DNA of 64,000 nt from Moritella sp. PE36. GTDB taxonomy: Bacteria > Pseudomonadota > Gammaproteobacteria > Enterobacterales > Moritellaceae. Position 1 is the stretch's first letter, and every line of letters begins with the position of its first letter. Location: contig NZ_ABCQ01000001.1 of assembly GCF_000170855.1 (NCBI RefSeq), positions 248,001 through 312,000 of the forward strand. Direction: 5' to 3'. Below, piece by piece: positions 1 to 64,000 of the stretch. The position numbers and the translations under genes were made by a program. The notes under the pieces were generated by a model. The model was given only the letters and a program-made list of their open reading frames with translations, had not been told where the DNA came from and made no database searches.

Positions 1-2
1 TC

Positions 3-725
3 GGTTTAAAAATGAAGAAACTGAGCAAAGATGAAATAAACAAACAAGTGGCTCGCGTTATCGAATTGGTCGAACTAAAAGGCAAAGAACACCAGTATCC
101 GCATCAATTATCAGGCGGCCAAAAACAGCGTGTGGCGTTGGCGAGAGCATTAGTGGTACAGCCAAAAATATTATTACTTGATGAACCACTGTCAGCATTG
201 GATGCCCGTATTCGTAAGCACTTACGCCAACAAATTTGTGATATTCAAAAAGAACTTAACCTCACTACGGTATTTGTGACTCATGATCAAGAAGAAGCCA
301 TGACCATGTCTGATCGTATCTTTTTAATGAATGAAGGGTCGATAGTACAACAAGGCAGTGCGGAGCAAATATACACCCAACCACACAATGAATTTGTAGC
401 CGGGTTCATGGGTAATTATAATTTATTGTCGCCGCAACAAGCGCAAGATGTGCTTAATATGCAAATCAATGGCAAACTGGCGATTCGCCCAGAATCAATT
501 TATGTACGTGAAGCAGGTCGTACTTATGGTGAGCATATTTCTGCTCCGACCCAAGGCATCATTAAAAGTCATCAGTTATTGGGCAATGTGATCCGCTATC
601 AAGTATCAGTCAAAGGCTGTGATATTACCGTGGATTTACTTAATCGTTCATCAGAGCGGTTATTCGAGGCTGGCACTCCGCTAGAGCTGCTGTTTAATTT
701 AAATGAATTACAACAAGTGAGTTAA
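3..725 (+). CDS. ABC transporter ATP-binding subunit, 5' end outside window
   Basis: Nucleotide-binding subunit of an ABC importer, hydrolysing ATP on the inner face of the membrane. The reading frame is open to the window edge and its first residues (GLKMKKLSKDE) match the helical region after the Q-loop, so the Walker A part is missing. Visible are the signature LSGGQ, Walker B ILLLDEP, the D-loop SALDA and the switch histidine in VFVTHDQEEA. The last third resembles a TOBE substrate-regulation domain, typical of the Fe3+/spermidine/phosphonate class. A HAD phosphatase gene follows 13 bp downstream, suggesting one transcript for uptake and dephosphorylation. The substrate cannot be read from this fragment. 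The ATPase call is safe; the class is inference. Confidence 0.9.
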   Translation, partial: GLKMKKLSKDEINKQVARVIELVELKGKEHQYPHQLSGGQKQRVALARALVVQPKILLLDEPLSALDARIRKHLRQQICDIQKELNLTTVFVTHDQEEAMTMSDRIFLMNEGSIVQQGSAEQIYTQPHNEFVAGFMGNYNLLSPQQAQDVLNMQINGKLAIRPESIYVREAGRTYGEHISAPTQGIIKSHQLLGNVIRYQVSVKGCDITVDLLNRSSERLFEAGTPLELLFNLNELQQVS

Positions 726-738
726 GGAAATGAATGAC

Positions 739-1413
739 ATGAGCCAACCACTGTATATTTTTGATCTGGACGAAACCCTGATTAGTGCTGATAGCGCGAT
801 ATTATGGCATCAGTTTTTAGTGACTAAAGGCATCATTACCGATCCCGAATTTCTCACTGAAGATCAACGTTTAATGACGCTGTATTCTGCGGGTAAATTG
901 GATATGCCTGAATACCTTAATTTTTCCATGGCACCGCTTGCGCAGATTCCTAAAGAACAAGTCGATAGCTTGGTGGATGAATGTGTCGAAAAATACATTA
1001 TGCCAATGGTATTTCCGCAAGCACTGCAGCTATTAGCACAGCTTAAACAAGACAATATCACCACGGTATTGATCTCGGCGACGGTCAGCTTCATTGTGAA
1101 AAAAGTAGCCAAGCAACTCGGTATCGACCATGCGATGGGTATCGATATGTTAGTTGAGGATGGTTGTTATTCGGCCAACATTCTCGGCGTGGCCAGTTAT
1201 CGAGAAGGCAAAGTAACCCGCTTAGAATCTTGGTTAGCAGAGCAAACCGAGATCTTTACTGATACTTATTTTTATACGGATTCAATTAACGATCTGCCTT
1301 TGTGTGAATTTAGTCAATATCCCCATGTTGTTAACCCTTGCCCACAGTTAGCCCGCCATGCGCAAGCGCAGCACTGGCCGCAATTAGCTTGGTCACCGTT
1401 AACTGAGCAATAA
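739..1413 (+). CDS. HAD superfamily (subfamily IB-like) phosphatase
   Basis: Probable cytoplasmic phosphomonoesterase. The N-terminal IFDLDETL is HAD motif I with nucleophile and acid/base aspartates; LISAT is motif II; the lysine in YREGKV and the aspartates in FYTDSINDLPL fit motifs III and IV. The layout resembles SerB/CicA-type HAD-IB enzymes. I prefer the ATG at 739 because AAGGA at 724-728 sits 10 bases upstream; an ATG at 730 lies directly on that Shine-Dalgarno and is less likely. It follows the transporter ATPase gene by 13 bp, probably in the same operon, so the substrate may be what the transporter brings in. Substrate unknown. A good terminator follows. Confidence 0.85.
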   Translation: MSQPLYIFDLDETLISADSAILWHQFLVTKGIITDPEFLTEDQRLMTLYSAGKLDMPEYLNFSMAPLAQIPKEQVDSLVDECVEKYIMPMVFPQALQLLAQLKQDNITTVLISATVSFIVKKVAKQLGIDHAMGIDMLVEDGCYSANILGVASYREGKVTRLESWLAEQTEIFTDTYFYTDSINDLPLCEFSQYPHVVNPCPQLARHAQAQHWPQLAWSPLTEQ

Positions 1414-1484
1414 CAATTAGCTTACTAACAGCACAAGCCTGCATAAATAGCGTATAGCCGCACTCATATTGGACGCACAAAAAA

Positions 1485-1513
1485 GCCTGACTATTCACCT
1501 AGTCAGGCTTTTT
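1485..1513. terminator. Bidirectional rho-independent terminator
   Basis: Perfect 9-bp stem GCCTGACTA / TAGTCAGGC with a 6-base loop, A-rich before and TTTTT after. It lies between the convergent HAD phosphatase (+) and desaturase (-) genes and can serve both. Confidence 0.85.
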
Positions 1514-1565
1514 AATATTTACTTATTGCCAGTTAACGAGTCAGTATCACTGATTTTAATAAGCG

Positions 1566-2672
1566 TTACAATCGAGGGTAAAGTGCCGCATTCTTACCAG
1601 TGACTTTACCGACTGGGAATGAGAAATAAATAACCCGTCGCAATACAGAAGTATACTGGCTAAAGAAGTTACCTGTGTTGTACGCGATACCGTATTTAGC
1701 GGTAATAGCTTGCACTTCTTTCGACATAGCGACATAACGATGCGCAGGCACCTCTGGGAATAAATGATGCTCTACCTGACAGCTCAAATGACCCGTTAAA
1801 ATATGAAACCATTTAGGCCCTGTTAAGTTTGCCGAGCCTAAGATCTGACGATAATACCAATGACCACGGGATTCATTTTCACATTCTTTTTCGGTAAAGC
1901 TATATACCTCAGTTGGAAAGTGCCCACAGAAAATAACCGTTGAAGTCCAAAAATTACGAATTAGATTAGCCGCTATATTGCCCAATAATACCATCACAAA
2001 AAATGGGCCGGCAAGCGCAGGAAAAATAACGTAATCTTTTAATATTTGGCGTGTTGATTTACGGTAGAACACTTTTTTTAAATGTTCGATATCAACATGT
2101 GACTCACGACTGGCTTTTCTTTTACCAAAGAATACCCGTTCGCCCGCCATTTCATGAAAGGCGATACCCCATTGAAATAAAGCACTTAACACAAGATAAG
2201 TACCAAATTGCCACAAGTTACGTAGACGCCAAGAAAAATCATCACTTAAGCGTAATAATCCGTAACCAAAATCACGATCCTTACCGACAATATTAGTGTA
2301 GGTATGATGTTCATAATTATGCACACGCTTCCAGGACTCCGAACTACAGGCAATATCCCATTCAAACGTTTGTGAATTAAGCGTTGGATCGTTCATCCAA
2401 TCATATTGACCATGCAATACGTTATGACCAATTTCCATATTATCTAAAATCTTCGACGCGCTTAATAGCAGCACACCTACACCCCAAAAATACAATGAAA
2501 GAAAGCCCAGTACGAGACAAATACGCCCAGAGATTTCTAACGTACGTTGCAAGCGAATAATTTTTTTGATGTAACGCTCATCAACACTGCCGACTTCTTT
2601 CATTGCCCTTGCTTTCACAGCATCAAGGTCTATCGCCAGTTGTTCTAACTGTTGTTCATTTAACTTTGCCAT
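1566..2672 (-). CDS. Membrane fatty-acid (acyl-lipid/acyl-CoA) desaturase
   Basis: Di-iron membrane enzyme that inserts a cis double bond into acyl chains, raising membrane fluidity. 368 residues. The histidine boxes are visible: HNVLHGQ near residue 83, HNYEHHTYTN near 118 and QVEHHLFP near 305, with hydrophobic spans at about 50-75 and 205-235. The long loop between boxes 2 and 3 fits the FA_desaturase family (DesA3-like). The gene starts 10 bp after the ferredoxin-reductase gene, with AGGGAG before its ATG, so both form an operon in which the reductase supplies electrons. A FabR-like palindrome precedes the operon. The position of the double bond cannot be read from sequence. Confidence 0.92.
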   Translation of the reverse strand: MAKLNEQQLEQLAIDLDAVKARAMKEVGSVDERYIKKIIRLQRTLEISGRICLVLGFLSLYFWGVGVLLLSASKILDNMEIGHNVLHGQYDWMNDPTLNSQTFEWDIACSSESWKRVHNYEHHTYTNIVGKDRDFGYGLLRLSDDFSWRLRNLWQFGTYLVLSALFQWGIAFHEMAGERVFFGKRKASRESHVDIEHLKKVFYRKSTRQILKDYVIFPALAGPFFVMVLLGNIAANLIRNFWTSTVIFCGHFPTEVYSFTEKECENESRGHWYYRQILGSANLTGPKWFHILTGHLSCQVEHHLFPEVPAHRYVAMSKEVQAITAKYGIAYNTGNFFSQYTSVLRRVIYFSFPVGKVTGKNAALYPRL

Positions 2673-2682
2673 TACGCTCTCC

Positions 2683-3807
2683 CTATAAATTAATCACGAC
2701 GTCCGTCACTGGAACACTGATACAAATCTGAATATCTTCTTCACCGGTATCGGAATAGGTTTTGGTTTGACTGTTATAAACCACGCCACTTACCTTCTTA
2801 CACTTACACTCTTGGCAAATACCTATACGGCAACCATATTTAGCCGGTACATAATTGTCCTCAGCCAAGGTTAATAATGTTTGCTGGTTGTCTTCACTCA
2901 CAACAACATTTCTGTTGGTCGTGGTAAATGAAACGTTACGTACGGCAGTGACATCGACATTACTGAAACTCGCCAGACCGAATTGTTCGAGGTGAATAGC
3001 GTCCTGTGCTAAGCCCATATCAAGTAATAATGTTTGCGTACTATCCATCATGCTATTTGGACCACAGATATATACAGCACAGTCATTTAACTCACTGGTG
3101 ATCGCGTTTATATGCGCTTTAGAGCAATAACCATCACGTTCACTGTGTAATAACTTCAAGGTGAAATTTGCGTGTTCTAGCTCTAAAGCAACCAAGGTAT
3201 CGCTCAACACATGTTGATTAGCGCGTACAAAATACAGCAACGTAAAATTAATCGTCGGATTATTAGCGACATGTGACATTAACAAGCTGTGGAAGGGGGT
3301 AATACCACTGCCACCAGCAATAAATATAACGTCTTTGTTTTCCTGTTTATTTGCGCTATGCAATAAAGCAGCACTCAGTAAAAAATCACCTTTTGCGGGT
3401 GAAATACCGAATAGATCACCCTTCTCAACAGCATCTGCTAACCAGGGCGTGATTCGCCCTTTAGATTGCTTTTTAATGGTTAAGGTGATGGTCTTATCTT
3501 GTTGTAACTGCGCTAGCGGCGATGAAATAGTAAAAGGGCGTTTAACGTAACTGCCATTTTTCTTTACCTGCAGTTCCACATATTGACCAGGCTGGAAAGA
3601 AAATGACTGCGCATTGACCTTGCCAGAAACCGCTAATGTTAATGAATACATATCATTATTTTCAGGTTTTATTGCAACAACCTTCGCGGCGAACATGTCA
3701 CCCATAAGTACAGCAACAGGTTTGGTTGAAAATGGTGAAAAATAAGCCTTAAACGTATCGTTATTAAATAACGTCAATGACAATTTATTAGTTAAATCAT
3801 TAAACAT
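2683..3807 (-). CDS. Ferredoxin-fused flavin reductase, electron donor to the desaturase
   Basis: Three-part reductase of 374 residues passing electrons from NAD(P)H through FAD to a plant-type 2Fe-2S cluster. A ferredoxin-NADP reductase FAD domain comes first (KRPFTISSPL), then a nucleotide-binding domain (FIAGGSGITPFHSLL and the CGPN loop), then a C-terminal ferredoxin with YGCRIGICQECKC and a distal cysteine in IQICISVP giving four ligands. An extra N-terminal stretch of about 35 residues resembles desaturase-partner reductases. It is first in a two-gene operon with the desaturase and has a strong Shine-Dalgarno AGGGAG before its ATG. Partnership is inferred from adjacency and known desaturase/reductase pairs. 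Confidence 0.9.
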   Translation of the reverse strand: MFNDLTNKLSLTLFNNDTFKAYFSPFSTKPVAVLMGDMFAAKVVAIKPENNDMYSLTLAVSGKVNAQSFSFQPGQYVELQVKKNGSYVKRPFTISSPLAQLQQDKTITLTIKKQSKGRITPWLADAVEKGDLFGISPAKGDFLLSAALLHSANKQENKDVIFIAGGSGITPFHSLLMSHVANNPTINFTLLYFVRANQHVLSDTLVALELEHANFTLKLLHSERDGYCSKAHINAITSELNDCAVYICGPNSMMDSTQTLLLDMGLAQDAIHLEQFGLASFSNVDVTAVRNVSFTTTNRNVVVSEDNQQTLLTLAEDNYVPAKYGCRIGICQECKCKKVSGVVYNSQTKTYSDTGEEDIQICISVPVTDVVINL

Positions 3808-4219
3808 GTCGCGTTCTCCCTAAAAGTTAAAAAGAGCTTACACGTGTACACTAGAATGATCCATCAGTATTTATATTTTATTGAAAACATAAATATAAAA
3901 AGTTAAACTTTGTAAATACATAAGCTTACATTAAATAAAGTAAATACAAAAAATAACATTAAGTGCACAGCTGTTTACCAAAATTATTTACAATGACGTT
4001 TTAGTTACATATTTATAACAGATTTATGAAAAATAAGTCGCTAGACGAACCAAGTCGACACTACCCTGCTAAATAGGCAATTAATTAACCTATCAAGACT
4101 AAGTTGTTAATTTAAATTAATGGCAACATCATTAAATCTAATGCTTGTACTATAGATACTGTCATCTTATTCAGGTATGGTGGCGCGCTGACTAATGTTG
4201 ACATAAATGATAAGAAACC
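3808..4219. other. Gene-less divergent promoter region
   Basis: 412 bases without a gene, very AT-rich, between the minus-strand desaturase operon and the plus-strand SMR gene. Apart from the FabR-like palindrome at 3835-3852 I see no repeat, hairpin or small gene. It should hold the promoters for both directions. Confidence 0.6.
3835..3852 (-). promoter_or_regulatory. FabR-like operator upstream of desaturase operon
   Basis: AGCTTACACGTGTACACT is a near-palindrome centred on ACACGTGT, 28 bp upstream of the reductase start codon. From memory it closely resembles the FabR (TetR family) site in front of gammaproteobacterial fabA/fabB, whose core is also TACACGTGTA. FabR represses unsaturated-fatty-acid genes when unsaturated acyl chains are abundant, which suits a desaturase operon. 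The palindrome is seen directly; the regulator is inferred. Confidence 0.6.
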
Positions 4220-4573
4220 ATGCTAAAAATACTCACGGCCCTGCCACCTAATTTACTGCTGCTGCTTGCCATTGTTTTTGAGGTAATCGCGACTTCCCTG
4301 CTACCAAAAACGCAACAATTTAGTCAGCCCTTAATGAGTGCGGTCGTGCTTATCTGCTATGCAGTGGCATTTTTCTTACTGTCTATCACCATTAAATCAG
4401 TACCAATTGGTGTCGCGTATGCGATCTGGTGTGGTGCAGGTATCGTACTGGTGACGATGATCAGTTGGTTATGGTATGGCCAACAACTGGATTGGGTCGC
4501 CATTCTGGGGATCAGTCTCATCTTACTTGGCAGCGTCATCATTAATGTATTTTCTACTACCATAAGCCACTGA
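4220..4573 (+). CDS. Small multidrug resistance (SMR) efflux protein, EmrE type
   Basis: Small inner-membrane proton antiporter of 117 residues with four hydrophobic helices, expected to work as an antiparallel dimer exporting cationic compounds. The first helix carries the membrane-embedded glutamate in AIVFEVIATSLL, the family's substrate/proton-coupling residue. Helix 3 has VAYAIWCGAG, close to the AYAIWSG signature, and a conserved tryptophan follows in ISWLWYGQ. The upstream region lacks a strong Shine-Dalgarno. It stands alone between the desaturase promoter region and a LysR gene on the same strand. EmrE/QacE-like multidrug function is more likely than the Gdx guanidinium subtype, but that is not settled here. 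Confidence 0.85.
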   Translation: MLKILTALPPNLLLLLAIVFEVIATSLLPKTQQFSQPLMSAVVLICYAVAFFLLSITIKSVPIGVAYAIWCGAGIVLVTMISWLWYGQQLDWVAILGISLILLGSVIINVFSTTISH

Positions 4574-4694
4574 TTAAGGTTATTACCTTAAATAAAATCA
4601 GGATTAACAGTAATATTAATTTCATATTGCCGATTTTTTAATATTACTGTCATAACAATCCATTACTTTAACAATTTACTTGTTAAGGCAATGC

Positions 4695-5591
4695 ATGCTT
4701 CCTCCACAACGTGCACTTTTGGCTTTCGAAGCCGTATCTCGATTAGGCTCAATTGGTGCTGCATCGCGTGAACTCCACGTGACACAAGCGGCGGTAAGCC
4801 AACAACTAAAAAGCCTTGAGCAATTTCTCAATTGCACTTTATTTATTCGCAATCAGCGTGGTGTTACTTTAACCCAGGCAGCACAACAGTATTTGCCAGT
4901 GGTAGCCGGATCGCTGCAACATCTTAAACTACAAACACAAATTTTATTCGGAAAGCAACAATCCGATGTGTTACGCATTAAGGCCAACACCTCTATTGGT
5001 CATAATTGGTTAATTCCCAAACTGGCCGATTTCAGCAATAAGTTTTCTTTCATCAAATTAGATTTGACCTTAGTCGACTGGCCATCGCGGCAACCTTGTA
5101 GCGAAGCTGATATTGAGATCACCAATGGTTTTATTGACAGCGAGGACACCCAAGCCGAACGCCTATGCCAAGAGCAATGGTTGATGGTGTGCAGCCCCGC
5201 ATTCAAACAGCTGCATCTTGATGCACTCACCAACAAAGACATTTCCCAACTACCAGCCATTCAAGTGAAGGGCTATGAAGAAAGCTGGATGCAATGGCTT
5301 TGTCACCATGATATCGCCCCCGTGCCACCCAGTATCCAACTCGAAATAAGTAATTCATTGCATGGTCTAGAAGCGGCGAAACAAGGTATTGGATTAATGC
5401 TGGTGCGTTCTTTAGTGGCAAACAAAGCACTCACTTCTGGCGAACTAGCCTTAGCACTGAATGGCAGCATGCCGTCTGATTCAAGCCATTACATCATCAC
5501 CGCCAATAAACGCAGCGCCAAGGTTAATTTTTTTTGTGATTGGTTGCACCAACAAGATACCAATAACGCCATCAGTTTTTCTTATGGCTAA
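4695..5591 (+). CDS. LysR-family transcriptional regulator (GcvA-like)
   Basis: DNA-binding regulator of 298 residues. The N-terminal winged helix-turn-helix is clear (LAFEAVSRLGSIGAASRELH, then TQAAVSQQLKSLE), followed by a two-lobed effector-binding domain with the GcvA/AmpR-like TLTQAAQQYLPVV segment. I start it at the ATG at 4695, with AAGG at 4685-4688; a TTG at 4680 in the same frame is possible. It is followed 85 bp later by the sugar-type ABC transporter block on the same strand, so it could regulate that block or the preceding SMR gene. The effector is unknown. Confidence 0.88.
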   Translation: MLPPQRALLAFEAVSRLGSIGAASRELHVTQAAVSQQLKSLEQFLNCTLFIRNQRGVTLTQAAQQYLPVVAGSLQHLKLQTQILFGKQQSDVLRIKANTSIGHNWLIPKLADFSNKFSFIKLDLTLVDWPSRQPCSEADIEITNGFIDSEDTQAERLCQEQWLMVCSPAFKQLHLDALTNKDISQLPAIQVKGYEESWMQWLCHHDIAPVPPSIQLEISNSLHGLEAAKQGIGLMLVRSLVANKALTSGELALALNGSMPSDSSHYIITANKRSAKVNFFCDWLHQQDTNNAISFSYG

Positions 5592-5676
5592 CCATGGAAA
5601 ATATGATGATGACACAAGCCAATTTGTCACAGTGCCAACCTATGATGTTCACATACAGTTAAGGACAAACTTTATC

Positions 5677-6573
5677 ATGAAGATTAATTCGCACGCACTC
5701 TCGCACTCAATCTCGGAAAAACTAAAGGTACTGTTATTTATCACACCTTTGTTGATCCCGCTACTGACCTTTTGGATTGTGCCATTTGGCTGGAGCATCT
5801 ATATCAGCTTTACAGACTGGGATTACATTTCGCCAAAATATAGCTATGTCGGTTTAGAAAACTATCAATACATGTTTGAAGATAGTTATTTTATGGATGC
5901 GTTAAATAATACTTTCGTGTTTGCACTGGGTGTTGTGATCCCAACGATAATGCTAGGTTTAGTGTTTGCTTTATTACTGCATAAAAACTTCCGAGGCAGC
6001 CAACTTTACCGCGCGGTTATCTTCTCACCTTGGATCACGCCAACCGTGGCCGTATCAATTGTCTGGTCATGGGTATTCGAAACTAAATCCGGGTTAGCAA
6101 ACTTACTGCTGGGTAAATTAGGCTTTGAACCTATTCCTTGGTTAGAAAGTGGTGATACCGCCATGATCGTGGTGATTATTGTTACCGTGTGGCAAGCCGT
6201 TGGTTGGACTATGTTATTTTTCATCAGTGCGTTAAATAAGATCCCTGAATCACTCTATGAAGCTTCATTAATTGATGGCTGTAGCCCGTGGACACGCTTT
6301 ATAAAGATCACCTTACCGTTAATTTCGCCAACCACTTTCTTCCTGATCATTGTCAATATGATCACTGCGATACAAGCGTTTGATCAATTCCAGATCCTGA
6401 CGCAAGGCGGTCCAAGTGGCAGTACTCGAACCTTATTATATTTGTTCTATCAACAAGCATTTGAGCAATACGATATGGGCCCTGCGGCAGCAACCTCATT
6501 AATCATTTTACTGATCACGGGTGTATTAACACTGGTTAACACCGAGATGGGTAAACGTTGGATATATTACTAA
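5677..6573 (+). CDS. ABC importer permease, MalF/UgpA type
   Basis: Inner-membrane permease of 298 residues with six hydrophobic segments, the first after a short cytoplasmic tail. The conserved coupling loop is visible as EASLIDGCSPWTRFIKITLP, the EAA motif that docks on the ATPase. I place the start at ATG 5677, which has AAGGA at 5661-5665; the frame stays open upstream but that part overlaps the LysR gene and has no signal. It pairs with the next permease, the binding protein and the distal ATPase in one same-strand block. The family handles sugars, glycerol-3-phosphate and glycerophosphodiesters. Confidence 0.92.
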   Translation: MKINSHALSHSISEKLKVLLFITPLLIPLLTFWIVPFGWSIYISFTDWDYISPKYSYVGLENYQYMFEDSYFMDALNNTFVFALGVVIPTIMLGLVFALLLHKNFRGSQLYRAVIFSPWITPTVAVSIVWSWVFETKSGLANLLLGKLGFEPIPWLESGDTAMIVVIIVTVWQAVGWTMLFFISALNKIPESLYEASLIDGCSPWTRFIKITLPLISPTTFFLIIVNMITAIQAFDQFQILTQGGPSGSTRTLLYLFYQQAFEQYDMGPAAATSLIILLITGVLTLVNTEMGKRWIYY

Positions 6574-6584
6574 GGAAAAGACGG

Positions 6585-7523
6585 ATGACAACTCAATCCA
6601 TCGATTTACCCTTGGCTAACAGCCAAACAGGTAAACATAAAAACACCATAGCAACACAAGTAACCGTCACTAATATACCGGCTAAAGCAGTATTAAAACC
6701 CACCGGTTTAGCACTGCTCAAACATGGTTTTTTAACAATTTCGGGTTTAATTATGGTGTTCCCATTTGTGTGGATGCTGTCAGGCTCGATGAAGTCCAAT
6801 GATGAAATATTCAGTAATCCACTGAATATTTTACCAGAACAATTTCGTTGGGAAACCTTTGTAGAAACATTCAACAGTGCGCCGTTTGGTTTGTACATCA
6901 TGAACAGTTTTACGGTGGCGTTATTCACCACACTTATCGTGATGATTAACTCAGCAATGTTTGCTTATGCCATCACCCAACTTAAATTTAAGTCACGAAC
7001 CGCACTCTATTTTGTGGTCATGGCCTGTTACATGCTACCGGGTGCGGTGACGTATATTCCGTCGTATATCACCTTGGCCAATATGGGCCTACTCGATAGT
7101 CATACTGGTTTGATTATTTCCAATGCAGCGAGTGTGTTCGGGGTGTTTTATCTGCGCCAAGTATTTTTAAAAGTGCATCCATCACTGATTGAAGCTGCGC
7201 GAATTGATGGTGCCGGAGAAGTTAAAATTCTCTGGGCGATCGTGCTGCCCCAGTGCAAATCAGCATTAGCGACCTTGTTCCTGATTACCTTTATTACTAA
7301 CTACAACAGTTACATGTGGCCAAGCCTGTTGATCACCTCGCAAGATCTTAATTTGATTGCGACCGGTATTAGACAGTTCTTTATTGCCGAAGGTAACTAC
7401 GGCTTAAATTGGTCACAGATAATGGCAGCAAGCACCATCGCTGTATTACCGCTGTTGATTTTATTCATTATTTGTCAAAAAACAATTTTGTCCGGCATAG
7501 CCGATAACGGTGTAAAAGAGTAA
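6585..7523 (+). CDS. ABC importer permease, MalG/UgpE type
   Basis: Second permease of the importer, 312 residues. About 45 polar residues precede the first membrane span, then six helices and the coupling loop EAARIDGAGEVKILWAIVLP. The start at ATG 6585 has AAGGA at 6572-6576; an upstream in-frame ATG at 6558 overlaps the previous gene and is less likely. Only 11 bp separate it from the previous stop and 6 bp from the binding-protein gene, indicating co-transcription. With the previous permease it forms the heterodimeric channel. Confidence 0.92.
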   Translation: MTTQSIDLPLANSQTGKHKNTIATQVTVTNIPAKAVLKPTGLALLKHGFLTISGLIMVFPFVWMLSGSMKSNDEIFSNPLNILPEQFRWETFVETFNSAPFGLYIMNSFTVALFTTLIVMINSAMFAYAITQLKFKSRTALYFVVMACYMLPGAVTYIPSYITLANMGLLDSHTGLIISNAASVFGVFYLRQVFLKVHPSLIEAARIDGAGEVKILWAIVLPQCKSALATLFLITFITNYNSYMWPSLLITSQDLNLIATGIRQFFIAEGNYGLNWSQIMAASTIAVLPLLILFIICQKTILSGIADNGVKE

Positions 7524-7529
7524 ATAAAT

Positions 7530-8810
7530 ATGAAACTGAAAACATTAGCAATTGTATGTTCTAGCTACGCAGTGGGCGCATTCGCTTTCGCTGGTAGCGC
7601 AATGGCGAAAACCGAAGTGGACTTTTGGTATTCTGGTGGCACAAAACCACAAAAATTAATGACAAAACTGATCACTGAATTTAATAACAGTCAGGATGAG
7701 TATGTGATTAAGAGTGCCTTGCAAGGCAATTACACTGAGACTTATCAGAAGTTACAAGCTGGGTTAGCGTCAAAAACAGCGCCCGAATTTGTACTACTCG
7801 ATTCGACTCAAGCACAAATGATGGCAGAACGTAATCTGGTTCGAGATGTCCGGCCTTATATGGACAGTGAATTTAATTTCAATGATTTTCTCGGAGCCTT
7901 CCGCCAGCAAGTAACCACGCCAGATGGCATCGTATATGGTTTACCCGCTTACGGTACTACGCAGATATTTTACTACAACAAACACGTATTGGCTGCTCAC
8001 GGATTTACTGAAAAAGACTTAAGCACTTGGCAGGGCGTCGCGAAAGTATCAGCGGCAGTAACCCAAAAAGATGCTAAAGGTAACACCACATTTTATGGTT
8101 GGGAGCCAATGTGGGGCAGAAATAACCTCATGGATGCGGCGTTCTCTAACGGCGCTAAAGTGATCAGTGATGACGGTAAAACCATTCTTATTGATTCACC
8201 AGAATGGATCACAGTTTGGGATAGTTTCCGTAAATGGATCCATGAAGATGAAACCATGCGTATTCATCACGGTGGTCAAGGTTGGGAATACTGGTACAAA
8301 ACTATTGATGACGTAGTGAAAGATCGCGCATTGGGTTATACCGGTTCATCGGGTGATCAAGGCGATCTCGACTTCACAAAACTCGCTGCGACCACACAAC
8401 CAGGTTGGGATAACAACCCGGCAGCACCGCAAGCGGGAGCAGTGACCTTTGTCATGCCCAAAGGCACCGACGATAAAGCATCACGAGGCGCGTTTGAGTT
8501 TATGGCATTTTATACCAATGCAAAGAATACCGCTCGTTGGTCAATGTTAACAGGTTATATCCCGGTACGTGAAAGTGTCAGACAAGTGCCTGAATATCAA
8601 GCTTATACGGCGAAAAACCCACAAGCCTTGATCCCGTTAAAACAAGCTGGGTTTGCCAGTAAAGACTTTTTCGATCCGACCAAAGGTAAGATCCTTGATG
8701 CGCTCGGTATCGCCGCGGATCAGGTGCAAATCGAAAATATACCCGCAGAGAAAGCGCTTAAACAAGCGGCAAAACGTGCACAACGTGCATTAGATCGCGC
8801 AAATCGTTAA
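7530..8810 (+). CDS. Periplasmic solute-binding protein, family 1
   Basis: Periplasmic receptor of the adjacent importer, 426 residues. A Sec signal peptide is clear: positively charged start MKLKTL, a hydrophobic core and cleavage after GSAMA at about residue 26. The mature protein opens TEVDFWYSGG and continues with the YTETYQKLQAGLASKTAPEF segment typical of UgpB/MalE-like proteins. Tryptophans such as WEPMWG and WEYWY may line the ligand site. It sits just after the two permease genes. Presence of a phosphatase and a PHP hydrolase in the block suggests a phosphate-bearing ligand; this is inference. Confidence 0.9.
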   Translation: MKLKTLAIVCSSYAVGAFAFAGSAMAKTEVDFWYSGGTKPQKLMTKLITEFNNSQDEYVIKSALQGNYTETYQKLQAGLASKTAPEFVLLDSTQAQMMAERNLVRDVRPYMDSEFNFNDFLGAFRQQVTTPDGIVYGLPAYGTTQIFYYNKHVLAAHGFTEKDLSTWQGVAKVSAAVTQKDAKGNTTFYGWEPMWGRNNLMDAAFSNGAKVISDDGKTILIDSPEWITVWDSFRKWIHEDETMRIHHGGQGWEYWYKTIDDVVKDRALGYTGSSGDQGDLDFTKLAATTQPGWDNNPAAPQAGAVTFVMPKGTDDKASRGAFEFMAFYTNAKNTARWSMLTGYIPVRESVRQVPEYQAYTAKNPQALIPLKQAGFASKDFFDPTKGKILDALGIAADQVQIENIPAEKALKQAAKRAQRALDRANR

Positions 8811-8878
8811 GTCTGATAAAGCCGGTGATGAGTGCACCGCATTCATCACCAAAATTACTACTGCAACAAGGATTTACC

Positions 8879-10360
8879 ATGTTGAACTTTACCGGTGAGT
8901 TGGTCTTTGGCCATCGCGTTTTGAATTTTAATGTTAACGCCAATATTAATACCCTCACCCTTACTGGAACGACCGTAAAGAAAGGCTTTTTATATGCCTA
9001 TCTGTATGACAGTAAGCAACAGTTACGTGCAAATTTGTTATTTGAAAAAGCCAAAAAAACCTTAATTTTAACGTCAAAATCGGCTTCATTTGGTGGTATT
9101 TCGGGTCATTTACCTCCTGGCGATTGGCAATTACACCTGTATAATCTTGAAGGTGAAAACAGAAGCCCAAAAGCCATGCACTATGCGATTGATGTTGAAT
9201 TAAGTGAGCATATCAATCCCGAATATAGCAGTAATGACAAATTGTTAGCCACGCAAACGCATGCTTGTTTAATGGCCGATGACGACGCTCCGCTTGATCA
9301 CCGCATTCATTTTGATTACCACCACGTTAAAAACAATAACGCTGCTTGGTACCGTGGTGATTTACATGCCCATACGCAATTATCCGATGGCAATAATACC
9401 CTCGCCGCGGCAGCACAAATAGCCCAACAACAAGCGCTCGATTTCTTTTTTATCACCGAGCACAATATTTGCCACCCTGCACTGCCCGTTTGTGAACGGA
9501 CATTAATGTTACCTGCAATCGAGATCACCACAGACCAAGGTCATTTTAATGTGCATGGCCCGCGCCGCACGCTCAATATGTTTAATGCCGCTTATTCCAG
9601 TGCCGCATTGATTGAACAGGGACTCAGTCTAGTTGCGCAAGATGAAGGCAATATCAGTATTAACCATCCAATGATGAAACCTTGGCCCTGGCGTTATGAC
9701 CATATCGCGCTAGCAAAAGTAAATACCTTTGAAGTCTGCTGCGATCCAACCTGGTCAACATCCCCCAAAGCCACCGAAGATGCATTAATCCTATTAACGC
9801 ACATATGGAACAGTGGCCATCGTATCGCTGCCGTTGGTGGCAGTGACTCACACTTAGAGCCCCATGAACGCAATGCCAAGGCCACAGAGCCATCTATCTA
9901 TGGTGATCCAAGTACCTTTGTCTATGCCGATACCTTATCGGGGAACGGTATTTTACAAGGTCTACGCCAAGGACATGTTTATTTAGAACGTCAATGTGGG
10001 TTGGTTTTTCAACTTAATTCTGGTGCAGTCTTACCTGGCCAAGATGTCGGCAACAATGTAGTCGATTACAGTCTGGCAGTGACAGATAACAGCACAGACT
10101 ATTATGCCGAATGTATCGCAGACGGTGAGGTGATAAAACGCATTAAACTCACGACCGAGGATACCCATTTTCGAGTGGATATGAGCACATATGCCTGGTT
10201 ACGAATTGATATCCGCCGCGGTCAGTTAGATAACCCAACAGCATCTGAATTTGAAGGCGTCATCAACCCGATTTATAACGGTACACAAGCCATCTTTAGC
10301 CAGCCTTTAGTTGGAACTTGGGGCGAACTAATGGAGTTAATAAATAAGAATGGAAATTAA
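8879..10360 (+). CDS. PHP-domain metallohydrolase (CehA/McbA-like)
   Basis: Predicted metal-dependent phosphoesterase of 493 residues. Residues 1-150 form a beta-rich N-terminal domain. The PHP domain starts at about 157 with YRGDLHAHTQLSDG (metal-binding HxH at 163-165) and TEHN at 193-196, and later shows GGSDSH. PHP enzymes use two or three metals to hydrolyse phosphate esters. I start at ATG 8879, with AAGGA six bases upstream; an in-frame ATG at 8825 lacks such a signal. The 3' end overlaps the HAD gene by 11 bp, so the two products probably act in sequence, for instance diester to monoester and then free phosphate. No signal peptide is seen, so action is likely cytoplasmic. Confidence 0.85.
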   Translation: MLNFTGELVFGHRVLNFNVNANINTLTLTGTTVKKGFLYAYLYDSKQQLRANLLFEKAKKTLILTSKSASFGGISGHLPPGDWQLHLYNLEGENRSPKAMHYAIDVELSEHINPEYSSNDKLLATQTHACLMADDDAPLDHRIHFDYHHVKNNNAAWYRGDLHAHTQLSDGNNTLAAAAQIAQQQALDFFFITEHNICHPALPVCERTLMLPAIEITTDQGHFNVHGPRRTLNMFNAAYSSAALIEQGLSLVAQDEGNISINHPMMKPWPWRYDHIALAKVNTFEVCCDPTWSTSPKATEDALILLTHIWNSGHRIAAVGGSDSHLEPHERNAKATEPSIYGDPSTFVYADTLSGNGILQGLRQGHVYLERQCGLVFQLNSGAVLPGQDVGNNVVDYSLAVTDNSTDYYAECIADGEVIKRIKLTTEDTHFRVDMSTYAWLRIDIRRGQLDNPTASEFEGVINPIYNGTQAIFSQPLVGTWGELMELINKNGN

Positions 10361-11087
10361 AGGTTTACTGTTCGATAAAGACGGTACATTACTGGAGTTT
10401 CATCAAATGTGGTTACACGTCGCACAAGGCGCGGCGGCAGATACATTAACGGCCTACGCCGCAGAAAATAACCATCACCTTGATGACGTCGCATTATTAG
10501 CGGCAATTGGGGTACACGGTAATGATGTTGATAATCATGGTTTACTTGCTTCAAATCCAGTCGAAGATACGGCTGACGCTTGGTATCAATTATTACAACT
10601 AAGCAGTGATAAGGCTCAGTTTAGCCGCACAGTAAAGCAGCTGTTTAATAAACAGGTTGAAGACAATCCAACCCTTATCCAAGCCTTACCCGGTATTAAA
10701 GCAAAACTGCTTAACCTAAAACAGCAAGGTTTTAGACTCGGCATTGCCACAGCAGACAGTAAAGACGCCACCCTCTACAGTTTAATGCTGGCTGAGTTGA
10801 TCGATTTATTCGATTTTGTTGGTTATTCCGATGGCGATATTGCCCCGAAACCAGCACCCGCGTTATTGCATGCTTTTTGTGAACAGTGTGATTTAGTGCC
10901 ACAACAAGTAATCATGTTTGGCGATACCGTTTCTGATATGAAATTTGGCCGTAATGCAGGCGCTAGCACCATCGGTGTTTTAACTGGTACAGCAACCGAA
11001 GACGAACTGCAGCCTTACGCTGATACCGTCCTCTATTCAGTTGCTGACTTTAATAGCGATTTATTGATGACGATTACTCACTGTTAA
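10350..11087 (+). CDS. HAD-family phosphatase, Gph-like
   Basis: Cytoplasmic phosphatase of 245 residues related to phosphoglycolate phosphatase. Motif I is FDKDGTLLEF at the N-terminus, motif II lies in GIATADSK, the lysine in IAPKPAPA is motif III, and FGDTVSDMKFGRNAG is motif IV. The cap domain lies between residues 15 and 115. It overlaps the PHP hydrolase gene by 11 bp and precedes the transporter ATPase, so it probably removes phosphate from the imported compound or its product. The exact substrate cannot be told from sequence. Confidence 0.85.
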   Translation: MEIKGLLFDKDGTLLEFHQMWLHVAQGAAADTLTAYAAENNHHLDDVALLAAIGVHGNDVDNHGLLASNPVEDTADAWYQLLQLSSDKAQFSRTVKQLFNKQVEDNPTLIQALPGIKAKLLNLKQQGFRLGIATADSKDATLYSLMLAELIDLFDFVGYSDGDIAPKPAPALLHAFCEQCDLVPQQVIMFGDTVSDMKFGRNAGASTIGVLTGTATEDELQPYADTVLYSVADFNSDLLMTITHC

Positions 11088-11123
11088 TCTCGACTAATAA
11101 CTAATAACTAATACGGAAATCAC

Positions 11124-12269
11124 ATGGCTGAAGTAATACTACGTCAGGTAGAAAAAGTTTACCCAAATGGGTTTAAAGCCGTTCACGGTATCGATCTCAC
11201 CATTAATGAAGGTGAGTTTATGGTGTTTGTTGGCCCTTCTGGCTGTGCCAAGTCCACCACATTGCGCATGATTGCTGGGTTAGAAGAAATCAGCAATGGC
11301 GAGATCATGATTGGGAACAAGTGTGTAAATAATTTACCGCCCAAAGACCGTGGCATTTCGATGGTATTTCAAAATTACGCGTTATACCCGCATATGTCTG
11401 TTTATGAGAATATGGCCTTTGGTTTAAAACAACAAAAAATCAATAAACGCGAAATAGAACGTCGCATTAGTGACGCGGCAGAAACCTTAGAAATCACTCA
11501 CTTACTCGACAGTAAACCCGGTGAAATGTCAGGAGGACAACGCCAACGAGTCGCCTTAGGCCGAGCGATGGTACGTAAGCCCGATGTATTTTTATTTGAC
11601 GAACCCCTGTCAAATTTGGATGCAAAATTACGCGTGGCAACCCGCATTAGTATCGCCCAGTTACACCAGGATTTAAAAGCCGAGGGTCAAAATGCAACGA
11701 TGATTTACGTGACCCATGATCAGGTCGAAGCTATGACGCTCGGTGATCGTATTTGCGTGCTAGACCAAGGGAAAATCATGCAAGTTGATACGCCAATGAA
11801 CTTGTATCAGTATCCCGCCAATAAGTTTGTTGCTGGTTTTATTGGTTCGCCGGCGATGAACTTGATCCGCGCGACACTGATCCAAGAGAATACCCTCACG
11901 TATATTCAATTAGACAAAGGGTCAAGATTCGTATTACCCGCGGGAAAGGCCGAAAAAGTCGCGCATAAAATCGGTCAACCCGTGTGGTTTGGACTGCGTC
12001 CAGAACATATTTCAGTGGTTGCAAAAGGATCCGTTGATGACGCAACCTCAGAGCCACAACAGAATATTGAACTCGCTTACATTAAAGTCGTTGAGTCGAT
12101 GGGGAATGAAGTTTATCTGTATTGTGTATTAGGCCAAGAGCAGATTATTTCTCGCTGCCACTTTGATCCAAAGAACAATATTCAACATAGTGAAAGTCAT
12201 TATATGCATTTCGATATGGCACATTGCCATTTGTTTGATATTGATAGTGAATTGGCACTGCTTAATTAG
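11124..12269 (+). CDS. ABC importer ATPase, UgpC/MalK type
   Basis: Energy-coupling ATPase of 381 residues for the importer encoded upstream. The nucleotide-binding domain has Walker A as GPSGCAKST (alanine in place of the last loop glycine, a variant known among UgpC/MsiK-like proteins), signature MSGGQRQR, Walker B VFLFDEP and switch VTHDQVEAMT. The C-terminal 140 residues are a MalK/TOBE-type regulatory domain including FGLRPEHI. It is last in the block, 36 bp after the HAD gene, and is followed by a clear terminator. Confidence 0.92.
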   Translation: MAEVILRQVEKVYPNGFKAVHGIDLTINEGEFMVFVGPSGCAKSTTLRMIAGLEEISNGEIMIGNKCVNNLPPKDRGISMVFQNYALYPHMSVYENMAFGLKQQKINKREIERRISDAAETLEITHLLDSKPGEMSGGQRQRVALGRAMVRKPDVFLFDEPLSNLDAKLRVATRISIAQLHQDLKAEGQNATMIYVTHDQVEAMTLGDRICVLDQGKIMQVDTPMNLYQYPANKFVAGFIGSPAMNLIRATLIQENTLTYIQLDKGSRFVLPAGKAEKVAHKIGQPVWFGLRPEHISVVAKGSVDDATSEPQQNIELAYIKVVESMGNEVYLYCVLGQEQIISRCHFDPKNNIQHSESHYMHFDMAHCHLFDIDSELALLN

Positions 12270-12302
12270 CGTAGCGTTAATGTGCGATAGCATGCAGACA
12301 AT

Positions 12303-12337
12303 AAAAGAGAAATACGACTCACGCATTTCTCTTTTTT
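12303..12337. terminator. Bidirectional terminator between convergent genes
   Basis: Perfect 11-bp stem AAAAGAGAAAT / ATTTCTCTTTT with an 11-base loop and a T run on the plus strand. It ends the ABC transporter block and, read the other way, the TauD-like gene. Confidence 0.85.
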
Positions 12338-12368
12338 TATCGATTAAATAGCGCTTTATTCGACTCAA

Positions 12369-13187
12369 TCACACAACTGTGACACGGTGCAATTTACGTG
12401 GGTTATCGGCATAATCAATCACCGCATAATGTTGAGTACTGCGGTTATCCCAAATGGCTAATGAATTGGCCTGCCATTTAAACCGTACTTGATATTCAGG
12501 CTGTCTGGCCATAGCAAACAGCTTAGCAAGTAAGGCATTACTGTCATCTCGGTTCATACCAATAATATAACGGGTGAATTGTTCATTAATAAATAAGATT
12601 TCTTCACCTGTGTCTGGGTGACGCGTTATAACAGGGTGCGATACCGGTGGATTCGTTGCTGATACCGCAAGCACATCTTGTTGCCAATCTTCGGTTATTT
12701 CACTGCTTTCAATACCATCAAAAGCAAATAACGCATGCATAGCAGATAATCGACGTAACAATATTTTATCTTGTTCTGGCAACTGCCGAAATACCGCGGT
12801 CATCGAACACCACAAAGTATCACCACCGCAGTGGGGCACATGTTGGGCATGCAATACCGACGCTTTAGACGGTTGCTGACGCCAGGTTAAATCAGTATGC
12901 CAAAAACTTTCTAATGGCGGTTTACCTTTAACGGTTTCAATAATACTTACTTGTGGCGCTTGCGCGACATGAGGAAAAAAAGGATGGGTTGGTTCTAACT
13001 CCCCAAAACGCGCAGCAATGGTTAACTGTTGCTGCGGTGACAACACTTGCTCTCGAAAGAAAATAACTTGGTGCGTAAACCACGCTTGATAAACAGCTTC
13101 AAACGTAGTGTCATTACAATGAACAAGATCAACGTGATGGATCAAGGCGCCAATATGCGGAGTAAGCGGCTCAATCTGCATGGTCAT
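12369..13187 (-). CDS. TauD/TfdA-family 2-oxoglutarate-dependent dioxygenase
   Basis: Non-haem Fe(II) oxygenase of 272 residues coupling oxidation of a substrate to decarboxylation of 2-oxoglutarate. The iron ligands appear as H97 and D99 in FWHTDLTW and H253 in STQHYAV; the 2-oxoglutarate-binding arginine is R264 or R268 in RKLHRVTVV. The fold matches TauD, which releases sulfite from taurine, but the family also cleaves alkyl sulfates, herbicides and carnitine precursors, so the substrate is open. Its start overlaps the stop of the upstream lipoprotein gene by one base. No sulfonate transporter is nearby. Confidence 0.85.
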   Translation of the reverse strand: MTMQIEPLTPHIGALIHHVDLVHCNDTTFEAVYQAWFTHQVIFFREQVLSPQQQLTIAARFGELEPTHPFFPHVAQAPQVSIIETVKGKPPLESFWHTDLTWRQQPSKASVLHAQHVPHCGGDTLWCSMTAVFRQLPEQDKILLRRLSAMHALFAFDGIESSEITEDWQQDVLAVSATNPPVSHPVITRHPDTGEEILFINEQFTRYIIGMNRDDSNALLAKLFAMARQPEYQVRFKWQANSLAIWDNRSTQHYAVIDYADNPRKLHRVTVV

Positions 13188-14293
13188 TAGTCGGCAGCGA
13201 CCGTATTAGTATTGCTAGTCTGAGTTACTGCTAAATTTTCAGTCTCAATCAATGCGTCTCTCACCTTTTCGGTTAGCGGGATGAGCAGCAGTGCTTGTTC
13301 CTCATTGAGCGCTTGTTGTTGGTCCAATTTATTACGCAGCGCATGATCAAAATACGCGATTTGTTCAATATAAGTTAAGCTCGAAATATCTTCTGCAAAT
13401 AAATCAAATGCCACGGTCGCGATTGCATCACGATAACGTAACGCTATTTTTTCACTTTCCGAACGATCAATACGATTGATCCATTTAACTTCAGTCGTCA
13501 CGTTAACAGCACGACGTAAATCATCTTCAACCTTAACGATAATGGTATCGATAATATGTTGATTTCGCGGCGCCAGCACAATCGCATCATTTAACTGCAC
13601 TATACGTTGTTGGATCTGCGCATATGTTTGTGGGATCAAGTCTCGATCCAGCTTTTTCATTTTCTTGACAAGTGGCGTATAGAAATTACTTTTAACAATC
13701 CTAATTTCAAGTTGCAATAAGCGGTCTTGTACCCTTGCGCTACGCTTTGCATAACCGTCTGTTGAATCATCATCTTCAATATCAGCAATTAAGTCGGCGG
13801 TACTTTCGTTAATATCGTCTAATTCATTCTGCCATTGACCATGTACTTGGGGAGACAAGTAGGCAATATCGGCGAGTTGTTGCGTTAAAAACTCAGACAC
13901 TAATATTTTGATACGCACGGCGTTATCTAACGCTTCCTGCGCGTCTTCAATTTTATCCATGACCTTACTTTCTGATGGTCCACCAAAAAACCCTTGATCG
14001 TTGGGATCAAAATTCGCCACCAGCGTCCGCATTGTTCTTACCGCAGAATTAATTCGTTTCCAACTATCAGGTGCAAAATAGACGTAATTTTCATCTTTGC
14101 CCGCGGCATATTGTTGTTCAACATGTTCAGCTAAGGCTTTGATTTTTTGTATTGCCAGCGCGGCTTCATCCATGACTTCAATATCATTGGTATTATGAAC
14201 ATTATCTTGCGTTGCTTCAGTCGACGCACAACCTGATAGTCCAGCAGCCGATAGTATAATCGCCGCACACAGGGTTTTCTTCATCTTGTTCAT
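13187..14293 (-). CDS. Predicted lipoprotein of unknown function
   Basis: Secreted, lipid-anchored protein of 368 residues. The N-terminus MNKMKKTLCAAIILSAAGLSGC is a lipoprotein signal peptide with lipobox LSGC; the residue after the cysteine is alanine, so outer-membrane sorting is expected. The rest is charged and largely helical, rich in Asp, Glu, Gln and Arg, with weak heptad patterns (for example near residues 100-150 and 190-240) suggesting coiled coils. I do not recognise a family. It overlaps the dioxygenase gene by one base and lies upstream of it on the same strand, so they are probably co-transcribed, although the functional link is unclear. Confidence 0.7.
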   Translation of the reverse strand: MNKMKKTLCAAIILSAAGLSGCASTEATQDNVHNTNDIEVMDEAALAIQKIKALAEHVEQQYAAGKDENYVYFAPDSWKRINSAVRTMRTLVANFDPNDQGFFGGPSESKVMDKIEDAQEALDNAVRIKILVSEFLTQQLADIAYLSPQVHGQWQNELDDINESTADLIADIEDDDSTDGYAKRSARVQDRLLQLEIRIVKSNFYTPLVKKMKKLDRDLIPQTYAQIQQRIVQLNDAIVLAPRNQHIIDTIIVKVEDDLRRAVNVTTEVKWINRIDRSESEKIALRYRDAIATVAFDLFAEDISSLTYIEQIAYFDHALRNKLDQQQALNEEQALLLIPLTEKVRDALIETENLAVTQTSNTNTVAAD

Positions 14294-14805
14294 CCAATAT
14301 AATATGCTATAGAAATACCGATACTACCGAACACACCACAAGCTCACAAGACTAAAATGTCAAATGTGGAGATAGAATGAACAGGTTCGGCTTTGGCATT
14401 TATACCGGTGGCCTAAGGATACATTTGTAAGACCATGACCTGTATCATGAATTAATAAAGCTACATTCAAGCTCAGCCGTTTCCTTGTTAATACCAACAT
14501 GCCTAAAACAAATAAAGAAAACCAATAAATAGTGATATGAATAAAAAGGCATAATACAGAGAGGATATCTGGCGTATAAGCAACATACGTTAAGCGACCT
14601 TGATAATGGCGTCTTTATGGCTGAATGGTCATGCTCGTCATGTTTGCTGGGAAATTAATAATACAAAGGGCCTAAATCTCTCCAGGCCCTTTTGGCGATA
14701 ACTTAGATTCAAATAATTAAGTAGCATTGCAAAATGACTTCACTATTACGCCAACACAGTAAGGGGATCACCGTTGACTAAACTATCGGTTTTCATTGAA
14801 ACGTC
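14294..14805. other. Gene-less intergenic region
   Basis: 512 bases between two minus-strand genes. The only clear structure is the terminator-like hairpin at 14665-14693. A 31-codon frame at 14606-14701 runs through that hairpin and has no convincing ribosome site; I do not call it. The leftmost part should contain the lipoprotein/dioxygenase promoter. Confidence 0.5.
14665..14693 (+). terminator. Terminator-like hairpin without an obvious upstream gene
   Basis: Stem AAAGGGCCT / AGGCCCTTT with a 10-base loop and T residues after it. No plus-strand gene lies just upstream; it could end a short untranslated RNA or stop minus-strand transcription from the DUF3297 gene. Confidence 0.6.
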
Positions 14806-15054
14806 TTAACGATAAAACGGTTCAACAGTCCCTTTAATCGTCATCATAAGTGGTTGTCCGCGACGATCTAATGCTTTGTGTGACGGTACTTTTACCCAAC
14901 CTTCACTGATGCAATATTCCTCGACATCGAAACGCTCTTTGCCGTTAAGCTTAATACCAATGTCATGTTGGAAAACTTCTTCTACATGATGTGGGCTACG
15001 TGGATTACCCGCAAGGCGATCTGGTAAAGCTGGTTTCGATTTAGTGTCGTTCAT
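14806..15054 (-). CDS. DUF3297 family protein
   Basis: Small cytoplasmic protein of 82 residues. The pattern LPDRLAGNPRSPHH, then GIKLNGKERFDVEEYCISEG, then KALDRRGQPL matches what I know of the DUF3297 family, whose function is undetermined. I start at the ATG at 15054 because family members begin shortly before the LPDRL segment; a longer frame to 15114 adds 20 residues without similarity. It stands alone with its own promoter region. Confidence 0.8.
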   Translation of the reverse strand: MNDTKSKPALPDRLAGNPRSPHHVEEVFQHDIGIKLNGKERFDVEEYCISEGWVKVPSHKALDRRGQPLMMTIKGTVEPFYR

Positions 15055-15294
15055 GTTCGTGACCTGTAGTGAATAAAAGTGCGCTATTGTAGGCAATATA
15101 GGCCTAACGCTCAAGCGCTACCGTAATAAATGTTGCTAAAAATACCTTGTGTTGCAGATCACTCTGAAACAGTTTGTTGCGCGTATCGAAAAATTTAAAG
15201 CCAGCAGCCATTATAAATGGTTCCAGATATTCCAAATTACTCTCGAGTTTACAACGTCCTCAGCAATTAACCCTTAATAGTTTCTAGCTAAGTG

Positions 15295-16851
15295 TTATAT
15301 CGTTTCAGTCAAATAGGGGGAGTGATTAGCGTCTGCGAACGCGTAATTATTTTTCCCTCGGCGTTTTATTTCGTACATCGCGAGATCGGCCTGCTTGACC
15401 AACGCCTGACTACTTTCAGCATCATCTGGATATAATGCAATACCAATACTAGCAGTAATGTTCATCTCCAATGAATCCAAGTTATATGGCGACGCGACAG
15501 CTTGAATCATCCGTTCAGCGATCTCTGCAATTGAATCATTATCGGCAAGGTTGGTCAGTAATATTAAGAATTCGTCGCCACCGATACGCGCGACGGTATC
15601 AACATCTCGAATACAGGCACACAAGCGTGCTGCCGTTTTCTTTAAAAGTAGATCCCCAGCATCATGCCCGAAAGTATCATTGACCTTCTTGAAACCATCC
15701 AGATCAACAAATAAAACCGCCACCCTAGTAGTATTGCGTCGTGCACCAGCCAACGCCTTTAAAAGATGTTCCATGAACAGTTTCCGCGTAGGCAGGCCAG
15801 TTAACGTATCATGGTAGACTAAATGATAGATGCGTTCCTTGGCTTCTTTTAGGGCGGTGATATCCTCCTTCACTGCGACAAAATGACTAATTTCTCCATT
15901 TCGTTGCTTAACTGGTGCTATCGACGCAATTTCCCAAAATAGCTCACCATTCTTTTTACGGTTATGAAACTCACCCCGCCATGTATTACCAGCTGCAAGC
16001 GATGACCAAAGAAAATCATAGTCCTCAGCAGGCATTTCACCCGCATGCAAAATACGAGGGTTTTTCCCAATAAGTTCCTCAGGAAGGTACCCCGTTTTTT
16101 CAGTTAAAGCAGGATTCACGTAGTTAATAGCGCCTGAGCTATCAGTAATAATTATCGATGAAGCGGATTGTTTTACTGCTTGCGATAAAATACGCAACTC
16201 TGATTCTAACACTGCGTAAGCCAGTAGAATTAAGGTGATAGCAATCCCGCCGATGATAAAGATCCCCCCCAGAAACACTACCGATGAGGTCATGTTTGAA
16301 TACATAAAAGGGTGTTCTGACGGGTACAGCAAAGCGATAATACCCCGTGTACCATGGATAATACCGAATAAAGCGAAAATCGTCGCAACAGCAAATCCAG
16401 CAGATCGCCAAGGGGCATTTTTTTCACGCAGCAGGGTAAAAACAATAGCACCACAGATCATTGCAAACGCAATGGAAAGCACCATAATTCTAATATTTAG
16501 ATTTGGGTCGATGTAGTTAAAATAGTAAAACAGCGAGGCTGTTAATGGGAAAAGGCCAAAATCAAATAACCACAGTGGAGGACGACCGGTAAAAACCCTA
16601 ATTCCACGCAAGATAACTTGAAAACCAATCACATAGAGTGAATTAGCAACCACTAGAGAGAGGAAATCTGGAATACTGCCACGCCCAGAAATTAAGATAC
16701 TGGCCGCCGCCACACAAGACATACCCGCAGCCCAGAAACCCACGCCGTTTCGCCGTAATTGCGCTCGCCATAGAGCAATCAACGCCACTGCGGAGCCAAT
16801 CGAGATGAGGGCAGTCACGACAAGCAGTGTACGGTTATCTAGTACCAGCAT
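15295..16851 (-). CDS. Membrane-bound PAS-GGDEF diguanylate cyclase
   Basis: Predicted c-di-GMP synthase of 518 residues. Residues 1-215 contain about seven hydrophobic spans. A PAS sensor domain covers roughly 222-335 (ILSQAVKQSASSIIITDSSG, then FWEIASIAPV) with a PAC-like segment. The catalytic domain begins near 342 (HLVYHDTLTGLPTR) and holds an intact GGDEF at 424-428. An RxxD inhibitory site (R415-D418) stands five residues before it, so product feedback inhibition is expected. The gene is a single unit flanked by long spacers. The N-terminal sensor ligand is unknown. Confidence 0.93.
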   Translation of the reverse strand: MLVLDNRTLLVVTALISIGSAVALIALWRAQLRRNGVGFWAAGMSCVAAASILISGRGSIPDFLSLVVANSLYVIGFQVILRGIRVFTGRPPLWLFDFGLFPLTASLFYYFNYIDPNLNIRIMVLSIAFAMICGAIVFTLLREKNAPWRSAGFAVATIFALFGIIHGTRGIIALLYPSEHPFMYSNMTSSVVFLGGIFIIGGIAITLILLAYAVLESELRILSQAVKQSASSIIITDSSGAINYVNPALTEKTGYLPEELIGKNPRILHAGEMPAEDYDFLWSSLAAGNTWRGEFHNRKKNGELFWEIASIAPVKQRNGEISHFVAVKEDITALKEAKERIYHLVYHDTLTGLPTRKLFMEHLLKALAGARRNTTRVAVLFVDLDGFKKVNDTFGHDAGDLLLKKTAARLCACIRDVDTVARIGGDEFLILLTNLADNDSIAEIAERMIQAVASPYNLDSLEMNITASIGIALYPDDAESSQALVKQADLAMYEIKRRGKNNYAFADANHSPYLTETI

Positions 16852-17301
16852 TTTAGTACCATTCGAATAACAAATTCCATTGCATTAATGAGTCTATTTT
16901 TTATGACTCTGTTTCCATGTCCGATCTTTAAAAGCATTTGACTATTACAACTGATATTAAATACTTTAGAGTACTATAAAAATTAGATTAAGTATCTTCG
17001 GTGAATCACAAAATGATATTTTTATGTCTTCAGCTACCCTAAGTTTTTGCTTCAATCCTTACCCAATTTTGAATACCGGTAAGTTGGATTTAAACCCGCC
17101 ATAGCAACAAATAAAAGTCAAATTATAAATATCAAATGTCAAACACCAAACTCAAAATGTTAAAATATCTACATAAATGTGTTAACTATGTTACCTTAAA
17201 TCCCCCCCTCTACCGCTTAGTAGGGACTTATTATATTTTCCGACGTTATATCTCGGCACTTTTCAGTCGCCCTCCTAAGCCTTAAAGCACTAGGTAATAT
17301 T
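16852..17301. other. Gene-less divergent promoter region
   Basis: 450 AT-rich bases between the diguanylate cyclase (-) and the DUF1611 gene (+). A C-rich tract (CCCCCCCTCTACC near 17203) and another (CGCCCTCC near 17270) stand out near the plus-strand gene, but I see no hairpin, repeat or recognisable operator. It should contain promoters in both directions. Confidence 0.5.
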
Positions 17302-18459
17302 ATGTCTGATTCAACTCAGAATTTAACGAATATCTTTCCTTTTAATAACACCAAAAATACAGAAACGAACGATGCCGTAATACCGACTGCGATTATTTAT
17401 TGCGAAGGTCAATTTGGAAAAATTGATGGAAAAACAGCAAATGGCCTTGTTAGGTATTCACACAATTATCGCATTCTCTCGGTGATTGATAGCAAAACGG
17501 CCGGTTTGAATTCGGGTGAAGTGCTAAATGAAGAAAAAAATGGCATCCCCATTTTGACCAACATGGAAGCAGCACTCACCCATGCAGGCACAGTTCCTGA
17601 CTATTTCATTTTTGGGATCGCACCATCAAGTGGTTTGTTATCCGATATTGAAAAAACGATCATTTTAGATGCCATGTCATTAAAGATGAATATAGTGAAT
17701 GGATTACATGAATTCTTGAGTGAGGATCCTACTTTTTTAGCCGCTAGTATAAAACACAACGTCACTATTTTAGATATCCGCAAACCTAAAAACAAAGAAG
17801 AATTACAGACATTTAGCGGTGAAATACACAATGTAAAATGTCCACGTATTGCGATCCTGGGTACCGATTGTGCCATCGGCAAACGGACAACAGCCACAAT
17901 ATTAGCTAAAGCACTACAAGACAAAGGGCTTAACGTGGTCATGATTGCCACAGGGCAAACGGGCATTATTCAAGGCGCACCTTATGGAGTTGCGTTAGAT
18001 GCAGTACCATCGCAATTTTGTGCAGGTGAACTAGAAGCGATCATCGTCAAAGCATACGAACAAGAAAATCCTGACCTGATCATTATTGAAGGCCAAGGCT
18101 CATTGAGTCACCCCGCATTTTCGACCAGTTCTTTTATACTTCGCGGCAGCTGCCCAACAAGCGTCATTCTGCAACATGCGCCTAAACGTGTATACCGTGC
18201 TGATTTCCCTAAAGCACTGATGCCTACGGTCGCTTCAGAAATAAACCTGATTGAAACATTTGCGGATACCCGCGTGATTGGCTTAACCCTTAATCATGAA
18301 GATATGTCCTCGCAGGAAACACTGAGTGCAATTGATGACTTCGCAACTCAATTAAGGATACCGGTTACCGACGCCCTATCCCAACCAACAGACCACCTTG
18401 TACAAATCGTTTCTTCTGCTTACCCTCACCTAGAACGAAAAATGATGTTAACGTCTTGA
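17302..18459 (+). CDS. DUF1611 family P-loop protein (DgcN-like)
   Basis: 385-residue protein of the DUF1611 family. The first 150 residues look like a Rossmann-type domain. The C-terminal domain has a P-loop, LGTDCAIGKRTTATILAKAL, at about residue 190, then TGQTGIIQGAPYG and IIEGQGSLSHPAF, all characteristic of the family. Some members (DgcN) are reported to act as N-acyltransferases in D-glutamate catabolism of marine bacteria, working with a racemase/epimerase partner. Here the next gene overlaps it by four bases and encodes a PLP-dependent racemase-fold protein, so a D-amino-acid pathway is plausible. The exact reaction is inference. Confidence 0.8.
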   Translation: MSDSTQNLTNIFPFNNTKNTETNDAVIPTAIIYCEGQFGKIDGKTANGLVRYSHNYRILSVIDSKTAGLNSGEVLNEEKNGIPILTNMEAALTHAGTVPDYFIFGIAPSSGLLSDIEKTIILDAMSLKMNIVNGLHEFLSEDPTFLAASIKHNVTILDIRKPKNKEELQTFSGEIHNVKCPRIAILGTDCAIGKRTTATILAKALQDKGLNVVMIATGQTGIIQGAPYGVALDAVPSQFCAGELEAIIVKAYEQENPDLIIIEGQGSLSHPAFSTSSFILRGSCPTSVILQHAPKRVYRADFPKALMPTVASEINLIETFADTRVIGLTLNHEDMSSQETLSAIDDFATQLRIPVTDALSQPTDHLVQIVSSAYPHLERKMMLTS

Positions 18460-19535
18460 GCTACCCCAGGGTAGACATCAACTGCACTAAAATTTACCAT
18501 AATACTAAAACGTTGATAAACCGATTAAGTCATAAAGGCATATCAGTAACCCCCGTCACTAAAGTATGTTTAGGCCATCCGATCATTGCTAATACTTTGA
18601 TTAGCGCAGGGGCCAATATGATTGCGGATTCCCGTGTCGAGAATATCGAAAAGATCAGGCAAGCAGGCATTTCATTACCGACTATGCTGATCCGCACTCC
18701 CATGTTAAGTCAAGCTGAAAGCGTTGTTAAGAATTGTAATATCAGCCTTAACAGTGAAATAGCGGTGATTGAACAACTGTCCCTCGTTGCGAGCCAAACA
18801 AATATTATCCATGGCATTATTATCATGGTTGAACTAGGGGATCTGCGGGAAGGTGTAATGCCTAACAACTTATTGGCATTTATCGGTAACATCATTAATT
18901 TACCGAATATTGTAATAAAAGGCATCGGGACAAATTTGGCCTGCCGCTATGGTATATCACCTGATAATGACAAAATGTCGCAACTTTCTGCACTTGCAGA
19001 TGAAGTCGAACAAGCATTTTCTATTCAGTTAGACATTATCTCAGGCGGTAATTCCGCCTCGATTAATTGGGCACTTAATCATGAGGCAAGCAGCCGCATT
19101 AATAACCTACGAATAGGTGAAGCCATTTTCCTCGGTTGCGAGCCATTATATCAAGAGCCAATCGAAGGCTTATTTACCGATGCCATCACGCTCACAGCCG
19201 AAGTTATTGAGTCGAAAGTAAAACCGTCGTTACCTTGGGGGGAGCGAGGAAGAAATGCGTTTGGAGAAAAACCAGCACTCCCAAATAGAGGGGATGTTTC
19301 ACAAGCGCTGCTCGCATTAGGTCGCCTAGATGTGCATGTTGCAGGACTCAAACCGCCAGCAGGCATAACAATTGTGTCATCAACCAGTGATCATCTGGTT
19401 ATTGAAACATCTGGAGAAGCCTTGCTCGTCGGCCAAAAGATACAGTTCAACTTAGACTATGGTGCGGTCTTACTTGCTATGTCCTCGCCTTATATACATA
19501 AATCATTCAGCCATCAAGATTTTGATAAAGAATAG
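18456..19535 (+). CDS. PLP-dependent amino-acid racemase, alanine/ornithine racemase fold
   Basis: 359-residue protein with the alanine-racemase-like TIM barrel. The PLP lysine is in VTPVTKVCLGH near residue 36. Conserved barrel segments include NMIADSRVENI, MVELGDLREGV, NLACRYG, ISGGNSASI and LRIGEAIFLG. It resembles the ornithine-racemase-like branch rather than catabolic alanine racemase. The TTG start lies inside the stop of the DUF1611 gene (TTGA overlap), a sign of translational coupling. Together they probably convert a D-amino acid or an N-acyl form. Substrate unknown. Confidence 0.8.
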   Translation: MSYPRVDINCTKIYHNTKTLINRLSHKGISVTPVTKVCLGHPIIANTLISAGANMIADSRVENIEKIRQAGISLPTMLIRTPMLSQAESVVKNCNISLNSEIAVIEQLSLVASQTNIIHGIIIMVELGDLREGVMPNNLLAFIGNIINLPNIVIKGIGTNLACRYGISPDNDKMSQLSALADEVEQAFSIQLDIISGGNSASINWALNHEASSRINNLRIGEAIFLGCEPLYQEPIEGLFTDAITLTAEVIESKVKPSLPWGERGRNAFGEKPALPNRGDVSQALLALGRLDVHVAGLKPPAGITIVSSTSDHLVIETSGEALLVGQKIQFNLDYGAVLLAMSSPYIHKSFSHQDFDKE

Positions 19536-19596
19536 ATAAACGTAAGGAAAGGTAGCTTAACTTATTTTGAATCAGAAATAAGATAGTGCCAAATAC

Positions 19597-19660
19597 AACA
19601 AAGCCTCAACGTACGTTGAGGCTTTGTCATTTAAAGATGGTGCCCGAGTGCGAACTTGAG
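19597..19660. repeat. Terminator hairpin plus vestigial tRNA-Leu att core
   Basis: A strong hairpin CAAAGCCTCAACG / CGTTGAGGCTTTG is followed from 19638 by TGGTGCCCGAGTGCGAACTT, which matches the 3' end of the tRNA-Leu gene at 53884 with one change over about 20 bases and then diverges. The same hairpin-plus-core layout recurs at 25.2, 28.7, 31.2 and 53.9 kb. It looks like the oldest, decayed boundary of the stacked elements. The remainder of the 19536-19838 spacer shows nothing else. Confidence 0.65.
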
Positions 19661-19838
19661 ATGGAATACTGAAGTAATAAAGTTAATTCACCTTATTTAG
19701 GTGTCCAATTTTATAAAACCACAGCAAAGATGATAATCTTGTTTTCATTGTGGGCCAGGATTGTCGGTGCACAATAATTTTTTGGGTTGGCTATTAAATT
19801 ATAAATCTTAAGGAACCGTCGACAAGGTGATTAAAAAG

Positions 19839-20324
19839 ATGTTTTTGGCTTTATTCCTATTGATGTTTGTTGCTGTGCTACTAGCCTTAGCTGGTGTTGG
19901 CCGCTACGTAAATTTCAATACTCAGCAAGGTCCAGCGGTTGATCGTGCGTATATTGATGGTCTAGTGACGAGTCGGCATAGCGACAACAGTGTAGAATTA
20001 TTTTTTCGTTCTAATACGCCGACGAATAGACATCAAAATTTTATTATTTTTCATCTTAGCGAAAAACAGTATGCGTTGTGGCGAGCAGGTAAACTGCAAC
20101 CAATAGCGAATTTTAATACCGACTTTGATCAGAGCTACGGGATTTTTGCACAATCCTATGGTGGCATAAGAAAATGGGTAAGCTATGTCGATGCACAATA
20201 TTTAGTGTTAGCCGTACCGACCCGTTATGTTGCGTTTATAGACTATTATTTACGTTGGTATCGGCCAACTGAAGCAAAAAAACGGCTTGATGCCAGTAAT
20301 TATTATTTACAGCCTGTCGATTAA
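19839..20324 (+). CDS. Hypothetical membrane-anchored protein
   Basis: Protein of 161 residues with one N-terminal hydrophobic segment (LALFLLMFVAVLLALAGVG) and a soluble remainder rich in aromatic residues, probably facing the periplasm. I do not recognise the family. The ATG at 19839 has AAGGTG at 19824-19829; a GTG at 19827 in the same frame is the alternative. It lies alone between the vestigial att core at 19.64 kb and the truncated right-end repeat at 20.42 kb, so it may be cargo of an old small element. Confidence 0.6.
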   Translation: MFLALFLLMFVAVLLALAGVGRYVNFNTQQGPAVDRAYIDGLVTSRHSDNSVELFFRSNTPTNRHQNFIIFHLSEKQYALWRAGKLQPIANFNTDFDQSYGIFAQSYGGIRKWVSYVDAQYLVLAVPTRYVAFIDYYLRWYRPTEAKKRLDASNYYLQPVD

Positions 20325-20421
20325 ATAGTGCTAATCAGCGGAATGTCATATACCACCAATCTCGTTACACATATCCAATCACCACTGATGGCACGACTGA
20401 TGTGTTATCAGCGTTAATAGA

Positions 20422-20486
20422 TAACCACCAGAAAAACTAACAATCTTCAAAGTACCGGATACAACAAAGCCCCAACATACGTTTAG
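20422..20486. repeat. Truncated copy of the element right-end repeat
   Basis: The segment from ATAACCACCAG through AACTAACAATCTTCAAAGTA, then GGATACAACAAAGCCCCAAC, matches the right-end repeats at 25.17, 28.52, 31.01 and 53.63 kb. It stops before a tRNA core. It shares with the 25.1 kb copy the short form, lacking about 190 bases present in the other three. Confidence 0.7.
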
Positions 20487-20537
20487 ATCCTGATTATAAA
20501 GCTAAACATTATTAATCGAATGTATTCGACGAGACCA

Positions 20538-20849
20538 TCACCCTAGGTTTCTGATCAACGCAGCCATAACAATGCCAGCAGTGATGGCAATTAAAGGTCT
20601 TTTTATGATTAACGTGCCAAACACTGTCACCAATAGTGCTACTTTGGCGCCCATGTCTCCCCTGATAAACATTGGAGCAATGATTGCCACAAGCACAGAC
20701 CCCGACATTGCAGCGATAAACTGTTGAACACGATAGTTGATGGGAATATACGACATCACAAAGATACCACCCCAGCGCGTCAATACCGTCACTGCGACCA
20801 TTATCAGTACGATAGTCAGGACCCCAAAATCTGAAGTATCAATCATCAT
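20538..20849 (-). CDS. azlD: AzlD-family branched-chain amino-acid exporter small subunit
   Basis: Inner-membrane protein of 103 residues with four hydrophobic helices. ILTRWGGIFVMSYIP-like residues near 24-37 and the TLIIKRPL segment match the AzlD family. AzlD works with AzlC to export branched-chain amino acids. The gene overlaps the azlC 3' end by 11 bp on the same strand, the usual arrangement. A LysR-type gene lies divergently on the far side of azlC but is broken. Confidence 0.85.
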   Translation of the reverse strand: MMIDTSDFGVLTIVLIMVAVTVLTRWGGIFVMSYIPINYRVQQFIAAMSGSVLVAIIAPMFIRGDMGAKVALLVTVFGTLIIKRPLIAITAGIVMAALIRNLG

Positions 20850-21564
20850 TATTTTTCTCCCCGATTAAAATTCCTATCACGCCACCTGTTAATGCCCCGA
20901 CAATGATATGACTGTTTTCGAGTAAATATAAATAGGCAGCAATGGATGATGCCGCGGCTCCCATCCATATCAAAAATGTCTTACTCTCCTTTTTCCCTTC
21001 CAACACCATTGTTAAGAGAAAACACCCCATCACCATATCAACACCAAAGACCGACGGATTATGTATCGCATTGCCAAAATAGAAGCCAATCCAGGTGCCG
21101 ATAATCCAAAATAACCAAAGTGCAATGCCTCCTCCTAAAAGAAGACCAAGTCCTTTGGAAGAATCATTAAGACTAAAAGCACGCATGGATATTGCCCAAT
21201 TAGCATCTGAAGCAACTAACATAACGCCATAACGTGTCGCAGGTTTCAGATGTTGAATATAGGGGTAAAGCGTTGCCCCAATAAGCAAATGTCTCGCATT
21301 GATTGCAAATACGGTGATCGCTAGTGGAAGCACCGGGACTTGAGTCCCCCAGAGTTCTAAAACCCCAAACTGTGATGCCCCCGCAAAGACAAACGTACTC
21401 ATTAATATCGCTGCTGATTGATTCAGTCCTGCTTGCGAAGCCGCTAAGCCAAAAGCCACACCAAATACCAATACAAACAGAGATATAGGAATTAAACTGA
21501 TAAAACCTGCTTTTACTGCATTCAATTCAAATTTCAATTCGTTTGTGTGCATCTTAAAAACCAT
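20839..21564 (-). CDS. azlC: AzlC-family branched-chain amino-acid permease
   Basis: Inner-membrane exporter subunit of 241 residues with multiple hydrophobic helices. The segment PISLFVLVFGVAFGLAASQA followed by FVFAGASQFGVLELWG is diagnostic for AzlC. It is translated ahead of azlD with an 11-bp overlap. A second ATG four codons in is a possible start. The 95-bp gap to the divergent LysR pseudogene would contain both promoters; loss of that regulator may have changed expression of this pair. The genes lie inside the old portion of the tRNA-Leu-associated zone, so they may be acquired. Confidence 0.88.
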   Translation of the reverse strand: MVFKMHTNELKFELNAVKAGFISLIPISLFVLVFGVAFGLAASQAGLNQSAAILMSTFVFAGASQFGVLELWGTQVPVLPLAITVFAINARHLLIGATLYPYIQHLKPATRYGVMLVASDANWAISMRAFSLNDSSKGLGLLLGGGIALWLFWIIGTWIGFYFGNAIHNPSVFGVDMVMGCFLLTMVLEGKKESKTFLIWMGAAASSIAAYLYLLENSHIIVGALTGGVIGILIGEKNNDD

Positions 21565-21659
21565 AACCTCTCATTATTAAATCCTATCGAGATAATGGAC
21601 TAGAATCACAATCTCGAAAAGCGCATAATTCAGAACCACCCCATGCGAAAATCAAATAC

Positions 21660-22526
21660 ATGAGTAATCAGGACTTTCAGATTGATTGGTTAAAAAGTTT
21701 TGTCGCTATCGTTGATACTGGCTCTTTATCGAACGCGACGATGTCCGTTCATCGTTCACAGTCCGCCGTTAGTATGCAGCTGAAAAAGCTAGAGAATGCT
21801 GCCGGATGCAAATTACTGGTTAGAGGAAGTCGACACAGTGAATTGACATCAGAAGGACAAAAATTTTTGGGTTATGCCAGACGAATTCTCGACTTACACT
21901 CTGAAGCGCAAGCGGCGTTTCATGGGGAAGAGTTGGTCGGTCAGGTCAAGTTAGGGGTTCCCGACGACTATGCAGCCAAGTACCTGACACCGGTACTGAA
22001 AAACTTCGCCCCAAGATTTGGTGGTGTTGAAATAGAATTGTATTGTGAACAGTCCACTTCTCTCATTCCTCGAATCGAGAGTAATGACCTAGATTTAGTC
22101 TTAGTATCCAGAGATAACGCCAATCGGGGAACGTTACTCTTTCATGAGCCGATGGTCTGGGTCGGAGCCTCACAATTTTAAACCTGGAGGCGGGATCCTC
22201 TTCCCATCGCTGTGTATGAAAGTACCAGTCTTGCGAAGAAAAGTGCAATTAACTCACTCGCTTTACAGGGAAGACGATATAAGGTTGTGTACAACAGCTC
22301 CAGCCTTGCAGGTCAGATCGCAGCGGTTGAAAGCGGACTGGCGATAGCGGTATTGACTCAGTGCAGTGTTCCCCCGCACCTCGATATATTGGGGAAAGAA
22401 CATGGACTCGGGCCGTTAGAACCGATGGAGGTAGCCGTGTATCGGAGCAAAAAATCTCAGGGCTCAAAAGCGGTCGATTACCTTCATGACTTATTAATCA
22501 AGACTCTCAGAATTTCGCCTTTATAA
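21660..22526 (+). pseudogene. LysR-family regulator broken by an in-frame stop
   Basis: The 5' part (to 22178) has a LysR helix-turn-helix (DWLKSFVAIVDTGSLSNATM, then HRSQSAVSMQLKKLE) and the first effector-domain lobe. A TAA at 22179-22181 interrupts it after VGASQF. The same frame continues without any shift (TWRRDPLPIAVYESTSLAKK) through the second lobe to a stop at 22526, giving a family-typical total of 289 codons. So it is a point nonsense mutation, not a frameshift. A GTG at 22212 could restart translation but only of the second lobe. Being divergent to azlC, it was probably the azlCD regulator. Confidence 0.85.
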
Positions 22527-23057
22527 CGGCAGATAAGCACAAGACTTGGCGCGGTGACATGGTTAGGCCTCGTGAGTACTCAATGAGAACGTAATAATAA
22601 ACATTTATTACCCGTCTTACCTGATAGACATTTTAAACCGATGATTTCTGTATCGGATGCTTCTAATTTTGTTGATGATAAATTTATTGGGTTAACGGGA
22701 AAGTATTTTAAATTGGCATTGATTAATTTTAATCTTAATTTATTGGTAATAATGGCAGTGAGATTAGTAATATGTTCTTGAAGATGAGTTAGATACGTTT
22801 AGTTATATCGTGAATACCCAATCCAAAGCCCCCCCTGTACGTGCATTTTCCTTTGGTTGTACCTAAAGATGTGTATTTTAAAATATTTTAAAATACATTA
22901 AAGTTCGAGTGAAAAGACGCCATATAAACCAAAAATACCTCGTAATTCGTTGTAATACACAGCAAATACACTATAAATACGTCAGTTAGACTGAAAGTAT
23001 ATTGCGGATAATTTTAGGCTCGGCACCGATTGGGACTGTTATTAAAGGAATTCATTA
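22527..23057. other. Gene-less stretch holding an integrase relic and MCP promoter
   Basis: 531 bases with no intact gene. The middle is an integrase fragment (listed separately). The right third is AT-rich and should hold the promoter of the chemoreceptor gene; GGAATT at 23048-23053 acts as its ribosome site. Confidence 0.5.
22590..22805 (-). pseudogene. Relic of a tyrosine integrase 5' end
   Basis: This stretch aligns by eye with the 5' coding region and leader of the integrase at 47604-48809. Shared words include GATTTCTGTATCGGAT and ATATGTTCTTGAAGATG, followed by GTTAGATACG. It corresponds to roughly the first 45 codons plus the upstream leader, with many substitutions and stops. The rest of the gene is missing. 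It shows that an earlier related element once occupied this part of the tRNA-Leu zone. Confidence 0.8.
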
Positions 23058-25028
23058 ATGTTAAACCTAGAGAATCGCTCGATCTTTAATGTTCGCTATT
23101 GGAGCTTAAAAACCAAATTAACGTTAGCTTTCTTATTTGTGGGCCTGTTACCCGCATTGATTGTTACTACGATTAGCACGTTGAAATCTTCAACCAATAT
23201 TGAGTATCAAGTATCGCAATCCCTGCAAGCGATTAACCAAATCAAACGCGCTCAACTTGAAACTTTTTTTAGTGAACGCCACGCTGATATTCAGATACTC
23301 GCCAATACGGTTCCGAACTTAGATGAGCATAGTTACGATGTCTATTTCACTGATTACATCAAGCTGTATGGTTACTACGACCTATTTTTGATTGATGCAC
23401 AGGGCCTAATTTATTACACCCAAGCAAAAGAGGCCGATTATCAGACCAATATTTTAACTGGTCAATATGCCAGTTCTAATTTAGGCACGCTGATTCAACA
23501 AGTTAAACAGTCAGGCAGCTATGGCATCATTGATTACCAACCTTATGCGCCAAGTAATGACGAACCCGCTGCATTTATCGCTATCCCCATCCAGGGCAGC
23601 GACATAATATTAGCACTGCAAATTTCCAGCGAAGGTACCAATAAGATAATGGGTTTACGTGATGGCATGGGTGAAACAGGCGAAAGTTATCTGGTTGGTG
23701 AAGATAAATTGATGCGTTCTGATTCATATCTGGATCCAACCAGCCACTCCCTAAAGGCAAGCTTTGCCGGAAACGTCACAAATAATGGTGTTGATACCGA
23801 CGCGGTTAACCGTGCCTTAAATGGCGAGAAAGGTGTAGCGACGATTAAAGATTACAACGGCAATCTGGTTCTATCTGCTTATGACAGTATTACAATCGGC
23901 GATTTTCGTTGGGTTATTATCAGTGAAATGGACGACGCAGAAGCACTCGCTTCGGTTAAACAAGGCACATTACTTTCTGTATTGCTTATTGCAGGCTCTG
24001 CAGTCATTGTCGCCTTGATTGGATTTTTCTTTGCCCAAAAAATAGCGAACCCTATCATTGCTGCCGCCTCGATTGCGGATAAAGTGGCCGCAGGCGATCT
24101 TACTGCTAATATCACAGTACATGCGCATGATGAAGTTGGCACACTGCAAACCGCTTTACATACCATGATCAACAATCTACGAGCAATGATTTTAGAATTG
24201 TCGAATGTGGCAGTGCAACAAGGTACGACAGCCACAGAACTCGCATCAGTAACCGAAGAAACCAGCGCTGCGGTTACAGAGCAGCAGTCACAAACAATGC
24301 AAGTTGTCGCCGCTACAACAGAAATGAGCGCGACGATCAGAGAAATTGCCAGCACCACAGCCACGGCCTCTAATATTTGCGAAGAGATTCAGCGTAAATC
24401 GAAACAAGGCGCAGCGCATATAGAGAGCACCTATAGTGCATTAGTTGCCCTCGGTGAAACAACGCAAACCACTGCCGAGCAGGTGGCCACACTACGTCAA
24501 GACTCAGACAGGATTGTTAATGTGTTGGGGGTGATTAAGCAAATAGCCGATCAAACTAATCTGTTAGCGTTAAATGCAGCGATTGAAGCGGCTCGAGCGG
24601 GAGAGCAAGGCCGTGGGTTTGCCGTGGTTGCCGATGAAGTGCGTAATCTTGCACAATCGACACAGAAATCGACAATAGAAATAGACGTTATTATCGAAGC
24701 CATTGTGAAGAGTAGTAATGCCGCTGTAGAAACAATGACAGCCAATGTTGAACAGACCACCAGAGTGCAAGAAATTGCCAATCAAGCAAATCAGATCAAT
24801 AGTGAGGTCGCGGCCGAGGTCAATGGTATCTTTGATATAGTGGTCCAGATTGCCACCGCAACCGAACAACAAACCATGACCATTGATGAGATAGCGCAAA
24901 ACATTGAAGCGATCAATACAGGCACTACTGAAACAGAACTAGCGGTCAGACATATTGCTGAATCGAGCCATGAGTTATCACGCATGGCGAACGTTTTAAA
25001 TGATGAAGCACAAAAATTCACATTGTAA
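23058..25028 (+). CDS. Methyl-accepting chemotaxis protein
   Basis: Transmembrane chemoreceptor of 656 residues. A first membrane span lies at about 19-40, then a periplasmic sensor of about 260 residues (Cache-like), a second span at about 305-327, a HAMP domain ([20 protein letters not shown]) and a long cytoplasmic coiled coil. The signalling tip holds [20 protein letters not shown], the CheA/CheW contact. Ligand unknown. It is a single gene with Shine-Dalgarno AAGGAATT. It sits in the old part of the tRNA-Leu zone, next to an integrase relic, so it could be past cargo. Confidence 0.93.
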
Positions 25029-25098
25029 GGGTCGTATAAGTTACAACATAAATGCTTATACTCTGAATTTAACCATCATACCGTAGTATACAGCGGCT

Positions 25099-25126
25099 TG
25101 AAAGGTCGCATTGATGCGACCTTTCA
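25099..25126 (+). terminator. Hairpin after the chemoreceptor gene
   Basis: Perfect 13-bp inverted repeat TGAAAGGTCGCAT / ATGCGACCTTTCA separated by two bases. There is no T run after it, so it is an unusual or rho-assisted terminator at best. Confidence 0.5.
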
Positions 25127-25136
25127 GCACTCCTTC

Positions 25137-25360
25137 CCCTAACCTAACACCATGCTAATACTGCAACAGACAACCACCAGCAAAACTAACAATCTTCAAA
25201 GTACAGGATACAACAAAGCCCCAACATATGTTGAGGCTTCATCACTTAAATATGGTGCCCGAGGACGGACTTGACCGTCACTCCTTTCGGAAGCGGATTT
25301 TAAATTCCTCGAGACACCTTTCAGTAATTATAAATCTTTGGATCCGGTTAGATTACTCGC
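25137..25360. repeat. Element boundary: right-end repeat, tRNA-Leu core, left-end repeat
   Basis: The left part (25137-25252) is the short form of the right-end repeat. From 25253 a partial tRNA-Leu 3' half (TGGTGCCCGAGGACGGACTT and on to GCGGATTTTAAAT) differs at several positions from the tRNA at 53884. From about 25310 the left-end repeat follows, related to those at 28810 and 31302. This copy is the most diverged of the three interior boundaries, hence probably the oldest. The 25029-25376 spacer contains nothing else besides the hairpin at 25099. Confidence 0.85.
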
Positions 25361-25376
25361 TACATGATGTTAAAAC

Positions 25377-25520
25377 TTAAGCACGTTTTTTCGTTCCTCC
25401 CTGAACCGCTTTGAATCTCGGGTTAGCTTTGCAAATAACATAAACACGACCACGACGTTTCACAATCTGGCAATCAGGGTGTCTCTGCTTGGCGCTTTTA
25501 AGTGAGCTTAAAACCTTCAT
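25377..25520 (-). CDS. rpmJ2: Ribosomal protein L36, zinc-free paralogue (L36B)
   Basis: 47-residue protein with [20 protein letters not shown], then [20 protein letters not shown], the L36B (YkgO) pattern. The four-ligand zinc ribbon of ordinary L36 is absent (only two cysteines). Such paralogues replace zinc-binding L36 in the large ribosomal subunit under zinc starvation. The start codon is one base after the L31B stop, and a Zur-like palindrome precedes the pair. The gene lies immediately inside an att boundary of the tRNA-Leu zone, an unusual place for a ribosomal gene. Confidence 0.93.
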
Positions 25521-25521
25521 A

Positions 25522-25782
25522 TCAAACCTCCTTTTGACTCTTTAATCCACCAAAGCGGCGATTAAACTGTGCCACACGACCATCACTTTGGATCGTTTTT
25601 TGTTTGCCCGTATAAAAAGGATGCGATTCGCTGGATACATCCAGTGGTACATATGGATATGTAATGCCCTCAATTTCTACAGTTCGATTAGTTTTCAACG
25701 TAGAACCGACAATAAAATATTTATCTACTGCTATATCGTGAAAAGCGACTTTTTGATAATCCGGGTGTATACCTTGTTTCAT
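25522..25782 (-). CDS. rpmE2: Ribosomal protein L31, zinc-free paralogue (L31B)
   Basis: 86-residue protein opening [20 protein letters not shown] and containing [20 protein letters not shown], the L31B (YkgM) pattern. The CxxC zinc-binding cysteines of ordinary L31 are missing. It is expected to displace L31 when zinc is scarce, freeing ribosomal zinc. I start at ATG 25782 with AAGG five bases upstream; a TTG four codons earlier is possible. It is first of a two-gene operon with L36B, under a Zur-like palindrome 14 bp upstream. Confidence 0.93.
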
Positions 25783-25796
25783 TACGACCTTCAAGC

Positions 25797-25814
25797 GTTA
25801 TGTTATAACATAAC
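25797..25814 (-). promoter_or_regulatory. Zur-type operator
   Basis: GTTATGTTATAACATAAC is a perfect 18-bp palindrome of the gammaproteobacterial Zur style, just upstream of the L31B/L36B operon. Zur with zinc would repress the operon. The palindrome is seen directly; the regulator is inferred from known regulation of these paralogues. Confidence 0.8.
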
Positions 25815-25937
25815 ACCCAGTCTACCCGGTTATTAATGAGAATCAATAGCAATTATAATTAATCTATATTTACGGCCATTGAATTTACCGTTAAAAATTA
25901 CCGTATAACTTCTTGCGAAATAATAATCAATAAAGTA

Positions 25938-25977
25938 CTAAAACCTGTTTTAGGTCGTCCTAAATCCTGTTTTAGGG
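25938..25977. promoter_or_regulatory. Two phased palindromes upstream of the hydrolase gene
   Basis: CTAAAACCTGTTTTAG (25938-25953) and CCTAAATCCTGTTTTAGG (25959-25976) are near-identical palindromes with centres 22 bp apart, two helical turns. They lie about 65 bp upstream of the secreted hydrolase gene and are a good candidate for a pair of dimer-binding sites of a repressor or activator. Confidence 0.55.
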
Positions 25978-26040
25978 CGTTTGTAATCATGATTATTGAC
26001 ATACTGGTGCCTCTTTTAGTCTAAATCAGGAGTTATTCAA

Positions 26041-27078
26041 GTGAAATTATCCGCCGTACTTATTATCATATTTCTATGTATTATTAAGGTAGCCTCTGCC
26101 TGCTCTGTTGGGTTTCAGCAGTTCCAGTTAAGTGATAATGTGAGTCGTCCGTTAGATGTCACTATCTGGTACCCCACCTCACAAAATTCAGCATCAATAT
26201 CAGTATCCGAAAATATTGCTTTTGTAGGTACTAAAGTAATCAAGAATGCCTCGCTCCCCCCAAAAAAACACCCCCTTGTATTGCTATCGCATGGGTATCG
26301 CGGCAGCTGGCGAAATCTAAACTGGCTAGCAAATGAATTGGCAATAAAAGGTTTTGTGGTTGCAGCTCCCAACCATCCTGGCACCACAACGTTTGACCAT
26401 TCTGCATTGCAAGCATCGCAGTGGTGGCAACGTCCTCACGATTTGGTGCGTGTATTAGATCACCTACTGGAAGATACTGCTTGGCGCACCGTGATTGATA
26501 CGGAAAGCGTGTCTGCTATCGGTCACTCGATGGGAGGCTGGAGCGTCATGCAGTTAGTCGGCGCAAAATTTGACCGCAACACGTTTCAAAAGCAGTGTCG
26601 GCTGTATCCCAATCCCAGAACCTGTGGCCTAGGAAACGAGCTTGGACTAACTTCACCACAGCCTGGAGAGCCCAAATCCTTTAACTTCTATGATCCTAGA
26701 ATCAAAAAAGCAATAATTTTAGATCTAGGTCTAGCACGAAGCTTCTCTATAGAAAGTATGAGTAAGGTGAATACACCTGTACTGATTTTAGGTGCGGGGA
26801 TCGATATAGGGGATTTACCCCAAACAATGGAATCCGGTTATCTGGCCGAACATCTACCATTATTTAACCGCCACTATAAGGTGTATGAACAGGCAATGCA
26901 TTTCAGCTTCATGCAATTATGCAAACCTAATGCAATAGCTCTCATCGAAGAGGAAACACCAGGTGATGGAATTGTGTGTAAGGACGGTGCAGGTATAAAA
27001 AGACAAGAGCTACATACTCAGATCTTTAAGGATATTTTAGGATTCATAACTTATTCACAACAAATTAACCACATGTAA
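26041..27078 (+). CDS. Secreted alpha/beta hydrolase
   Basis: Exported hydrolase of 345 residues. The N-terminus (LSAVLIIIFLCIIKVASACS) is a signal peptide, possibly of lipoprotein type with cysteine in ASAC. The core has SHGYRGSWRN with an oxyanion-hole-like segment, the nucleophile elbow GHSMGG with the catalytic serine, a region with ILGAGIDIGDLP holding the likely acid, and MHFSF with the likely histidine. It resembles dienelactone-hydrolase/PAF-acetylhydrolase-like esterases. GTG start at 26041 with AGGAG eight bases upstream. It converges with the AraC-type regulator gene, and both sit within one att-bounded unit (25.25-28.76 kb). Substrate unknown. Confidence 0.85.
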   Translation: MKLSAVLIIIFLCIIKVASACSVGFQQFQLSDNVSRPLDVTIWYPTSQNSASISVSENIAFVGTKVIKNASLPPKKHPLVLLSHGYRGSWRNLNWLANELAIKGFVVAAPNHPGTTTFDHSALQASQWWQRPHDLVRVLDHLLEDTAWRTVIDTESVSAIGHSMGGWSVMQLVGAKFDRNTFQKQCRLYPNPRTCGLGNELGLTSPQPGEPKSFNFYDPRIKKAIILDLGLARSFSIESMSKVNTPVLILGAGIDIGDLPQTMESGYLAEHLPLFNRHYKVYEQAMHFSFMQLCKPNAIALIEEETPGDGIVCKDGAGIKRQELHTQIFKDILGFITYSQQINHM

Positions 27079-27083
27079 TATAT

Positions 27084-27114
27084 AGGGTACTATCGTCACT
27101 CTGGATAGTACCCT
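27084..27114. terminator. Hairpin between convergent genes
   Basis: Perfect 11-bp stem AGGGTACTATC / GATAGTACCCT with a 9-base loop, located between the convergent hydrolase and AraC genes. No strong T run on either side, but its placement suits a bidirectional terminator. Confidence 0.65.
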
Positions 27115-27131
27115 GTATGAATCTAATATCA

Positions 27132-28187
27132 TTATTTTCCGCAAAGCACTGCTGTATCATACCTATATACGCTGGGTGTTTTCCCTGTGATACGCACAAA
27201 TTCACGGTTAAAGTTCGACTTTGTTTGAAAACCAGAACTAAGATAGATATCAGTTATACTGTCTTCACTACTAACAAGTAGCTTTTTAGCATATGTAATA
27301 CGGTACTCATTGAGCACTTTAGAGATATTCATAGCGCAAACTTGATTAACGGCCATTGAAACTTGCCGCGCAGGAGTACCGATTTTTCGCGATAAACGAC
27401 CCAAGGTTAAATTCGGATCGCGGAACGCTTCTTTCTCCTTCATCAGTGCATCAATTTTGCGCACAATGCTCTTAGCATCCTGCTCTGACAGTTGAACACT
27501 TTTCAGGGGCGAATCAATTCGACCATCTGTCGGATAATGTGGTTGTGAATCTGATAATGTCTCAGGCTCTGTTCTAAATGTGCTGAAACCGACAATGATG
27601 ACACCAACAACCACAGTTGGAATAAGAAAAAGATAACTAAGCGACAAGATGTATAGCGCATGCTCTCCTCCGTAAACAAGAAAATCAAACGACAGCACGC
27701 CATCAATGCAAGCAGACACAAGTAACATAATACCTACAATACGCTCCGCAAGGACCACACGTTCAGCATAACAAAGCTGAACGTCTTCCGGTATCGAGAA
27801 TGAGTAACGAATTAGTAAAGCACCATAGCCAAAATAGAGCGTAGTCAAAATGACATCTATCGCGTCAATCCAGTATTGGAACCAAAATGAACATACCGTG
27901 ATGACAATAGGTCCTGACAAGTGCAGCAACGAAATACGCCCTCTGTAGTGTGCTTTAGCAAAAAAACACCAAGCTGTAACTGGCAGAAACGACGCAAAAA
28001 TCGGTTGTAGAAACCTGAAAATTGCCACATCAAACGTCCAGCGTAGTCCAACCACTAGCGTACTTACTGCACACAAGATAATGAACAAAGAAGGCATTTT
28101 TCCCTCAATGGGCAGTTTGGTGAATAGAAGTATGGCGATAATCACAAGTAGCAGTGACATGACAAAAGGTAGTGGTATGGCAAGCAT
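27132..28187 (-). CDS. AraC-family regulator with an N-terminal membrane domain
   Basis: 351-residue protein. Residues 1-220 hold about seven hydrophobic spans, an integral membrane sensor. The C-terminal 100 residues are an AraC/XylS DNA-binding domain with two helix-turn-helices (LTLGRLSRKIGTPARQVSMA and SITDIYLSSGFQTKSNFNRE, ending GKTPSVYR). Membrane-bound AraC proteins of this design are known but the signal is not. It converges with the secreted hydrolase gene in the same att-bounded unit. It may control that hydrolase through the phased palindromes at 25938-25977; this is inference. Confidence 0.88.
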   Translation of the reverse strand: MLAIPLPFVMSLLLVIIAILLFTKLPIEGKMPSLFIILCAVSTLVVGLRWTFDVAIFRFLQPIFASFLPVTAWCFFAKAHYRGRISLLHLSGPIVITVCSFWFQYWIDAIDVILTTLYFGYGALLIRYSFSIPEDVQLCYAERVVLAERIVGIMLLVSACIDGVLSFDFLVYGGEHALYILSLSYLFLIPTVVVGVIIVGFSTFRTEPETLSDSQPHYPTDGRIDSPLKSVQLSEQDAKSIVRKIDALMKEKEAFRDPNLTLGRLSRKIGTPARQVSMAVNQVCAMNISKVLNEYRITYAKKLLVSSEDSITDIYLSSGFQTKSNFNREFVRITGKTPSVYRYDTAVLCGK

Positions 28188-28450
28188 TAAGATTCCATTA
28201 TGATATTAAGGTCTGCGATAAGATGATGCGTTTAACAACCGTATAAACAGTGTGATCTTATCGTTAAGCAATCACCCTGCTAGCAGTTATAAACTATAAC
28301 ATCATGTATCGTAAGTTAAAATAAACAAAATATGGATGATCATTTATTTGAAGTAGGTAATATGTATATTTAATTAGTCTCCGTAAGACCTCGTAAAAAC
28401 CAATCTTGAACCACACTACAAACAGCATATATCTACTTAAAAGAAAGAAC
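28188..28450. other. Gene-less AT-rich stretch upstream of the AraC gene
   Basis: About 260 bases before the next element boundary, probably containing the promoter of the AraC-type gene. No hairpin or repeat recognised. Confidence 0.4.
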
Positions 28451-28890
28451 TGGACCGTAAAGTAGCGGAATCTCCCCCTAACCTATTCCCATGCTAATAC
28501 TGCCATCAATACCCACCAGCAAAACTAACAATCTTCAAAGTACATGACAGTGTTGGATCCAGTCTGATCCCCTTCCGCACAGATTCTGCACGTGAAAGTA
28601 CCGGATATGGACAGGGGCAAATTATCTAAGAGTAATAACGTGAGTTAACTAGAGAGTATTTTCAGGGATATAACGTAAGGAAAGAGAATCGAAGCTTTTC
28701 ATTGTGCCAGATACAACAAAGCCCCAGCGTTAGCTGAGGCTCTATTACTTAAATATGGTGCCCGAGGGCGGACTTGAACCGCCACTCCTTTCGGAAAAGG
28801 ATTTTGAATTCCTTGAGACGCCTTTGCTGTAGTGATAAATACTAGGATCTTGTTGGATATTCTTGTCCATTATTTGGGATTGTGTTGGAT
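28451..28890. repeat. Element boundary: right-end repeat, tRNA-Leu core, left-end repeat
   Basis: 28451-28755 is the long form of the right-end repeat (GGACCGTAAAGTA, later AGTACCGGATATGGACAGG and GGATATAACGTAAGGAAA). The tRNA-Leu core spans 28756-28809 and differs from the tRNA at 53884-53937 by one base (GGAAAAGG for GGAAGAGG). The left-end repeat follows (TCCTTGAGACGCCTTTGCTG, then ACTAGGATCTTGTTGGATAT), nearly identical to that at 31302. The 28891-29058 remainder of this spacer shows no gene. Confidence 0.9.
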
Positions 28891-29058
28891 CTAGTTAGCT
28901 GCTGATGCGTACAGGAATAACATTTTCCAAATGTACTATTCAATTTAAATCATACTCATTTTAGACAAAAAACTTAGAGCAAAGATTTCAATAATCATTC
29001 CTAAATTACAGGAAATATAGGGAGTTAAGATTGATATATCTTGTTAGTTATTGCCTAG

Positions 29059-29454
29059 TTAAAATGACTTATAGTAAAGACGTATTCCATGGCTAAAGCC
29101 AACATTAGTCGTAGGATTAACCTCCTTAGGGTATAAAACTGTTAATTCGTTATGAGAATCCCATTTCAAATCCATTTTAGTGCTAGTTGTATAAATTGCA
29201 TCGAAAACAAGAGTTGAAGACCCGTCTCCATCAATTTCTGTTAACCAAATGTTCATTACACTAGGGCTACCTTCACAAGAAGTATATGTTCCATAGGCAT
29301 TCAATTTACTATCTGGCGAGGTGAATGATGGACCATCATAAGTAATGCAATTATCAGTAAAAAAATTAACATATAGCGTTGTCACTAATACAGTTCCACC
29401 TAATACACAAAGCAACACAACACATATTCTCAAAATAACTTTAAAGATAAACAT
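29059..29454 (-). CDS. Hypothetical single-span membrane protein
   Basis: 131-residue protein with one N-terminal hydrophobic helix (VILRICVVLLCVLGGTVLVT) and a predicted exported domain containing two cysteines and many Ser/Thr residues (SPDSKLNAYGTYTSCEGSPS). I do not recognise the family with certainty. The ATG at 29454 has AGGTG six bases upstream; a GTG nine bases earlier is the alternative. It lies in the small 28.76-31.25 kb unit and may be cargo there. Confidence 0.65.
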   Translation of the reverse strand: MFIFKVILRICVVLLCVLGGTVLVTTLYVNFFTDNCITYDGPSFTSPDSKLNAYGTYTSCEGSPSVMNIWLTEIDGDGSSTLVFDAIYTTSTKMDLKWDSHNELTVLYPKEVNPTTNVGFSHGIRLYYKSF

Positions 29455-29664
29455 GTAATACACCTACAAATGCAACTAATTTCAGACAATTATAAAATTC
29501 AAAGTAACACCTTAAACTATATTTAAAATCAATGCATTACACTTTCTAAAAGTAAATCAGAAGTCACAGTATTAGTTAAAGTATCTCAAACATACCCTTA
29601 ATCCTCTGATATTATGGTTATATTACAAACATTCCAATACAAATACATATCTGCGGAGTAAAAC

Positions 29665-30423
29665 ATGGGGTTTTTCGACTTTTTCTTTGGAAAAAAATCT
29701 GAAATGAAAGTAACTAAAAACAAAAGCATAGAACCTCAAGCACCAGCTCATTTTGTTGACCTAGCAAAACAAAATAGCGATATCGTAGATGGCTTAATAT
29801 TTAGTGCTACCTGTCAGGTCAGGACTCCCCTTAATGTGCTTTTAAAACACGGTGAAATCTATCAAGGCAACGACGCTCCACCCACTTATGGCAGAGGTGC
29901 TAAAGACGGTATTTGGCTTCCTAAAGTTCGATCTGATTATAGTTATGACAACGACGGTAATAAAGCTGCTAGCGATGCTGGACATGTCCTTTCTGACGAT
30001 TATATTAAATTTGCAATCGGATTAAGAACTATTTTCGAGAGCAACCTACCCACTATTGATAAAATGGAAAAAATTATCAACTATGGCGATAACCTTGATG
30101 ATAAAATCAAATACATTGCCAAAAATGTCATTTTAAATCGCGGTGGAAGTAAAGGAGAGGAAAAAGATAACCTTGCCGACGTAATGGCTAATCACCTATC
30201 AGATACTGAAAGGAAAATATGGTATTTCGACAAACCAAATCATCTAAATATAATAGATGGCGTTAATAAAAAAGTAGCTGAATCATTGGAAAATAATGGT
30301 TTTACGACAATGCAAAAAATCGCCGAATTAAAGGTCGAAGAACTGGTTATATTAGATGGTATTGGTAAGGTATCAGCAAAAAAGATTGCTGAAGATTGTT
30401 TGAACATCAAAGAACTGCGATAG
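29665..30423 (+). CDS. Hypothetical protein with C-terminal helix-hairpin-helix domain
   Basis: 252-residue cytoplasmic protein. The last 60 residues contain two helix-hairpin-helix-like units (NIIDGVNKKVAESLENNGF and VEELVILDGIGKVSAKKIAE), a non-specific DNA-binding fold found in repair and recombination proteins. The remainder (VDGLIFSATCQVRTPLNVLL onwards) is not recognised. GGAG precedes the ATG. It is the only other gene in the 28.76-31.25 kb unit, so a role in DNA maintenance or defence is possible but unproven. Confidence 0.65.
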   Translation: MGFFDFFFGKKSEMKVTKNKSIEPQAPAHFVDLAKQNSDIVDGLIFSATCQVRTPLNVLLKHGEIYQGNDAPPTYGRGAKDGIWLPKVRSDYSYDNDGNKAASDAGHVLSDDYIKFAIGLRTIFESNLPTIDKMEKIINYGDNLDDKIKYIAKNVILNRGGSKGEEKDNLADVMANHLSDTERKIWYFDKPNHLNIIDGVNKKVAESLENNGFTTMQKIAELKVEELVILDGIGKVSAKKIAEDCLNIKELR

Positions 30424-30768
30424 TACTAATTATGAATTGAAATACCTCACCAACATAGAAGCTCTCTGACACTTTAAAGTAACTAAATAAGCACATGAAT
30501 AGTTTAACTATCATTCGTTACTCACCTAAAAATCAGCCACTTACACTAAATCTCAAACCTGTATTATAGCAATGGATACATTGCCGTTATTATCAATTTA
30601 ATTATGGCTGCGACCCTGCGCGTAATGACAGAGACAATATCAATGTGGGAATATCAGCAACACTTCTAGATTGCTACTATCAAGGTTTGAAATTTAACTA
30701 TGAATCCATCTATAACAGTAACTTAATGATTACCATCAATACGACTCTGCATTAATTATCGTGAGTGA
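30424..30768. other. Gene-less stretch, probably decayed DNA
   Basis: 345 bases after the helix-hairpin-helix gene. Short open stretches near 30640-30720 look like remains of coding sequence but no frame is long enough to name. No hairpins seen. Confidence 0.4.
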
Positions 30769-31400
30769 TGTGTGTTACTTGTTATCTATCCCCTACGTGC
30801 TAATCACACACATGCCACAACCCCATATGAGACAGGCACTTTCAACGAAATCCAATTACGAAATAATAACGCAACAGTCTACACCATCAGTAAATCAACC
30901 GAATTACACATCGCAATCCCAAAGGACAAGACTAAGACCGGAAGAGGACCGTAAAGTACTGGAACTCTCCCGACCCTAATCCCATGCTAATACTGCAACC
31001 GACAACCACCCGCAAAACTAACAATCTTCAAAGTACAGGACAGCCTTGGATTTAGTGAGATTGCCTTGCGCACAGATTCTGCATGCGAAAGTACCGGATA
31101 TGGACAGGAGTACAATGTCAAGGGAGATAACGTGAGTTTATTGCTGAGTATTTTTAGGGATATGACTTAAAGGAAAATAACGTAAGCTTTTCATTGTATC
31201 AGATACAACAAAGCCCCAACTTTCGTTGAGGCTTCATGACTTAAATATGGTGCCCGAGGGCGGACTTGAACCGCCACTCCTTTCGGAAGAGGATTTTGAA
31301 TTCCTTGAGACGCCTTTACTGTAGTGATAGATACTAGGATCTTGTTGGATATTCTTGTCCATTATTTGGGATTGTATTGGATCCTTTTAGCCATGGATGC
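30769..31400. repeat. Element boundary: full right-end repeat, tRNA-Leu core (attL of the pipolin), left-end repeat
   Basis: 30769-31247 matches 53416-53883 along almost its whole length, including the TGTGTG/CACACA motif, CCAAAGGACA and GTACAGGACAGC. The tRNA core at 31248-31301 is identical over 54 bases to 53884-53937. From 31302 the left-end repeat follows with several GTTGGAT-like words (GATCTTGTTGGATATTC, TGTATTGGATCC), possible arm-type integrase sites. This marks the left end of the 22.6-kb pipolin. The rest of the gap to 31639 is AT-rich and should hold the promoter of the next gene. Confidence 0.92.
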
Positions 31401-31639
31401 GCACAGGAACAGCATTTACCAAAATACCGTTGATGTAAATCTTAATTGCAATTTTTTAGGCATTTTGTCTAAAGTCGATTGAGGGAGGGTAATATTTGTT
31501 TTTAACGTTTGTTGAGCAATAAAACTATCTAATTATTCAATCTAAACTTATCAAAATCAGATGTAAGACAATGAAACAAAGTAACTTTTAATAAAAAAAT
31601 CAGTATACTAATGCTAACTCTTAGCTAAAAGGAACTGAA

Positions 31640-31939
31640 ATGCTTAACTTTCTAAAATTAACACTCAAGGCAGGTTGCATACTTCCATCTATTGCTGCGG
31701 CTTTACTTTATTCTATAAACCAACAATGGATGACAATATCTATATTTTCCACTTTAACTAGTGAACAAACATATGATGCATACATCTATAGTTTAAGTAT
31801 TGCATTTGCAAGCTTTGTTTTATTAATCCTAGTCTACGCTAGCTCTAAAAGTTCAAGCAAGACAATTACAGCTTCTGGTAACGGTAATGCTATCGACAGC
31901 TCTGGAACAAATAGCCCAATCACTATACATAAAAAGTAA
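31640..31939 (+). CDS. Small two-span membrane protein of the ABC-3C locus
   Basis: 99-residue protein with two hydrophobic segments (about 8-25 and 50-66) and a soluble tail SGNGNAIDSSGTNSPITIHK. The tail repeats, almost word for word, the N-terminal motif of the next protein (SESGIAINSAGTNSPINVSF). It starts after AAGGAACTGAA and ends five bases before the next gene, so it belongs to the same operon as the ABC-three-component genes. A membrane effector or anchor is a reasonable guess; I do not know the family. Confidence 0.7.
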   Translation: MLNFLKLTLKAGCILPSIAAALLYSINQQWMTISIFSTLTSEQTYDAYIYSLSIAFASFVLLILVYASSKSSSKTITASGNGNAIDSSGTNSPITIHKK

Positions 31940-31944
31940 TAGCC

Positions 31945-32541
31945 ATGATATTTCCTAGTAGTCCAAGTACTACCGCCTCTGAAAGTGGTATTGCGATTAA
32001 TAGCGCGGGCACCAACAGCCCGATTAATGTTTCATTCCAAAAAGCTTTAGGTTCTCTGCCCTCAATCCTAAATCCATTGCTAGACGAAATTATTGCAGTA
32101 TATGAGCCACAGTACGAAGAAGTTGAAGGCGTGTTTATTGACCCTGATATTGATATAAAGATTAATTACAACTCTGTACGTGTATACGCTGAAGAAATCA
32201 GAGACCAAAGCGGCTATATGTCACTGATTGAAGAGATTTTAGACTGTATAGACAATGAAACTCCTAAAGCAAAGAATAAATTTTTGTGGGCTATCAACAA
32301 AAAATACAAAGATTGTAAAAAGAAGCTCTTCATCGAGATGAATATAGATACCTCAGATAAAGCTGCTGTTAGAGAAGCAATATGCGCCAACGCAGACAAA
32401 ATAATCACTGACGTGTCAAAAGACATCATTAAACACTCAGTAGGCCATATAAATTCAACAATAGAGTTAATAGAAGCAGCCCAAGAACTTATAGTGTGTT
32501 ATGGATTCATAAACTGCCAAATTCTGGAAAAGCCTGAATGA
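31945..32541 (+). CDS. ABC-three-component (ABC-3C) partner protein
   Basis: 198-residue protein whose first 40 residues carry the motif SGIAINSAGTNSPINVSFQK, followed by a helical charged domain of about 150 residues. Glycine/asparagine/serine motifs of this type at domain junctions are found in ABC-3C effector proteins. No catalytic motif is visible, so any effector activity would come from the small membrane protein that shares the motif. Its stop overlaps the middle-component start (ATGA). Assignment rests on operon context plus the shared motif. Confidence 0.65.
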   Translation: MIFPSSPSTTASESGIAINSAGTNSPINVSFQKALGSLPSILNPLLDEIIAVYEPQYEEVEGVFIDPDIDIKINYNSVRVYAEEIRDQSGYMSLIEEILDCIDNETPKAKNKFLWAINKKYKDCKKKLFIEMNIDTSDKAAVREAICANADKIITDVSKDIIKHSVGHINSTIELIEAAQELIVCYGFINCQILEKPE

Positions 32542-32774
32542 TTATCACTAGCTCCCAATCCCCTCAAAAGAGTCTTCTAATAATTGGCGCTAATATTTTA
32601 ACAATATTGCGTAATTATCCATTCGAATCAGTTAATCCATTGATAATAATGAATAAGTACAGCGAACTGTACAATGAAATTTCTTTTTCTTATCTAATGT
32701 TCGGTCTTGATTGGTTGTTCTTGATAGATACAATAAAATTAACTGAATCAGGAGATGTACAGCTATGCAATTAA
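32538..32774 (+). CDS. ABC-3C middle component (MC6-like)
   Basis: 78-residue protein with the pattern QSPQKSLLIIGANILTIL and LMFGLDWLFLIDTIKLTESG, typical of the small middle components found between effector and ATPase in ABC-3C systems. It overlaps both neighbours (4 bp upstream, 10 bp downstream), showing tight translational coupling. Such proteins are thought to link the effector to the ATPase. The subtype number is from memory. Confidence 0.7.
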   Translation: MIITSSQSPQKSLLIIGANILTILRNYPFESVNPLIIMNKYSELYNEISFSYLMFGLDWLFLIDTIKLTESGDVQLCN

Positions 32775-34462
32775 TCGACTTAAAGGTATTTAACGGAGAT
32801 CAGATTATTCGTGAAATTACTTTTCAGGACGGAATAAATATAATCACCAGTGAAGGGAGTAATGGAAATCAAATCGGAAAAAGCACCACTTTGCGGGTTA
32901 TCAACTTCTGCCTAGGTTCAGATGGAGATCGTATTTGGAAAGATCCAGATTCAGGCGTTACCAATACAAAGATATACGATCTTGTGACTAGCGGCTTAGT
33001 TACATTCTTTCTAAATTTAAAAATCAATGGCGTTAACTATTCAATAAAAAGGAAATTTGAACAAAAAATAACACCTAAACGCACCATATTAAAAAGATAT
33101 AGCTGGGTTAATGGTGAAGACTACCATTCCACTGAAAAATTTAAAAATAAAATAGCTAGCTTGTTTGGCTACAACACTGAAAAACCAACATATAACACTG
33201 TAAAAAATAGGTTTATACGCTTAAACAAAGGAACTTCAGGGAATATATTTAAGTTCAACAATGCATTTACAAGTGATGACGAGTACACCTTAATTTACTC
33301 ACATATCTTTGGTTTTCAAGGTCATACTGAATTGACACTTGAATACGACCTTAAACAGAAAGTTGGATCATTAAAGTCCCGAATTAATTCACTGCTAAAT
33401 GGGAGTTGTGAATTAGATTTTCACAATAAACTCGGTTCAATAAATGATGAAATTAGTGGTTTAGAATCCAAAGCAAGTTCTTATGATATTACAGGTGTAC
33501 AGAACCAAGCTATTGATGATCTTCGAAAAAACAGAGCTACTGTTGCATCACTATCAAGTAGAATTGCAGGCCTAGAAACCAAAGAAATTTATAACCAAAG
33601 AACAATAAAAAATTACAAAAATAAAATAACTCAAATTGATACTCAAACTATAATGGCTATTTATAATGAAGCCACATCATTAATACCTGAAATAACAACG
33701 TCGCTAAAAGAAACGATTGATTTTCATAATTCGATATTCGTAAGAAAAGCAGAATATGTTGAAAAGCAGGCTGAAATACTTAGAAGTGAGCTAATCGCTT
33801 TAAAGGCTCAGCTAAATAAAGACCTTGAGAAAGAAACAAAATTATTTAAATCAATCTCAAACGAAAGTCATCTTAGTGGCTTTATTTTAATAGAGCAATC
33901 CATTCACACCAAAATGGAAGAACGTGGGCGTATCAGTTATATACTTGATGAAATAGCCTCTATGGAAGATGAGATAAGAGCTGTAAACACTCAGATTATC
34001 CAATTAAGAGGAACACTTGATCTTTACATGAGTGAACTAAATATAAACTTAAGATCATTTAACATTCCATTTAAAGCAATTAGCAAAAAAATATTTAAGT
34101 CATTCTCATTAGAGATGGAAGTGTGCAAATTATCAGACCATTCATTGAAGTTCTCAATTATTAATGAAGACAAAGTCTCAGGTGATGGAGCTCCGAGAGC
34201 AGCGTCTATGGCTTTCGATATGGCTATGGTTGAATATGTAAAAGCTAGTGGAGCAAAACTACCTGAATTTACATTACAAGATTATTTAGAACCAGCTGAT
34301 GAAGACAAATTATTTGAATTAATTCAACTTGCAAACAATAGAAAAATTCAGACTGTAATATCCATTCTGAATGATAAAATACAGCTTCTAGAAGATGATT
34401 TTATTAGTGAAAATAGTATATTAACACTTTCTTCAAAAGATAAGTTTTTCAAAATATATTAA
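32765..34462 (+). CDS. ABC-3C SMC/RecN-like ATPase, DUF2326 family
   Basis: 565-residue ATPase. The P-loop is SEGSNGNQIGKSTTLRVINF near residue 30-47. A long coiled coil covers about 200-430, as in SMC/Rad50-like proteins. The C-terminal lobe (ASMAFDMAMVEYVKASGAKL, then DYLEPADEDKLFELI) matches the DUF2326 design. In ABC-three-component systems this protein is believed to sense foreign DNA or replication intermediates and trigger the effector. It is the last gene of a four-gene operon and is followed by a terminator hairpin. ATPase identity is clear; the defence role is from family knowledge. Confidence 0.85.
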   Translation: MQLIDLKVFNGDQIIREITFQDGINIITSEGSNGNQIGKSTTLRVINFCLGSDGDRIWKDPDSGVTNTKIYDLVTSGLVTFFLNLKINGVNYSIKRKFEQKITPKRTILKRYSWVNGEDYHSTEKFKNKIASLFGYNTEKPTYNTVKNRFIRLNKGTSGNIFKFNNAFTSDDEYTLIYSHIFGFQGHTELTLEYDLKQKVGSLKSRINSLLNGSCELDFHNKLGSINDEISGLESKASSYDITGVQNQAIDDLRKNRATVASLSSRIAGLETKEIYNQRTIKNYKNKITQIDTQTIMAIYNEATSLIPEITTSLKETIDFHNSIFVRKAEYVEKQAEILRSELIALKAQLNKDLEKETKLFKSISNESHLSGFILIEQSIHTKMEERGRISYILDEIASMEDEIRAVNTQIIQLRGTLDLYMSELNINLRSFNIPFKAISKKIFKSFSLEMEVCKLSDHSLKFSIINEDKVSGDGAPRAASMAFDMAMVEYVKASGAKLPEFTLQDYLEPADEDKLFELIQLANNRKIQTVISILNDKIQLLEDDFISENSILTLSSKDKFFKIY

Positions 34463-34474
34463 TTTATCACATAT

Positions 34475-34532
34475 AGAAAAGGCACAACAACCACACATCA
34501 CATACGCTCAGTGCAGTCATCGTGCCTTTTCT
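34475..34532. terminator. Terminator hairpin, duplicated at 36442-36498
   Basis: Stem AGAAAAGGCAC / GTGCCTTTTCT with a 36-base loop containing ACGCTCAGTGCAGTCATC. The same loop sequence recurs at 36442-36498, so this is one member of a duplicated segment. It ends the ABC-3C operon on the plus strand. Confidence 0.75.
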
Positions 34533-34539
34533 AAATCAT

Positions 34540-34673
34540 TTTAATCTCTATAGCATCACCAAGTCGATCATTAGCCATGTCCACCCAAACATCAAATGCA
34601 TCCGTATACCGCAGCTTATCAAAGCCAATGTAATTAACGTTAATGTCAATTTTTACGATATCAGTACTGTATC
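34540..34673 (-). pseudogene. Relic of the 3' end of the NUMOD-like gene at 36527
   Basis: Read on the minus strand it encodes DKLRYTDAFDVWVDMANDRL then GDAIEIKM, clearly related to DKLWYMDEFGAWVDTVRDRV, GDAGMLEMF at the end of the 36527-37129 gene. Together with the duplicated hairpin it gives a direct repeat of about 200 bases on both sides of the nuclease gene. The start of this copy is missing. Confidence 0.75.
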
Positions 34674-34682
34674 TATCTGAAT

Positions 34683-36245
34683 TTAAGTAACTAATGCTCT
34701 CTTAATTGGGAGCGTAAGCCACTCTTTCTCAAGTTTCTTCAAAGGATAATCAAGAAAGCACTTGAAGTAAGTTCTTAACATCTCCTTATCATTACAGCTT
34801 TTAACAACTTCTAGAAGCCCCTCAGCATCTAAAAAATCTAGCTCATACTTCCCAGTGCCGGATTTTGCTTGCGTTAATAACGCCAAAGATTCATCAGTGA
34901 ATGACCCCGTTGTCCATAAAGAAAAACTAAGTTTTTTACGTTTCCACTCAGGATGTTCCAAGGCATATTTTCTAAGTGTTGGTACCCTTGTATGAAGCCA
35001 TCTCTTCACTTCATCATGTGACACCGTTCCGTTCGGTTGGTGTCCTTTACATTCAATGAACAATATTGTGCCAGTGTTTAATTCAGCAACAATATCTGAC
35101 TCAGCACTTAGCCCATCGCTAGTTTTGTAGATTTCATTCATTCTTACATTAAAAGTACGATAAGCTTTATCTACCACCGTAGCTGAAAAATACTCAAACA
35201 GGACACCTCTAAGATTACCAACAGCACCTTCTATCTTCCCGAGCTGATCAAATAACGTATTAAACCTCTCAGGCTCGATAATTATGGCTCGGGCAGCATT
35301 TTCTAATGTTTGAAGCAAGTTCGTTAAACCTTTAGCAACATCTTTACCAAATAAAGTTTCCACTGTTGCAGGCAATATTCCAGCTACTTTTGCTTGCTGA
35401 AACGCTTCAGGATGATAGTCGTTAGCAACAAACATTTGCATGCATCGACCTACCTTTGGAAGCCCCCTAAGAGTTCTACACTTCCTTAAAAAGGGCTGAA
35501 TCCCGTCTTCGCTGATCTTTTTATTCAATAAAATATCGCAGGCAAAAAAACCAGGTTTAAGTTTCGAGTTTTCATCTTTCCCCCGTTCTACTAAAGGCGA
35601 TATATATGATGGTCCGGCCATATCCCAAAGGGTTGTACTCACAACAGGAAGTTCATCACCATCTCTATCTTTGAAAATATTGTAGCTGACTAAACCTAGA
35701 TTTCTAGCCCACTGCGATACTGCACTAATCAAGAGTTTTTCAACTACCAGCCTAGCTCTTAAATCCAGTAAAATAAATTGAAGTTCCTGTTCGCATTGAG
35801 TCAAAATAATACAACGACCAAAGCCATCAATGTTCTTTATTGACAATATTTCATGCATCTCGAGACGCTCTAAAATCTTTTCAGGTGGGATATGTTTCTG
35901 CTGCCTAAATGGCGAACCACACGCAATCAAGAAATGATCGTAAGGCATGATACCATCACGCTCCTTTAGTGCCGCAATCGCATACCAATAAGCTGAATTT
36001 GTATCTTTAAAAGCCTTATACAAAGCACTCCAAAAAAAAGGAGAGCGATAATCTTTCTTCAAATAAATAAATTTAACGTTTCGAGGAAGCGGTAACCCCT
36101 CTAATCGATGAATATTCTTGCCTGTCCGGGAGACTCGTTTTCGAGCAGCAGCATAAGATAAATTATGCTTATCAACCAACTCCTGCACTAAATCCGAACT
36201 AAGACAAGGACCATTTTTCTTCAAAAACTCTTCCAATAAATTCAT
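34683..36245 (-). CDS. Putative PD-(D/E)XK-type nuclease with N-terminal winged helix
   Basis: 520-residue protein. The first 50 residues resemble a winged helix (LVQELVDKHNLSYAAARKRV). Near residue 400 it has SDIVAELNTGTILFIECKGH, an aspartate then ExK in beta strands, the hallmark of restriction-type PD-(D/E)XK nucleases. The middle is not recognised. ATG 36245 is the likely start; a GTG three codons earlier is possible. It is a single gene placed between two copies of a duplicated segment in the pipolin, so it looks like exchangeable cargo, plausibly restriction or abortive-infection defence. The family is not identified. Confidence 0.6.
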   Translation of the reverse strand: MNLLEEFLKKNGPCLSSDLVQELVDKHNLSYAAARKRVSRTGKNIHRLEGLPLPRNVKFIYLKKDYRSPFFWSALYKAFKDTNSAYWYAIAALKERDGIMPYDHFLIACGSPFRQQKHIPPEKILERLEMHEILSIKNIDGFGRCIILTQCEQELQFILLDLRARLVVEKLLISAVSQWARNLGLVSYNIFKDRDGDELPVVSTTLWDMAGPSYISPLVERGKDENSKLKPGFFACDILLNKKISEDGIQPFLRKCRTLRGLPKVGRCMQMFVANDYHPEAFQQAKVAGILPATVETLFGKDVAKGLTNLLQTLENAARAIIIEPERFNTLFDQLGKIEGAVGNLRGVLFEYFSATVVDKAYRTFNVRMNEIYKTSDGLSAESDIVAELNTGTILFIECKGHQPNGTVSHDEVKRWLHTRVPTLRKYALEHPEWKRKKLSFSLWTTGSFTDESLALLTQAKSGTGKYELDFLDAEGLLEVVKSCNDKEMLRTYFKCFLDYPLKKLEKEWLTLPIKRALVT

Positions 36246-36441
36246 AAATGTCACACTGCGCTATATATATTTCCATTTCATGGACAGTTAGCTTAAACAA
36301 ACACTTAGTTGACGATACCTTATAATTAAAGTGTTGGCGAGGTATGAAAAACAGAAGAATGACGGTTAGTGTCACAGTTATCATTTTTTCATAACAAAAT
36401 GATGGTTCAGCCCACTTATCAATCTAAAATCTATTTCATAT

Positions 36442-36498
36442 AAAAAAGACACAACAACCACACCTCGCATACGCTCAGTGTAGTAATCGTGCCTTTTC
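36442..36498. terminator. Terminator-like hairpin, second copy
   Basis: Second copy of the 34475-34532 hairpin (AAAAGACAC with one mismatch against GTGCCTTTT), immediately downstream of the NUMOD-like gene on the minus strand, for which it is probably the native terminator. Confidence 0.7.
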
Positions 36499-36526
36499 AA
36501 AATAATTTTAAATACCTACAGTATTA

Positions 36527-37129
36527 TTACTTATAACAATAAAACATCTCTAACATTCCGGCATCACCAACGCGGTCACGCACCGTATCAACCCAAGCAC
36601 CAAATTCATCCATGTACCACAGCTTATCAACGCCGAGTTGCGCACTAACATCATCCAACGACAATCCCAACGTTTCACCTTTAATTTTAGCTCTACGGCC
36701 TTTCTGGCTCAATAGCGTAATCATCTTCTCAATATCACCACCAGCAACCATCTTAGGATTCGCCAGTAACAAGTGACGAGAAGATGGGTATAGCTTACCG
36801 TTATAGAACACTGGCTTTGACTGACCTTTCAGTTGCTCGCGTACTTCAGTGTTATTACCCGACTTAAGCTTCCTCGCTAATGTAGTTTTAGCCATTCCCA
36901 GTGCTTTAGCAGCTTCACTAACACTGCTATATTTAACGCCATTAATTTCAACAGGTTTACTATGCACTTTACTCGGTCGTGATTCAGCACCTACAGCTTG
37001 TGCTAATGACCAATTGAATTTAGTTACCCGTTCATTAACTAATTTAGGTTCAATACCATAATGACGGGCAGCAGCAGAACGACTATCGTATTCAACACTA
37101 TCAACCATAAGTCGATTTTCAATATTCAT
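36527..37129 (-). CDS. NUMOD1-like repeat DNA-binding protein
   Basis: 200-residue protein with repeated modules of the form VDSVEYDSRSAAARHYGIEP (residues 9-28) and INGVKYSSVSEAAKALGMAK (61-80), plus a weaker third copy near 107-125. These match the NUMOD1/intron-encoded-nuclease repeat, a small helix-turn-helix DNA-binding unit. No nuclease motif is visible. It lies downstream of the RNase H-like and polymerase genes in the same direction and could regulate or bind element DNA. Its 3' end was duplicated on the far side of the nuclease gene. Confidence 0.65.
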   Translation of the reverse strand: MNIENRLMVDSVEYDSRSAAARHYGIEPKLVNERVTKFNWSLAQAVGAESRPSKVHSKPVEINGVKYSSVSEAAKALGMAKTTLARKLKSGNNTEVREQLKGQSKPVFYNGKLYPSSRHLLLANPKMVAGGDIEKMITLLSQKGRRAKIKGETLGLSLDDVSAQLGVDKLWYMDEFGAWVDTVRDRVGDAGMLEMFYCYK

Positions 37130-37226
37130 TTGTAACTCCGAAATATAATAAAAATAAAGAAGATAATAAATAACCTCACAGCAGCTTCGGCAAGCTCAAC
37201 AGCCATGAGGTTAGATAATGAGATGT

Positions 37227-37913
37227 TTAGAATGGTAAGTCGTCTGTATGGGCTGCTTTAGGCTGTTTAACGCCCAGTGTTACCTTTGCTTTGATTCGCC
37301 CATATAATGTGAATACTGATTGCACCAGCTCAAGATTAGCCGGAGATTTACCAGCAGAGTTCAGCCAATTGTTGGCTTTCCAATTGGGTGCGAAATTATT
37401 CAAGGTATTACCGACACTCGCATTCAGCCCGATAATTTCAACGGTATCAGCACCCTGTTTAATATGATAATCAGCCAGCTTTAATGCCGCATAACCAAAC
37501 TCTAAATACATTTGCGCAGTTTTAGCACCAGTAGATGTTTCAATAATATGCGTATCGCAATCTAAACTCTTAATCGTTGAACCAAGACCACCAGTACCAA
37601 GCTTACAAGTTAAGGTGACAACTTTGGGCTGCTTAGGTGCGCTAACTTTAGCTAGATACGATAAGTCCTCTTTTGGTTTAGGTGGTAAATTAGTGTTACG
37701 ACCACGCTTTGGCTTGTTTCTTTTCTGTCGTGCGGTACGTTCTTTAGTTATCTGCTTAAGATATTTCTCAGCTTCTTCAAGAGTAAAAGCACCTTTATTA
37801 TCACCACCAGGTTTACCGATTGCGATAGCAGCACACTCAGCCCATGTAGTTACAATACGAGCTTCTTTATCGTTAATTGCAGCATAAAAATTATATTTTG
37901 GTTTTTTGGCCAT
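37227..37913 (-). CDS. Degenerate RNase HI-like protein with SSB-type C-terminal tail
   Basis: 228-residue protein. Residues 6-54 match the viroplasmin/RNase HI N-terminal hybrid-binding domain (KYNFYAAINDKEARIVTTWA, then EEAEKYL). A basic linker (60-72) follows. Residues 97-215 follow the RNase H fold, notably NWKANNWLNSAGKSPANLEL, which mirrors the handle/helix region of RNase HI. The catalytic carboxylates appear lost: the first strand reads VVTLTCKLGTGG, the helix reads AQMYLEFG, the next strand VEIIGLNASVG. The C-terminus TDDLPF is the tip by which SSB proteins recruit partners. It sits downstream of the PolB gene behind its own conserved promoter motif. A nucleic-acid-binding replication accessory is my best guess. 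Confidence 0.65.
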   Translation of the reverse strand: MAKKPKYNFYAAINDKEARIVTTWAECAAIAIGKPGGDNKGAFTLEEAEKYLKQITKERTARQKRNKPKRGRNTNLPPKPKEDLSYLAKVSAPKQPKVVTLTCKLGTGGLGSTIKSLDCDTHIIETSTGAKTAQMYLEFGYAALKLADYHIKQGADTVEIIGLNASVGNTLNNFAPNWKANNWLNSAGKSPANLELVQSVFTLYGRIKAKVTLGVKQPKAAHTDDLPF

Positions 37914-37980
37914 GATATTGACTCTCTATATTTGAAGTTAAAATTCGCTACGGAATGTAGCTATTAATTGGTATTTGAAA

Positions 37981-38025
37981 TGTGTGTGTTGATTGTTATT
38001 TATACCCCCACAGCCAAATCACACA
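37981..38025 (-). promoter_or_regulatory. Four-copy TGTGTG/CACACA motif, copy upstream of the RNase H-like gene
   Basis: Arms TGTGTG and CACACA 45 bp end to end around ATTTATACCCCCACAG. Related copies: 30769-30812, 44176-44220 and 53416-53458. On the minus strand GGGGGTATAAAT could provide a -10 element. It lies about 67 bp upstream of the RNase H-like start. Confidence 0.65.
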
Positions 38026-38031
38026 GGGAAA

Positions 38032-38056
38032 GAAGCCCTTATGCGATAAGGGCTTC
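38032..38056 (-). terminator. Terminator-like hairpin after the polymerase gene
   Basis: Perfect 11-bp stem GAAGCCCTTAT / ATAAGGGCTTC with a 3-base loop, followed on the minus strand by TTTCCC. Placed between the end of the PolB gene and the next promoter motif. Confidence 0.75.
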
Positions 38057-38085
38057 AATAGATAGGTATTTACGAAAAATATTAT

Positions 38086-40764
38086 TTATTGCTTTAAAGC
38101 TTCACGTAATTGAGGTCGTGATGATGCTTCAAACAATCGCTCTGGGTTGAAGTTAGGGAACTTCGCAACCAACAATTTAGCAAACTTGATAGTCAACTCG
38201 GTTAAAGGTACTGCCCCCTCAACTAAATCGCTTCTTCCAGCCCCTCGAACGGCAGCGGCCTTAGTCGGATATCCTTGCTCTGTGAGCCATAGCGCCAATT
38301 GAGTAGCATTAATGTCTGATTTACGTATACCAGCATGCTCATACCCGTAAAAGCGCAAGAATAAACGAGCCATATATTCACCTGAAGTTTCATCTTTTTT
38401 TAAGTTCACAGACTTATTCTTTGATGCTTTAGCCATTGCTAGACGGTCATGCCAAGTGATCCAATCATCCATCGTTTTCAAACAGTTATTCTTACGCCAG
38501 CGATCAAATCGTAAGCGCGTAAATAACATATCGTCTAAAGAATGATGCGGTTTTGACTGCAAACTAATATGGCGTTGTCCTTTAACATCAATCATTACAG
38601 GATCAATAAGCTCCCTCTTATGGTCGTATTCCATATTTAACAAAATCTCCCTTTGCTCATTCATCATGTCTTTACGCCCAATAAACATTTCACGAGTAGA
38701 TGTTAAATGTGATCCGTCTGTTAGCTGTCCAACGTGTCGATTTAAATAAAGGTCAACCATATAGGCACTTTGGTTCACAACACTTCGGGCAACCATTACG
38801 CCACCTTTAGCTAATATAGGCGCAAAGCCTTCACTTTCCAGCACTGTATATTGAGCTCTAGTCTTAGCCCCAATAAGCTGCTTAGCTTGGTGTTTCAATT
38901 CCAAAATCTCACCACCATTGGGATCAATGCGATGAAAATGTTCACGAAAGCGTTGGCAGATAGGTCCATTAAGATCAAACTCTTCTAAAGTTGCATTGGT
39001 AGCCATTCCATCTGTTGTAAGTGATACGACGGTTCTATGGTCAGGAATACTAGCTACCATTTCCCCCATTAGCGCACGAGCAAGTCCCGTGGTATAGGCA
39101 GCAAAGAAAGGATTAGTTAGTGTTGATGGTGGGAGCTGTTTAGAGTAACCAGCTTGTATATCAAATGCAGTTTTAGGACGTAGAGATTGTGAAAACTTGC
39201 CATAAAGCGTGTTACCGATTTCTTTAAATAAACGTTCTTCGAAGCCGCCTTTCACATTCGCTTGTCTGTTCTCCCTCACCCAACCCATAAAGTTTTCAAA
39301 GATACGAACATCATCAGCCCAAGGAATCACGAACGCTTGTTTGATGGTAATGATCGCACCTTGGTTAGATGCAACCTCAAGCTCGTGTCCAGTGCAGTGC
39401 GTTTCACCAGTAAGTGGGAATATCAAGCCTTTATCTGAGCGCACAGCTAAACTAGGGAAGCGAGTCGAGGCCGGAAATTCAAAGCGAACCCAAGCCAACG
39501 CACATTTATCACCGAATAAATCCTCCAGTTTTTTGGTCATAAACATACGGTCATAAGCTAACTTCCGTAGACCTAAACAAATAGCCGTATAACAGCTTGG
39601 GGCATCGAAATCATTCCACGTATCAATAGGTACACTACCTGCGATAAAGCTCTCGTTTCTACCACCGCTATATGCCTGTGTTGCGAAGTTTTCCAACGTC
39701 ATTCTTGCCGTTACAGGAACATCTCTAGTTAGCGTCAGTGGCTTATTACGATCTTCAGGCCATACCTCTTTAGTTACCTTCATAAAACCGAATAACTGGC
39801 GATAACCTTTACTGTCGGCAAGTCCATTTACAAAAGCTTTAACCGCAATACCACCAATAGTGAATGGCACTGACTTCAAACCTATATCTTTGCAGAATTT
39901 AGAGATACGTTCAAAATGAAGCGATGTTACAAATCCATCGTTCATCGCATAAGCGGCATAACCTTCAGGATCAGCATCTCGATATTCATCCATCCGTGAT
40001 ATTGAATACGGTGCAGGAATATCAAGTTTAGGCAGACCAACTAATCGACCCACATCCGCTAATGATTTACCATTAGGAGATAGCAACATGCTGTCGTAGA
40101 AGGTAATGTATAAGGTGTGGTAATTGCGGGTTTTATCATAAACTTCCAACGGTTCTTTATCGATACGACGAGATAAGACCTCATCAAGATCAAGACCGTA
40201 AGGCTCATCAAGACTTGCTACAGTCTTCCTCAAACCTTTGACGTGAGTTTTCAACTGGTCAAAAGCGTTACTGAAGTTAAATAGATCAGCTTTGAGAAAG
40301 TGAGCCACCAAAATAATATCGGTAGGCCAGCAAGTTAATACATCTTCCGCCATTGCCTTTTCTAATGCTAAAACTAAGCATTTATCCAAAGCTAATCGAC
40401 CAGACTTCTTCGTTGATTCTGGATATAAGATAATACCGGATGACTTACCTTCATGCCGAACGACAAACTGATAACTCAATATACGATTGTAAGTACCACA
40501 GGGTGATTCAGTGTATTCGGTATCCAGCGATACAGTTGGACGTTCAAAGAACTTAGTACCAACCCTACGCTTTCCCTTCTTGGCTTTATCTTTACCCTTG
40601 CCCTTAGTAATAGAATGACTAACTTCATACTCAGCAACAGATAGCATTGCTTCGTTATCAGATAAATTATCCTCATCCCATGTTGATGATAATCCAGTAT
40701 CTTCGTTACTAAGCTCAGATACCGTTGATTCATCCTGTTCCCATACCATTAATTCGTTAATCAT
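38086..40764 (-). CDS. Primer-independent family B DNA polymerase (piPolB), pipolin hallmark
   Basis: 892-residue DNA polymerase. The 3'-5' exonuclease motifs are present: SLDTEYTE (D81, E83), a VAHFLKAD segment (153-160) and YAMND (Y272-D276). Polymerase motifs follow: YSGGRNE at 365, motif A FDAPSCYTA (D387), motif B KEIGNTLYG (514-522), motif C TTDG (583-586) and KTRAQY near 634. TDG instead of the common DTD, the 890-residue length and the chromosomal setting in tRNA-Leu with tyrosine recombinases fit the primer-independent PolB clade of pipolins rather than phi29-like terminal-protein polymerases. An acidic then strongly basic N-terminal extension (KGKGKDKAKKGKRR, 54-67) is notable. GGAGAG precedes the ATG. 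Family B identity is very secure; the piPolB subtype is strong inference. Confidence 0.9.
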   Translation of the reverse strand: MINELMVWEQDESTVSELSNEDTGLSSTWDEDNLSDNEAMLSVAEYEVSHSITKGKGKDKAKKGKRRVGTKFFERPTVSLDTEYTESPCGTYNRILSYQFVVRHEGKSSGIILYPESTKKSGRLALDKCLVLALEKAMAEDVLTCWPTDIILVAHFLKADLFNFSNAFDQLKTHVKGLRKTVASLDEPYGLDLDEVLSRRIDKEPLEVYDKTRNYHTLYITFYDSMLLSPNGKSLADVGRLVGLPKLDIPAPYSISRMDEYRDADPEGYAAYAMNDGFVTSLHFERISKFCKDIGLKSVPFTIGGIAVKAFVNGLADSKGYRQLFGFMKVTKEVWPEDRNKPLTLTRDVPVTARMTLENFATQAYSGGRNESFIAGSVPIDTWNDFDAPSCYTAICLGLRKLAYDRMFMTKKLEDLFGDKCALAWVRFEFPASTRFPSLAVRSDKGLIFPLTGETHCTGHELEVASNQGAIITIKQAFVIPWADDVRIFENFMGWVRENRQANVKGGFEERLFKEIGNTLYGKFSQSLRPKTAFDIQAGYSKQLPPSTLTNPFFAAYTTGLARALMGEMVASIPDHRTVVSLTTDGMATNATLEEFDLNGPICQRFREHFHRIDPNGGEILELKHQAKQLIGAKTRAQYTVLESEGFAPILAKGGVMVARSVVNQSAYMVDLYLNRHVGQLTDGSHLTSTREMFIGRKDMMNEQREILLNMEYDHKRELIDPVMIDVKGQRHISLQSKPHHSLDDMLFTRLRFDRWRKNNCLKTMDDWITWHDRLAMAKASKNKSVNLKKDETSGEYMARLFLRFYGYEHAGIRKSDINATQLALWLTEQGYPTKAAAVRGAGRSDLVEGAVPLTELTIKFAKLLVAKFPNFNPERLFEASSRPQLREALKQ

Positions 40765-40837
40765 TTTTCAGCTCTCCAGACGCAAAAAAGACTCCCTAGG
40801 GAGCCTTAATTAAAAAAGTGTATTATTTACCAAGGTA

Positions 40838-41272
40838 TTACTTTTGGTATTCAGCCCATTGAATGGCTGAGACTTTTTTGTCATCACTGATGTCGATTAG
40901 TACATCAGTAATAGCATCTGAAAGACCTGAAATATCCGAGTATTGCTCTTTATCAAAAATGCAAAGTGGTCGCTCATTCAAACCGATCACAAGTAAATGA
41001 CCTGTTTTTGGTGAAACAAATGTATTTTTAATAATACGCACGTCGATAAAACCGCCATTCTCAAGCACAATACTATAATCTTTCTGTGGTTTAACGCGCT
41101 GTTTAGCTTTTTCAAACAGCTCGTGTGACTTTTCGCTGTTATCAAAAATAATTTTACGGCACTGAGCATCAAGAATTAAAGTAGCATCTTCAAAATGAAC
41201 AACCGTAGTACCAGCACTAGCGTTTAAGATACCGTTTGATGTACGAATAAATAGTGGTTTAATAGTAGTCAT
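40838..41272 (-). CDS. Hypothetical protein upstream of piPolB
   Basis: 144-residue acidic, beta-rich protein without membrane span or recognisable motif (IRTSNGILNASAGTTVVHFE, then LLVIGLNERPLCIF). It precedes the polymerase gene by 73 bp in the same direction and is probably co-transcribed, so it may be a replication accessory. I do not recognise a family. Confidence 0.65.
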   Translation of the reverse strand: MTTIKPLFIRTSNGILNASAGTTVVHFEDATLILDAQCRKIIFDNSEKSHELFEKAKQRVKPQKDYSIVLENGGFIDVRIIKNTFVSPKTGHLLVIGLNERPLCIFDKEQYSDISGLSDAITDVLIDISDDKKVSAIQWAEYQK

Positions 41273-41389
41273 AATTATTTCCTATTAAGAGTTTTAGATT
41301 GTTAAAGAGCGCATATAGAGCAACGCTCCATGAGTGTCAAAACAAAATGTCTTAACAACGACGCTATTATCTAATAAGCAATCAACGGT

Positions 41390-41405
41390 GATATTCAGTA
41401 CAAAA
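41390..41405 (-). repeat. GATATTCAGTACAAAA direct repeat, copy 1
   Basis: Exact 16-bp copy of 43011-43026, with related flanks (AACGG on one side). Here it lies about 120 bp upstream of the hypothetical gene ahead of piPolB; the other copy is about 60 bp upstream of the integrase. A shared operator or promoter element. Confidence 0.65.
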
Positions 41406-41457
41406 AGCGTATTTTAAAGAGATAGAACATCGTCTTAATAAAATTTATCGGTATATA

Positions 41458-41500
41458 AACATAAGGCCATTGTGACGAGTAGTCACAATAGCCTTATGTT
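41458..41500 (-). terminator. Long hairpin after the int-xis pair
   Basis: 19-bp stem AACATAAGGCCATTGTGAC / GTCACAATAGCCTTATGTT with one mismatch and a 5-base loop, directly downstream of the Xis-like gene. Confidence 0.75.
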
Positions 41501-41521
41501 CTATGTTCTTAATTGAATATG

Positions 41522-41770
41522 TTAAATCATCCAGCGTGGCTTTAAGGATTGTACTTGCTCGGCTACCTGCTTTTTCTGTAATTCAGCAAGTTCATCCTCC
41601 CAAGCGATCACATCACTTAATCTAAAGCGTATAGGACTGTTTTTATTAGTACCCAGTTTAAAGAAAGGCGGCACTGAAGATGGATTACGCGAACAAGCAG
41701 TGGTAATAGATTCCAGACTACGTTGTTGGCGCTTAGCTAAATCAGCTTTAGTCAAAATAGTGTTGTTCAT
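41522..41770 (-). CDS. Small DNA-binding protein, Xis/AlpA-like
   Basis: 82-residue basic protein. MNNTILTKADLAKRQQRSLE followed by FRLSDVIAWEDELAELQKKQ is the layout of AlpA/excisionase-type winged-helix proteins (KADLA recognition start, then the ...DVIAWE end). I start at ATG 41770 with AAGGGAT upstream; a longer frame continues into the integrase gene and is not credible. It follows the integrase stop by 10 bp. It probably sets the direction of recombination. Confidence 0.7.
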   Translation of the reverse strand: MNNTILTKADLAKRQQRSLESITTACSRNPSSVPPFFKLGTNKNSPIRFRLSDVIAWEDELAELQKKQVAEQVQSLKPRWMI

Positions 41771-41780
41771 GAGATATCCC

Positions 41781-42950
41781 TTAATCCAAATTAAATGCGT
41801 GATGATGACCAGATACAAGCGACAATGCTGTATCTTGGCTAGCTTGAGTAAGCTGCTTATTATCATGAAAAGCATATCGCTCAGTAGTAGTGACACTTTG
41901 ATGAAATAGGTTTTGCTGAACCAATCTCGCATCACCAGTCAGCTGTAATTGACGACTTGCGTACGTTCTACGTAAATCATGGATAACAACATGCTCATAA
42001 CAGCCTGATGCTAATGCAACATGGTCACGTATTTTGGCATGGCAATCTTTAGGTGCTGAAATATGCTGGTTATCTTTCAAGGCAGATGGAAATAGCCAAT
42101 GGTTCCAAGATAAAGCAGCGCATTCAATTAAGAGCTTTTTTGCTGGCTCATTAATAGCAATGCGATAGGCGCGGCCATTCTTTGTTTGCGGTAAAGACAG
42201 AAGAGAGAAGTCATTATTAATCATTATTTTTTCAATGCTAATAGCATTGCCAATACGCAATCCCAGAAAGAGACTCACCAATAACGCTTTAGAATGAAAT
42301 GAATCAATCTCAATCGCTTTATCGATGTAATGGTATAACTCGACATCACTTAATACGCGGTCACGTATATTAGCTTCAGGCCATTTTTTAATACCTTTAC
42401 AGGGATTACGGTGCAGCAACTCAAGATCAACGGCAGTAGAAAAAATACGAGATAATAATGATAAGTGGCGGTTAACGGTGGAGCCTTTAACCTCTAAAGC
42501 AAGTTGAGTTAATATCTGCGTGATATCGATGCGGCTAACATCACTTAGAGTACGACGCGCAATATCACCAGCAAGGCGACGCCAGCGTGTTTTAACACTT
42601 TTAATATCACGATTGTGCGCTTCCATCATCGGCAACACATAATCAATAAAGAAGTCACCAACTAATATCGTTGAGGCTTTATTGTAAAAACCTTGTTCAA
42701 TCTGAGATAAACGAGCATTAGCAAGTTTTTCAAATGCTGAAATGCTCATATCAGGCCAGTGTCCTATCACTTGGTTAGTACGCTGACCTTTGAATGACTT
42801 AGATATACTTAGCGATACAGTGGTCGGATAAAATGTGACTTTTTGATGACGCGCACCAAGACGACGCTTAACAATAGGTTTTTCACCGATGTTAGGTCGA
42901 GGATGCGCTATAAAAGCATCAGCAGTAAAAAGGATAGTGTTAGCAGACAA
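41781..42950 (-). CDS. Tyrosine recombinase (integrase) 1
   Basis: 389-residue site-specific recombinase. Core-binding domain at about 100-185 and catalytic domain with R in LFLGLRIGNA, the H-x-x-R box HDLRRTYAS, a second-box histidine region LFHQSVTTTE and the tyrosine in RYAFHD. I start at a TTG (42950) because GGAG lies six bases upstream; a TTG at 42983 without signal is the alternative. It forms an operon with the Xis-like gene. E. coli pipolins also carry tyrosine recombinases near piPolB. Its likely target is tRNA-Leu, but the other integrase at 47.6 kb is equally placed. Confidence 0.9.
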   Translation of the reverse strand: MSANTILFTADAFIAHPRPNIGEKPIVKRRLGARHQKVTFYPTTVSLSISKSFKGQRTNQVIGHWPDMSISAFEKLANARLSQIEQGFYNKASTILVGDFFIDYVLPMMEAHNRDIKSVKTRWRRLAGDIARRTLSDVSRIDITQILTQLALEVKGSTVNRHLSLLSRIFSTAVDLELLHRNPCKGIKKWPEANIRDRVLSDVELYHYIDKAIEIDSFHSKALLVSLFLGLRIGNAISIEKIMINNDFSLLSLPQTKNGRAYRIAINEPAKKLLIECAALSWNHWLFPSALKDNQHISAPKDCHAKIRDHVALASGCYEHVVIHDLRRTYASRQLQLTGDARLVQQNLFHQSVTTTERYAFHDNKQLTQASQDTALSLVSGHHHAFNLD

Positions 42951-43010
42951 AGTAAACTCCGTTACATAATTAAATACATGCAACGGATTTTATAGGAGGG
43001 AACGGATTGC

Positions 43011-43026
43011 GATATTCAGTACAAAA
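43011..43026 (-). repeat. GATATTCAGTACAAAA direct repeat, copy 2
   Basis: Second copy of the 16-bp word at 41390-41405, upstream of the integrase 1 gene. The two copies bracket the int-xis module. Confidence 0.65.
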
Positions 43027-43064
43027 GGACTATCTTAGAGAGGAAGAAATTTATCATCATGAAC

Positions 43065-44111
43065 TTATTTATCTAAAATCTTCTTCAAATTTCGTCTGAA
43101 ATTAGACACATTCATAGCTATATCTTCTGAATCAAAATCAGACAACACTGTAGTAGATGATTCAGCAGCAGAACGTAATTCCTCATACCTTTCCTCAAAA
43201 TCCAACGCTAATTGAGAAAGTCCCATAAAAAAGTCTCGTTCTTTATCGCAAACAACATGCTCAGCCACAACAACGCGTTTAACCTGAGCAATATCAGAAC
43301 GCTCAACACCAAAAGAATCAATGGAGGTAGAGTCAGAGAAACCTTTCATACACGAATTAATTATATCTTCAGAGTCAAATGGACGATCACATCCCTTAAG
43401 TAGAGATTTAACACCTTCTGCATAGACTGATATACACACATTTAACTTCTTACTATACGCATAACTAGATGATTTTTTCACTGCCTCACTTCTTATTGCA
43501 GATGTCTTTTTTACTTTATCTGCTCGTTTTTTATTAAACAGCTTATAAGGTTCAGGGGTAAAATAGCTGTGAACGATCACAATCATTTCAGCAATACCAC
43601 GAACTTCTTCAATCAGTGATTCCGCTTTTTTTAAATTATCTATCTCAATTGCACTACGTGCTTTATTCAATTTATCATGAGCTAAAGCTGGAAGTAATAA
43701 CATCGCCGTATTTGGTCGTTTATCCAGAATACCATCCATGTCTGGATATAATTCATTGACAATAAGTGAAATGAAAACGGCCTGAGCATCACTTAATTCA
43801 TCATGAAATCGATCTAAATTAGGCAAACTATGTAGCTCACAAAATTCATCGTCAATGAACTCAAAAGCATTATTTTTAACATCCGCAATCGCATTATAAA
43901 CATAGTCAATAATATAAATACGAATTTTAAAACCATCGCTTTGATCGTCAACTTTAAAGGTTTTAGCATCGATTTTAGGTACTTTAACATCAGCTTCAAA
44001 GGCTTTAGTATTATAATTAATACCTTGTAACTTGAGTGATTTTTTAATATTCGATTCGTGCTCTTTACACTGTTTCTTAAGCATCGCTTTTTTATTTACA
44101 GGTCTAGCCAA
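43065..44111 (-). CDS. Hypothetical pipolin protein
   Basis: 348-residue highly charged protein with Lys-rich stretches (KKAMLKKQCKEHESNIKKSL; NKKRADKVKKTSAIRSEAVK) and a C-terminal helical region. No catalytic motif or membrane span is recognised. I start at TTG 44111 (MARPVNKKAM) with GGAG ten bases upstream; an ATG at 44147 adds 12 residues. The conserved TGTGTG/CACACA motif lies immediately upstream, suggesting control shared with the RNase H-like gene. Function unknown; nucleic-acid binding is possible from charge. Confidence 0.6.
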   Translation of the reverse strand: MARPVNKKAMLKKQCKEHESNIKKSLKLQGINYNTKAFEADVKVPKIDAKTFKVDDQSDGFKIRIYIIDYVYNAIADVKNNAFEFIDDEFCELHSLPNLDRFHDELSDAQAVFISLIVNELYPDMDGILDKRPNTAMLLLPALAHDKLNKARSAIEIDNLKKAESLIEEVRGIAEMIVIVHSYFTPEPYKLFNKKRADKVKKTSAIRSEAVKKSSSYAYSKKLNVCISVYAEGVKSLLKGCDRPFDSEDIINSCMKGFSDSTSIDSFGVERSDIAQVKRVVVAEHVVCDKERDFFMGLSQLALDFEERYEELRSAAESSTTVLSDFDSEDIAMNVSNFRRNLKKILDK

Positions 44112-44175
44112 AATATCAAATCTCCATAGTTGAAAGCCTTCTCGCATGATGTTGATAATAATACAGCGCTAGACA

Positions 44176-44220
44176 TGTGTGTGTCATTATTATATCTACC
44201 CCTACGTGTAAATCACACAC
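44176..44220 (-). promoter_or_regulatory. Four-copy TGTGTG/CACACA motif, copy upstream of the 43-44 kb gene
   Basis: Arms TGTGTGTGTC and AATCACACAC around ATCTACCCCTACGTG. Reverse strand reads GGGGTAGATATAAT, a good -10. It ends 29 bp before the ATG at 44147. Confidence 0.7.
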
Positions 44221-44383
44221 CTACTCAACTCTTTGAACCATAATAAAATAAATACATAAACTAAAACGAAAAATCAAACGTACTCATTTAACTAGCAAAT
44301 GAAATCAACAATAAATTAGTTAAAATTTTAATAGTCCTAACGTCTCATCTAAGGGGCTATACAATCCATAGGGAAAATAAAAA

Positions 44384-44638
44384 ATGAGTACATTTAATTT
44401 ATTTGTTGAAGCGTTTAAATCTCGGGTAGTTTTAAAGGCCAACCAAGGAAAAAATTCGAGAGTCGCTGAGTTCGATGCAGTCGTAAGCGACATTGAAATG
44501 GTGCATGGTGCTATACCTGATATCTGTAAAATCCGCGCTTATTTCACCGTGTGTATATCTAGCAAACCTAATTGGGGCTGTCGTAAGGTTATTGAAGAGT
44601 TTGATTACGCAGTTACTAAAATTAGAGGTGATGGTTGA
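44384..44638 (+). CDS. Small hypothetical protein
   Basis: 84-residue protein (MSTFNLFVEAFKSRVVLKAN start) with no recognised domain. AGGGA lies nine bases before the ATG. It is the only plus-strand gene in this part of the pipolin and is followed by hairpins. Mostly helical with two cysteines. Moderate confidence that it is real because of the ribosome site and codon content. Confidence 0.5.
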   Translation: MSTFNLFVEAFKSRVVLKANQGKNSRVAEFDAVVSDIEMVHGAIPDICKIRAYFTVCISSKPNWGCRKVIEEFDYAVTKIRGDG

Positions 44639-44971
44639 TATCGGGTAATGACTGTGATTTATAGGTATGTCTGTATTAGTGGGTAATTTTATTCACTAAT
44701 ATAATGAGTAACATAGGTATTAAGATGGAGGGGAGAGGGGGTGAACGAAGTGAAACAACTCTCCCCTCCATCTGATCGATTGATGGCGTGATTTTTACAA
44801 TAAATCAAAAAAAATCATCTTCCAAATCCAACTGGAAAATGATTTTTAGGTAATTAAACAGGTTCATGATTGGGATAATATTTACATTCGCGCTGATGAT
44901 ATTGCCAAATAAATCCAGCTCACTGACAATATCACCTGCTTCTCATCGTTTATTCATTCGGTTTGAATAAG
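44639..44971. other. Gene-less stretch with strong inverted repeats
   Basis: 333 bases. A perfect 15-bp inverted repeat AGATGGAGGGGAGAG (44723-44737) / CTCTCCCCTCCATCT (44759-44773) encloses 21 bases and stands out as GC-rich in AT-rich DNA, with no T run. A terminator-like hairpin follows at 44810-44847. No coding frame of note. Confidence 0.7.
44810..44847. terminator. Bidirectional terminator-like hairpin
   Basis: Stem AAAAATCATCTTCCA / TGGAAAATGATTTTT with one mismatch and an 8-base loop, between two convergent small genes. Confidence 0.75.
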
Positions 44972-45181
44972 TTAATCTGGCTCACCAAATACAGCACCCG
45001 CAATCGCGCCACTAATTACACCGATGATTACGCCTTGTGGACCAAACCTAGCCCCGATAACGCCTCCAATTGTTGCCCCTTTTTTAGCACCTTGCATACT
45101 AAAATCGATAGTTGTTGTAGATATACCATTTTTATAACTTGTTTTAACTGCTTGTGATTTTCCAATTACTTCACTGAACAT
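44972..45181 (-). CDS. Small glycine-zipper protein
   Basis: 69-residue protein whose C-terminal half (GGVIGARFGPQGVIIGVISG) repeats glycine every four residues, a glycine-zipper membrane motif. A strong Shine-Dalgarno AGGTGAG lies before the ATG. It could insert in a membrane, like holin- or bacteriocin-type peptides, or be a surface-associated helper; no family is recognised. It stands alone, bordered by the hairpin region on one side and a long gene-less stretch on the other. Confidence 0.6.
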   Translation of the reverse strand: MFSEVIGKSQAVKTSYKNGISTTTIDFSMQGAKKGATIGGVIGARFGPQGVIIGVISGAIAGAVFGEPD

Positions 45182-45969
45182 ATTTACTCACCTCATTAAG
45201 TTGATGGATAACGGTGTTAACAGTCATAGGCTGACAGCCATGCGTTAATCACCATTTAAGTAATATATGCTTCAGTGCGCGATTAAATCAGGCTGCATCA
45301 ACATACCAACGATGCGTATTGGTAATGAAATAAATAATCTAGATACGTGATTACTTCAGGTTTAATATCCAACGGGATGACGATGACACGCTGATATTAC
45401 GATGTATTTAGCAGAGATGTTGTTGCTACGTTTGCCAAAAAAATAAATCAATGATGTCGCTTAAGGTTTAGATGTATTTCAGCAAGTGTCGAGTTCCATG
45501 CTGTCTATCGAAAGATTCAAAATGAGCTAAGTTCCCCCCAACGTAACTAACATATTAATAATAATATCCTAGCTTCTACAGGGTTCAATATAGGGGTATA
45601 TATTATATTTTCATCAGTAAATTACTATCCAGATTTTTAATATTTAATTACCCCAATTACATTAAATAGAGTCACCCACCCCATTGCCTATCGTGCAATG
45701 GGGTGATTATTTTTGATGGTATTTTCACTTCATTAAGCATCGATCATTACCAACCTAAACAGCCGTTTTCTGTAAAAGGATTAAGTATCCTTTGCTAAAA
45801 ATTCATAAGATAATATGGCAATACCCATCACACCTTACTGCGTAAGACGCGATGGGTACTGCCGATTTAAAGCAGCCAAGTTGTTAGCTCCCCTCCTGTC
45901 CATAACTCGACTTTTTCCTGACCTTTACGCAGCACAGCTAAAACCTAATTACAGCCTATTCCACATTGG
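45182..45969. other. Long gene-less stretch with two hairpins
   Basis: 788 bases without a credible gene. Hairpin 1: CACCCCATTGC / GCAATGGGGTG at 45677-45705, 7-base loop, followed by TTATTTTTG, so a plausible plus-strand terminator. Hairpin 2: TACCCATC...TTAC / GTAA...GATGGGTA at 45824-45859. The rest is AT-rich. The stretch could hold a replication origin or a decayed gene; nothing decides this. Confidence 0.6.
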
Positions 45970-46392
45970 CTAAAACGTACTGAGTTTAACTTCATCAAAT
46001 GCACCAGAATCTTGATAATCAATAAAGTTCATCTCCCACGTTGGGTAAAAATCCATAACTTCATGTAAAGCACGCATTGGTAATGGGTACACCAGCCCAG
46101 TGCCATTGCTCATATCAAAATCAATTTCTTTAGCCAATTCAGGATATGGATAACCTTGGTAGCTGAACGAGGTGATGTAATCAAATTGCCACAATCCACC
46201 ATTGCAGGTAATGCTTATTTCAACAGGATGATAACCACCTTTTTTATTGCTGTAAGTGCTATCTCTAAAGTTAAACACAATCGTGTTTGTGCCTGTTGGT
46301 ATTTCTTGTTCTTGGGCTACCTTGGCAAGTAAGTTCATCAGGTCTTGTGTTACAGGCACGAGTAAGCTATCCGAATCAAAGTTCAGCTTCAT
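45970..46392 (-). CDS. DUF2787 family protein
   Basis: 140-residue protein with IVFNFRDSTYSNKKGGYHPV, EISITCNGGLWQFDYITSFS and MNFIDYQDSGAFDEVKLS, matching DUF2787, a family frequent in marine gammaproteobacterial mobile elements and of unknown function. It is downstream of two further accessory genes in the same direction and probably co-transcribed with them. Confidence 0.8.
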   Translation of the reverse strand: MKLNFDSDSLLVPVTQDLMNLLAKVAQEQEIPTGTNTIVFNFRDSTYSNKKGGYHPVEISITCNGGLWQFDYITSFSYQGYPYPELAKEIDFDMSNGTGLVYPLPMRALHEVMDFYPTWEMNFIDYQDSGAFDEVKLSTF

Positions 46393-46471
46393 AATGAGCT
46401 CCGTTAGTAAGTTTGTAGGGTTAGGTTTAGTGAGGTTCTTAGGTATGTAAGGGGTGAATTAGCAGCGTGGA

Positions 46472-47080
46472 TTAAGTTAATGCTAACAACTTGGCTTTCT
46501 TCTGCTCGTAATCATCGGCTAATACATGAAGAAATACGCTAGTACCTGATTGAACAATCAAACCAATATCATCACTGCGTAACACGCCAGCAAGGAACCC
46601 AGCGTTATTTGAGCTAGCACCTTTAAAGGCAGGTTTAAGTGCGGTACTTTTAAAAGGCTTATCAACTTGTTCATCCAGGATTGCAATCAATGTAGTTAGG
46701 TTAATCCATTCTTTAGAATGTAACCCACCACCTTCATTACCGCTAAGTCTGATATATAACTCACCTTCTTCATCATGCTCTGCGATATCAAAGAAAACAT
46801 GGTTAGTTGTTTTAGGGCTTAGTTTCTTACCTTTGCCTGATAATACAATATTACTGAAATGGTCATGTTTCTCAGGTTCAGATTGCTTATCATTAGCTGG
46901 CTTATCTTCAACAACTTTATCCGTTGGTGTATCCGTAGCTATATCACTTACTTGCTCATTGGTTAATTCAACTGATGTGTTATCAGTGACAGTTTCATCA
47001 ACGATAACAGTAGTATCAACATTGTTATCTTCAACTTTTATATCGGCTGTTTTATTGGTGTTGTTAGTTTTACGGCTCAT
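46472..47080 (-). CDS. Hypothetical protein with disordered acidic N-terminus
   Basis: 202-residue protein. Residues 1-75 are rich in Thr, Val, Asp and Glu and look disordered. The C-terminal 120 residues form a compact domain (GLHSKEWINLTTLIAILDEQ, then GASSNNAGFLAGVLRSDDIG). No family recognised. It lies between the DUF2787 gene and another small gene, all in the same direction after integrase 2. Possibly a DNA-mimic or accessory protein; unproven. Confidence 0.65.
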   Translation of the reverse strand: MSRKTNNTNKTADIKVEDNNVDTTVIVDETVTDNTSVELTNEQVSDIATDTPTDKVVEDKPANDKQSEPEKHDHFSNIVLSGKGKKLSPKTTNHVFFDIAEHDEEGELYIRLSGNEGGGLHSKEWINLTTLIAILDEQVDKPFKSTALKPAFKGASSNNAGFLAGVLRSDDIGLIVQSGTSVFLHVLADDYEQKKAKLLALT

Positions 47081-47150
47081 AGAAAATCCTTTAATAATGA
47101 TGGCTAGATTAGGTTTAATTTAGATTTGTGGTATCGGTAGTCATTGCAGG

Positions 47151-47531
47151 TTAAAGTATCTTGCTTAATACAGTGACGGTAGTTGTTTTAGACGTTAAAG
47201 GTGCTAATAAATAACAGCCACCACCTGCATCGGTAATAACTGATAAAGCCAGTAGATAGGGACAAGTATCATCATTCAATAACAAGACAAACTCAGGGTT
47301 ATCTATCACTCGCTGAATGAAATATTGAATATCTTCATCAGCATCAAGTAATGAACTATCAACATCACTTTCTTCTAGCAGTATGAGAAAGGTATCGTAT
47401 TCAGACCAGAAGTCAGCAGTTGTATCTAAGCAACCATCAAACGGGCTAATTAATTCATTATTCAATGCTGTTTTAACCTGTTCTGGTAGGGCTAGCTCAT
47501 TAACAAGGTTGAAGTTCTTAATCACTTTCAT
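47151..47531 (-). CDS. Small acidic hypothetical protein
   Basis: 126-residue acidic protein (MKVIKNFNLVNELALPEQVK start; many Asp and Leu). The ATG at 47531 has GGAG ten bases upstream; a longer frame to 47561 is possible. It follows integrase 2 and precedes the disordered-protein gene. No recognisable domain; no membrane span. Confidence 0.6.
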   Translation of the reverse strand: MKVIKNFNLVNELALPEQVKTALNNELISPFDGCLDTTADFWSEYDTFLILLEESDVDSSLLDADEDIQYFIQRVIDNPEFVLLLNDDTCPYLLALSVITDAGGGCYLLAPLTSKTTTVTVLSKIL

Positions 47532-47603
47532 TGGTTGTATTCTCCATAGGTTAACAATCAATAATCATGATATTTATATATGTATCAGCCTTGTTTTATT
47601 ACG

Positions 47604-48809
47604 CTATAACTCCTCAACCATGCTCGATATCATTGATGCAGTTTCTCGTTGTTTACCTTCACTTAATTTTGCATAACGTAAGGTGCTAGATATGTCCTTG
47701 TGATTAAGCAACTTCTGAACTGAGCTAATATCAACACCGTTAGAGATCAGGTTACTCGCTACCGAATGTCTTGCCGTATGCAGCAATACTTCATCAGGAT
47801 TTTCTATCCCAGCCATCTGCTTAATTATATCGAATGAGTAACGAGGCGCACCGATTGGCTTGCCCTTTTTATGTGGCGCTGGGAATACGAAATTATTGCC
47901 CGATATTTTAGGGATTGATTGCAGGATCTCTATCATGAGGTCGGAGAGATAAATGATGTGATAAGTACCGTTCTTGGTCCGAGGGATAGTCAGGGTGCGC
48001 TTTTCGAAGTTAATATCACTGTGGACTCTGAAACGTAGCTCACCTTCACGACAGCCGATTAGATGTAGCAATGCAATGAAGTTGCCAATGCTGGGTTTTG
48101 GATAGGCTCTGGCCACTTTGATAATGCGCTTAGTCTCGTCAATATCACAATACCGAGTTCTAGCATTATTTTCGGGCAATAATGAAACTCTATCCGCCAC
48201 ATTATCAACATCTAACATTGAGTGCGCTAATTTACCCATGGTTTTTAATAAGGCTAATACACGGTTACAGGTTGCTGGTGCATAATATTCACCTTTGTAC
48301 TTGGTTTCGCTCAGGGTTAAGTGGAGCTTCATTACATGGCTAACTGTTAGCTCATTATATTTAATGTTGGAAATCGAGGAGCAATGCTTACGGAATCGCT
48401 TTTCATCAATACCCCATGTTTTCTTACGACGCTTTGCCAGTGGTAAGTAGGTATCGTAGAAGAATGACTTAACCGTTGGGTAATCAACTTGATTATCACG
48501 TTCAGCTTTAGGGTCAACACCATCAGCGATCATACCTTTATACTTTCTGGCTACCTTTCGAGCTTGGTTAATATCAATATCTGGAAAGCGCCCTATGGTG
48601 ATACTACATTTACGTCCGTTAAATTTATAACGTAGTAGAAAACGTTTATTACCTGTTTTACCGGATAGACATTTAAGGCCAATGATTTCTGTATCGGATA
48701 CTTCGAGTTCTGTTGATGATGAATTTACTTGATTGGATGGTAGGGATTTTAGATTAGTATTGGTAAATTTGAATTTTTTGGTGGTGATAGTGGGGTTATT
48801 GCTGGTCAT
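47604..48809 (-). CDS. Tyrosine recombinase (integrase) 2, P4-like
   Basis: 401-residue integrase. The N-terminal arm-binding domain (KRFLLRYKFNGRKCSITIGR, then DINQARKVARKYKGMIADGV) is of the P4-type DUF4102 class. The catalytic domain has R in GCREGELRF, HTARHSVAS for H-x-x-R, LLNHKDISST and the tyrosine in LRYAKLS. The enzyme likely recombines at the tRNA-Leu core. Two decayed copies of its 5' end occur at 22.6 and 50.2 kb, so this gene family has been in this locus repeatedly. Confidence 0.93.
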   Translation of the reverse strand: MTSNNPTITTKKFKFTNTNLKSLPSNQVNSSSTELEVSDTEIIGLKCLSGKTGNKRFLLRYKFNGRKCSITIGRFPDIDINQARKVARKYKGMIADGVDPKAERDNQVDYPTVKSFFYDTYLPLAKRRKKTWGIDEKRFRKHCSSISNIKYNELTVSHVMKLHLTLSETKYKGEYYAPATCNRVLALLKTMGKLAHSMLDVDNVADRVSLLPENNARTRYCDIDETKRIIKVARAYPKPSIGNFIALLHLIGCREGELRFRVHSDINFEKRTLTIPRTKNGTYHIIYLSDLMIEILQSIPKISGNNFVFPAPHKKGKPIGAPRYSFDIIKQMAGIENPDEVLLHTARHSVASNLISNGVDISSVQKLLNHKDISSTLRYAKLSEGKQRETASMISSMVEEL

Positions 48810-48918
48810 ATTAATACCTCGTTAATTGGGGATACAAGGTATTAATATGTTCTTGAAGATGGGTTAGATACGCTTAGTGATAGACAATTACACAAGCTTC
48901 AGGACAGGGGCTGAACTC

Positions 48919-50013
48919 TTAATCTTGAAGTTCTTCTGTATAATTACCACTCATATAAGCATCTATATTCTTCAATTTAAACGATTCCTTAATTGCCTTT
49001 TCATGAACTCCAACATGGCTCATACTAGACTCATAATCGTTCGTAGCATATGAAGATTTGATCGTCTCAAGCTCTTCAAACTCCGGATTTCTTTCTTTAT
49101 CATTCCATAACAGTTGATCGGGGTACCAGATATTCTTAACACCACTTATAATTTTAACAGCGGGTATCACACCTCTGAACAAATTAGAATAATCTTGTGA
49201 CTTCAAACTAATACCATCAAATGTAGTTCCCGTTTTCTCACAGAATAACATGAGTAACTTCAGATGAATCCGACAGCGCGGATAATTCCAACGTTGTGAA
49301 TCGAGCACGTCATAAACAGTAAACGTTTGAGTTCCTACGGTTTTAGTGCGCGCAATAACAACCCCTATTCTAAGCTCATCGCTGCTATTATCGCCACTAG
49401 CATTCGCATCAGACATCTGCTTTTCTACATTTTTTGATTCAGTATCGAGTACAAAGAATACCCGTGGTCTTTCTCCATTTATCCTATATCTAGCTAAACG
49501 GTAAGCAATGCTATCTACACTTTTATAAACAGTTCCATGCCCGCCATAATTAAACAAATATTCATCAGCTCCTTTCACCCAACCAACACTTATATTAAAC
49601 ATGTCGGAAACTTCATTTACTATGTCACTGCTCAATGCGTCTAATAAAGCTTTATCATCCATCAATTGTGAGGGCGTCAAATTTCCTGATTTGATCATAT
49701 TAGGGATATCAAATGTGTTGATTTCGTGCATTTGAAATAACTGTCGAAAACGCGAGCACATCAACTCTAACTCTGATGCCATTGGATTTTCGGTAGCTTT
49801 CATTACAGATGTCATAGTCATAGACACTAAATCCTGAATAGAGCAGCCAACATGGTCTGCTTGATGATCAAGAAAGTTTCTAACATCAGGCATAAATCTA
49901 ATCGTGATACCGCGAGCCGGTTGTTCAAGTTCTTTCTCTGTTAGCGCTGGTGTAGAAGGTACACCAGAAAAAAGGATTGCTATTCTGTCTTTAATCGATA
50001 GTTTCTTGCTCAT
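48919..50013 (-). CDS. Hypothetical protein with ribbon-helix-helix-like N-terminus
   Basis: 364-residue protein. Residues 34-70 (ITIRFMPDVRNFLDHQADHV then SIQDLVSM) look like a ribbon-helix-helix DNA-binding unit. The remainder has RPRVFFVLDTESKNVEKQ and a C-terminal IPAVKIISGVKNIWYPDQLL domain that I do not recognise. AAGGTGG precedes the ATG. Just upstream are TTTTGGTTC direct repeats with an inverted AGAACCA, a possible autoregulatory operator. It sits between integrase 2 and the defence cluster. Confidence 0.6.
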   Translation of the reverse strand: MSKKLSIKDRIAILFSGVPSTPALTEKELEQPARGITIRFMPDVRNFLDHQADHVGCSIQDLVSMTMTSVMKATENPMASELELMCSRFRQLFQMHEINTFDIPNMIKSGNLTPSQLMDDKALLDALSSDIVNEVSDMFNISVGWVKGADEYLFNYGGHGTVYKSVDSIAYRLARYRINGERPRVFFVLDTESKNVEKQMSDANASGDNSSDELRIGVVIARTKTVGTQTFTVYDVLDSQRWNYPRCRIHLKLLMLFCEKTGTTFDGISLKSQDYSNLFRGVIPAVKIISGVKNIWYPDQLLWNDKERNPEFEELETIKSSYATNDYESSMSHVGVHEKAIKESFKLKNIDAYMSGNYTEELQD

Positions 50014-50031
50014 ATCATTACCACCTTGAGT

Positions 50032-50070
50032 TTTTGGTTCATTTTGGTTCTACATCTTTATTTAGAACCA
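50032..50070 (-). promoter_or_regulatory. Candidate autoregulatory operator
   Basis: TTTTGGTTC occurs at 50032-50040 and again at 50042-50050, and TGGTTCTA (50045-50052) is mirrored by TTAGAACCA at 50062-50070. The 10-bp repeat spacing is the helical repeat on which ribbon-helix-helix dimers stack. It lies about 20-60 bp upstream of the gene encoding the RHH-like protein. Confidence 0.5.
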
Positions 50071-50162
50071 TATTGACCCAAAAATAATTTCATTGCAACA
50101 AAATTACTTAATTTTTCATTAGCAGAATTGTTTTTAGTAAAAAAAAGTTAGCTATATAGGGT

Positions 50163-50345
50163 CTGTACTATCAGTAATCAACCCTTTATATTTACGAGCT
50201 ACCTTTCTAGCTTGGTTAATATCATGAAAGCGCCCAGTGGTGATGATGGAATTGGTATTATCTGGTGTATTGATAGACATATTAATATCTCATTGATTAG
50301 GGATACAAGGTATTAATATGTTTTTGAAGATGGGTTAGATACGTT
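50163..50345 (-). pseudogene. Relic of an integrase 5' end with internal deletion
   Basis: Minus strand reads MSINTPDNTNSIITT joined to RFHDINQARKVARKYKGL, matching the start and residues of about 80-100 of integrase 2 with the section between deleted. The leader (GGGATACAAGGTATTAATAT) is nearly identical to that at 48833-48852. Confidence 0.85.
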
Positions 50346-50487
50346 AATGAAAAGAGCCATTGAGTGTATCGATATTACCCGAACGGCCTAGTCGAAAAGC
50401 GCATGGTAATGGCACTAATAAAGAATTGAGCTTATTCAGAACTTGAATAAGATGTCGGCTGCGCGACACCTATTTTTATTTATACCT

Positions 50488-51021
50488 TTAGTACAATTGA
50501 GGTGGATTACCTTTGTTTTCCACAACACGCTCTACTTGAGCCCCCCATTTACGGATTATCTGCCCAAATTCATGAGACTGGAGATAATCTGTTGACGAGG
50601 ATTCAAGATTAAAGACTGGCATATAAGTACCTAAAACGCCCTGCTCTAAAATACCATCACTAATTACACCATTTTCTCGAAAAATAAGTACTGGCAATCC
50701 AATTTGAAATGCCATAGCAGGTTCAATATGACTATATGGACTAGTTAACCAATTATCATTCAGGGTGCACTCCTCTGACGTCCCAGGTTTACTAACCCCC
50801 TCAATCACATGAGCTCGTCTAAATGCGATTGTGATTAATCCATTTGATTCAAGCATTAACCGTCTAATCGCTTTCAGTGGAGCATCCATATCATAATCAG
50901 TAACACCTAGGGTTCTAGGTTCATAACCTTGGTCTTTGAGATATGCCGATAAAGTGGATACAAATGTCTCCTGCTCCGCATTGTAAGGTTTTGGATAACT
51001 TAAAAAGATTGGTTTTCCCAT
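50488..51021 (-). CDS. TIR-like/SLOG-like nucleotide-processing domain protein
   Basis: 177-residue protein opening IFLSYPKPYNAEQETFVSTL, a TIR-like first strand and helix, with YSHIEPAMAFQIGLPVLIFR around a conserved glutamate (E100). This layout is found in TIR-like and nucleoside-deoxyribosyltransferase-like domains that cut or sense NAD-type nucleotides. It is last in the defence cluster, 124 bp after the membrane-protein gene. Single domain; no membrane span. I am fairly sure of the fold class but not of the activity. Confidence 0.65.
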   Translation of the reverse strand: MGKPIFLSYPKPYNAEQETFVSTLSAYLKDQGYEPRTLGVTDYDMDAPLKAIRRLMLESNGLITIAFRRAHVIEGVSKPGTSEECTLNDNWLTSPYSHIEPAMAFQIGLPVLIFRENGVISDGILEQGVLGTYMPVFNLESSSTDYLQSHEFGQIIRKWGAQVERVVENKGNPPQLY

Positions 51022-51054
51022 ATATTCCTACTTTTAATAACAGCTAAATCTAGA

Positions 51055-51151
51055 GGTATACGCCTGCTAAGCGCTGTGAAATAGTTGGCTAAAATTAGCG
51101 TGGAGCAAGTAACAGTCAGCTATTCACGTCTGTTTGAGCAACGTCTTAACT
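51055..51151 (-). repeat. attC-like imperfect inverted repeat (weak)
   Basis: On the minus strand the segment runs from AGTTAAGACGTTGCT to AGCAGGCGTATACC; the ends pair as ACGTTGCT with AGCAGGCGT (including G-U pairs). It starts at the stop codon of the membrane-protein gene, as attC sites do. The GTATACC end departs from the GTTRRRY consensus. Confidence 0.35.
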
Positions 51152-51697
51152 AGCAACACAAAATAGCCACGAAGAAACTTTTGGATAGCTACTTATGACA
51201 AAAACGATAAAATGCAATAAAACGAAAACCCAAGGTACATAGATTTCTATGTGGGTAAACGGTAAATACAATTTAGGATCGCCCCCCCGACCTACAGCTT
51301 CCCATTCAGCATCATATGGGCTAATAGGAAGACTTTTTTCAATTTCATGAATGACCTTAAATTTTGCGCTATTTAAATCCTTATACGACCGAACAAGCCT
51401 ATACCACATATATGAAATCGCAATACCAGCTAGGGATATTACCCAGTAAAGCTTCGATGAGGTTGCGACACCTAAATTTAAGTAACTAATTAATGATATA
51501 AGTGCTGTATTAACCGTAACGAAAAAAGAATTTGCAGTCTGCCTTCTATTACTAATATTTTCGGCTGAAGTTAAGTAAATTTTATATTGTTCTAATAAAT
51601 GAGCGTTATAACTGTTAGTTGCATCATAAGCATCTATATTGCCACTTGCGTATAGCTTACTATTTATCTCTTCTGGCTCCATACTAGCGAGCACCAT
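51146..51697 (-). CDS. Membrane protein associated with TIR genes (RipA-octamer-like)
   Basis: 183-residue protein with three hydrophobic spans at about 55-75, 82-100 and 155-172. The segment YKIYLTSAENISNRRQTANS and SPYDAEWEAVGRGGDPKLYL matches what I recall of the RipA family of octameric membrane proteins, small multi-span proteins found next to TIR genes. The ATG overlaps the TIR-protein stop by 14 bp, so they are translationally coupled. A membrane effector opened by a TIR-made signal is a reasonable model, not proven. Confidence 0.65.
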   Translation of the reverse strand: MVLASMEPEEINSKLYASGNIDAYDATNSYNAHLLEQYKIYLTSAENISNRRQTANSFFVTVNTALISLISYLNLGVATSSKLYWVISLAGIAISYMWYRLVRSYKDLNSAKFKVIHEIEKSLPISPYDAEWEAVGRGGDPKLYLPFTHIEIYVPWVFVLLHFIVFVISSYPKVSSWLFCVAS

Positions 51698-52073
51698 TTA
51701 TCAATTTTTTAAGTGTATCCCACTTCCATTCATAAATTTTATCTGAACTTGATGCAGATGTTGGCTTAGTACACTTTTTATCTGCATATGCCCACAGCAA
51801 AAAATAGGCTTTCCCTTTTTCTTTTGCAATTTTTAGCTCAGCTGCAACACCAGTGGCTGTATGAGTTTTTGTACCGCACAGAACAATCACTACATCTACA
51901 TTATCCATTCGTCTACGAACTTTCTCTTTCCAGTCACCGTCTAAATGAGCTTTTACAGAGTTATCTTTAAATTGAAATGGACTATCAGGGAAATCTGACT
52001 GCCCTACTAGCATAGTCTTAGTACCTAAATCATTATCTATGTCGAAGCTTATGAAAACGCGTTTTTTAGTCAT
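51684..52073 (-). CDS. MTH538-type TIR-like protein (ThsB-like)
   Basis: 129-residue single-domain protein: RVFISFDIDNDLG start, SPFQFKDNSVK, then VVIVLCGTKTHTATGVAAEL with the likely catalytic glutamate at E79, and AYFLLWAYADKKCTKP. This is the MTH538 TIR-like (DUF1863) pattern of Thoeris ThsB proteins, which sense phage and make cyclic ADP-ribose-type signals. It starts 3 bp after the next TIR gene's stop and overlaps the membrane-protein gene. Confidence 0.85.
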   Translation of the reverse strand: MTKKRVFISFDIDNDLGTKTMLVGQSDFPDSPFQFKDNSVKAHLDGDWKEKVRRRMDNVDVVIVLCGTKTHTATGVAAELKIAKEKGKAYFLLWAYADKKCTKPTSASSSDKIYEWKWDTLKKLINGAR

Positions 52074-52076
52074 TTA

Positions 52077-52451
52077 TTATTTCCCTATTTTTTTGTAGTA
52101 ATTATCTAATTCATCTAATTTATTCAAAACTCTCAAATTTAACGTATCAATATAATTAGGTAAGGTCATATTGTGAGAAGTCTTAAATACATAAATTTGT
52201 TTATTTAAACCTAATGCAATACCTAGTTCATGAGAAACCCAAGGGGAGTCTTTACTTCTTACTGATAAAATAAGAATAATGCTATTGCTATTCGAAATTT
52301 CATTTCTTATTTGAGCTTGATGATTGCCAACTTCACGCTCTAGGTTTTTTTCAAAGACAAAAGAATTAACACCTAGTTTGGAAAGGTAATTTGACACCGA
52401 CTTTGCTTTTTTACTAGCATCCGTTGAGTAACTAATAAAGACTGATTCCAT
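52077..52451 (-). CDS. TIR-domain protein
   Basis: 124-residue single-domain TIR protein: VFISYSTDASKKAKSVSNYL, IILILSVRSKDSPWVSHELG with the glutamate at E75 in the WxxxE-type position, then QIYVFKT. Such domains hydrolyse or cyclise NAD in bacterial immunity. It is immediately upstream of the MTH538-type gene, and the two together suggest a dual-sensor Thoeris-like locus. An attC-like spacer separates it from the GIY-YIG gene. Confidence 0.85.
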   Translation of the reverse strand: MESVFISYSTDASKKAKSVSNYLSKLGVNSFVFEKNLEREVGNHQAQIRNEISNSNSIILILSVRSKDSPWVSHELGIALGLNKQIYVFKTSHNMTLPNYIDTLNLRVLNKLDELDNYYKKIGK

Positions 52452-52480
52452 TTATTAAATATTTTCCTGATTATTCGGCC

Positions 52481-52555
52481 AGTTAACACCGCAATTCACG
52501 GCGAGCGATAGCGTGTCCAGTAACGAAGTGGCGATGCAACATTAACTTGTTACAT
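52481..52555 (-). repeat. attC-like recombination site
   Basis: 75 bases beginning (minus strand) ATGTAACAAGTTAATG and ending GCGGTGTTAACT. The ends pair as GTTAATGTTGCA with TGCGGTGTTAAC (G-U pairs allowed), giving the long imperfect stem typical of integron attC. The first box departs by one base from RYYYAAC and the last (GTTAACT) by one from GTTRRRY. It follows the GIY-YIG stop codon in the correct orientation for a gene cassette. No integron integrase is seen in the window. Confidence 0.5.
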
Positions 52556-52562
52556 TTGAGAC

Positions 52563-52988
52563 CTATGATTTGTTACAAGCTGGATTTTTCTTATTTTTTT
52601 GGACATATCTCAATATAAGGAGCCTTTCAACAAACTTGATGTAGGCGGCACCATCGTACCGATTTATATCTATCGGAAGAAAAGATACATATATATCACT
52701 AGGCACAACTTCACTTATTGTGCTACCTAGAAATTGCTCTGAATATGTCCAGCCACCACTATGGCCATTTTTCCTTTTGAAAGCAGATGTACCAAATTGA
52801 TTTAAACGGGTTCGGATACTCTGTTTAGTTGTTTCACCTATGTATACAATATTTTTTGATGTGAAGTTTAGCGGGCCATTTGGACTTTTTTTGTACCTAG
52901 AAAGCACATAAACTCCAGACGAAGTACTCTCAGCGAGAGCTTTCACATCTTCAAATTTCGTCCACTTTGTAAATTCAGCTAAATCCAT
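52563..52988 (-). CDS. GIY-YIG-type nuclease-fold protein
   Basis: 141-residue protein. Motifs of the GIY-YIG fold: GVYVL (25-29), VYIGET (48-53), R61 in the following helix, H76, E121 (FVERLLILRY) and N139 at the end (PACNKS). The spacing fits a stand-alone GIY-YIG domain with a complete catalytic set. It is first in the defence cluster and is followed by an attC-like spacer. It may be a nuclease effector or an independent cassette. Confidence 0.75.
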   Translation of the reverse strand: MDLAEFTKWTKFEDVKALAESTSSGVYVLSRYKKSPNGPLNFTSKNIVYIGETTKQSIRTRLNQFGTSAFKRKNGHSGGWTYSEQFLGSTISEVVPSDIYVSFLPIDINRYDGAAYIKFVERLLILRYVQKNKKNPACNKS

Positions 52989-53415
52989 CGAGTACCCTTA
53001 ACGTATGTAGCATTATATTACTGTACCTGCTCACTCTGCCAGTCAGATAAGCCATTAAAAATGCAGGTTAATGCATTGAAAAATATAGGCTTAACTTTCA
53101 ACTTCAGTTAACTTCTAAAAATAGAGAGTACGAAACTATTATTTAATCATTTGGTTCTGGATATATTTTTAACAATAAACCATATGCCATTGACTCTACT
53201 AGCTTAATTAGAAACCAACAAGGTAAAAAGTACAGCTTTGAATGGTAAAGTGTTTCACTATTATTCTAAATCAAACAATCTAATATAAATATGGCGGTAA
53301 TTTAACAGGCAATAGTTAATACGCATAAGCACCTATAGAAAATTTGTATCATAATCAGCACAGAACTACCTAGATCATCACAGATAGATTTAATGATAAT
53401 GAGGTATACTGATAG
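52989..53415. other. Gene-less stretch before the right-end repeat
   Basis: About 430 AT-rich bases, with no coding frame of note and no clear hairpin. It contains the start-side region of the GIY-YIG gene and leads into the repeat at 53416. Confidence 0.4.
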
Positions 53416-53883
53416 TGCGTGTGCTTGTTATCTATCCCCTACGCGCTTATGACACACATGCCACAAACCTATATGGCATAGGCACTTCCCGCATTAGTTC
53501 ATTACGAAAAAATAACGCAAAGACCTTCACCAGCAATAACCCCCCCGAATTACGCATACCAATTCCAAAGGACAGGACGCGGACCGTAAAGACCGGAATT
53601 CCACTCAACCTAATCCCATGCTAATACTGCCACTGACAACCACCAGTAAAACTAACAATCTTCAAAGTACAGGACGGTGTTGGATCTAATGAGATTGCCT
53701 TGCGCACAGATTCTGCATGCGAAAGTACCGGATATGGACAGGAGCAAATTATCTAAGAGTAATAACGTGAGTTTATTAGAGAATATTTTTAAGGGATATA
53801 ACGTAAGGAAAAATGAGGTAAGCTTTTGATTGTGCTAGATACAACAAAGCCCCAACTTTCGTTGAGGCTCTATTACTTAAATA
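53416..53883. repeat. Right-end repeat of the pipolin (full copy)
   Basis: Matches 30769-31247 along its length and 28451-28755 over its right two thirds. It begins with the fourth TGTGTG/CACACA motif (53416-53458) and contains GTACAGGACGGTGTTGGATC, GAAAGTACCGGATATGGACA and a hairpin CAAAGCCCCAAC / GTTGAGGCT before the tRNA. GTTGGAT words here and in the left end may be integrase arm sites. Confidence 0.88.
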
Positions 53884-53968
53884 TGGTGCCCGAGGGCGGA
53901 CTTGAACCGCCACTCCTTTCGGAAGAGGATTTTGAATCCACCGCGTCTACCGATTTCACCACTCGGGC
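53884..53968 (-). tRNA. tRNA-Leu, anticodon CAA (pipolin attR side)
   Basis: 85-nt class II tRNA: acceptor GCCCGAG pairs with CTCGGGC, genome-encoded CCA, D-arm GTGAAATCGGTAGACGC, anticodon loop TTCAAAA giving CAA, long variable arm with TTCCGAAAGGAG, T-arm GGCGG-TTCAAGT-CCGCC. It reads UUG codons. The 3' half (53884-53937) is the 54-bp sequence duplicated at 31248-31301, so this half came with the element. The anticodon stem GTGGA/TCCTC contains one U-U mismatch (28-42). It is the integration site of the stacked elements. Confidence 0.95.
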
Positions 53969-54223
53969 ATAGGTCAACATTATACATAGCAAACGATGCC
54001 AAGCAAGGCGTTTCTCACTATCCTAAAAACAACTGTTCAAAATTAAAGCAAAGTGCTGTTTTTAATCATAACATCCAGACCTAACCACGAAGCTACAAGC
54101 TAATTAGCCGTACATCCCCTCTTATCACCAGCCCATTGATATCCAGCAAGTCCGACTATTTAGCACTACCAAGGACATCTTTTTTTGCTACACTGTTGCC
54201 ACTTTCGAGATAACCCTGAAGAC

Positions 54224-54796
54224 ATGGCTGGATTCATAATGGCGAAGAAAAACAAACTTAGAAAACCAAAACACACACCGACAACCGAAGCAGGCGAAAC
54301 CGCATCAATAGCCACTTTTGGCCCGCGTATTGGTGCTCTTGTCTATGATGCATTGATTGTTATTGGTATCGCGGCTGTCGCTGGTGCCGTCGGACTTGGT
54401 ATTGCTGAAGCATTAATTGCATCAGGTATTGTCGATATTGCCGGTCGTTATGTTGATACTGCGGCGTATGCAGGCAACCAAATTTGGTTTGCACTGCTGG
54501 TATGGGGCTCGGTATGTAGCTTCTATTTGTGGTTCTGGACTCACGGTGGTCAAACTGTTGGTATGCGAGCTTGGCGTTTACGCGTACAAAATGCCGATGG
54601 CAGTGCAATCAGCTTAACGCAAGCACTTATCCGTCTTGCTACAGCAGCCTGTGGGTTGGGTAACTTACAAGTGCCGTTTGACATGAAAAATCGCGCCTTT
54701 CAAGATCACTGGTCGAACTGTAATGTATTACGTTTAAGCAAAGAACAAAACGGTTCGTTACTGCGTTATGCCGACAAGCTAAAACAGAAAAAATAA
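54224..54796 (+). CDS. RDD-domain membrane protein
   Basis: 190-residue inner-membrane protein of the RDD family. FGPRIGALVYDALIVIGIAA carries the first R/D pair, and a second span pair with GQTVGMRAWRLRVQNADGSA is the family signature. Three or four hydrophobic spans. Function is not settled; some members influence ion or osmotic homeostasis. The start is either ATG 54224 or ATG 54239 (MAKKNKLRKP); both have weak signals. It is the first host gene right of the tRNA and is followed by a perfect terminator. Confidence 0.8.
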   Translation: MAGFIMAKKNKLRKPKHTPTTEAGETASIATFGPRIGALVYDALIVIGIAAVAGAVGLGIAEALIASGIVDIAGRYVDTAAYAGNQIWFALLVWGSVCSFYLWFWTHGGQTVGMRAWRLRVQNADGSAISLTQALIRLATAACGLGNLQVPFDMKNRAFQDHWSNCNVLRLSKEQNGSLLRYADKLKQKK

Positions 54797-54844
54797 TCGA
54801 TTTAACTGTGCTTAGTGCCTAACGCTAAGCCGATAAACCGACAC

Positions 54845-54875
54845 AAAAATGGCAACCAATTGGTTGCCATTTTTT
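54845..54875. terminator. Bidirectional terminator
   Basis: Almost perfect palindrome AAAAATGGCAACCAAT / ATTGGTTGCCATTTTT between convergent RDD and lptG genes, with T runs in both directions. Confidence 0.9.
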
Positions 54876-54922
54876 ATCGCTATTTTCCGACAATGTATCT
54901 TCAGTATCGAAAAATACCCACG

Positions 54923-55990
54923 TTAACCATGTTTCCTTAACTGCACAATCGCAATCAAGGTGAAGATGGCACTGGGGACCACCGCCCCAAGAAACGGCGG
55001 TAGCGAGTACACTAAGCTAATCGGGCCAAAGGTTTCACTGGCAAGATAGAAAGTAAAACCAGCAACCACCCCCATCAAAATACGCGCGCCCATGGTCACC
55101 GTTCGCAGTGGTCCAAATACAAAAGACAGCGCCAACAATACCATCACACCGATCGATAACGGCTGGAAAATTTTACGCCAGAAGGCTAACTCATAACTGC
55201 CTGCATCCTGCTTATTACTGTCTAAATAAGTAATATAAGAATACAAACCTGATATGGATAAATCTTCCGGGTCAATCGTCACCACATCTAATTTTTCCGG
55301 TGTCAGAGTTGAATCCCAACGCTGCGTAGCCTGTTCTGTCACCGAAATACTATCACGCTCAAAATGGGTGATCCGCAGGTCGGTTAACTGCCAATACTTG
55401 CCTGTATAAGTTGCACGTCGCGCTTGTGTGGTTTTAACTAAACGCTGATTGCCAGCAAATTCATAAATCGTTACATCATGTAATTCACTGCCATTATTCA
55501 CTTTACCTATATTAATAAAGTTTTCTTTATCCTTTGCCCAGACCCCTTTTTGCGCCCGAATAATCGATTGACCAGAGGTTGCTTCACCACGTAATTGCGC
55601 CGCTTTCTGCTCTGTATAAGGGGCAACATATTCACCCATTAGCATCACAATAATCATCATCGGGATCGCAGTCTTCATTGTAGATAACACAATTTTAAAA
55701 CGCGACTGACCCGCCGCTTGAATAACCACTAATTCAGACGAACTCGCCAGGGCCCCCAAACCAATTAACGCCCCTAATAAAGCCGCCATCGGGAAAAAGA
55801 TCGTAATTTCGCGTGGCATTTTCAGCATCACATACATTAACGCTTCGAGTAAACCATAGGTGCCACGGCCGACGGCTCTTAATTGTTCGACATATTTGAT
55901 CACTGCCGATAAACCAACCAAGGTAAATAAACAGATCATAGTGGCAAATAAAATAGCCTTACCAATATAGATATCTAAAATTTTAATCAC
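54923..55990 (-). CDS. lptG: LPS export permease LptG
   Basis: 355-residue inner-membrane subunit of the LptB2FG complex, which pulls lipopolysaccharide from the inner membrane into the LptC-A-D bridge. Three N-terminal spans (IGKAILFATMICLFTLVGLS first), a periplasmic beta-jellyroll at about 130-260, and three C-terminal spans. The REITIFFPMAALLGALIGLG segment is the coupling-helix region. It overlaps lptF by 8 bp on the same strand, the normal gammaproteobacterial order. Confidence 0.95.
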   Translation of the reverse strand: MIKILDIYIGKAILFATMICLFTLVGLSAVIKYVEQLRAVGRGTYGLLEALMYVMLKMPREITIFFPMAALLGALIGLGALASSSELVVIQAAGQSRFKIVLSTMKTAIPMMIIVMLMGEYVAPYTEQKAAQLRGEATSGQSIIRAQKGVWAKDKENFINIGKVNNGSELHDVTIYEFAGNQRLVKTTQARRATYTGKYWQLTDLRITHFERDSISVTEQATQRWDSTLTPEKLDVVTIDPEDLSISGLYSYITYLDSNKQDAGSYELAFWRKIFQPLSIGVMVLLALSFVFGPLRTVTMGARILMGVVAGFTFYLASETFGPISLVYSLPPFLGAVVPSAIFTLIAIVQLRKHG

Positions 55991-57101
55991 TGCGGTTACC
56001 TCGAGAAAAACGAACTTTCATCTTATGTACTAGACGATGATACCAAGAGTAATTAGCTAAATTAAACCAAATAGCTAAAATCAGCACCCCGAGATGCACG
56101 ATCCAGAAACCGAATACTAACGGTAATTTTTCATCTAAAATGGCAGAACGAGCGGCACTTAATAACATAAAGTAAGTTAAAAACATTAATAACGCGGGGA
56201 ATAATTTCGCATAACGCCCCTGCCTGGGATTAACCATCGCCAGTGGCACCACTAATAACGTCAGCAATGGGATCGCGACAACTTGGGCGATACGCCATTG
56301 CAGCTCAACCTTGTGTTCAAACTCATTCGAATTCCATAATTCTGAGGTTGGCAGTGCCTTGGTTTTACGGCCACGTTCACTGACGTCTTGCTCCTGAATA
56401 AATACCCGGTACTCACTGAAATCAACAATACGGAAATCACGTTGTGATAATTCACCTTCATAACGCAGACCCTGGCTTAGCTTCAACCATTGTGAGCCGT
56501 TGTCGTCAGACTCAACGTTACCTTTATCTGCTAACACAATAGAAGGACGCTCTCCCTCCTGCGAAGGTGATTTAGCAATAAATATTTTACGCAGCGATTT
56601 ATCACTATCATAAGACTCAACATAGACCACCGCGAGGCCACCATCTAGCGACTCAAAGCGCCCTTGTTTCAGTGTCGCTAAACCGACATCCGCATCGACA
56701 TTTTCTAATAATTGCACCCGGCCTTCTTCAGCAGTTGGGGCATAGATAAACGCGTTAAAAGCCACCAGACCTATCGTCACAGAAGATAATAATAACGACG
56801 ACATCAGTATCCGGCTTGGGGTATAACCACAGGCCGTTAAGATCACCATCTCACTTTCGGCATACAATCGCCCATGCGCAAACAAAATACCAATGAACAA
56901 ACTCACCGGTAAAATTAATGTACCCAACGCTGGCATGGTATACAGCAACATCTCCATCACTAAATTAGCAGGTAAAGCACCTGTCATTACCTTCGAGAGC
57001 AGCGCAACAAACTGCTGACTCACAAAGATAAGTGATAAGATGAATAACACAGCGACTTGTGATTTCACTGTCTCAGCAAATAAATATCGGAAAATTATCA
57101 C
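55983..57101 (-). CDS. lptF: LPS export permease LptF
   Basis: 372-residue partner of LptG with the same design: spans at the N-terminus (MIIFRYLFAETVKSQVAVLF start), a coupling region LGTLILPVSLFIGILFAHGR, a periplasmic beta domain in the middle and three spans at the C-terminus. First gene of the lptF-lptG operon, divergent from pepA, so the 194-bp gap holds both promoters. No oddities seen. Confidence 0.95.
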   Translation of the reverse strand: MIIFRYLFAETVKSQVAVLFILSLIFVSQQFVALLSKVMTGALPANLVMEMLLYTMPALGTLILPVSLFIGILFAHGRLYAESEMVILTACGYTPSRILMSSLLLSSVTIGLVAFNAFIYAPTAEEGRVQLLENVDADVGLATLKQGRFESLDGGLAVVYVESYDSDKSLRKIFIAKSPSQEGERPSIVLADKGNVESDDNGSQWLKLSQGLRYEGELSQRDFRIVDFSEYRVFIQEQDVSERGRKTKALPTSELWNSNEFEHKVELQWRIAQVVAIPLLTLLVVPLAMVNPRQGRYAKLFPALLMFLTYFMLLSAARSAILDEKLPLVFGFWIVHLGVLILAIWFNLANYSWYHRLVHKMKVRFSRGNRSD

Positions 57102-57295
57102 TTAAAACCTATATTAGACTAATGTTTTGTATGAAATGCAGCGAATAATTAGGTAAACTCAGCTACAAATGCAGTATAAATAGTTAACTGCACACCCATT
57201 TTATCTGAAAATGTTAGTTTTTGATTAACTAAATACGTATAACCCCCTATTATGTTATAAATATTTGATTTTGTCTTTAGGAAACCGGAGAGTCC

Positions 57296-58819
57296 ATGGA
57301 GTTCAATGTAAAAAGTGGTAGCCCTGAGAAGCAACGCAGTGCTTGTGTTGTTGTCGGAGTATTTGAACCACGTCGTTTATCGCCTGCTGCAGAACAACTC
57401 GATAAGATCAGTGATGGCTATTTAAGTTCCCTACTACGTCGCGGTGATATCGAAGGTAAACCTGGTCAAGTATTGTTGCTTCATCATGTACCAAACGTAC
57501 TAAGCGAACGTGTATTATTAGTTGGCTGTGGTAAAGAACGTGAATTAGATGAACGTCAGTACAAGCAAATTATCACCAAGACAATGAATACCTTGAACGA
57601 AACTGGTTCAATGGAAGCGGTTTGTTTCCTACCAGAGCTAAATGTAAAAGCCCGTGATACCTACTGGAAGATCCGTTTTGCCGTTGAAACAGCACGCGAA
57701 AGTCGCTACCGTTTCGATCAGTTAAAAAGTAATAAAGAAGAAACGCGTCGCCCATTACGCAAAATGGTATTCAACGTGACTTCACGTCGCGATTTACCAA
57801 CCAGTGAAAAAGCCATTGCTCATGGTCTCGCTGTAGCAAGTGGTATGCGTCTGTGTAAAGACGTAGCCAACATGCCACCAAACATTTGTAATCCCGTTTA
57901 CCTGGCAAATCAAGCTCGCCAACTTTCTGATGAAAGTGACAAGATCACCACAGTGATCTTAGGTGAGCCGGAAATGAAAGAATTAAAAATGGACTCTTAC
58001 CTTGCGGTTTCACAAGGTTCAGCAAATGAAGCGAAGATGTCGATTATTCATTACCAAGGTAACCCTAATCCTGACGCAAAACCAATCGTACTCATTGGTA
58101 AAGGTCTGACCTTCGATTCAGGCGGTATTTCATTGAAACCAGGCTTAGGCATGGACGAAATGAAATATGACATGGGTGGTGCTGCAGGCGTACTTGGGAC
58201 TATGAAATCACTGGCTAAACTAGACTTACCAATTAACGTTATTGGTATTCTAGCGGGTTGTGAAAACATGCCAGGTAGCAACGCTTACCGTCCGGGTGAC
58301 ATTATCACTACCATGTCGGGACAAACAGTTGAAGTACTCAATACCGATGCTGAAGGCCGTTTAGTGTTATGTGATGTATTAACCTATGTTGAACGTTTTG
58401 ACCCAGAACTGGTAATTGACGTAGCAACCTTAACAGGTGCTTGTGTTGTCGCACTTGGTCGTCACATCACAGGGTTAATGTCGACACATAACCCTCTGGC
58501 ACATGAATTATTAAATGCGTCTGATCAAGCCGCAGATAAAGCATGGCGTTTACCAATTACCGATGACTTCCAAGAACAAATTGAAAGTCCGTTTGCTGAC
58601 TTAGCCAACATCGGTGGTCCTGCAGGCGGTGCAATCACAGCGGCCTGTTTCTTATCACGCTTTACGAAGAAGTATAACTGGGCGCATTTAGACATCGCCG
58701 GTACTGCTTGGGTAAGTGGTAAAAACAAAGGTTCAACAGGTCGCCCTGTGCCTATGCTGACACAGTTCTTACTTAATCGTACAGAGCGTAATGAAGTGCA
58801 GCAAGCTGACGAAGCTTAA
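57296..58819 (+). CDS. pepA: Cytosol aminopeptidase PepA (M17)
   Basis: 507-residue leucyl aminopeptidase removing N-terminal residues; in E. coli the same protein helps XerCD recombination and regulates carAB. The C-terminal catalytic domain has [19 protein letters not shown] (metal-binding lysine and aspartate), [10 protein letters not shown] and [16 protein letters not shown] with the Asp/Glu metal ligands and the arginine. The N-terminal 170 residues form the DNA/hexamer domain. CCGGAGAG precedes the ATG. Stands next to holC and valS as in many gammaproteobacteria. Confidence 0.96.
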
Positions 58820-58843
58820 TTAGTTTCATCACTCTGAATATAT

Positions 58844-58868
58844 AAAAGGTCACTGCGGTGGCCTTTTT
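58844..58868 (+). terminator. Rho-independent terminator after pepA
   Basis: Stem AAAAGGTCAC / GTGGCCTTTT with one mismatch and a 3-base loop, followed by a T run, 24 bp after the pepA stop. Confidence 0.85.
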
Positions 58869-59005
58869 TGTTTCTGCGAAAGAATAACCACCAAAGTATA
58901 TCCGGATATTACCTCGACAACTGTATTTTCCCGCCCCCGCTTTGTGTTATTATGTGCAGTTGTGTTTTAAACTATAACTGTTCGTAATTTGGCGTAAAAC
59001 TACCG

Positions 59006-59449
59006 ATGAAAAAAGTCACTTTTTATATCATGCAAGAATCCAAGAATGGCGTTGAGGCAAGCATGCCCCAGCATCACGAACTTGCCTGTAAACTGGCTGG
59101 TGAGTTTTATCAGCAAGGACAACGCGTCTATATTCACGCCAACGATGAATCGGCAGCCAATCAGGTTGACGAATACCTTTGGCAATTAGATGCGAGCAGT
59201 TTTGTACCACATAATTTACAAGGTGAAGGTCCACGTAATGGCGCACCCGTTGAAATTGGTTTTCAACCACCCCGCCATCGTTATCAGGTACTTATCAACC
59301 TGCACGATCAGACACCGCAATTTGCAGTCAACTTTAATCAGATTATCGATTTTGTACCGCATCAAGACGGTTTAAAACAACAAGCTCGTGAGCGTTACAA
59401 ACATTATCGTCAAACAGGGTTACAACTGTTAACTGTGAACGCCGAATAA
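59006..59449 (+). CDS. holC: DNA polymerase III chi subunit HolC
   Basis: 147-residue subunit linking the clamp loader to SSB. KKVTFYIMQ start, then LACKLAGEFYQQGQRVYIHA, VPHNLQGEGP and the FNQIIDFVPHQDGLKQQARE end are characteristic; length matches the family. It is 33 bp upstream of valS, the conserved gammaproteobacterial arrangement. Confidence 0.95.
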   Translation: MKKVTFYIMQESKNGVEASMPQHHELACKLAGEFYQQGQRVYIHANDESAANQVDEYLWQLDASSFVPHNLQGEGPRNGAPVEIGFQPPRHRYQVLINLHDQTPQFAVNFNQIIDFVPHQDGLKQQARERYKHYRQTGLQLLTVNAE

Positions 59450-59482
59450 TCAATCAACCATTGAGAATTAGAAAGCAGACCT

Positions 59483-62344
59483 ATGGAAAAAATATACAAT
59501 CCCCAAGCCATTGAGCAAGCTCTTTACCAGAACTGGGAAGAGCAAGGTTACTTCAAGCCAAACGGCGATCTAACTAAAGATGCATACAGCATCATGATCC
59601 CACCGCCAAATGTCACTGGTAGCCTGCACATGGGTCATGCCTTCCAACAAACGATCATGGATGCGCTAACGCGTTACAAGCGTATGCAAGGTCTAAATAC
59701 ACTATGGCAAGTGGGTACCGATCACGCTGGTATCGCGACACAAATGGTTGTTGAACGTAAGATCGCAGCTGAAGAAGACAAAACACGTCACGATTATGGC
59801 CGTGATGCGTTCATCGACAAGATCTGGGACTGGAAAAACGAATCAGGCGGTACCATTACCCGTCAAATGCGTCGTTTAGGCACATCGGTAGATTGGGATC
59901 GTGAACGTTTTACAATGGATGACGGTCTGTCTGAAGCAGTAAAAGAAGTATTCGTGCGTTTATTTAAAGAAGACCTGATTTACCGTGGCAAACGCCTAGT
60001 GAACTGGGATCCAAAATTCCACACAGCCATTTCTGATCTTGAAGTTGAGAGCAAAGAAAAACAAGGCAGCATGTGGTACTTCCGCTACCCACTAGCAGAT
60101 GGCGCAACAACCGCAGACGGTAAAGATTACATAATTGTAGCAACCACACGTCCAGAAACTATGCTAGGTGACTCTGCAGTTGCAGTACACCCGAAAGACG
60201 AACGCTATGCAGCGCTGGTAGGTAAAGAAATTATTCTGCCTATCGTTGGTCGTCGCATCAAGATCGTGGCTGATGATTACGCGGATATGGAAAAAGGTTC
60301 TGGTTGTGTGAAGATCACACCAGCGCATGACTTTAACGATTACGAAGTTGGTAAGCGTCACAACCTAGTGATGTTCAACATCCTAACTGAAAACGCAGAT
60401 ATCCGTGAAGAAGCGGAGATCATCAACTCAGACGGCACAGAAAACACCGAACTAACCTTCGTGATCCCTGCTGAATACCAAGGCCTGGAACGTTTTGCTG
60501 CACGTAAAGCAATCGTGGCTAAATTTGAAGAACTTGGTTTATTAGACAAAATTGAACCACATACGCTGCAAGTACCTTACGGTGATCGCAGTGGCGTGGT
60601 GATTGAGCCACTACTAACAGACCAATGGTATGTAAGTGTTGGTCCAATGGCTAAAGTAGCCACTGACGCAGTAAAAGACGGCGAGATCCAATTCGTACCA
60701 AAACAATACGAAAACATGTATTTCTCGTGGATGAACGACGTACAAGACTGGTGTATCTCGCGTCAACTTTGGTGGGGACATCGTATTCCAGCTTGGTATG
60801 ATAACGAAGGTAATGTATTCGTTGGTCGTGACGAAGCAGAAGTGCGTGCAGAAAACAACTTTGGTCCTGAAGTAGAATTACGTCAGGACAACGATGTACT
60901 TGATACTTGGTTCTCATCTGCGCTTTGGACATTCTCAACGCAAGGCTGGCCACAGCAAACGCAAGATCTTAAAGTATTCCACCCAAGTGATGTACTGGTA
61001 ACCGGTTTCGACATCATCTTCTTCTGGGTTGCCCGTATGATCATGATGACCATGCACTTCATCAAAGATGAAAACGGCAAACCACAAGTACCATTCAAAA
61101 CAGTTTATGTGACTGGTTTAGTACGTGATGAAGCTGGCGATAAAATGTCAAAATCAAAAGGTAACGTACTTGATCCACTCGACATGATCGACGGTATCGA
61201 CCTTGAGTCGCTAGTAAAAAAACGTACTGGCAACATGATGCAGCCAAAACTTGCGAAGAAAATTGAAAAAGCAACGCGTAAAGAATTTGAAGGCGGTATC
61301 GAAGCACACGGTACTGACGCACTGCGTTTCACATTAGCAGCAATGGCATCGACTGGTCGTGACATTAACTGGGACATGAAACGTCTTGATGGTTACCGTA
61401 ACTTCTGTAATAAACTATGGAACGCCAGCCGCTACGTATTAATGAACACAGAAGAACATGATTGTGGCCAAAATGGCGGCGACATGGAATTCAGCCTAGC
61501 TGATCGTTGGATCCAAGGTCAATTCCAAGAAACCATCAAAACATACCGTGAAGCGATTGATACTTACCGTCTCGATCTTGCGGCTAACATCGCTTACGAG
61601 TTCACTTGGAATCAATTCTGTGATTGGTACTTAGAATTAACTAAGCCAGTATTCGGCAACGGGACTGAAGCACAACTGCGTGCGACGCGTTATACATTAG
61701 TAACGATCCTAGAAGCGTTACAACGTTTAATGCACCCTATCATGCCATTCATCACTGAAGAGATTTGGCAGCGTGTAGCTCCACTTGCTGGTAAGTACAC
61801 AGAAGGCGCAACGATCATGCTACAGGCATTCCCTGAGCATGATGCGGCTAAAGTTGATGCGCAATCAATGCAAGATCTTGAGTGGGTTAAACAATTCATT
61901 ATCGCTATCCGTAACATCCGCGGCGAAATGGACATCAGCCCAAGCAAGCCAATCTCGATTTTGCTTAAAAATGTAGGCACTGAAGAGCAACGTCGTCTCG
62001 ACGAAAACCAACAGTTCCTTAGCTCACTAGCAAAACTAGAAGCAATCACTATTCTTAGCGAAAATGAAGAAGCGCCAATCTCAGCAACATCACTATTAGG
62101 CAACATGGAAATCTTAATTCCAATGGCTGGTCTAATCGATAAAGATGCTGAAATTACGCGTATCAACAAGCAAATGGAAAAAGTGCAAAAAGACTTAGAC
62201 CGTGTTGCAGGCAAACTAAACAACGAAAAATTCGTTGGTAAAGCGCCAGAAGCTGTTATCGCCAAAGAACGTGAGAAACAAGCGGAATTTGAAAATACCA
62301 TTGCTAAATTTAAAGCACAAAAAGCACGAATTGAATCGATCTAA
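59483..62344 (+). CDS. valS: Valine-tRNA ligase
   Basis: 953-residue class I synthetase charging tRNA-Val. The HIGH motif appears as GSLHMGHAF near 44-52 and [12 protein letters not shown] as the KMSKS loop near 554. The editing (CP1) domain lies between, with [12 protein letters not shown]-terminal coiled coil ([20 protein letters not shown]) is the tRNA-binding arm. Full length and intact, followed by a terminator. Confidence 0.98.
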
Positions 62345-62367
62345 TCGTTAAAATCGACCTTATCAAC

Positions 62368-62397
62368 AAGGGAAGACTGATTAATCAGTTTTCCCTT
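62368..62397 (+). terminator. Rho-independent terminator after valS
   Basis: Stem AAGGGAAGACTGATT / AATCAGTTTTCCCTT with one mismatch and a run of T residues, 24 bp after the valS stop. Confidence 0.9.
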
Positions 62398-62598
62398 TTT
62401 TTTGTTTCTCACTTCTAATAAGTTGCTTTTCGTTTCGAGTAAATACTAAATAGACATCACAATTACGCATCCATTTTTTGAAAAAATATTTCCATCCAGA
62501 GCGATAAGATGTAACATATTTGTAAATAACAGTAAGTTGTCGTTATAAAAAACAGCTTAGCTATAGAATGTCGACACCAAGGAATGGAGTGATAGGTT

Positions 62599-64000
62599 AT
62601 GGGTAGCAAGAATTATCTGAATCATATATTGATTAATGCAATTCAACATCTGCCAATAGGTATCTTTTGGAAAGATATTCATGGGCAATATCTTGGCTGT
62701 AATAAACATTGTTTATCATTATTTGATTTACCATCAGAACAGTTCATTATTGGTAAAACCGATGCTCAACTTGAACCCGCGTTTAAAGAAAAGCAGCTGC
62801 CTACCGAAGCACTCTATCAAAGCGATCAAGAAGCGCTAATACACGGTCGCAGTGTCATCGCTAAAGCCATGACGCTAGAAACCATTTACGGTCATCAACA
62901 ATTTGAGATCACCAAGATCCCGTTGAAAAATCGCGCCGGTAAAACAGTTGGCTTACTCGGAATTGCCATTGATGTGTCCAGCAAATTCAACTCAGAACAA
63001 AAGCTACAAGAAAAAACCGCATTACTTAATTCGATCTTTGATGCCCTTCCCGACTTTGTTATTTACAAAGACATGGAAGGTCGTATTGTTGAATGTAACC
63101 GCGCAGCACTCAAGTTAGCGAAAAAGAAAAAAGCCGATGTTATTGGCAAAACCATTGCAGAAATACTGCCAGCTTCAACTGCCAAAGTCGCTATTGATTA
63201 TGATACCCAGCTAAAATCAAATTATAAAAGTGCTAACTACAAAATGGAATTTGAATTAGCAGGCCGACAAGTCTATGTTGATGTACACAAACATCCGGTC
63301 ATTCAAAATAACGAATTAGTCGGTACCGTCAGTATCTCTCGCGACATTAAAGAACGCCGCACTACGTTAGAAAAAATTGCTACACTGACCAAACATGACC
63401 AGCTGACTAAATTACTTAACCGCCCGACTTTCCTACAATCCTTGGAAGACATCGACCAGGATTCGCATTGGGGCATACTACTTATTGATATCAAAAAACT
63501 CGGCCAGCTTAATAGTAATTATGGTACTGAGATTGGCGATCAAGTGCTGATCCATGTCGGTGAACAGATCAAAAAAATAGTCCCTGAAGATGCGTTTCTA
63601 GCGCGTATCCAAGGTGATCGTTTTGCGATCCTGACAAATAAAGCCAGCTCACCGGATCAGCTTAATTACCTGTGTAATAAATTAATAGATAAACTCAATA
63701 GGCAAATAGCGATTCAAGGGCACGTCATTGATTTAGCGGTATGTATCGGCGCAGCAAACTACCCTAATACAGTACAAGATACCAACCAGTTACTCACTTG
63801 CAGCGAACAGGCTTTATCACGTTCGCGTAAACATACCGAACAGTATTACACCTTATTTGACCCAGTATTAGAAGCACATGCCGAAGCTGAAAAACGCTTA
63901 ATCGTCGATTTAAAACACGCCATTAATAACAAAGCTATCGACTTATATTACCAACCGGTCGTCGATGCAAACAGCAAAGCAGTACTCGGGGTAGAGGCCC
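62599..64000 (+). CDS. PAS-PAS-GGDEF-EAL protein, 3' end outside window
   Basis: Open frame from ATG 62599 to the window edge (467 codons seen). Two PAS domains: about 8-125 (AIQHLPIGIFWKDIHGQYLG) and 145-255 (SIFDALPDFVIYKDMEGRIV, with CNRAAL). A GGDEF-like domain follows near 268 (LTKHDQLTKLLNRP), but the active site reads QGDRF (in ARIQGDRFAIL), so diguanylate cyclase activity is unlikely. The last residues (LYYQPVVDANSKAVLGVEA) open an EAL phosphodiesterase domain. It is probably a c-di-GMP phosphodiesterase controlled by PAS sensing. No membrane span is visible. Shine-Dalgarno around GGAGTGATAGG. Confidence 0.9.
   Translation, partial: MGSKNYLNHILINAIQHLPIGIFWKDIHGQYLGCNKHCLSLFDLPSEQFIIGKTDAQLEPAFKEKQLPTEALYQSDQEALIHGRSVIAKAMTLETIYGHQQFEITKIPLKNRAGKTVGLLGIAIDVSSKFNSEQKLQEKTALLNSIFDALPDFVIYKDMEGRIVECNRAALKLAKKKKADVIGKTIAEILPASTAKVAIDYDTQLKSNYKSANYKMEFELAGRQVYVDVHKHPVIQNNELVGTVSISRDIKERRTTLEKIATLTKHDQLTKLLNRPTFLQSLEDIDQDSHWGILLIDIKKLGQLNSNYGTEIGDQVLIHVGEQIKKIVPEDAFLARIQGDRFAILTNKASSPDQLNYLCNKLIDKLNRQIAIQGHVIDLAVCIGAANYPNTVQDTNQLLTCSEQALSRSRKHTEQYYTLFDPVLEAHAEAEKRLIVDLKHAINNKAIDLYYQPVVDANSKAVLGVEA

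What the first reader, a model, noticed from the sequence alone, without database searches (positions are those of the whole stretch)
37227..37913. Pseudo-RNase HI with hybrid-binding domain and SSB-like tail next to piPolB
The protein combines an RNase HI-type hybrid-binding N-domain, an RNase H fold recognisable from NWKANNWLNSAGKS, loss of the catalytic carboxylates at all three positions I can place, and the C-terminus TDDLPF characteristic of SSB proteins. A dead RNase H that binds hybrids or ssDNA and recruits SSB partners would be an unusual replication helper for a primer-independent polymerase.
Basis: partly seen in the sequence, partly recalled or inferred. Interest (0 to 1): 0.8.

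Follow-up and report, generated by a model that had tools for sequence, protein, structure and literature searches.

The report
Dead RNase H beside self-priming polymerase
Next to a DNA polymerase thought to start DNA without a primer, a group of mobile elements in Vibrio-like bacteria keeps a gene for a protein that has an RNA-DNA-hybrid-binding part, an RNase H part that has lost its cutting site, and an end like the tail with which the cell's single-strand DNA-binding protein recruits replication proteins, so it looks like an accessory replication adaptor.

Summary
Window 37227-37913 (-) encodes 228 aa: an RNase H1-type hybrid-binding domain (HBD), a basic linker, an RNase H fold without its catalytic carboxylates, and the end TDDLPF. 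The fold is supported by profile comparison with active HBD-RNase HI (hhalign 99.1%, E 4.4e-19) and by a family-only AlphaFold2 model (pLDDT 79; VIA Z about 9-11). E. coli D10 and D70 map to K104 and L163, E48 to M135/Y136; the H124/D134 region is missing. In the 5.2-Mb assembly only host SSB and this gene match the pattern for DD-x-PF-stop. Relatives lie directly downstream of piPolB in Vibrionaceae; carriers form one piPolB clade (11 carriers, 49 others without). All 10 RNase-H-like copies end in PF after at least one acid; two elements have only the HBD. Selection is purifying (dN/dS 0.28), although 3 of 10 copies are broken. Best reading: a pipolin-encoded nucleic-acid-binding adaptor that uses an SSB-tail mimic to bring host SSB-interacting proteins to piPolB replication intermediates. 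Binding and recruitment are inferred, not shown.

The parts
37227..37913 (-). HBD / dead-RNase-H / SSB-tail protein, 228 aa
37752..37892 (-). hybrid-binding domain (residues 8-54), pLDDT about 90; W24 and K40 at the places of human W43 and K59 (my alignment)
37629..37745 (-). basic linker (residues 57-95, net charge +10); K69, R70 and R72 invariant in the 6 rows of A7
37272..37628 (-). RNase H-like domain without catalytic residues (residues 96-214)
37230..37250 (-). SSB-C-terminus-like tail HTDDLPF (residues 222-228)
37914..38085 (-). intergenic leader with a GCCCTT...AAGGGC hairpin and a TGGGGATATA-like block shared with relatives
   Evidence: weak covariation; no Rfam match
36527..37129 (-). 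next gene, 200 aa, I-TevI DNA-binding/NUMOD modules; mostly follows the dead RNase H in the relatives too
40838..41272 (-). 144-aa protein of unknown function just upstream of piPolB, conserved in the clade
41781..42983 (-). tyrosine recombinase of the element
31239..31301 (.). 63-bp direct repeat of the tRNA-Leu end (putative att); with 53875-53937 it bounds an element of about 22.7 kb holding the gene
53875..53937 (.). 63-bp direct repeat overlapping tRNA-Leu (53884-53968) (putative att)

Best explanation
It is an accessory replication adaptor of one clade of pipolins. Shown: the protein is built like an RNase HI of the HBD-linker-RNase H type that lost its cutting site and its last helix, and has a C-terminus like that of host SSB; it travels with piPolB. 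Inferred: the HBD and the catalytically dead RNase H domain hold it on RNA-DNA hybrids, duplex or template/nascent-strand junctions at the element's replication intermediates without cutting them, and the flexible tail docks into the pocket that host SSB-interacting proteins (PriA, RecQ, RecO, DNA pol III chi, RNase HI and others; list recalled) keep for SSB. It would thus work like an SSB as a recruiting hub, but with a hybrid-binding instead of an OB-fold anchor.
For: Fold and descent: hhalign of the family against active HBD-RNase HI, 99.1%, E 4.4e-19 over 201 columns from HBD through RNase H; family-only AF2 model, VIA Z 11.2 (foamy virus RNase H), 10.7 (human RNase H1), about 9.5 (E. coli). 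Dead: no catalytic acid in 8 of 8 rows at three positions, fourth region absent. Tail: 10 of 10 RNase-H-like copies end in PF with at least one acid just before it (one of them behind a stop), at 32-82% identity to the window copy for the full-length ones; of 3241 other ORFs in the first 66 sources only 2 end in PF; two hits to the strict pattern genome-wide, the other being SSB. Linkage: next gene downstream of piPolB in the carriers; carriers monophyletic on the piPolB tree, support 0.955. Constraint: dN/dS window-G007 0.28 overall, 0.20 HBD, 0.22 dead domain. Precedent: a mobile-element DNA polymerase paired with a small ssDNA-binding protein (CcPol-MP; passages of PMC10061031); RNase HI is itself bound by the SSB C-terminus (passages of PMC11253446); W43A or KK59/60AA compromise HBD hybrid binding (passages of PMC10639055 and PMC6868509).
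Against: No binding or interaction data. 3 of 10 RNase-H-like copies are broken (nonsense in G009 and G899, frameshift in G841), so the gene is dispensable in some elements. Two of 12 carriers have only the HBD and no tail. The closest ortholog (G007) has TDILPF with a single acid, and the 14 tail codons of that pair show dN/dS 0.81 (tiny sample). Pfam does not recognise the HBD above cut-off in the window copy, nor in 5 of 8 relatives, 4 of which have no PF01693 match at all. F58 and K60 of the human HBD are not kept (N39 and G41; positions by my own alignment). No match beside 49 of 60 piPolBs, so piPolB as such does not need it.
Confidence: 0.5

Rival explanations
1. Hybrid shield: the protein is a dominant-negative RNase H that covers R-loops or RNA-DNA hybrids of the element and keeps the host's active HBD-RNase HI off, so that R-loops can start or prime replication; the tail lures RNase HI or PriA.
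For: Same domain order as the active host enzyme present in the same genome (264 aa); cells without RNase HI start replication independently of oriC, presumably at R-loops (abstract and passages of PMC4631800); catalytically dead RNase H1 binds R-loops in human cells and is suggested to stabilise them (passages of PMC6868509).
Against: piPolB should not need an RNA primer; no R-loop-forming locus was identified; no direct evidence of hybrid persistence.
Confidence: 0.2
2. Self-assembling coat: because RNase HI binds the SSB C-terminus, the fused tail docks on a neighbouring molecule's own RNase H-like domain, so the protein polymerises along nucleic acid, like a DNA-packing or SSB-type coat.
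For: RNase HI binds the SSB C-terminus (PMC11253446 passages); tail and RNase H-like domain are present or absent together (10 carriers with both, 2 with neither).
Against: The SSB-binding pocket was not mapped on this domain; AlphaFold leaves the tail unplaced (pLDDT about 47 in a monomer run).
Confidence: 0.12
3. Regulator: the HBD binds structured RNA of the leader between piPolB and the gene and controls expression of the cassette; the RNase H fold is only a scaffold.
For: Hairpin and sequence blocks shared by the 8 leaders aligned; HBDs can also bind dsRNA (recalled); HBD-only forms exist.
Against: Covariation is weak (5 of 17 pairs with two-sided changes, energy -4 kcal/mol); it does not explain the SSB tail.
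Confidence: 0.1
4. Decaying relic of a captured host RNase HI with no function.
For: 3 of 10 copies broken, catalytic site lost.
Against: dN/dS 0.28 with both domains at 0.20-0.22; intact in 6 elements down to 32% identity; tail kept in about four sequence lineages; mosaic exchange of HBDs and C-halves.
Confidence: 0.05

Closest known systems
HBD-containing RNase HI of the same hosts (PF01693 + PF00075; 'viroplasmin family' is a recalled name; P0003)
   Same: Domain order HBD-linker-RNase H, RNase H fold, 24% identity, hhalign E 4.4e-19
   Different: Host enzyme keeps D100/E140/D166/D232 and the last helix region and ends ..MPSG; the pipolin protein lost all of these, ends in an SSB-like tail and lies in a mobile element
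Bacterial SSB (PF00436)
   Same: C-terminal tip, DDLPF versus DDDIPF; the only two matches to the strict pattern in the genome
   Different: No SSB/OB domain found; HBD and RNase H fold instead
CcPol-MP / PolA-SSB pairs of SCC elements (PMC10061031, passages)
   Same: Mobile-element DNA polymerase able to start without primer when paired with a small nucleic-acid-binding protein; most predicted contacts there run through the partner's variable C-tail
   Different: A-family polymerase with an OB-fold partner; [quoted passage not shown]
Catalytically dead RNase H1 (D210N) used as R-loop probe (PMC6868509, PMC10639055, passages)
   Same: HBD plus inactive RNase H
   Different: Engineered single mutation; here natural, with the last helix missing and an SSB-like tail

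Membership tests
RNase HI (enzyme) | RNase H fold | tested here: met
   VIA Z 9.0 to 11.2 in the first 34 rows, 112-120 residues, rmsd 2.4-3.6 A; topology
RNase HI (enzyme) | D10-E48-D70-D134 metal-binding carboxylates | tested here: not met
   K104, M135/Y136, L163, fourth region absent; no acid in 8 of 8 rows at these columns; E at the D10 column in two further copies, G009 and G841
RNase HI (enzyme) | curated family score (NCBIfam ribonuclease HI, Pfam RNase_H) | tested here: not met
   window 18 bits against 160 (NF001236); no PF00075 match in the window copy; G1054 12.9 bits against 25.8
RNase HI (enzyme) | cleavage of RNA in hybrids | not testable with these tools
   needs an assay
RNase H1 hybrid-binding domain (PF01693) | profile match above the curated cut-off | tested here: inconclusive
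   window copy 14.5 bits against 21; of 8 relatives 3 above (39.1, 40.1, 52.8 bits), 1 just below (20.2), 4 without a match at E 1; 1qhk E 5.9e-4 by family profile
RNase H1 hybrid-binding domain (PF01693) | hybrid-contacting W43, K59, K60 | tested here: inconclusive
   W in 7 of 10 rows, K at the K59 place in 7 of 10, the K60 place is G in 8 of 10; residues from passages of PMC6868509 and PMC10639055
SSB | OB-fold ssDNA-binding domain | tested here: not met
   Pfam finds no SSB domain; model is HBD plus RNase H
SSB | acidic C-terminal tip ending in Pro-Phe | tested here: met
   TDDLPF; 10 of 10 RNase-H-like copies end in PF, 9 of 10 with two or more acids in the five residues before PF
pipolin | piPolB plus att-like repeats at a tRNA, usually a tyrosine recombinase | tested here: met
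   definition from passages of PMC7385651. The polymerase is 36% identical to one found on the chromosome of 292 of 5426 E. coli genomes; primer independence itself is not testable here

The most novel reading that the evidence does not exclude
The first dedicated accessory factor of a primer-independent B-family replicase: an SSB-like hub made without an OB fold, in which an RNase HI was turned into a non-cutting hybrid/junction binder and given the host SSB's recruiting tail, so that a mobile element anchors the host's SSB-dependent replication and repair proteins to its own self-primed DNA.
Probability: 0.35. Interest if true: 0.85.

Novelty: new variant of a known kind. Interest (0 to 1): 0.72.

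Why it matters
How pipolins replicate, and which proteins work with piPolB, is open as far as I know; a paper I read in passages says piPolBs prime without an SSB-like partner (PMC10061031). A conserved, co-inherited neighbour that combines a hybrid-binding domain, a dead RNase H and an SSB-tail mimic gives a concrete, testable partner. It would also be a natural version of the 'dead RNase H' R-loop probe, and a case of molecular mimicry of the SSB hub by a mobile element.

Tried and rejected
Wider distribution: the window protein against plasmids, phages and IMG/VR gave nothing (two-row profile in IMG/VR); V. mytili protein against plasmids nothing; four-row profile against IMG/VR nothing; piPolB profile in IMG/VR nothing and window piPolB in phages nothing. 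Genome contigs by peptide patterns of the window copy gave nothing, although relatives were there, found later through piPolB, so these pattern scans miss diverged members. 394 genomes of the order at E 1e-8 gave 3, all of the genus; 369 of the class at E 1e-6 gave only the window's genome. Of 329 genomes of V. mytili's family, 44 match at E 1e-6; eight are carriers (G759, G761, G762 HBD-only, G763, G841, G899, G972, G1054). G760 (V. anguillarum, HBD-only) falls below that threshold. Of the other hits and those of the window's genus I read 36 loci (21, 15): all are chromosomal RNase HI with the catalytic motifs in place; hits without a fetched locus were not read.

First AF2 run with 3 rows was poor (pLDDT 62); the second, with 11 family rows and no active RNase HI, is the one used. 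The HBD was not searched separately as a structure. Foldseek TM-scores by query length are only 0.35-0.41 in the 50 rows shown, because one domain aligns. BFVD's best matches are viral RNase H and 'viroplasmin' proteins. Leader as an RNA family: weak, not pursued; the G009 row was on the wrong strand, put right. In the HBD profile the V. anguillarum row was a wrong-frame translation; A6 has the right frame, and searched with both profiles. YN00 failed for two of four dN/dS pairs. Rejected: active RNase H, simple SSB paralog (no SSB domain), relic without constraint.

Literature: 14 papers of the library hold 'piPolB' or 'pipolin' (listing); two were searched for 'RNase' and 'ribonuclease' with 0 occurrences. 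Two further papers that I asked for by identifier, the founding piPolB paper and what I recalled as a later pipolin paper, are not held, so I cannot say that the protein is unreported; the listings of searches showed no report of it.

Full report
What is there. Window 37227-37913 on the minus strand is an ATG-started ORF of 228 aa. Upstream of piPolB are a 144-aa gene and the recombinase; downstream of the finding comes a 200-aa gene with I-TevI/NUMOD DNA-binding modules. The whole lies between 63-bp exact direct repeats at 31239-31301 and at the tRNA-Leu, 53875-53937; further partial tRNA repeats at 28735 (62 bp) and 25244 (21 bp) suggest other insertions. The window belongs to a genus that is alone in its family, with 11 genomes held; I suspect Moritella from recall, no tool names it.

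The two domains. The window's HBD matches Pfam PF01693 only weakly (E 0.042, below cut-off). Of 8 relatives scanned, 3 pass the cut-off (G899 E 8.8e-10, G841 E 4.3e-10, V. anguillarum HBD-only gene E 4.7e-14), one is just below and four show no match. A profile of six members has the yeast RNase HI HBD (1qhk) as its best PDB match, E 5.9e-4, and RNase HI/H1 chains below it (42 chains at E up to 1, nearly all RNase H). Pfam's RNase_H model matches only G1054, below cut-off; NCBIfam RNase HI models match the window, V. mytili and G1054 copies at E 0.0016 to 8e-5, far below their cut-offs. Profile against profile, six members and seven active HBD-RNase HI proteins align over 201 columns from the first residue to beta-5 (99.1%, E 4.4e-19). 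AlphaFold2 on an alignment of family members only gives pLDDT 79 (about 90 in the HBD, 75-93 by tens through residues 101-210, under 50 in 68-79 and 216-225) and the RNase H order of strands and helices without the last helix. Second-look alignment gives Z 11.2 to the foamy virus RNase H domain, 10.7 to human RNase H1 and 9.5 to E. coli RNase HI (1rnh), model 96-218 against E. coli 2-123; Foldseek agrees (best E 5.7e-5).

The active site is gone. In the family alignment the D10 column reads K, K, K, Y, H, V, K, C in the 8 rows that cover it, the D70 column L, L, M, I, L, L, L, V, and no acid stands at M135 or Y136 in any row. Against this: E138, two columns on, is acidic in 5 of 8 rows, the residue after the D70 column is Asp in 5 of 8, and two copies outside those rows have E at the D10 column (G009, G841); none of these is conserved across the family. 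The proteins end before H124 and D134. The host genome has an intact enzyme of the same build (264 aa; D100/E140/D166/D232 invariant in A8).

The tail. Host SSB ends ADFDDDIPF. The pattern for D-D-hydrophobic-P-F-stop matches twice in the 5.2-Mb assembly, in SSB and here; reversed control 0. A looser pattern (which lets TGG through and loses its first base) gives 3-6 matches per genome in eight genomes, with 1-6 in the controls, so it is not specific. All ten RNase-H-like copies end in PF: TDDLPF (window), TDILPF (G007), TDDLPF (G009), VDDDAPF (V. mytili, G972, G1054), IDNDAPF (V. splendidus), DTHDAPF (P. sanguinicancri), DTDDVPF (G841) and VDNDAPF (G899, behind a stop). Several share a C-half, so these are about four independent lineages. 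Of 3246 ORFs of 60 aa or more in the first 66 sources (window and L031-L095), 7 end in PF and 5 of these are the family. The two HBD-only genes have no such tail.

Where it occurs. piPolB searches gave 52 named loci and those. From 68 sources with a piPolB match, 65 gave 350 aa or more (L042, L093 and L095 dropped as short); five that I took for duplicates were removed, leaving 60 in the tree. The 11 carriers (window, G007, G009, P. sanguinicancri, V. mytili, V. anguillarum, V. splendidus, Photobacterium sp. Ph5, G972, G899, G1054) form one clade with support 0.955; none of the other 49 has a match at E 0.01. Five of those 49 have under 700 bases after piPolB (L073, L075, L081, L086, L089), so absence is hardly tested there. 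A twelfth carrier, G841, was left out of the tree because only part of its piPolB was held. The gene is the next one of size downstream of piPolB, and where the stretch is held the I-TevI/NUMOD gene mostly follows, whole or in pieces. P. sanguinicancri's copy is split between two contigs. G1054 has a different N-terminal domain with a C-half nearly that of V. mytili, and G899/G841 have canonical HBDs: the gene looks like a mosaic with exchangeable HBDs.

Constraint and decay. Window against G007: dN 0.095, dS 0.336, ratio 0.28 (NG86); HBD 0.20, linker 0.44, dead domain 0.22, 14-codon tail 0.81; piPolB 0.14. Wider pairs: 0.21 and 0.22 at saturated dS (above 2; YN00 failed), and 0.28-0.32 for V. 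mytili against G972 at dS 1.3-1.5. Three of ten copies are broken, and the G009 element is decaying generally (piPolB with an in-frame stop, recombinase split by what looks like a transposase pair).

How it may work. Shown: relation to RNase HI, loss of the active site, tail, linkage to piPolB, constraint. Inferred: (1) HBD and dead domain keep the protein on hybrids or junctions of the element; W24 and K40 stand where human W43 and K59 do, residues whose change compromises hybrid binding (passages of PMC6868509 and PMC10639055); (2) the tail enlists host proteins that read the SSB tip. In E. coli RNase HI itself reads that tip (passages of PMC11253446); deleting the terminal Phe of SSB abolishes and changing its Pro weakens such docking (passages of PMC10164576). 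The rival shield and self-assembly readings use the same facts. HBD-only genes in two elements suggest that nucleic-acid binding is the minimal function.

Verdict. The finding is real and goes beyond one genome: a conserved pseudo-RNase HI with an SSB-like end belongs to the piPolB cassette of a pipolin clade found in Vibrionaceae and the window's genus. Filed as neither RNase HI enzyme nor SSB; it may work like an SSB hub. Whether it is already in print could not be settled, because the founding piPolB paper is not held.

Noticed in passing
window 53863-53937, 31239-31301, 28735-28796, 25244-25264: Copies of the tRNA-Leu end in a row: 63-bp and 62-bp exact repeats and a shorter one, which looks like several elements inserted in tandem at one tRNA.
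   Followed up: partly
window 40838-41272: A 144-aa protein without family match lies just upstream of piPolB and is conserved in the clade, with weaker relatives in Marinomonas and Colwellia loci (L049, L053); a second candidate piPolB partner.
   Followed up: no
window 37914-38085: Leader between piPolB and the gene: GCCCTT/AAGGGC hairpin and TGGGGATATA-like block shared with relatives; weak covariation, no Rfam match.
   Followed up: partly
L048 5893-6147: Photobacterium sp. Ph5 has a second HBD-only gene, between the excisionase-like gene and the 167-aa gene.
   Followed up: no
L032 and L033 (G009), L034 (G008): G009 carries two different piPolBs about 19 kb apart; beside the second type (about 1050 aa) lies a remnant of the I-TevI/NUMOD gene but no match to the dead RNase H.
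   Followed up: no
L132 6936-7772: N-terminal domain unlike the other HBDs joined to a C-half nearly identical to V. mytili: domain exchange within the cassette.
   Followed up: partly
window 34683-36254: 523-aa protein in the same element without a Pfam or PHROG match at E below 0.1; no relative in the other 65 sources compared.
   Followed up: no
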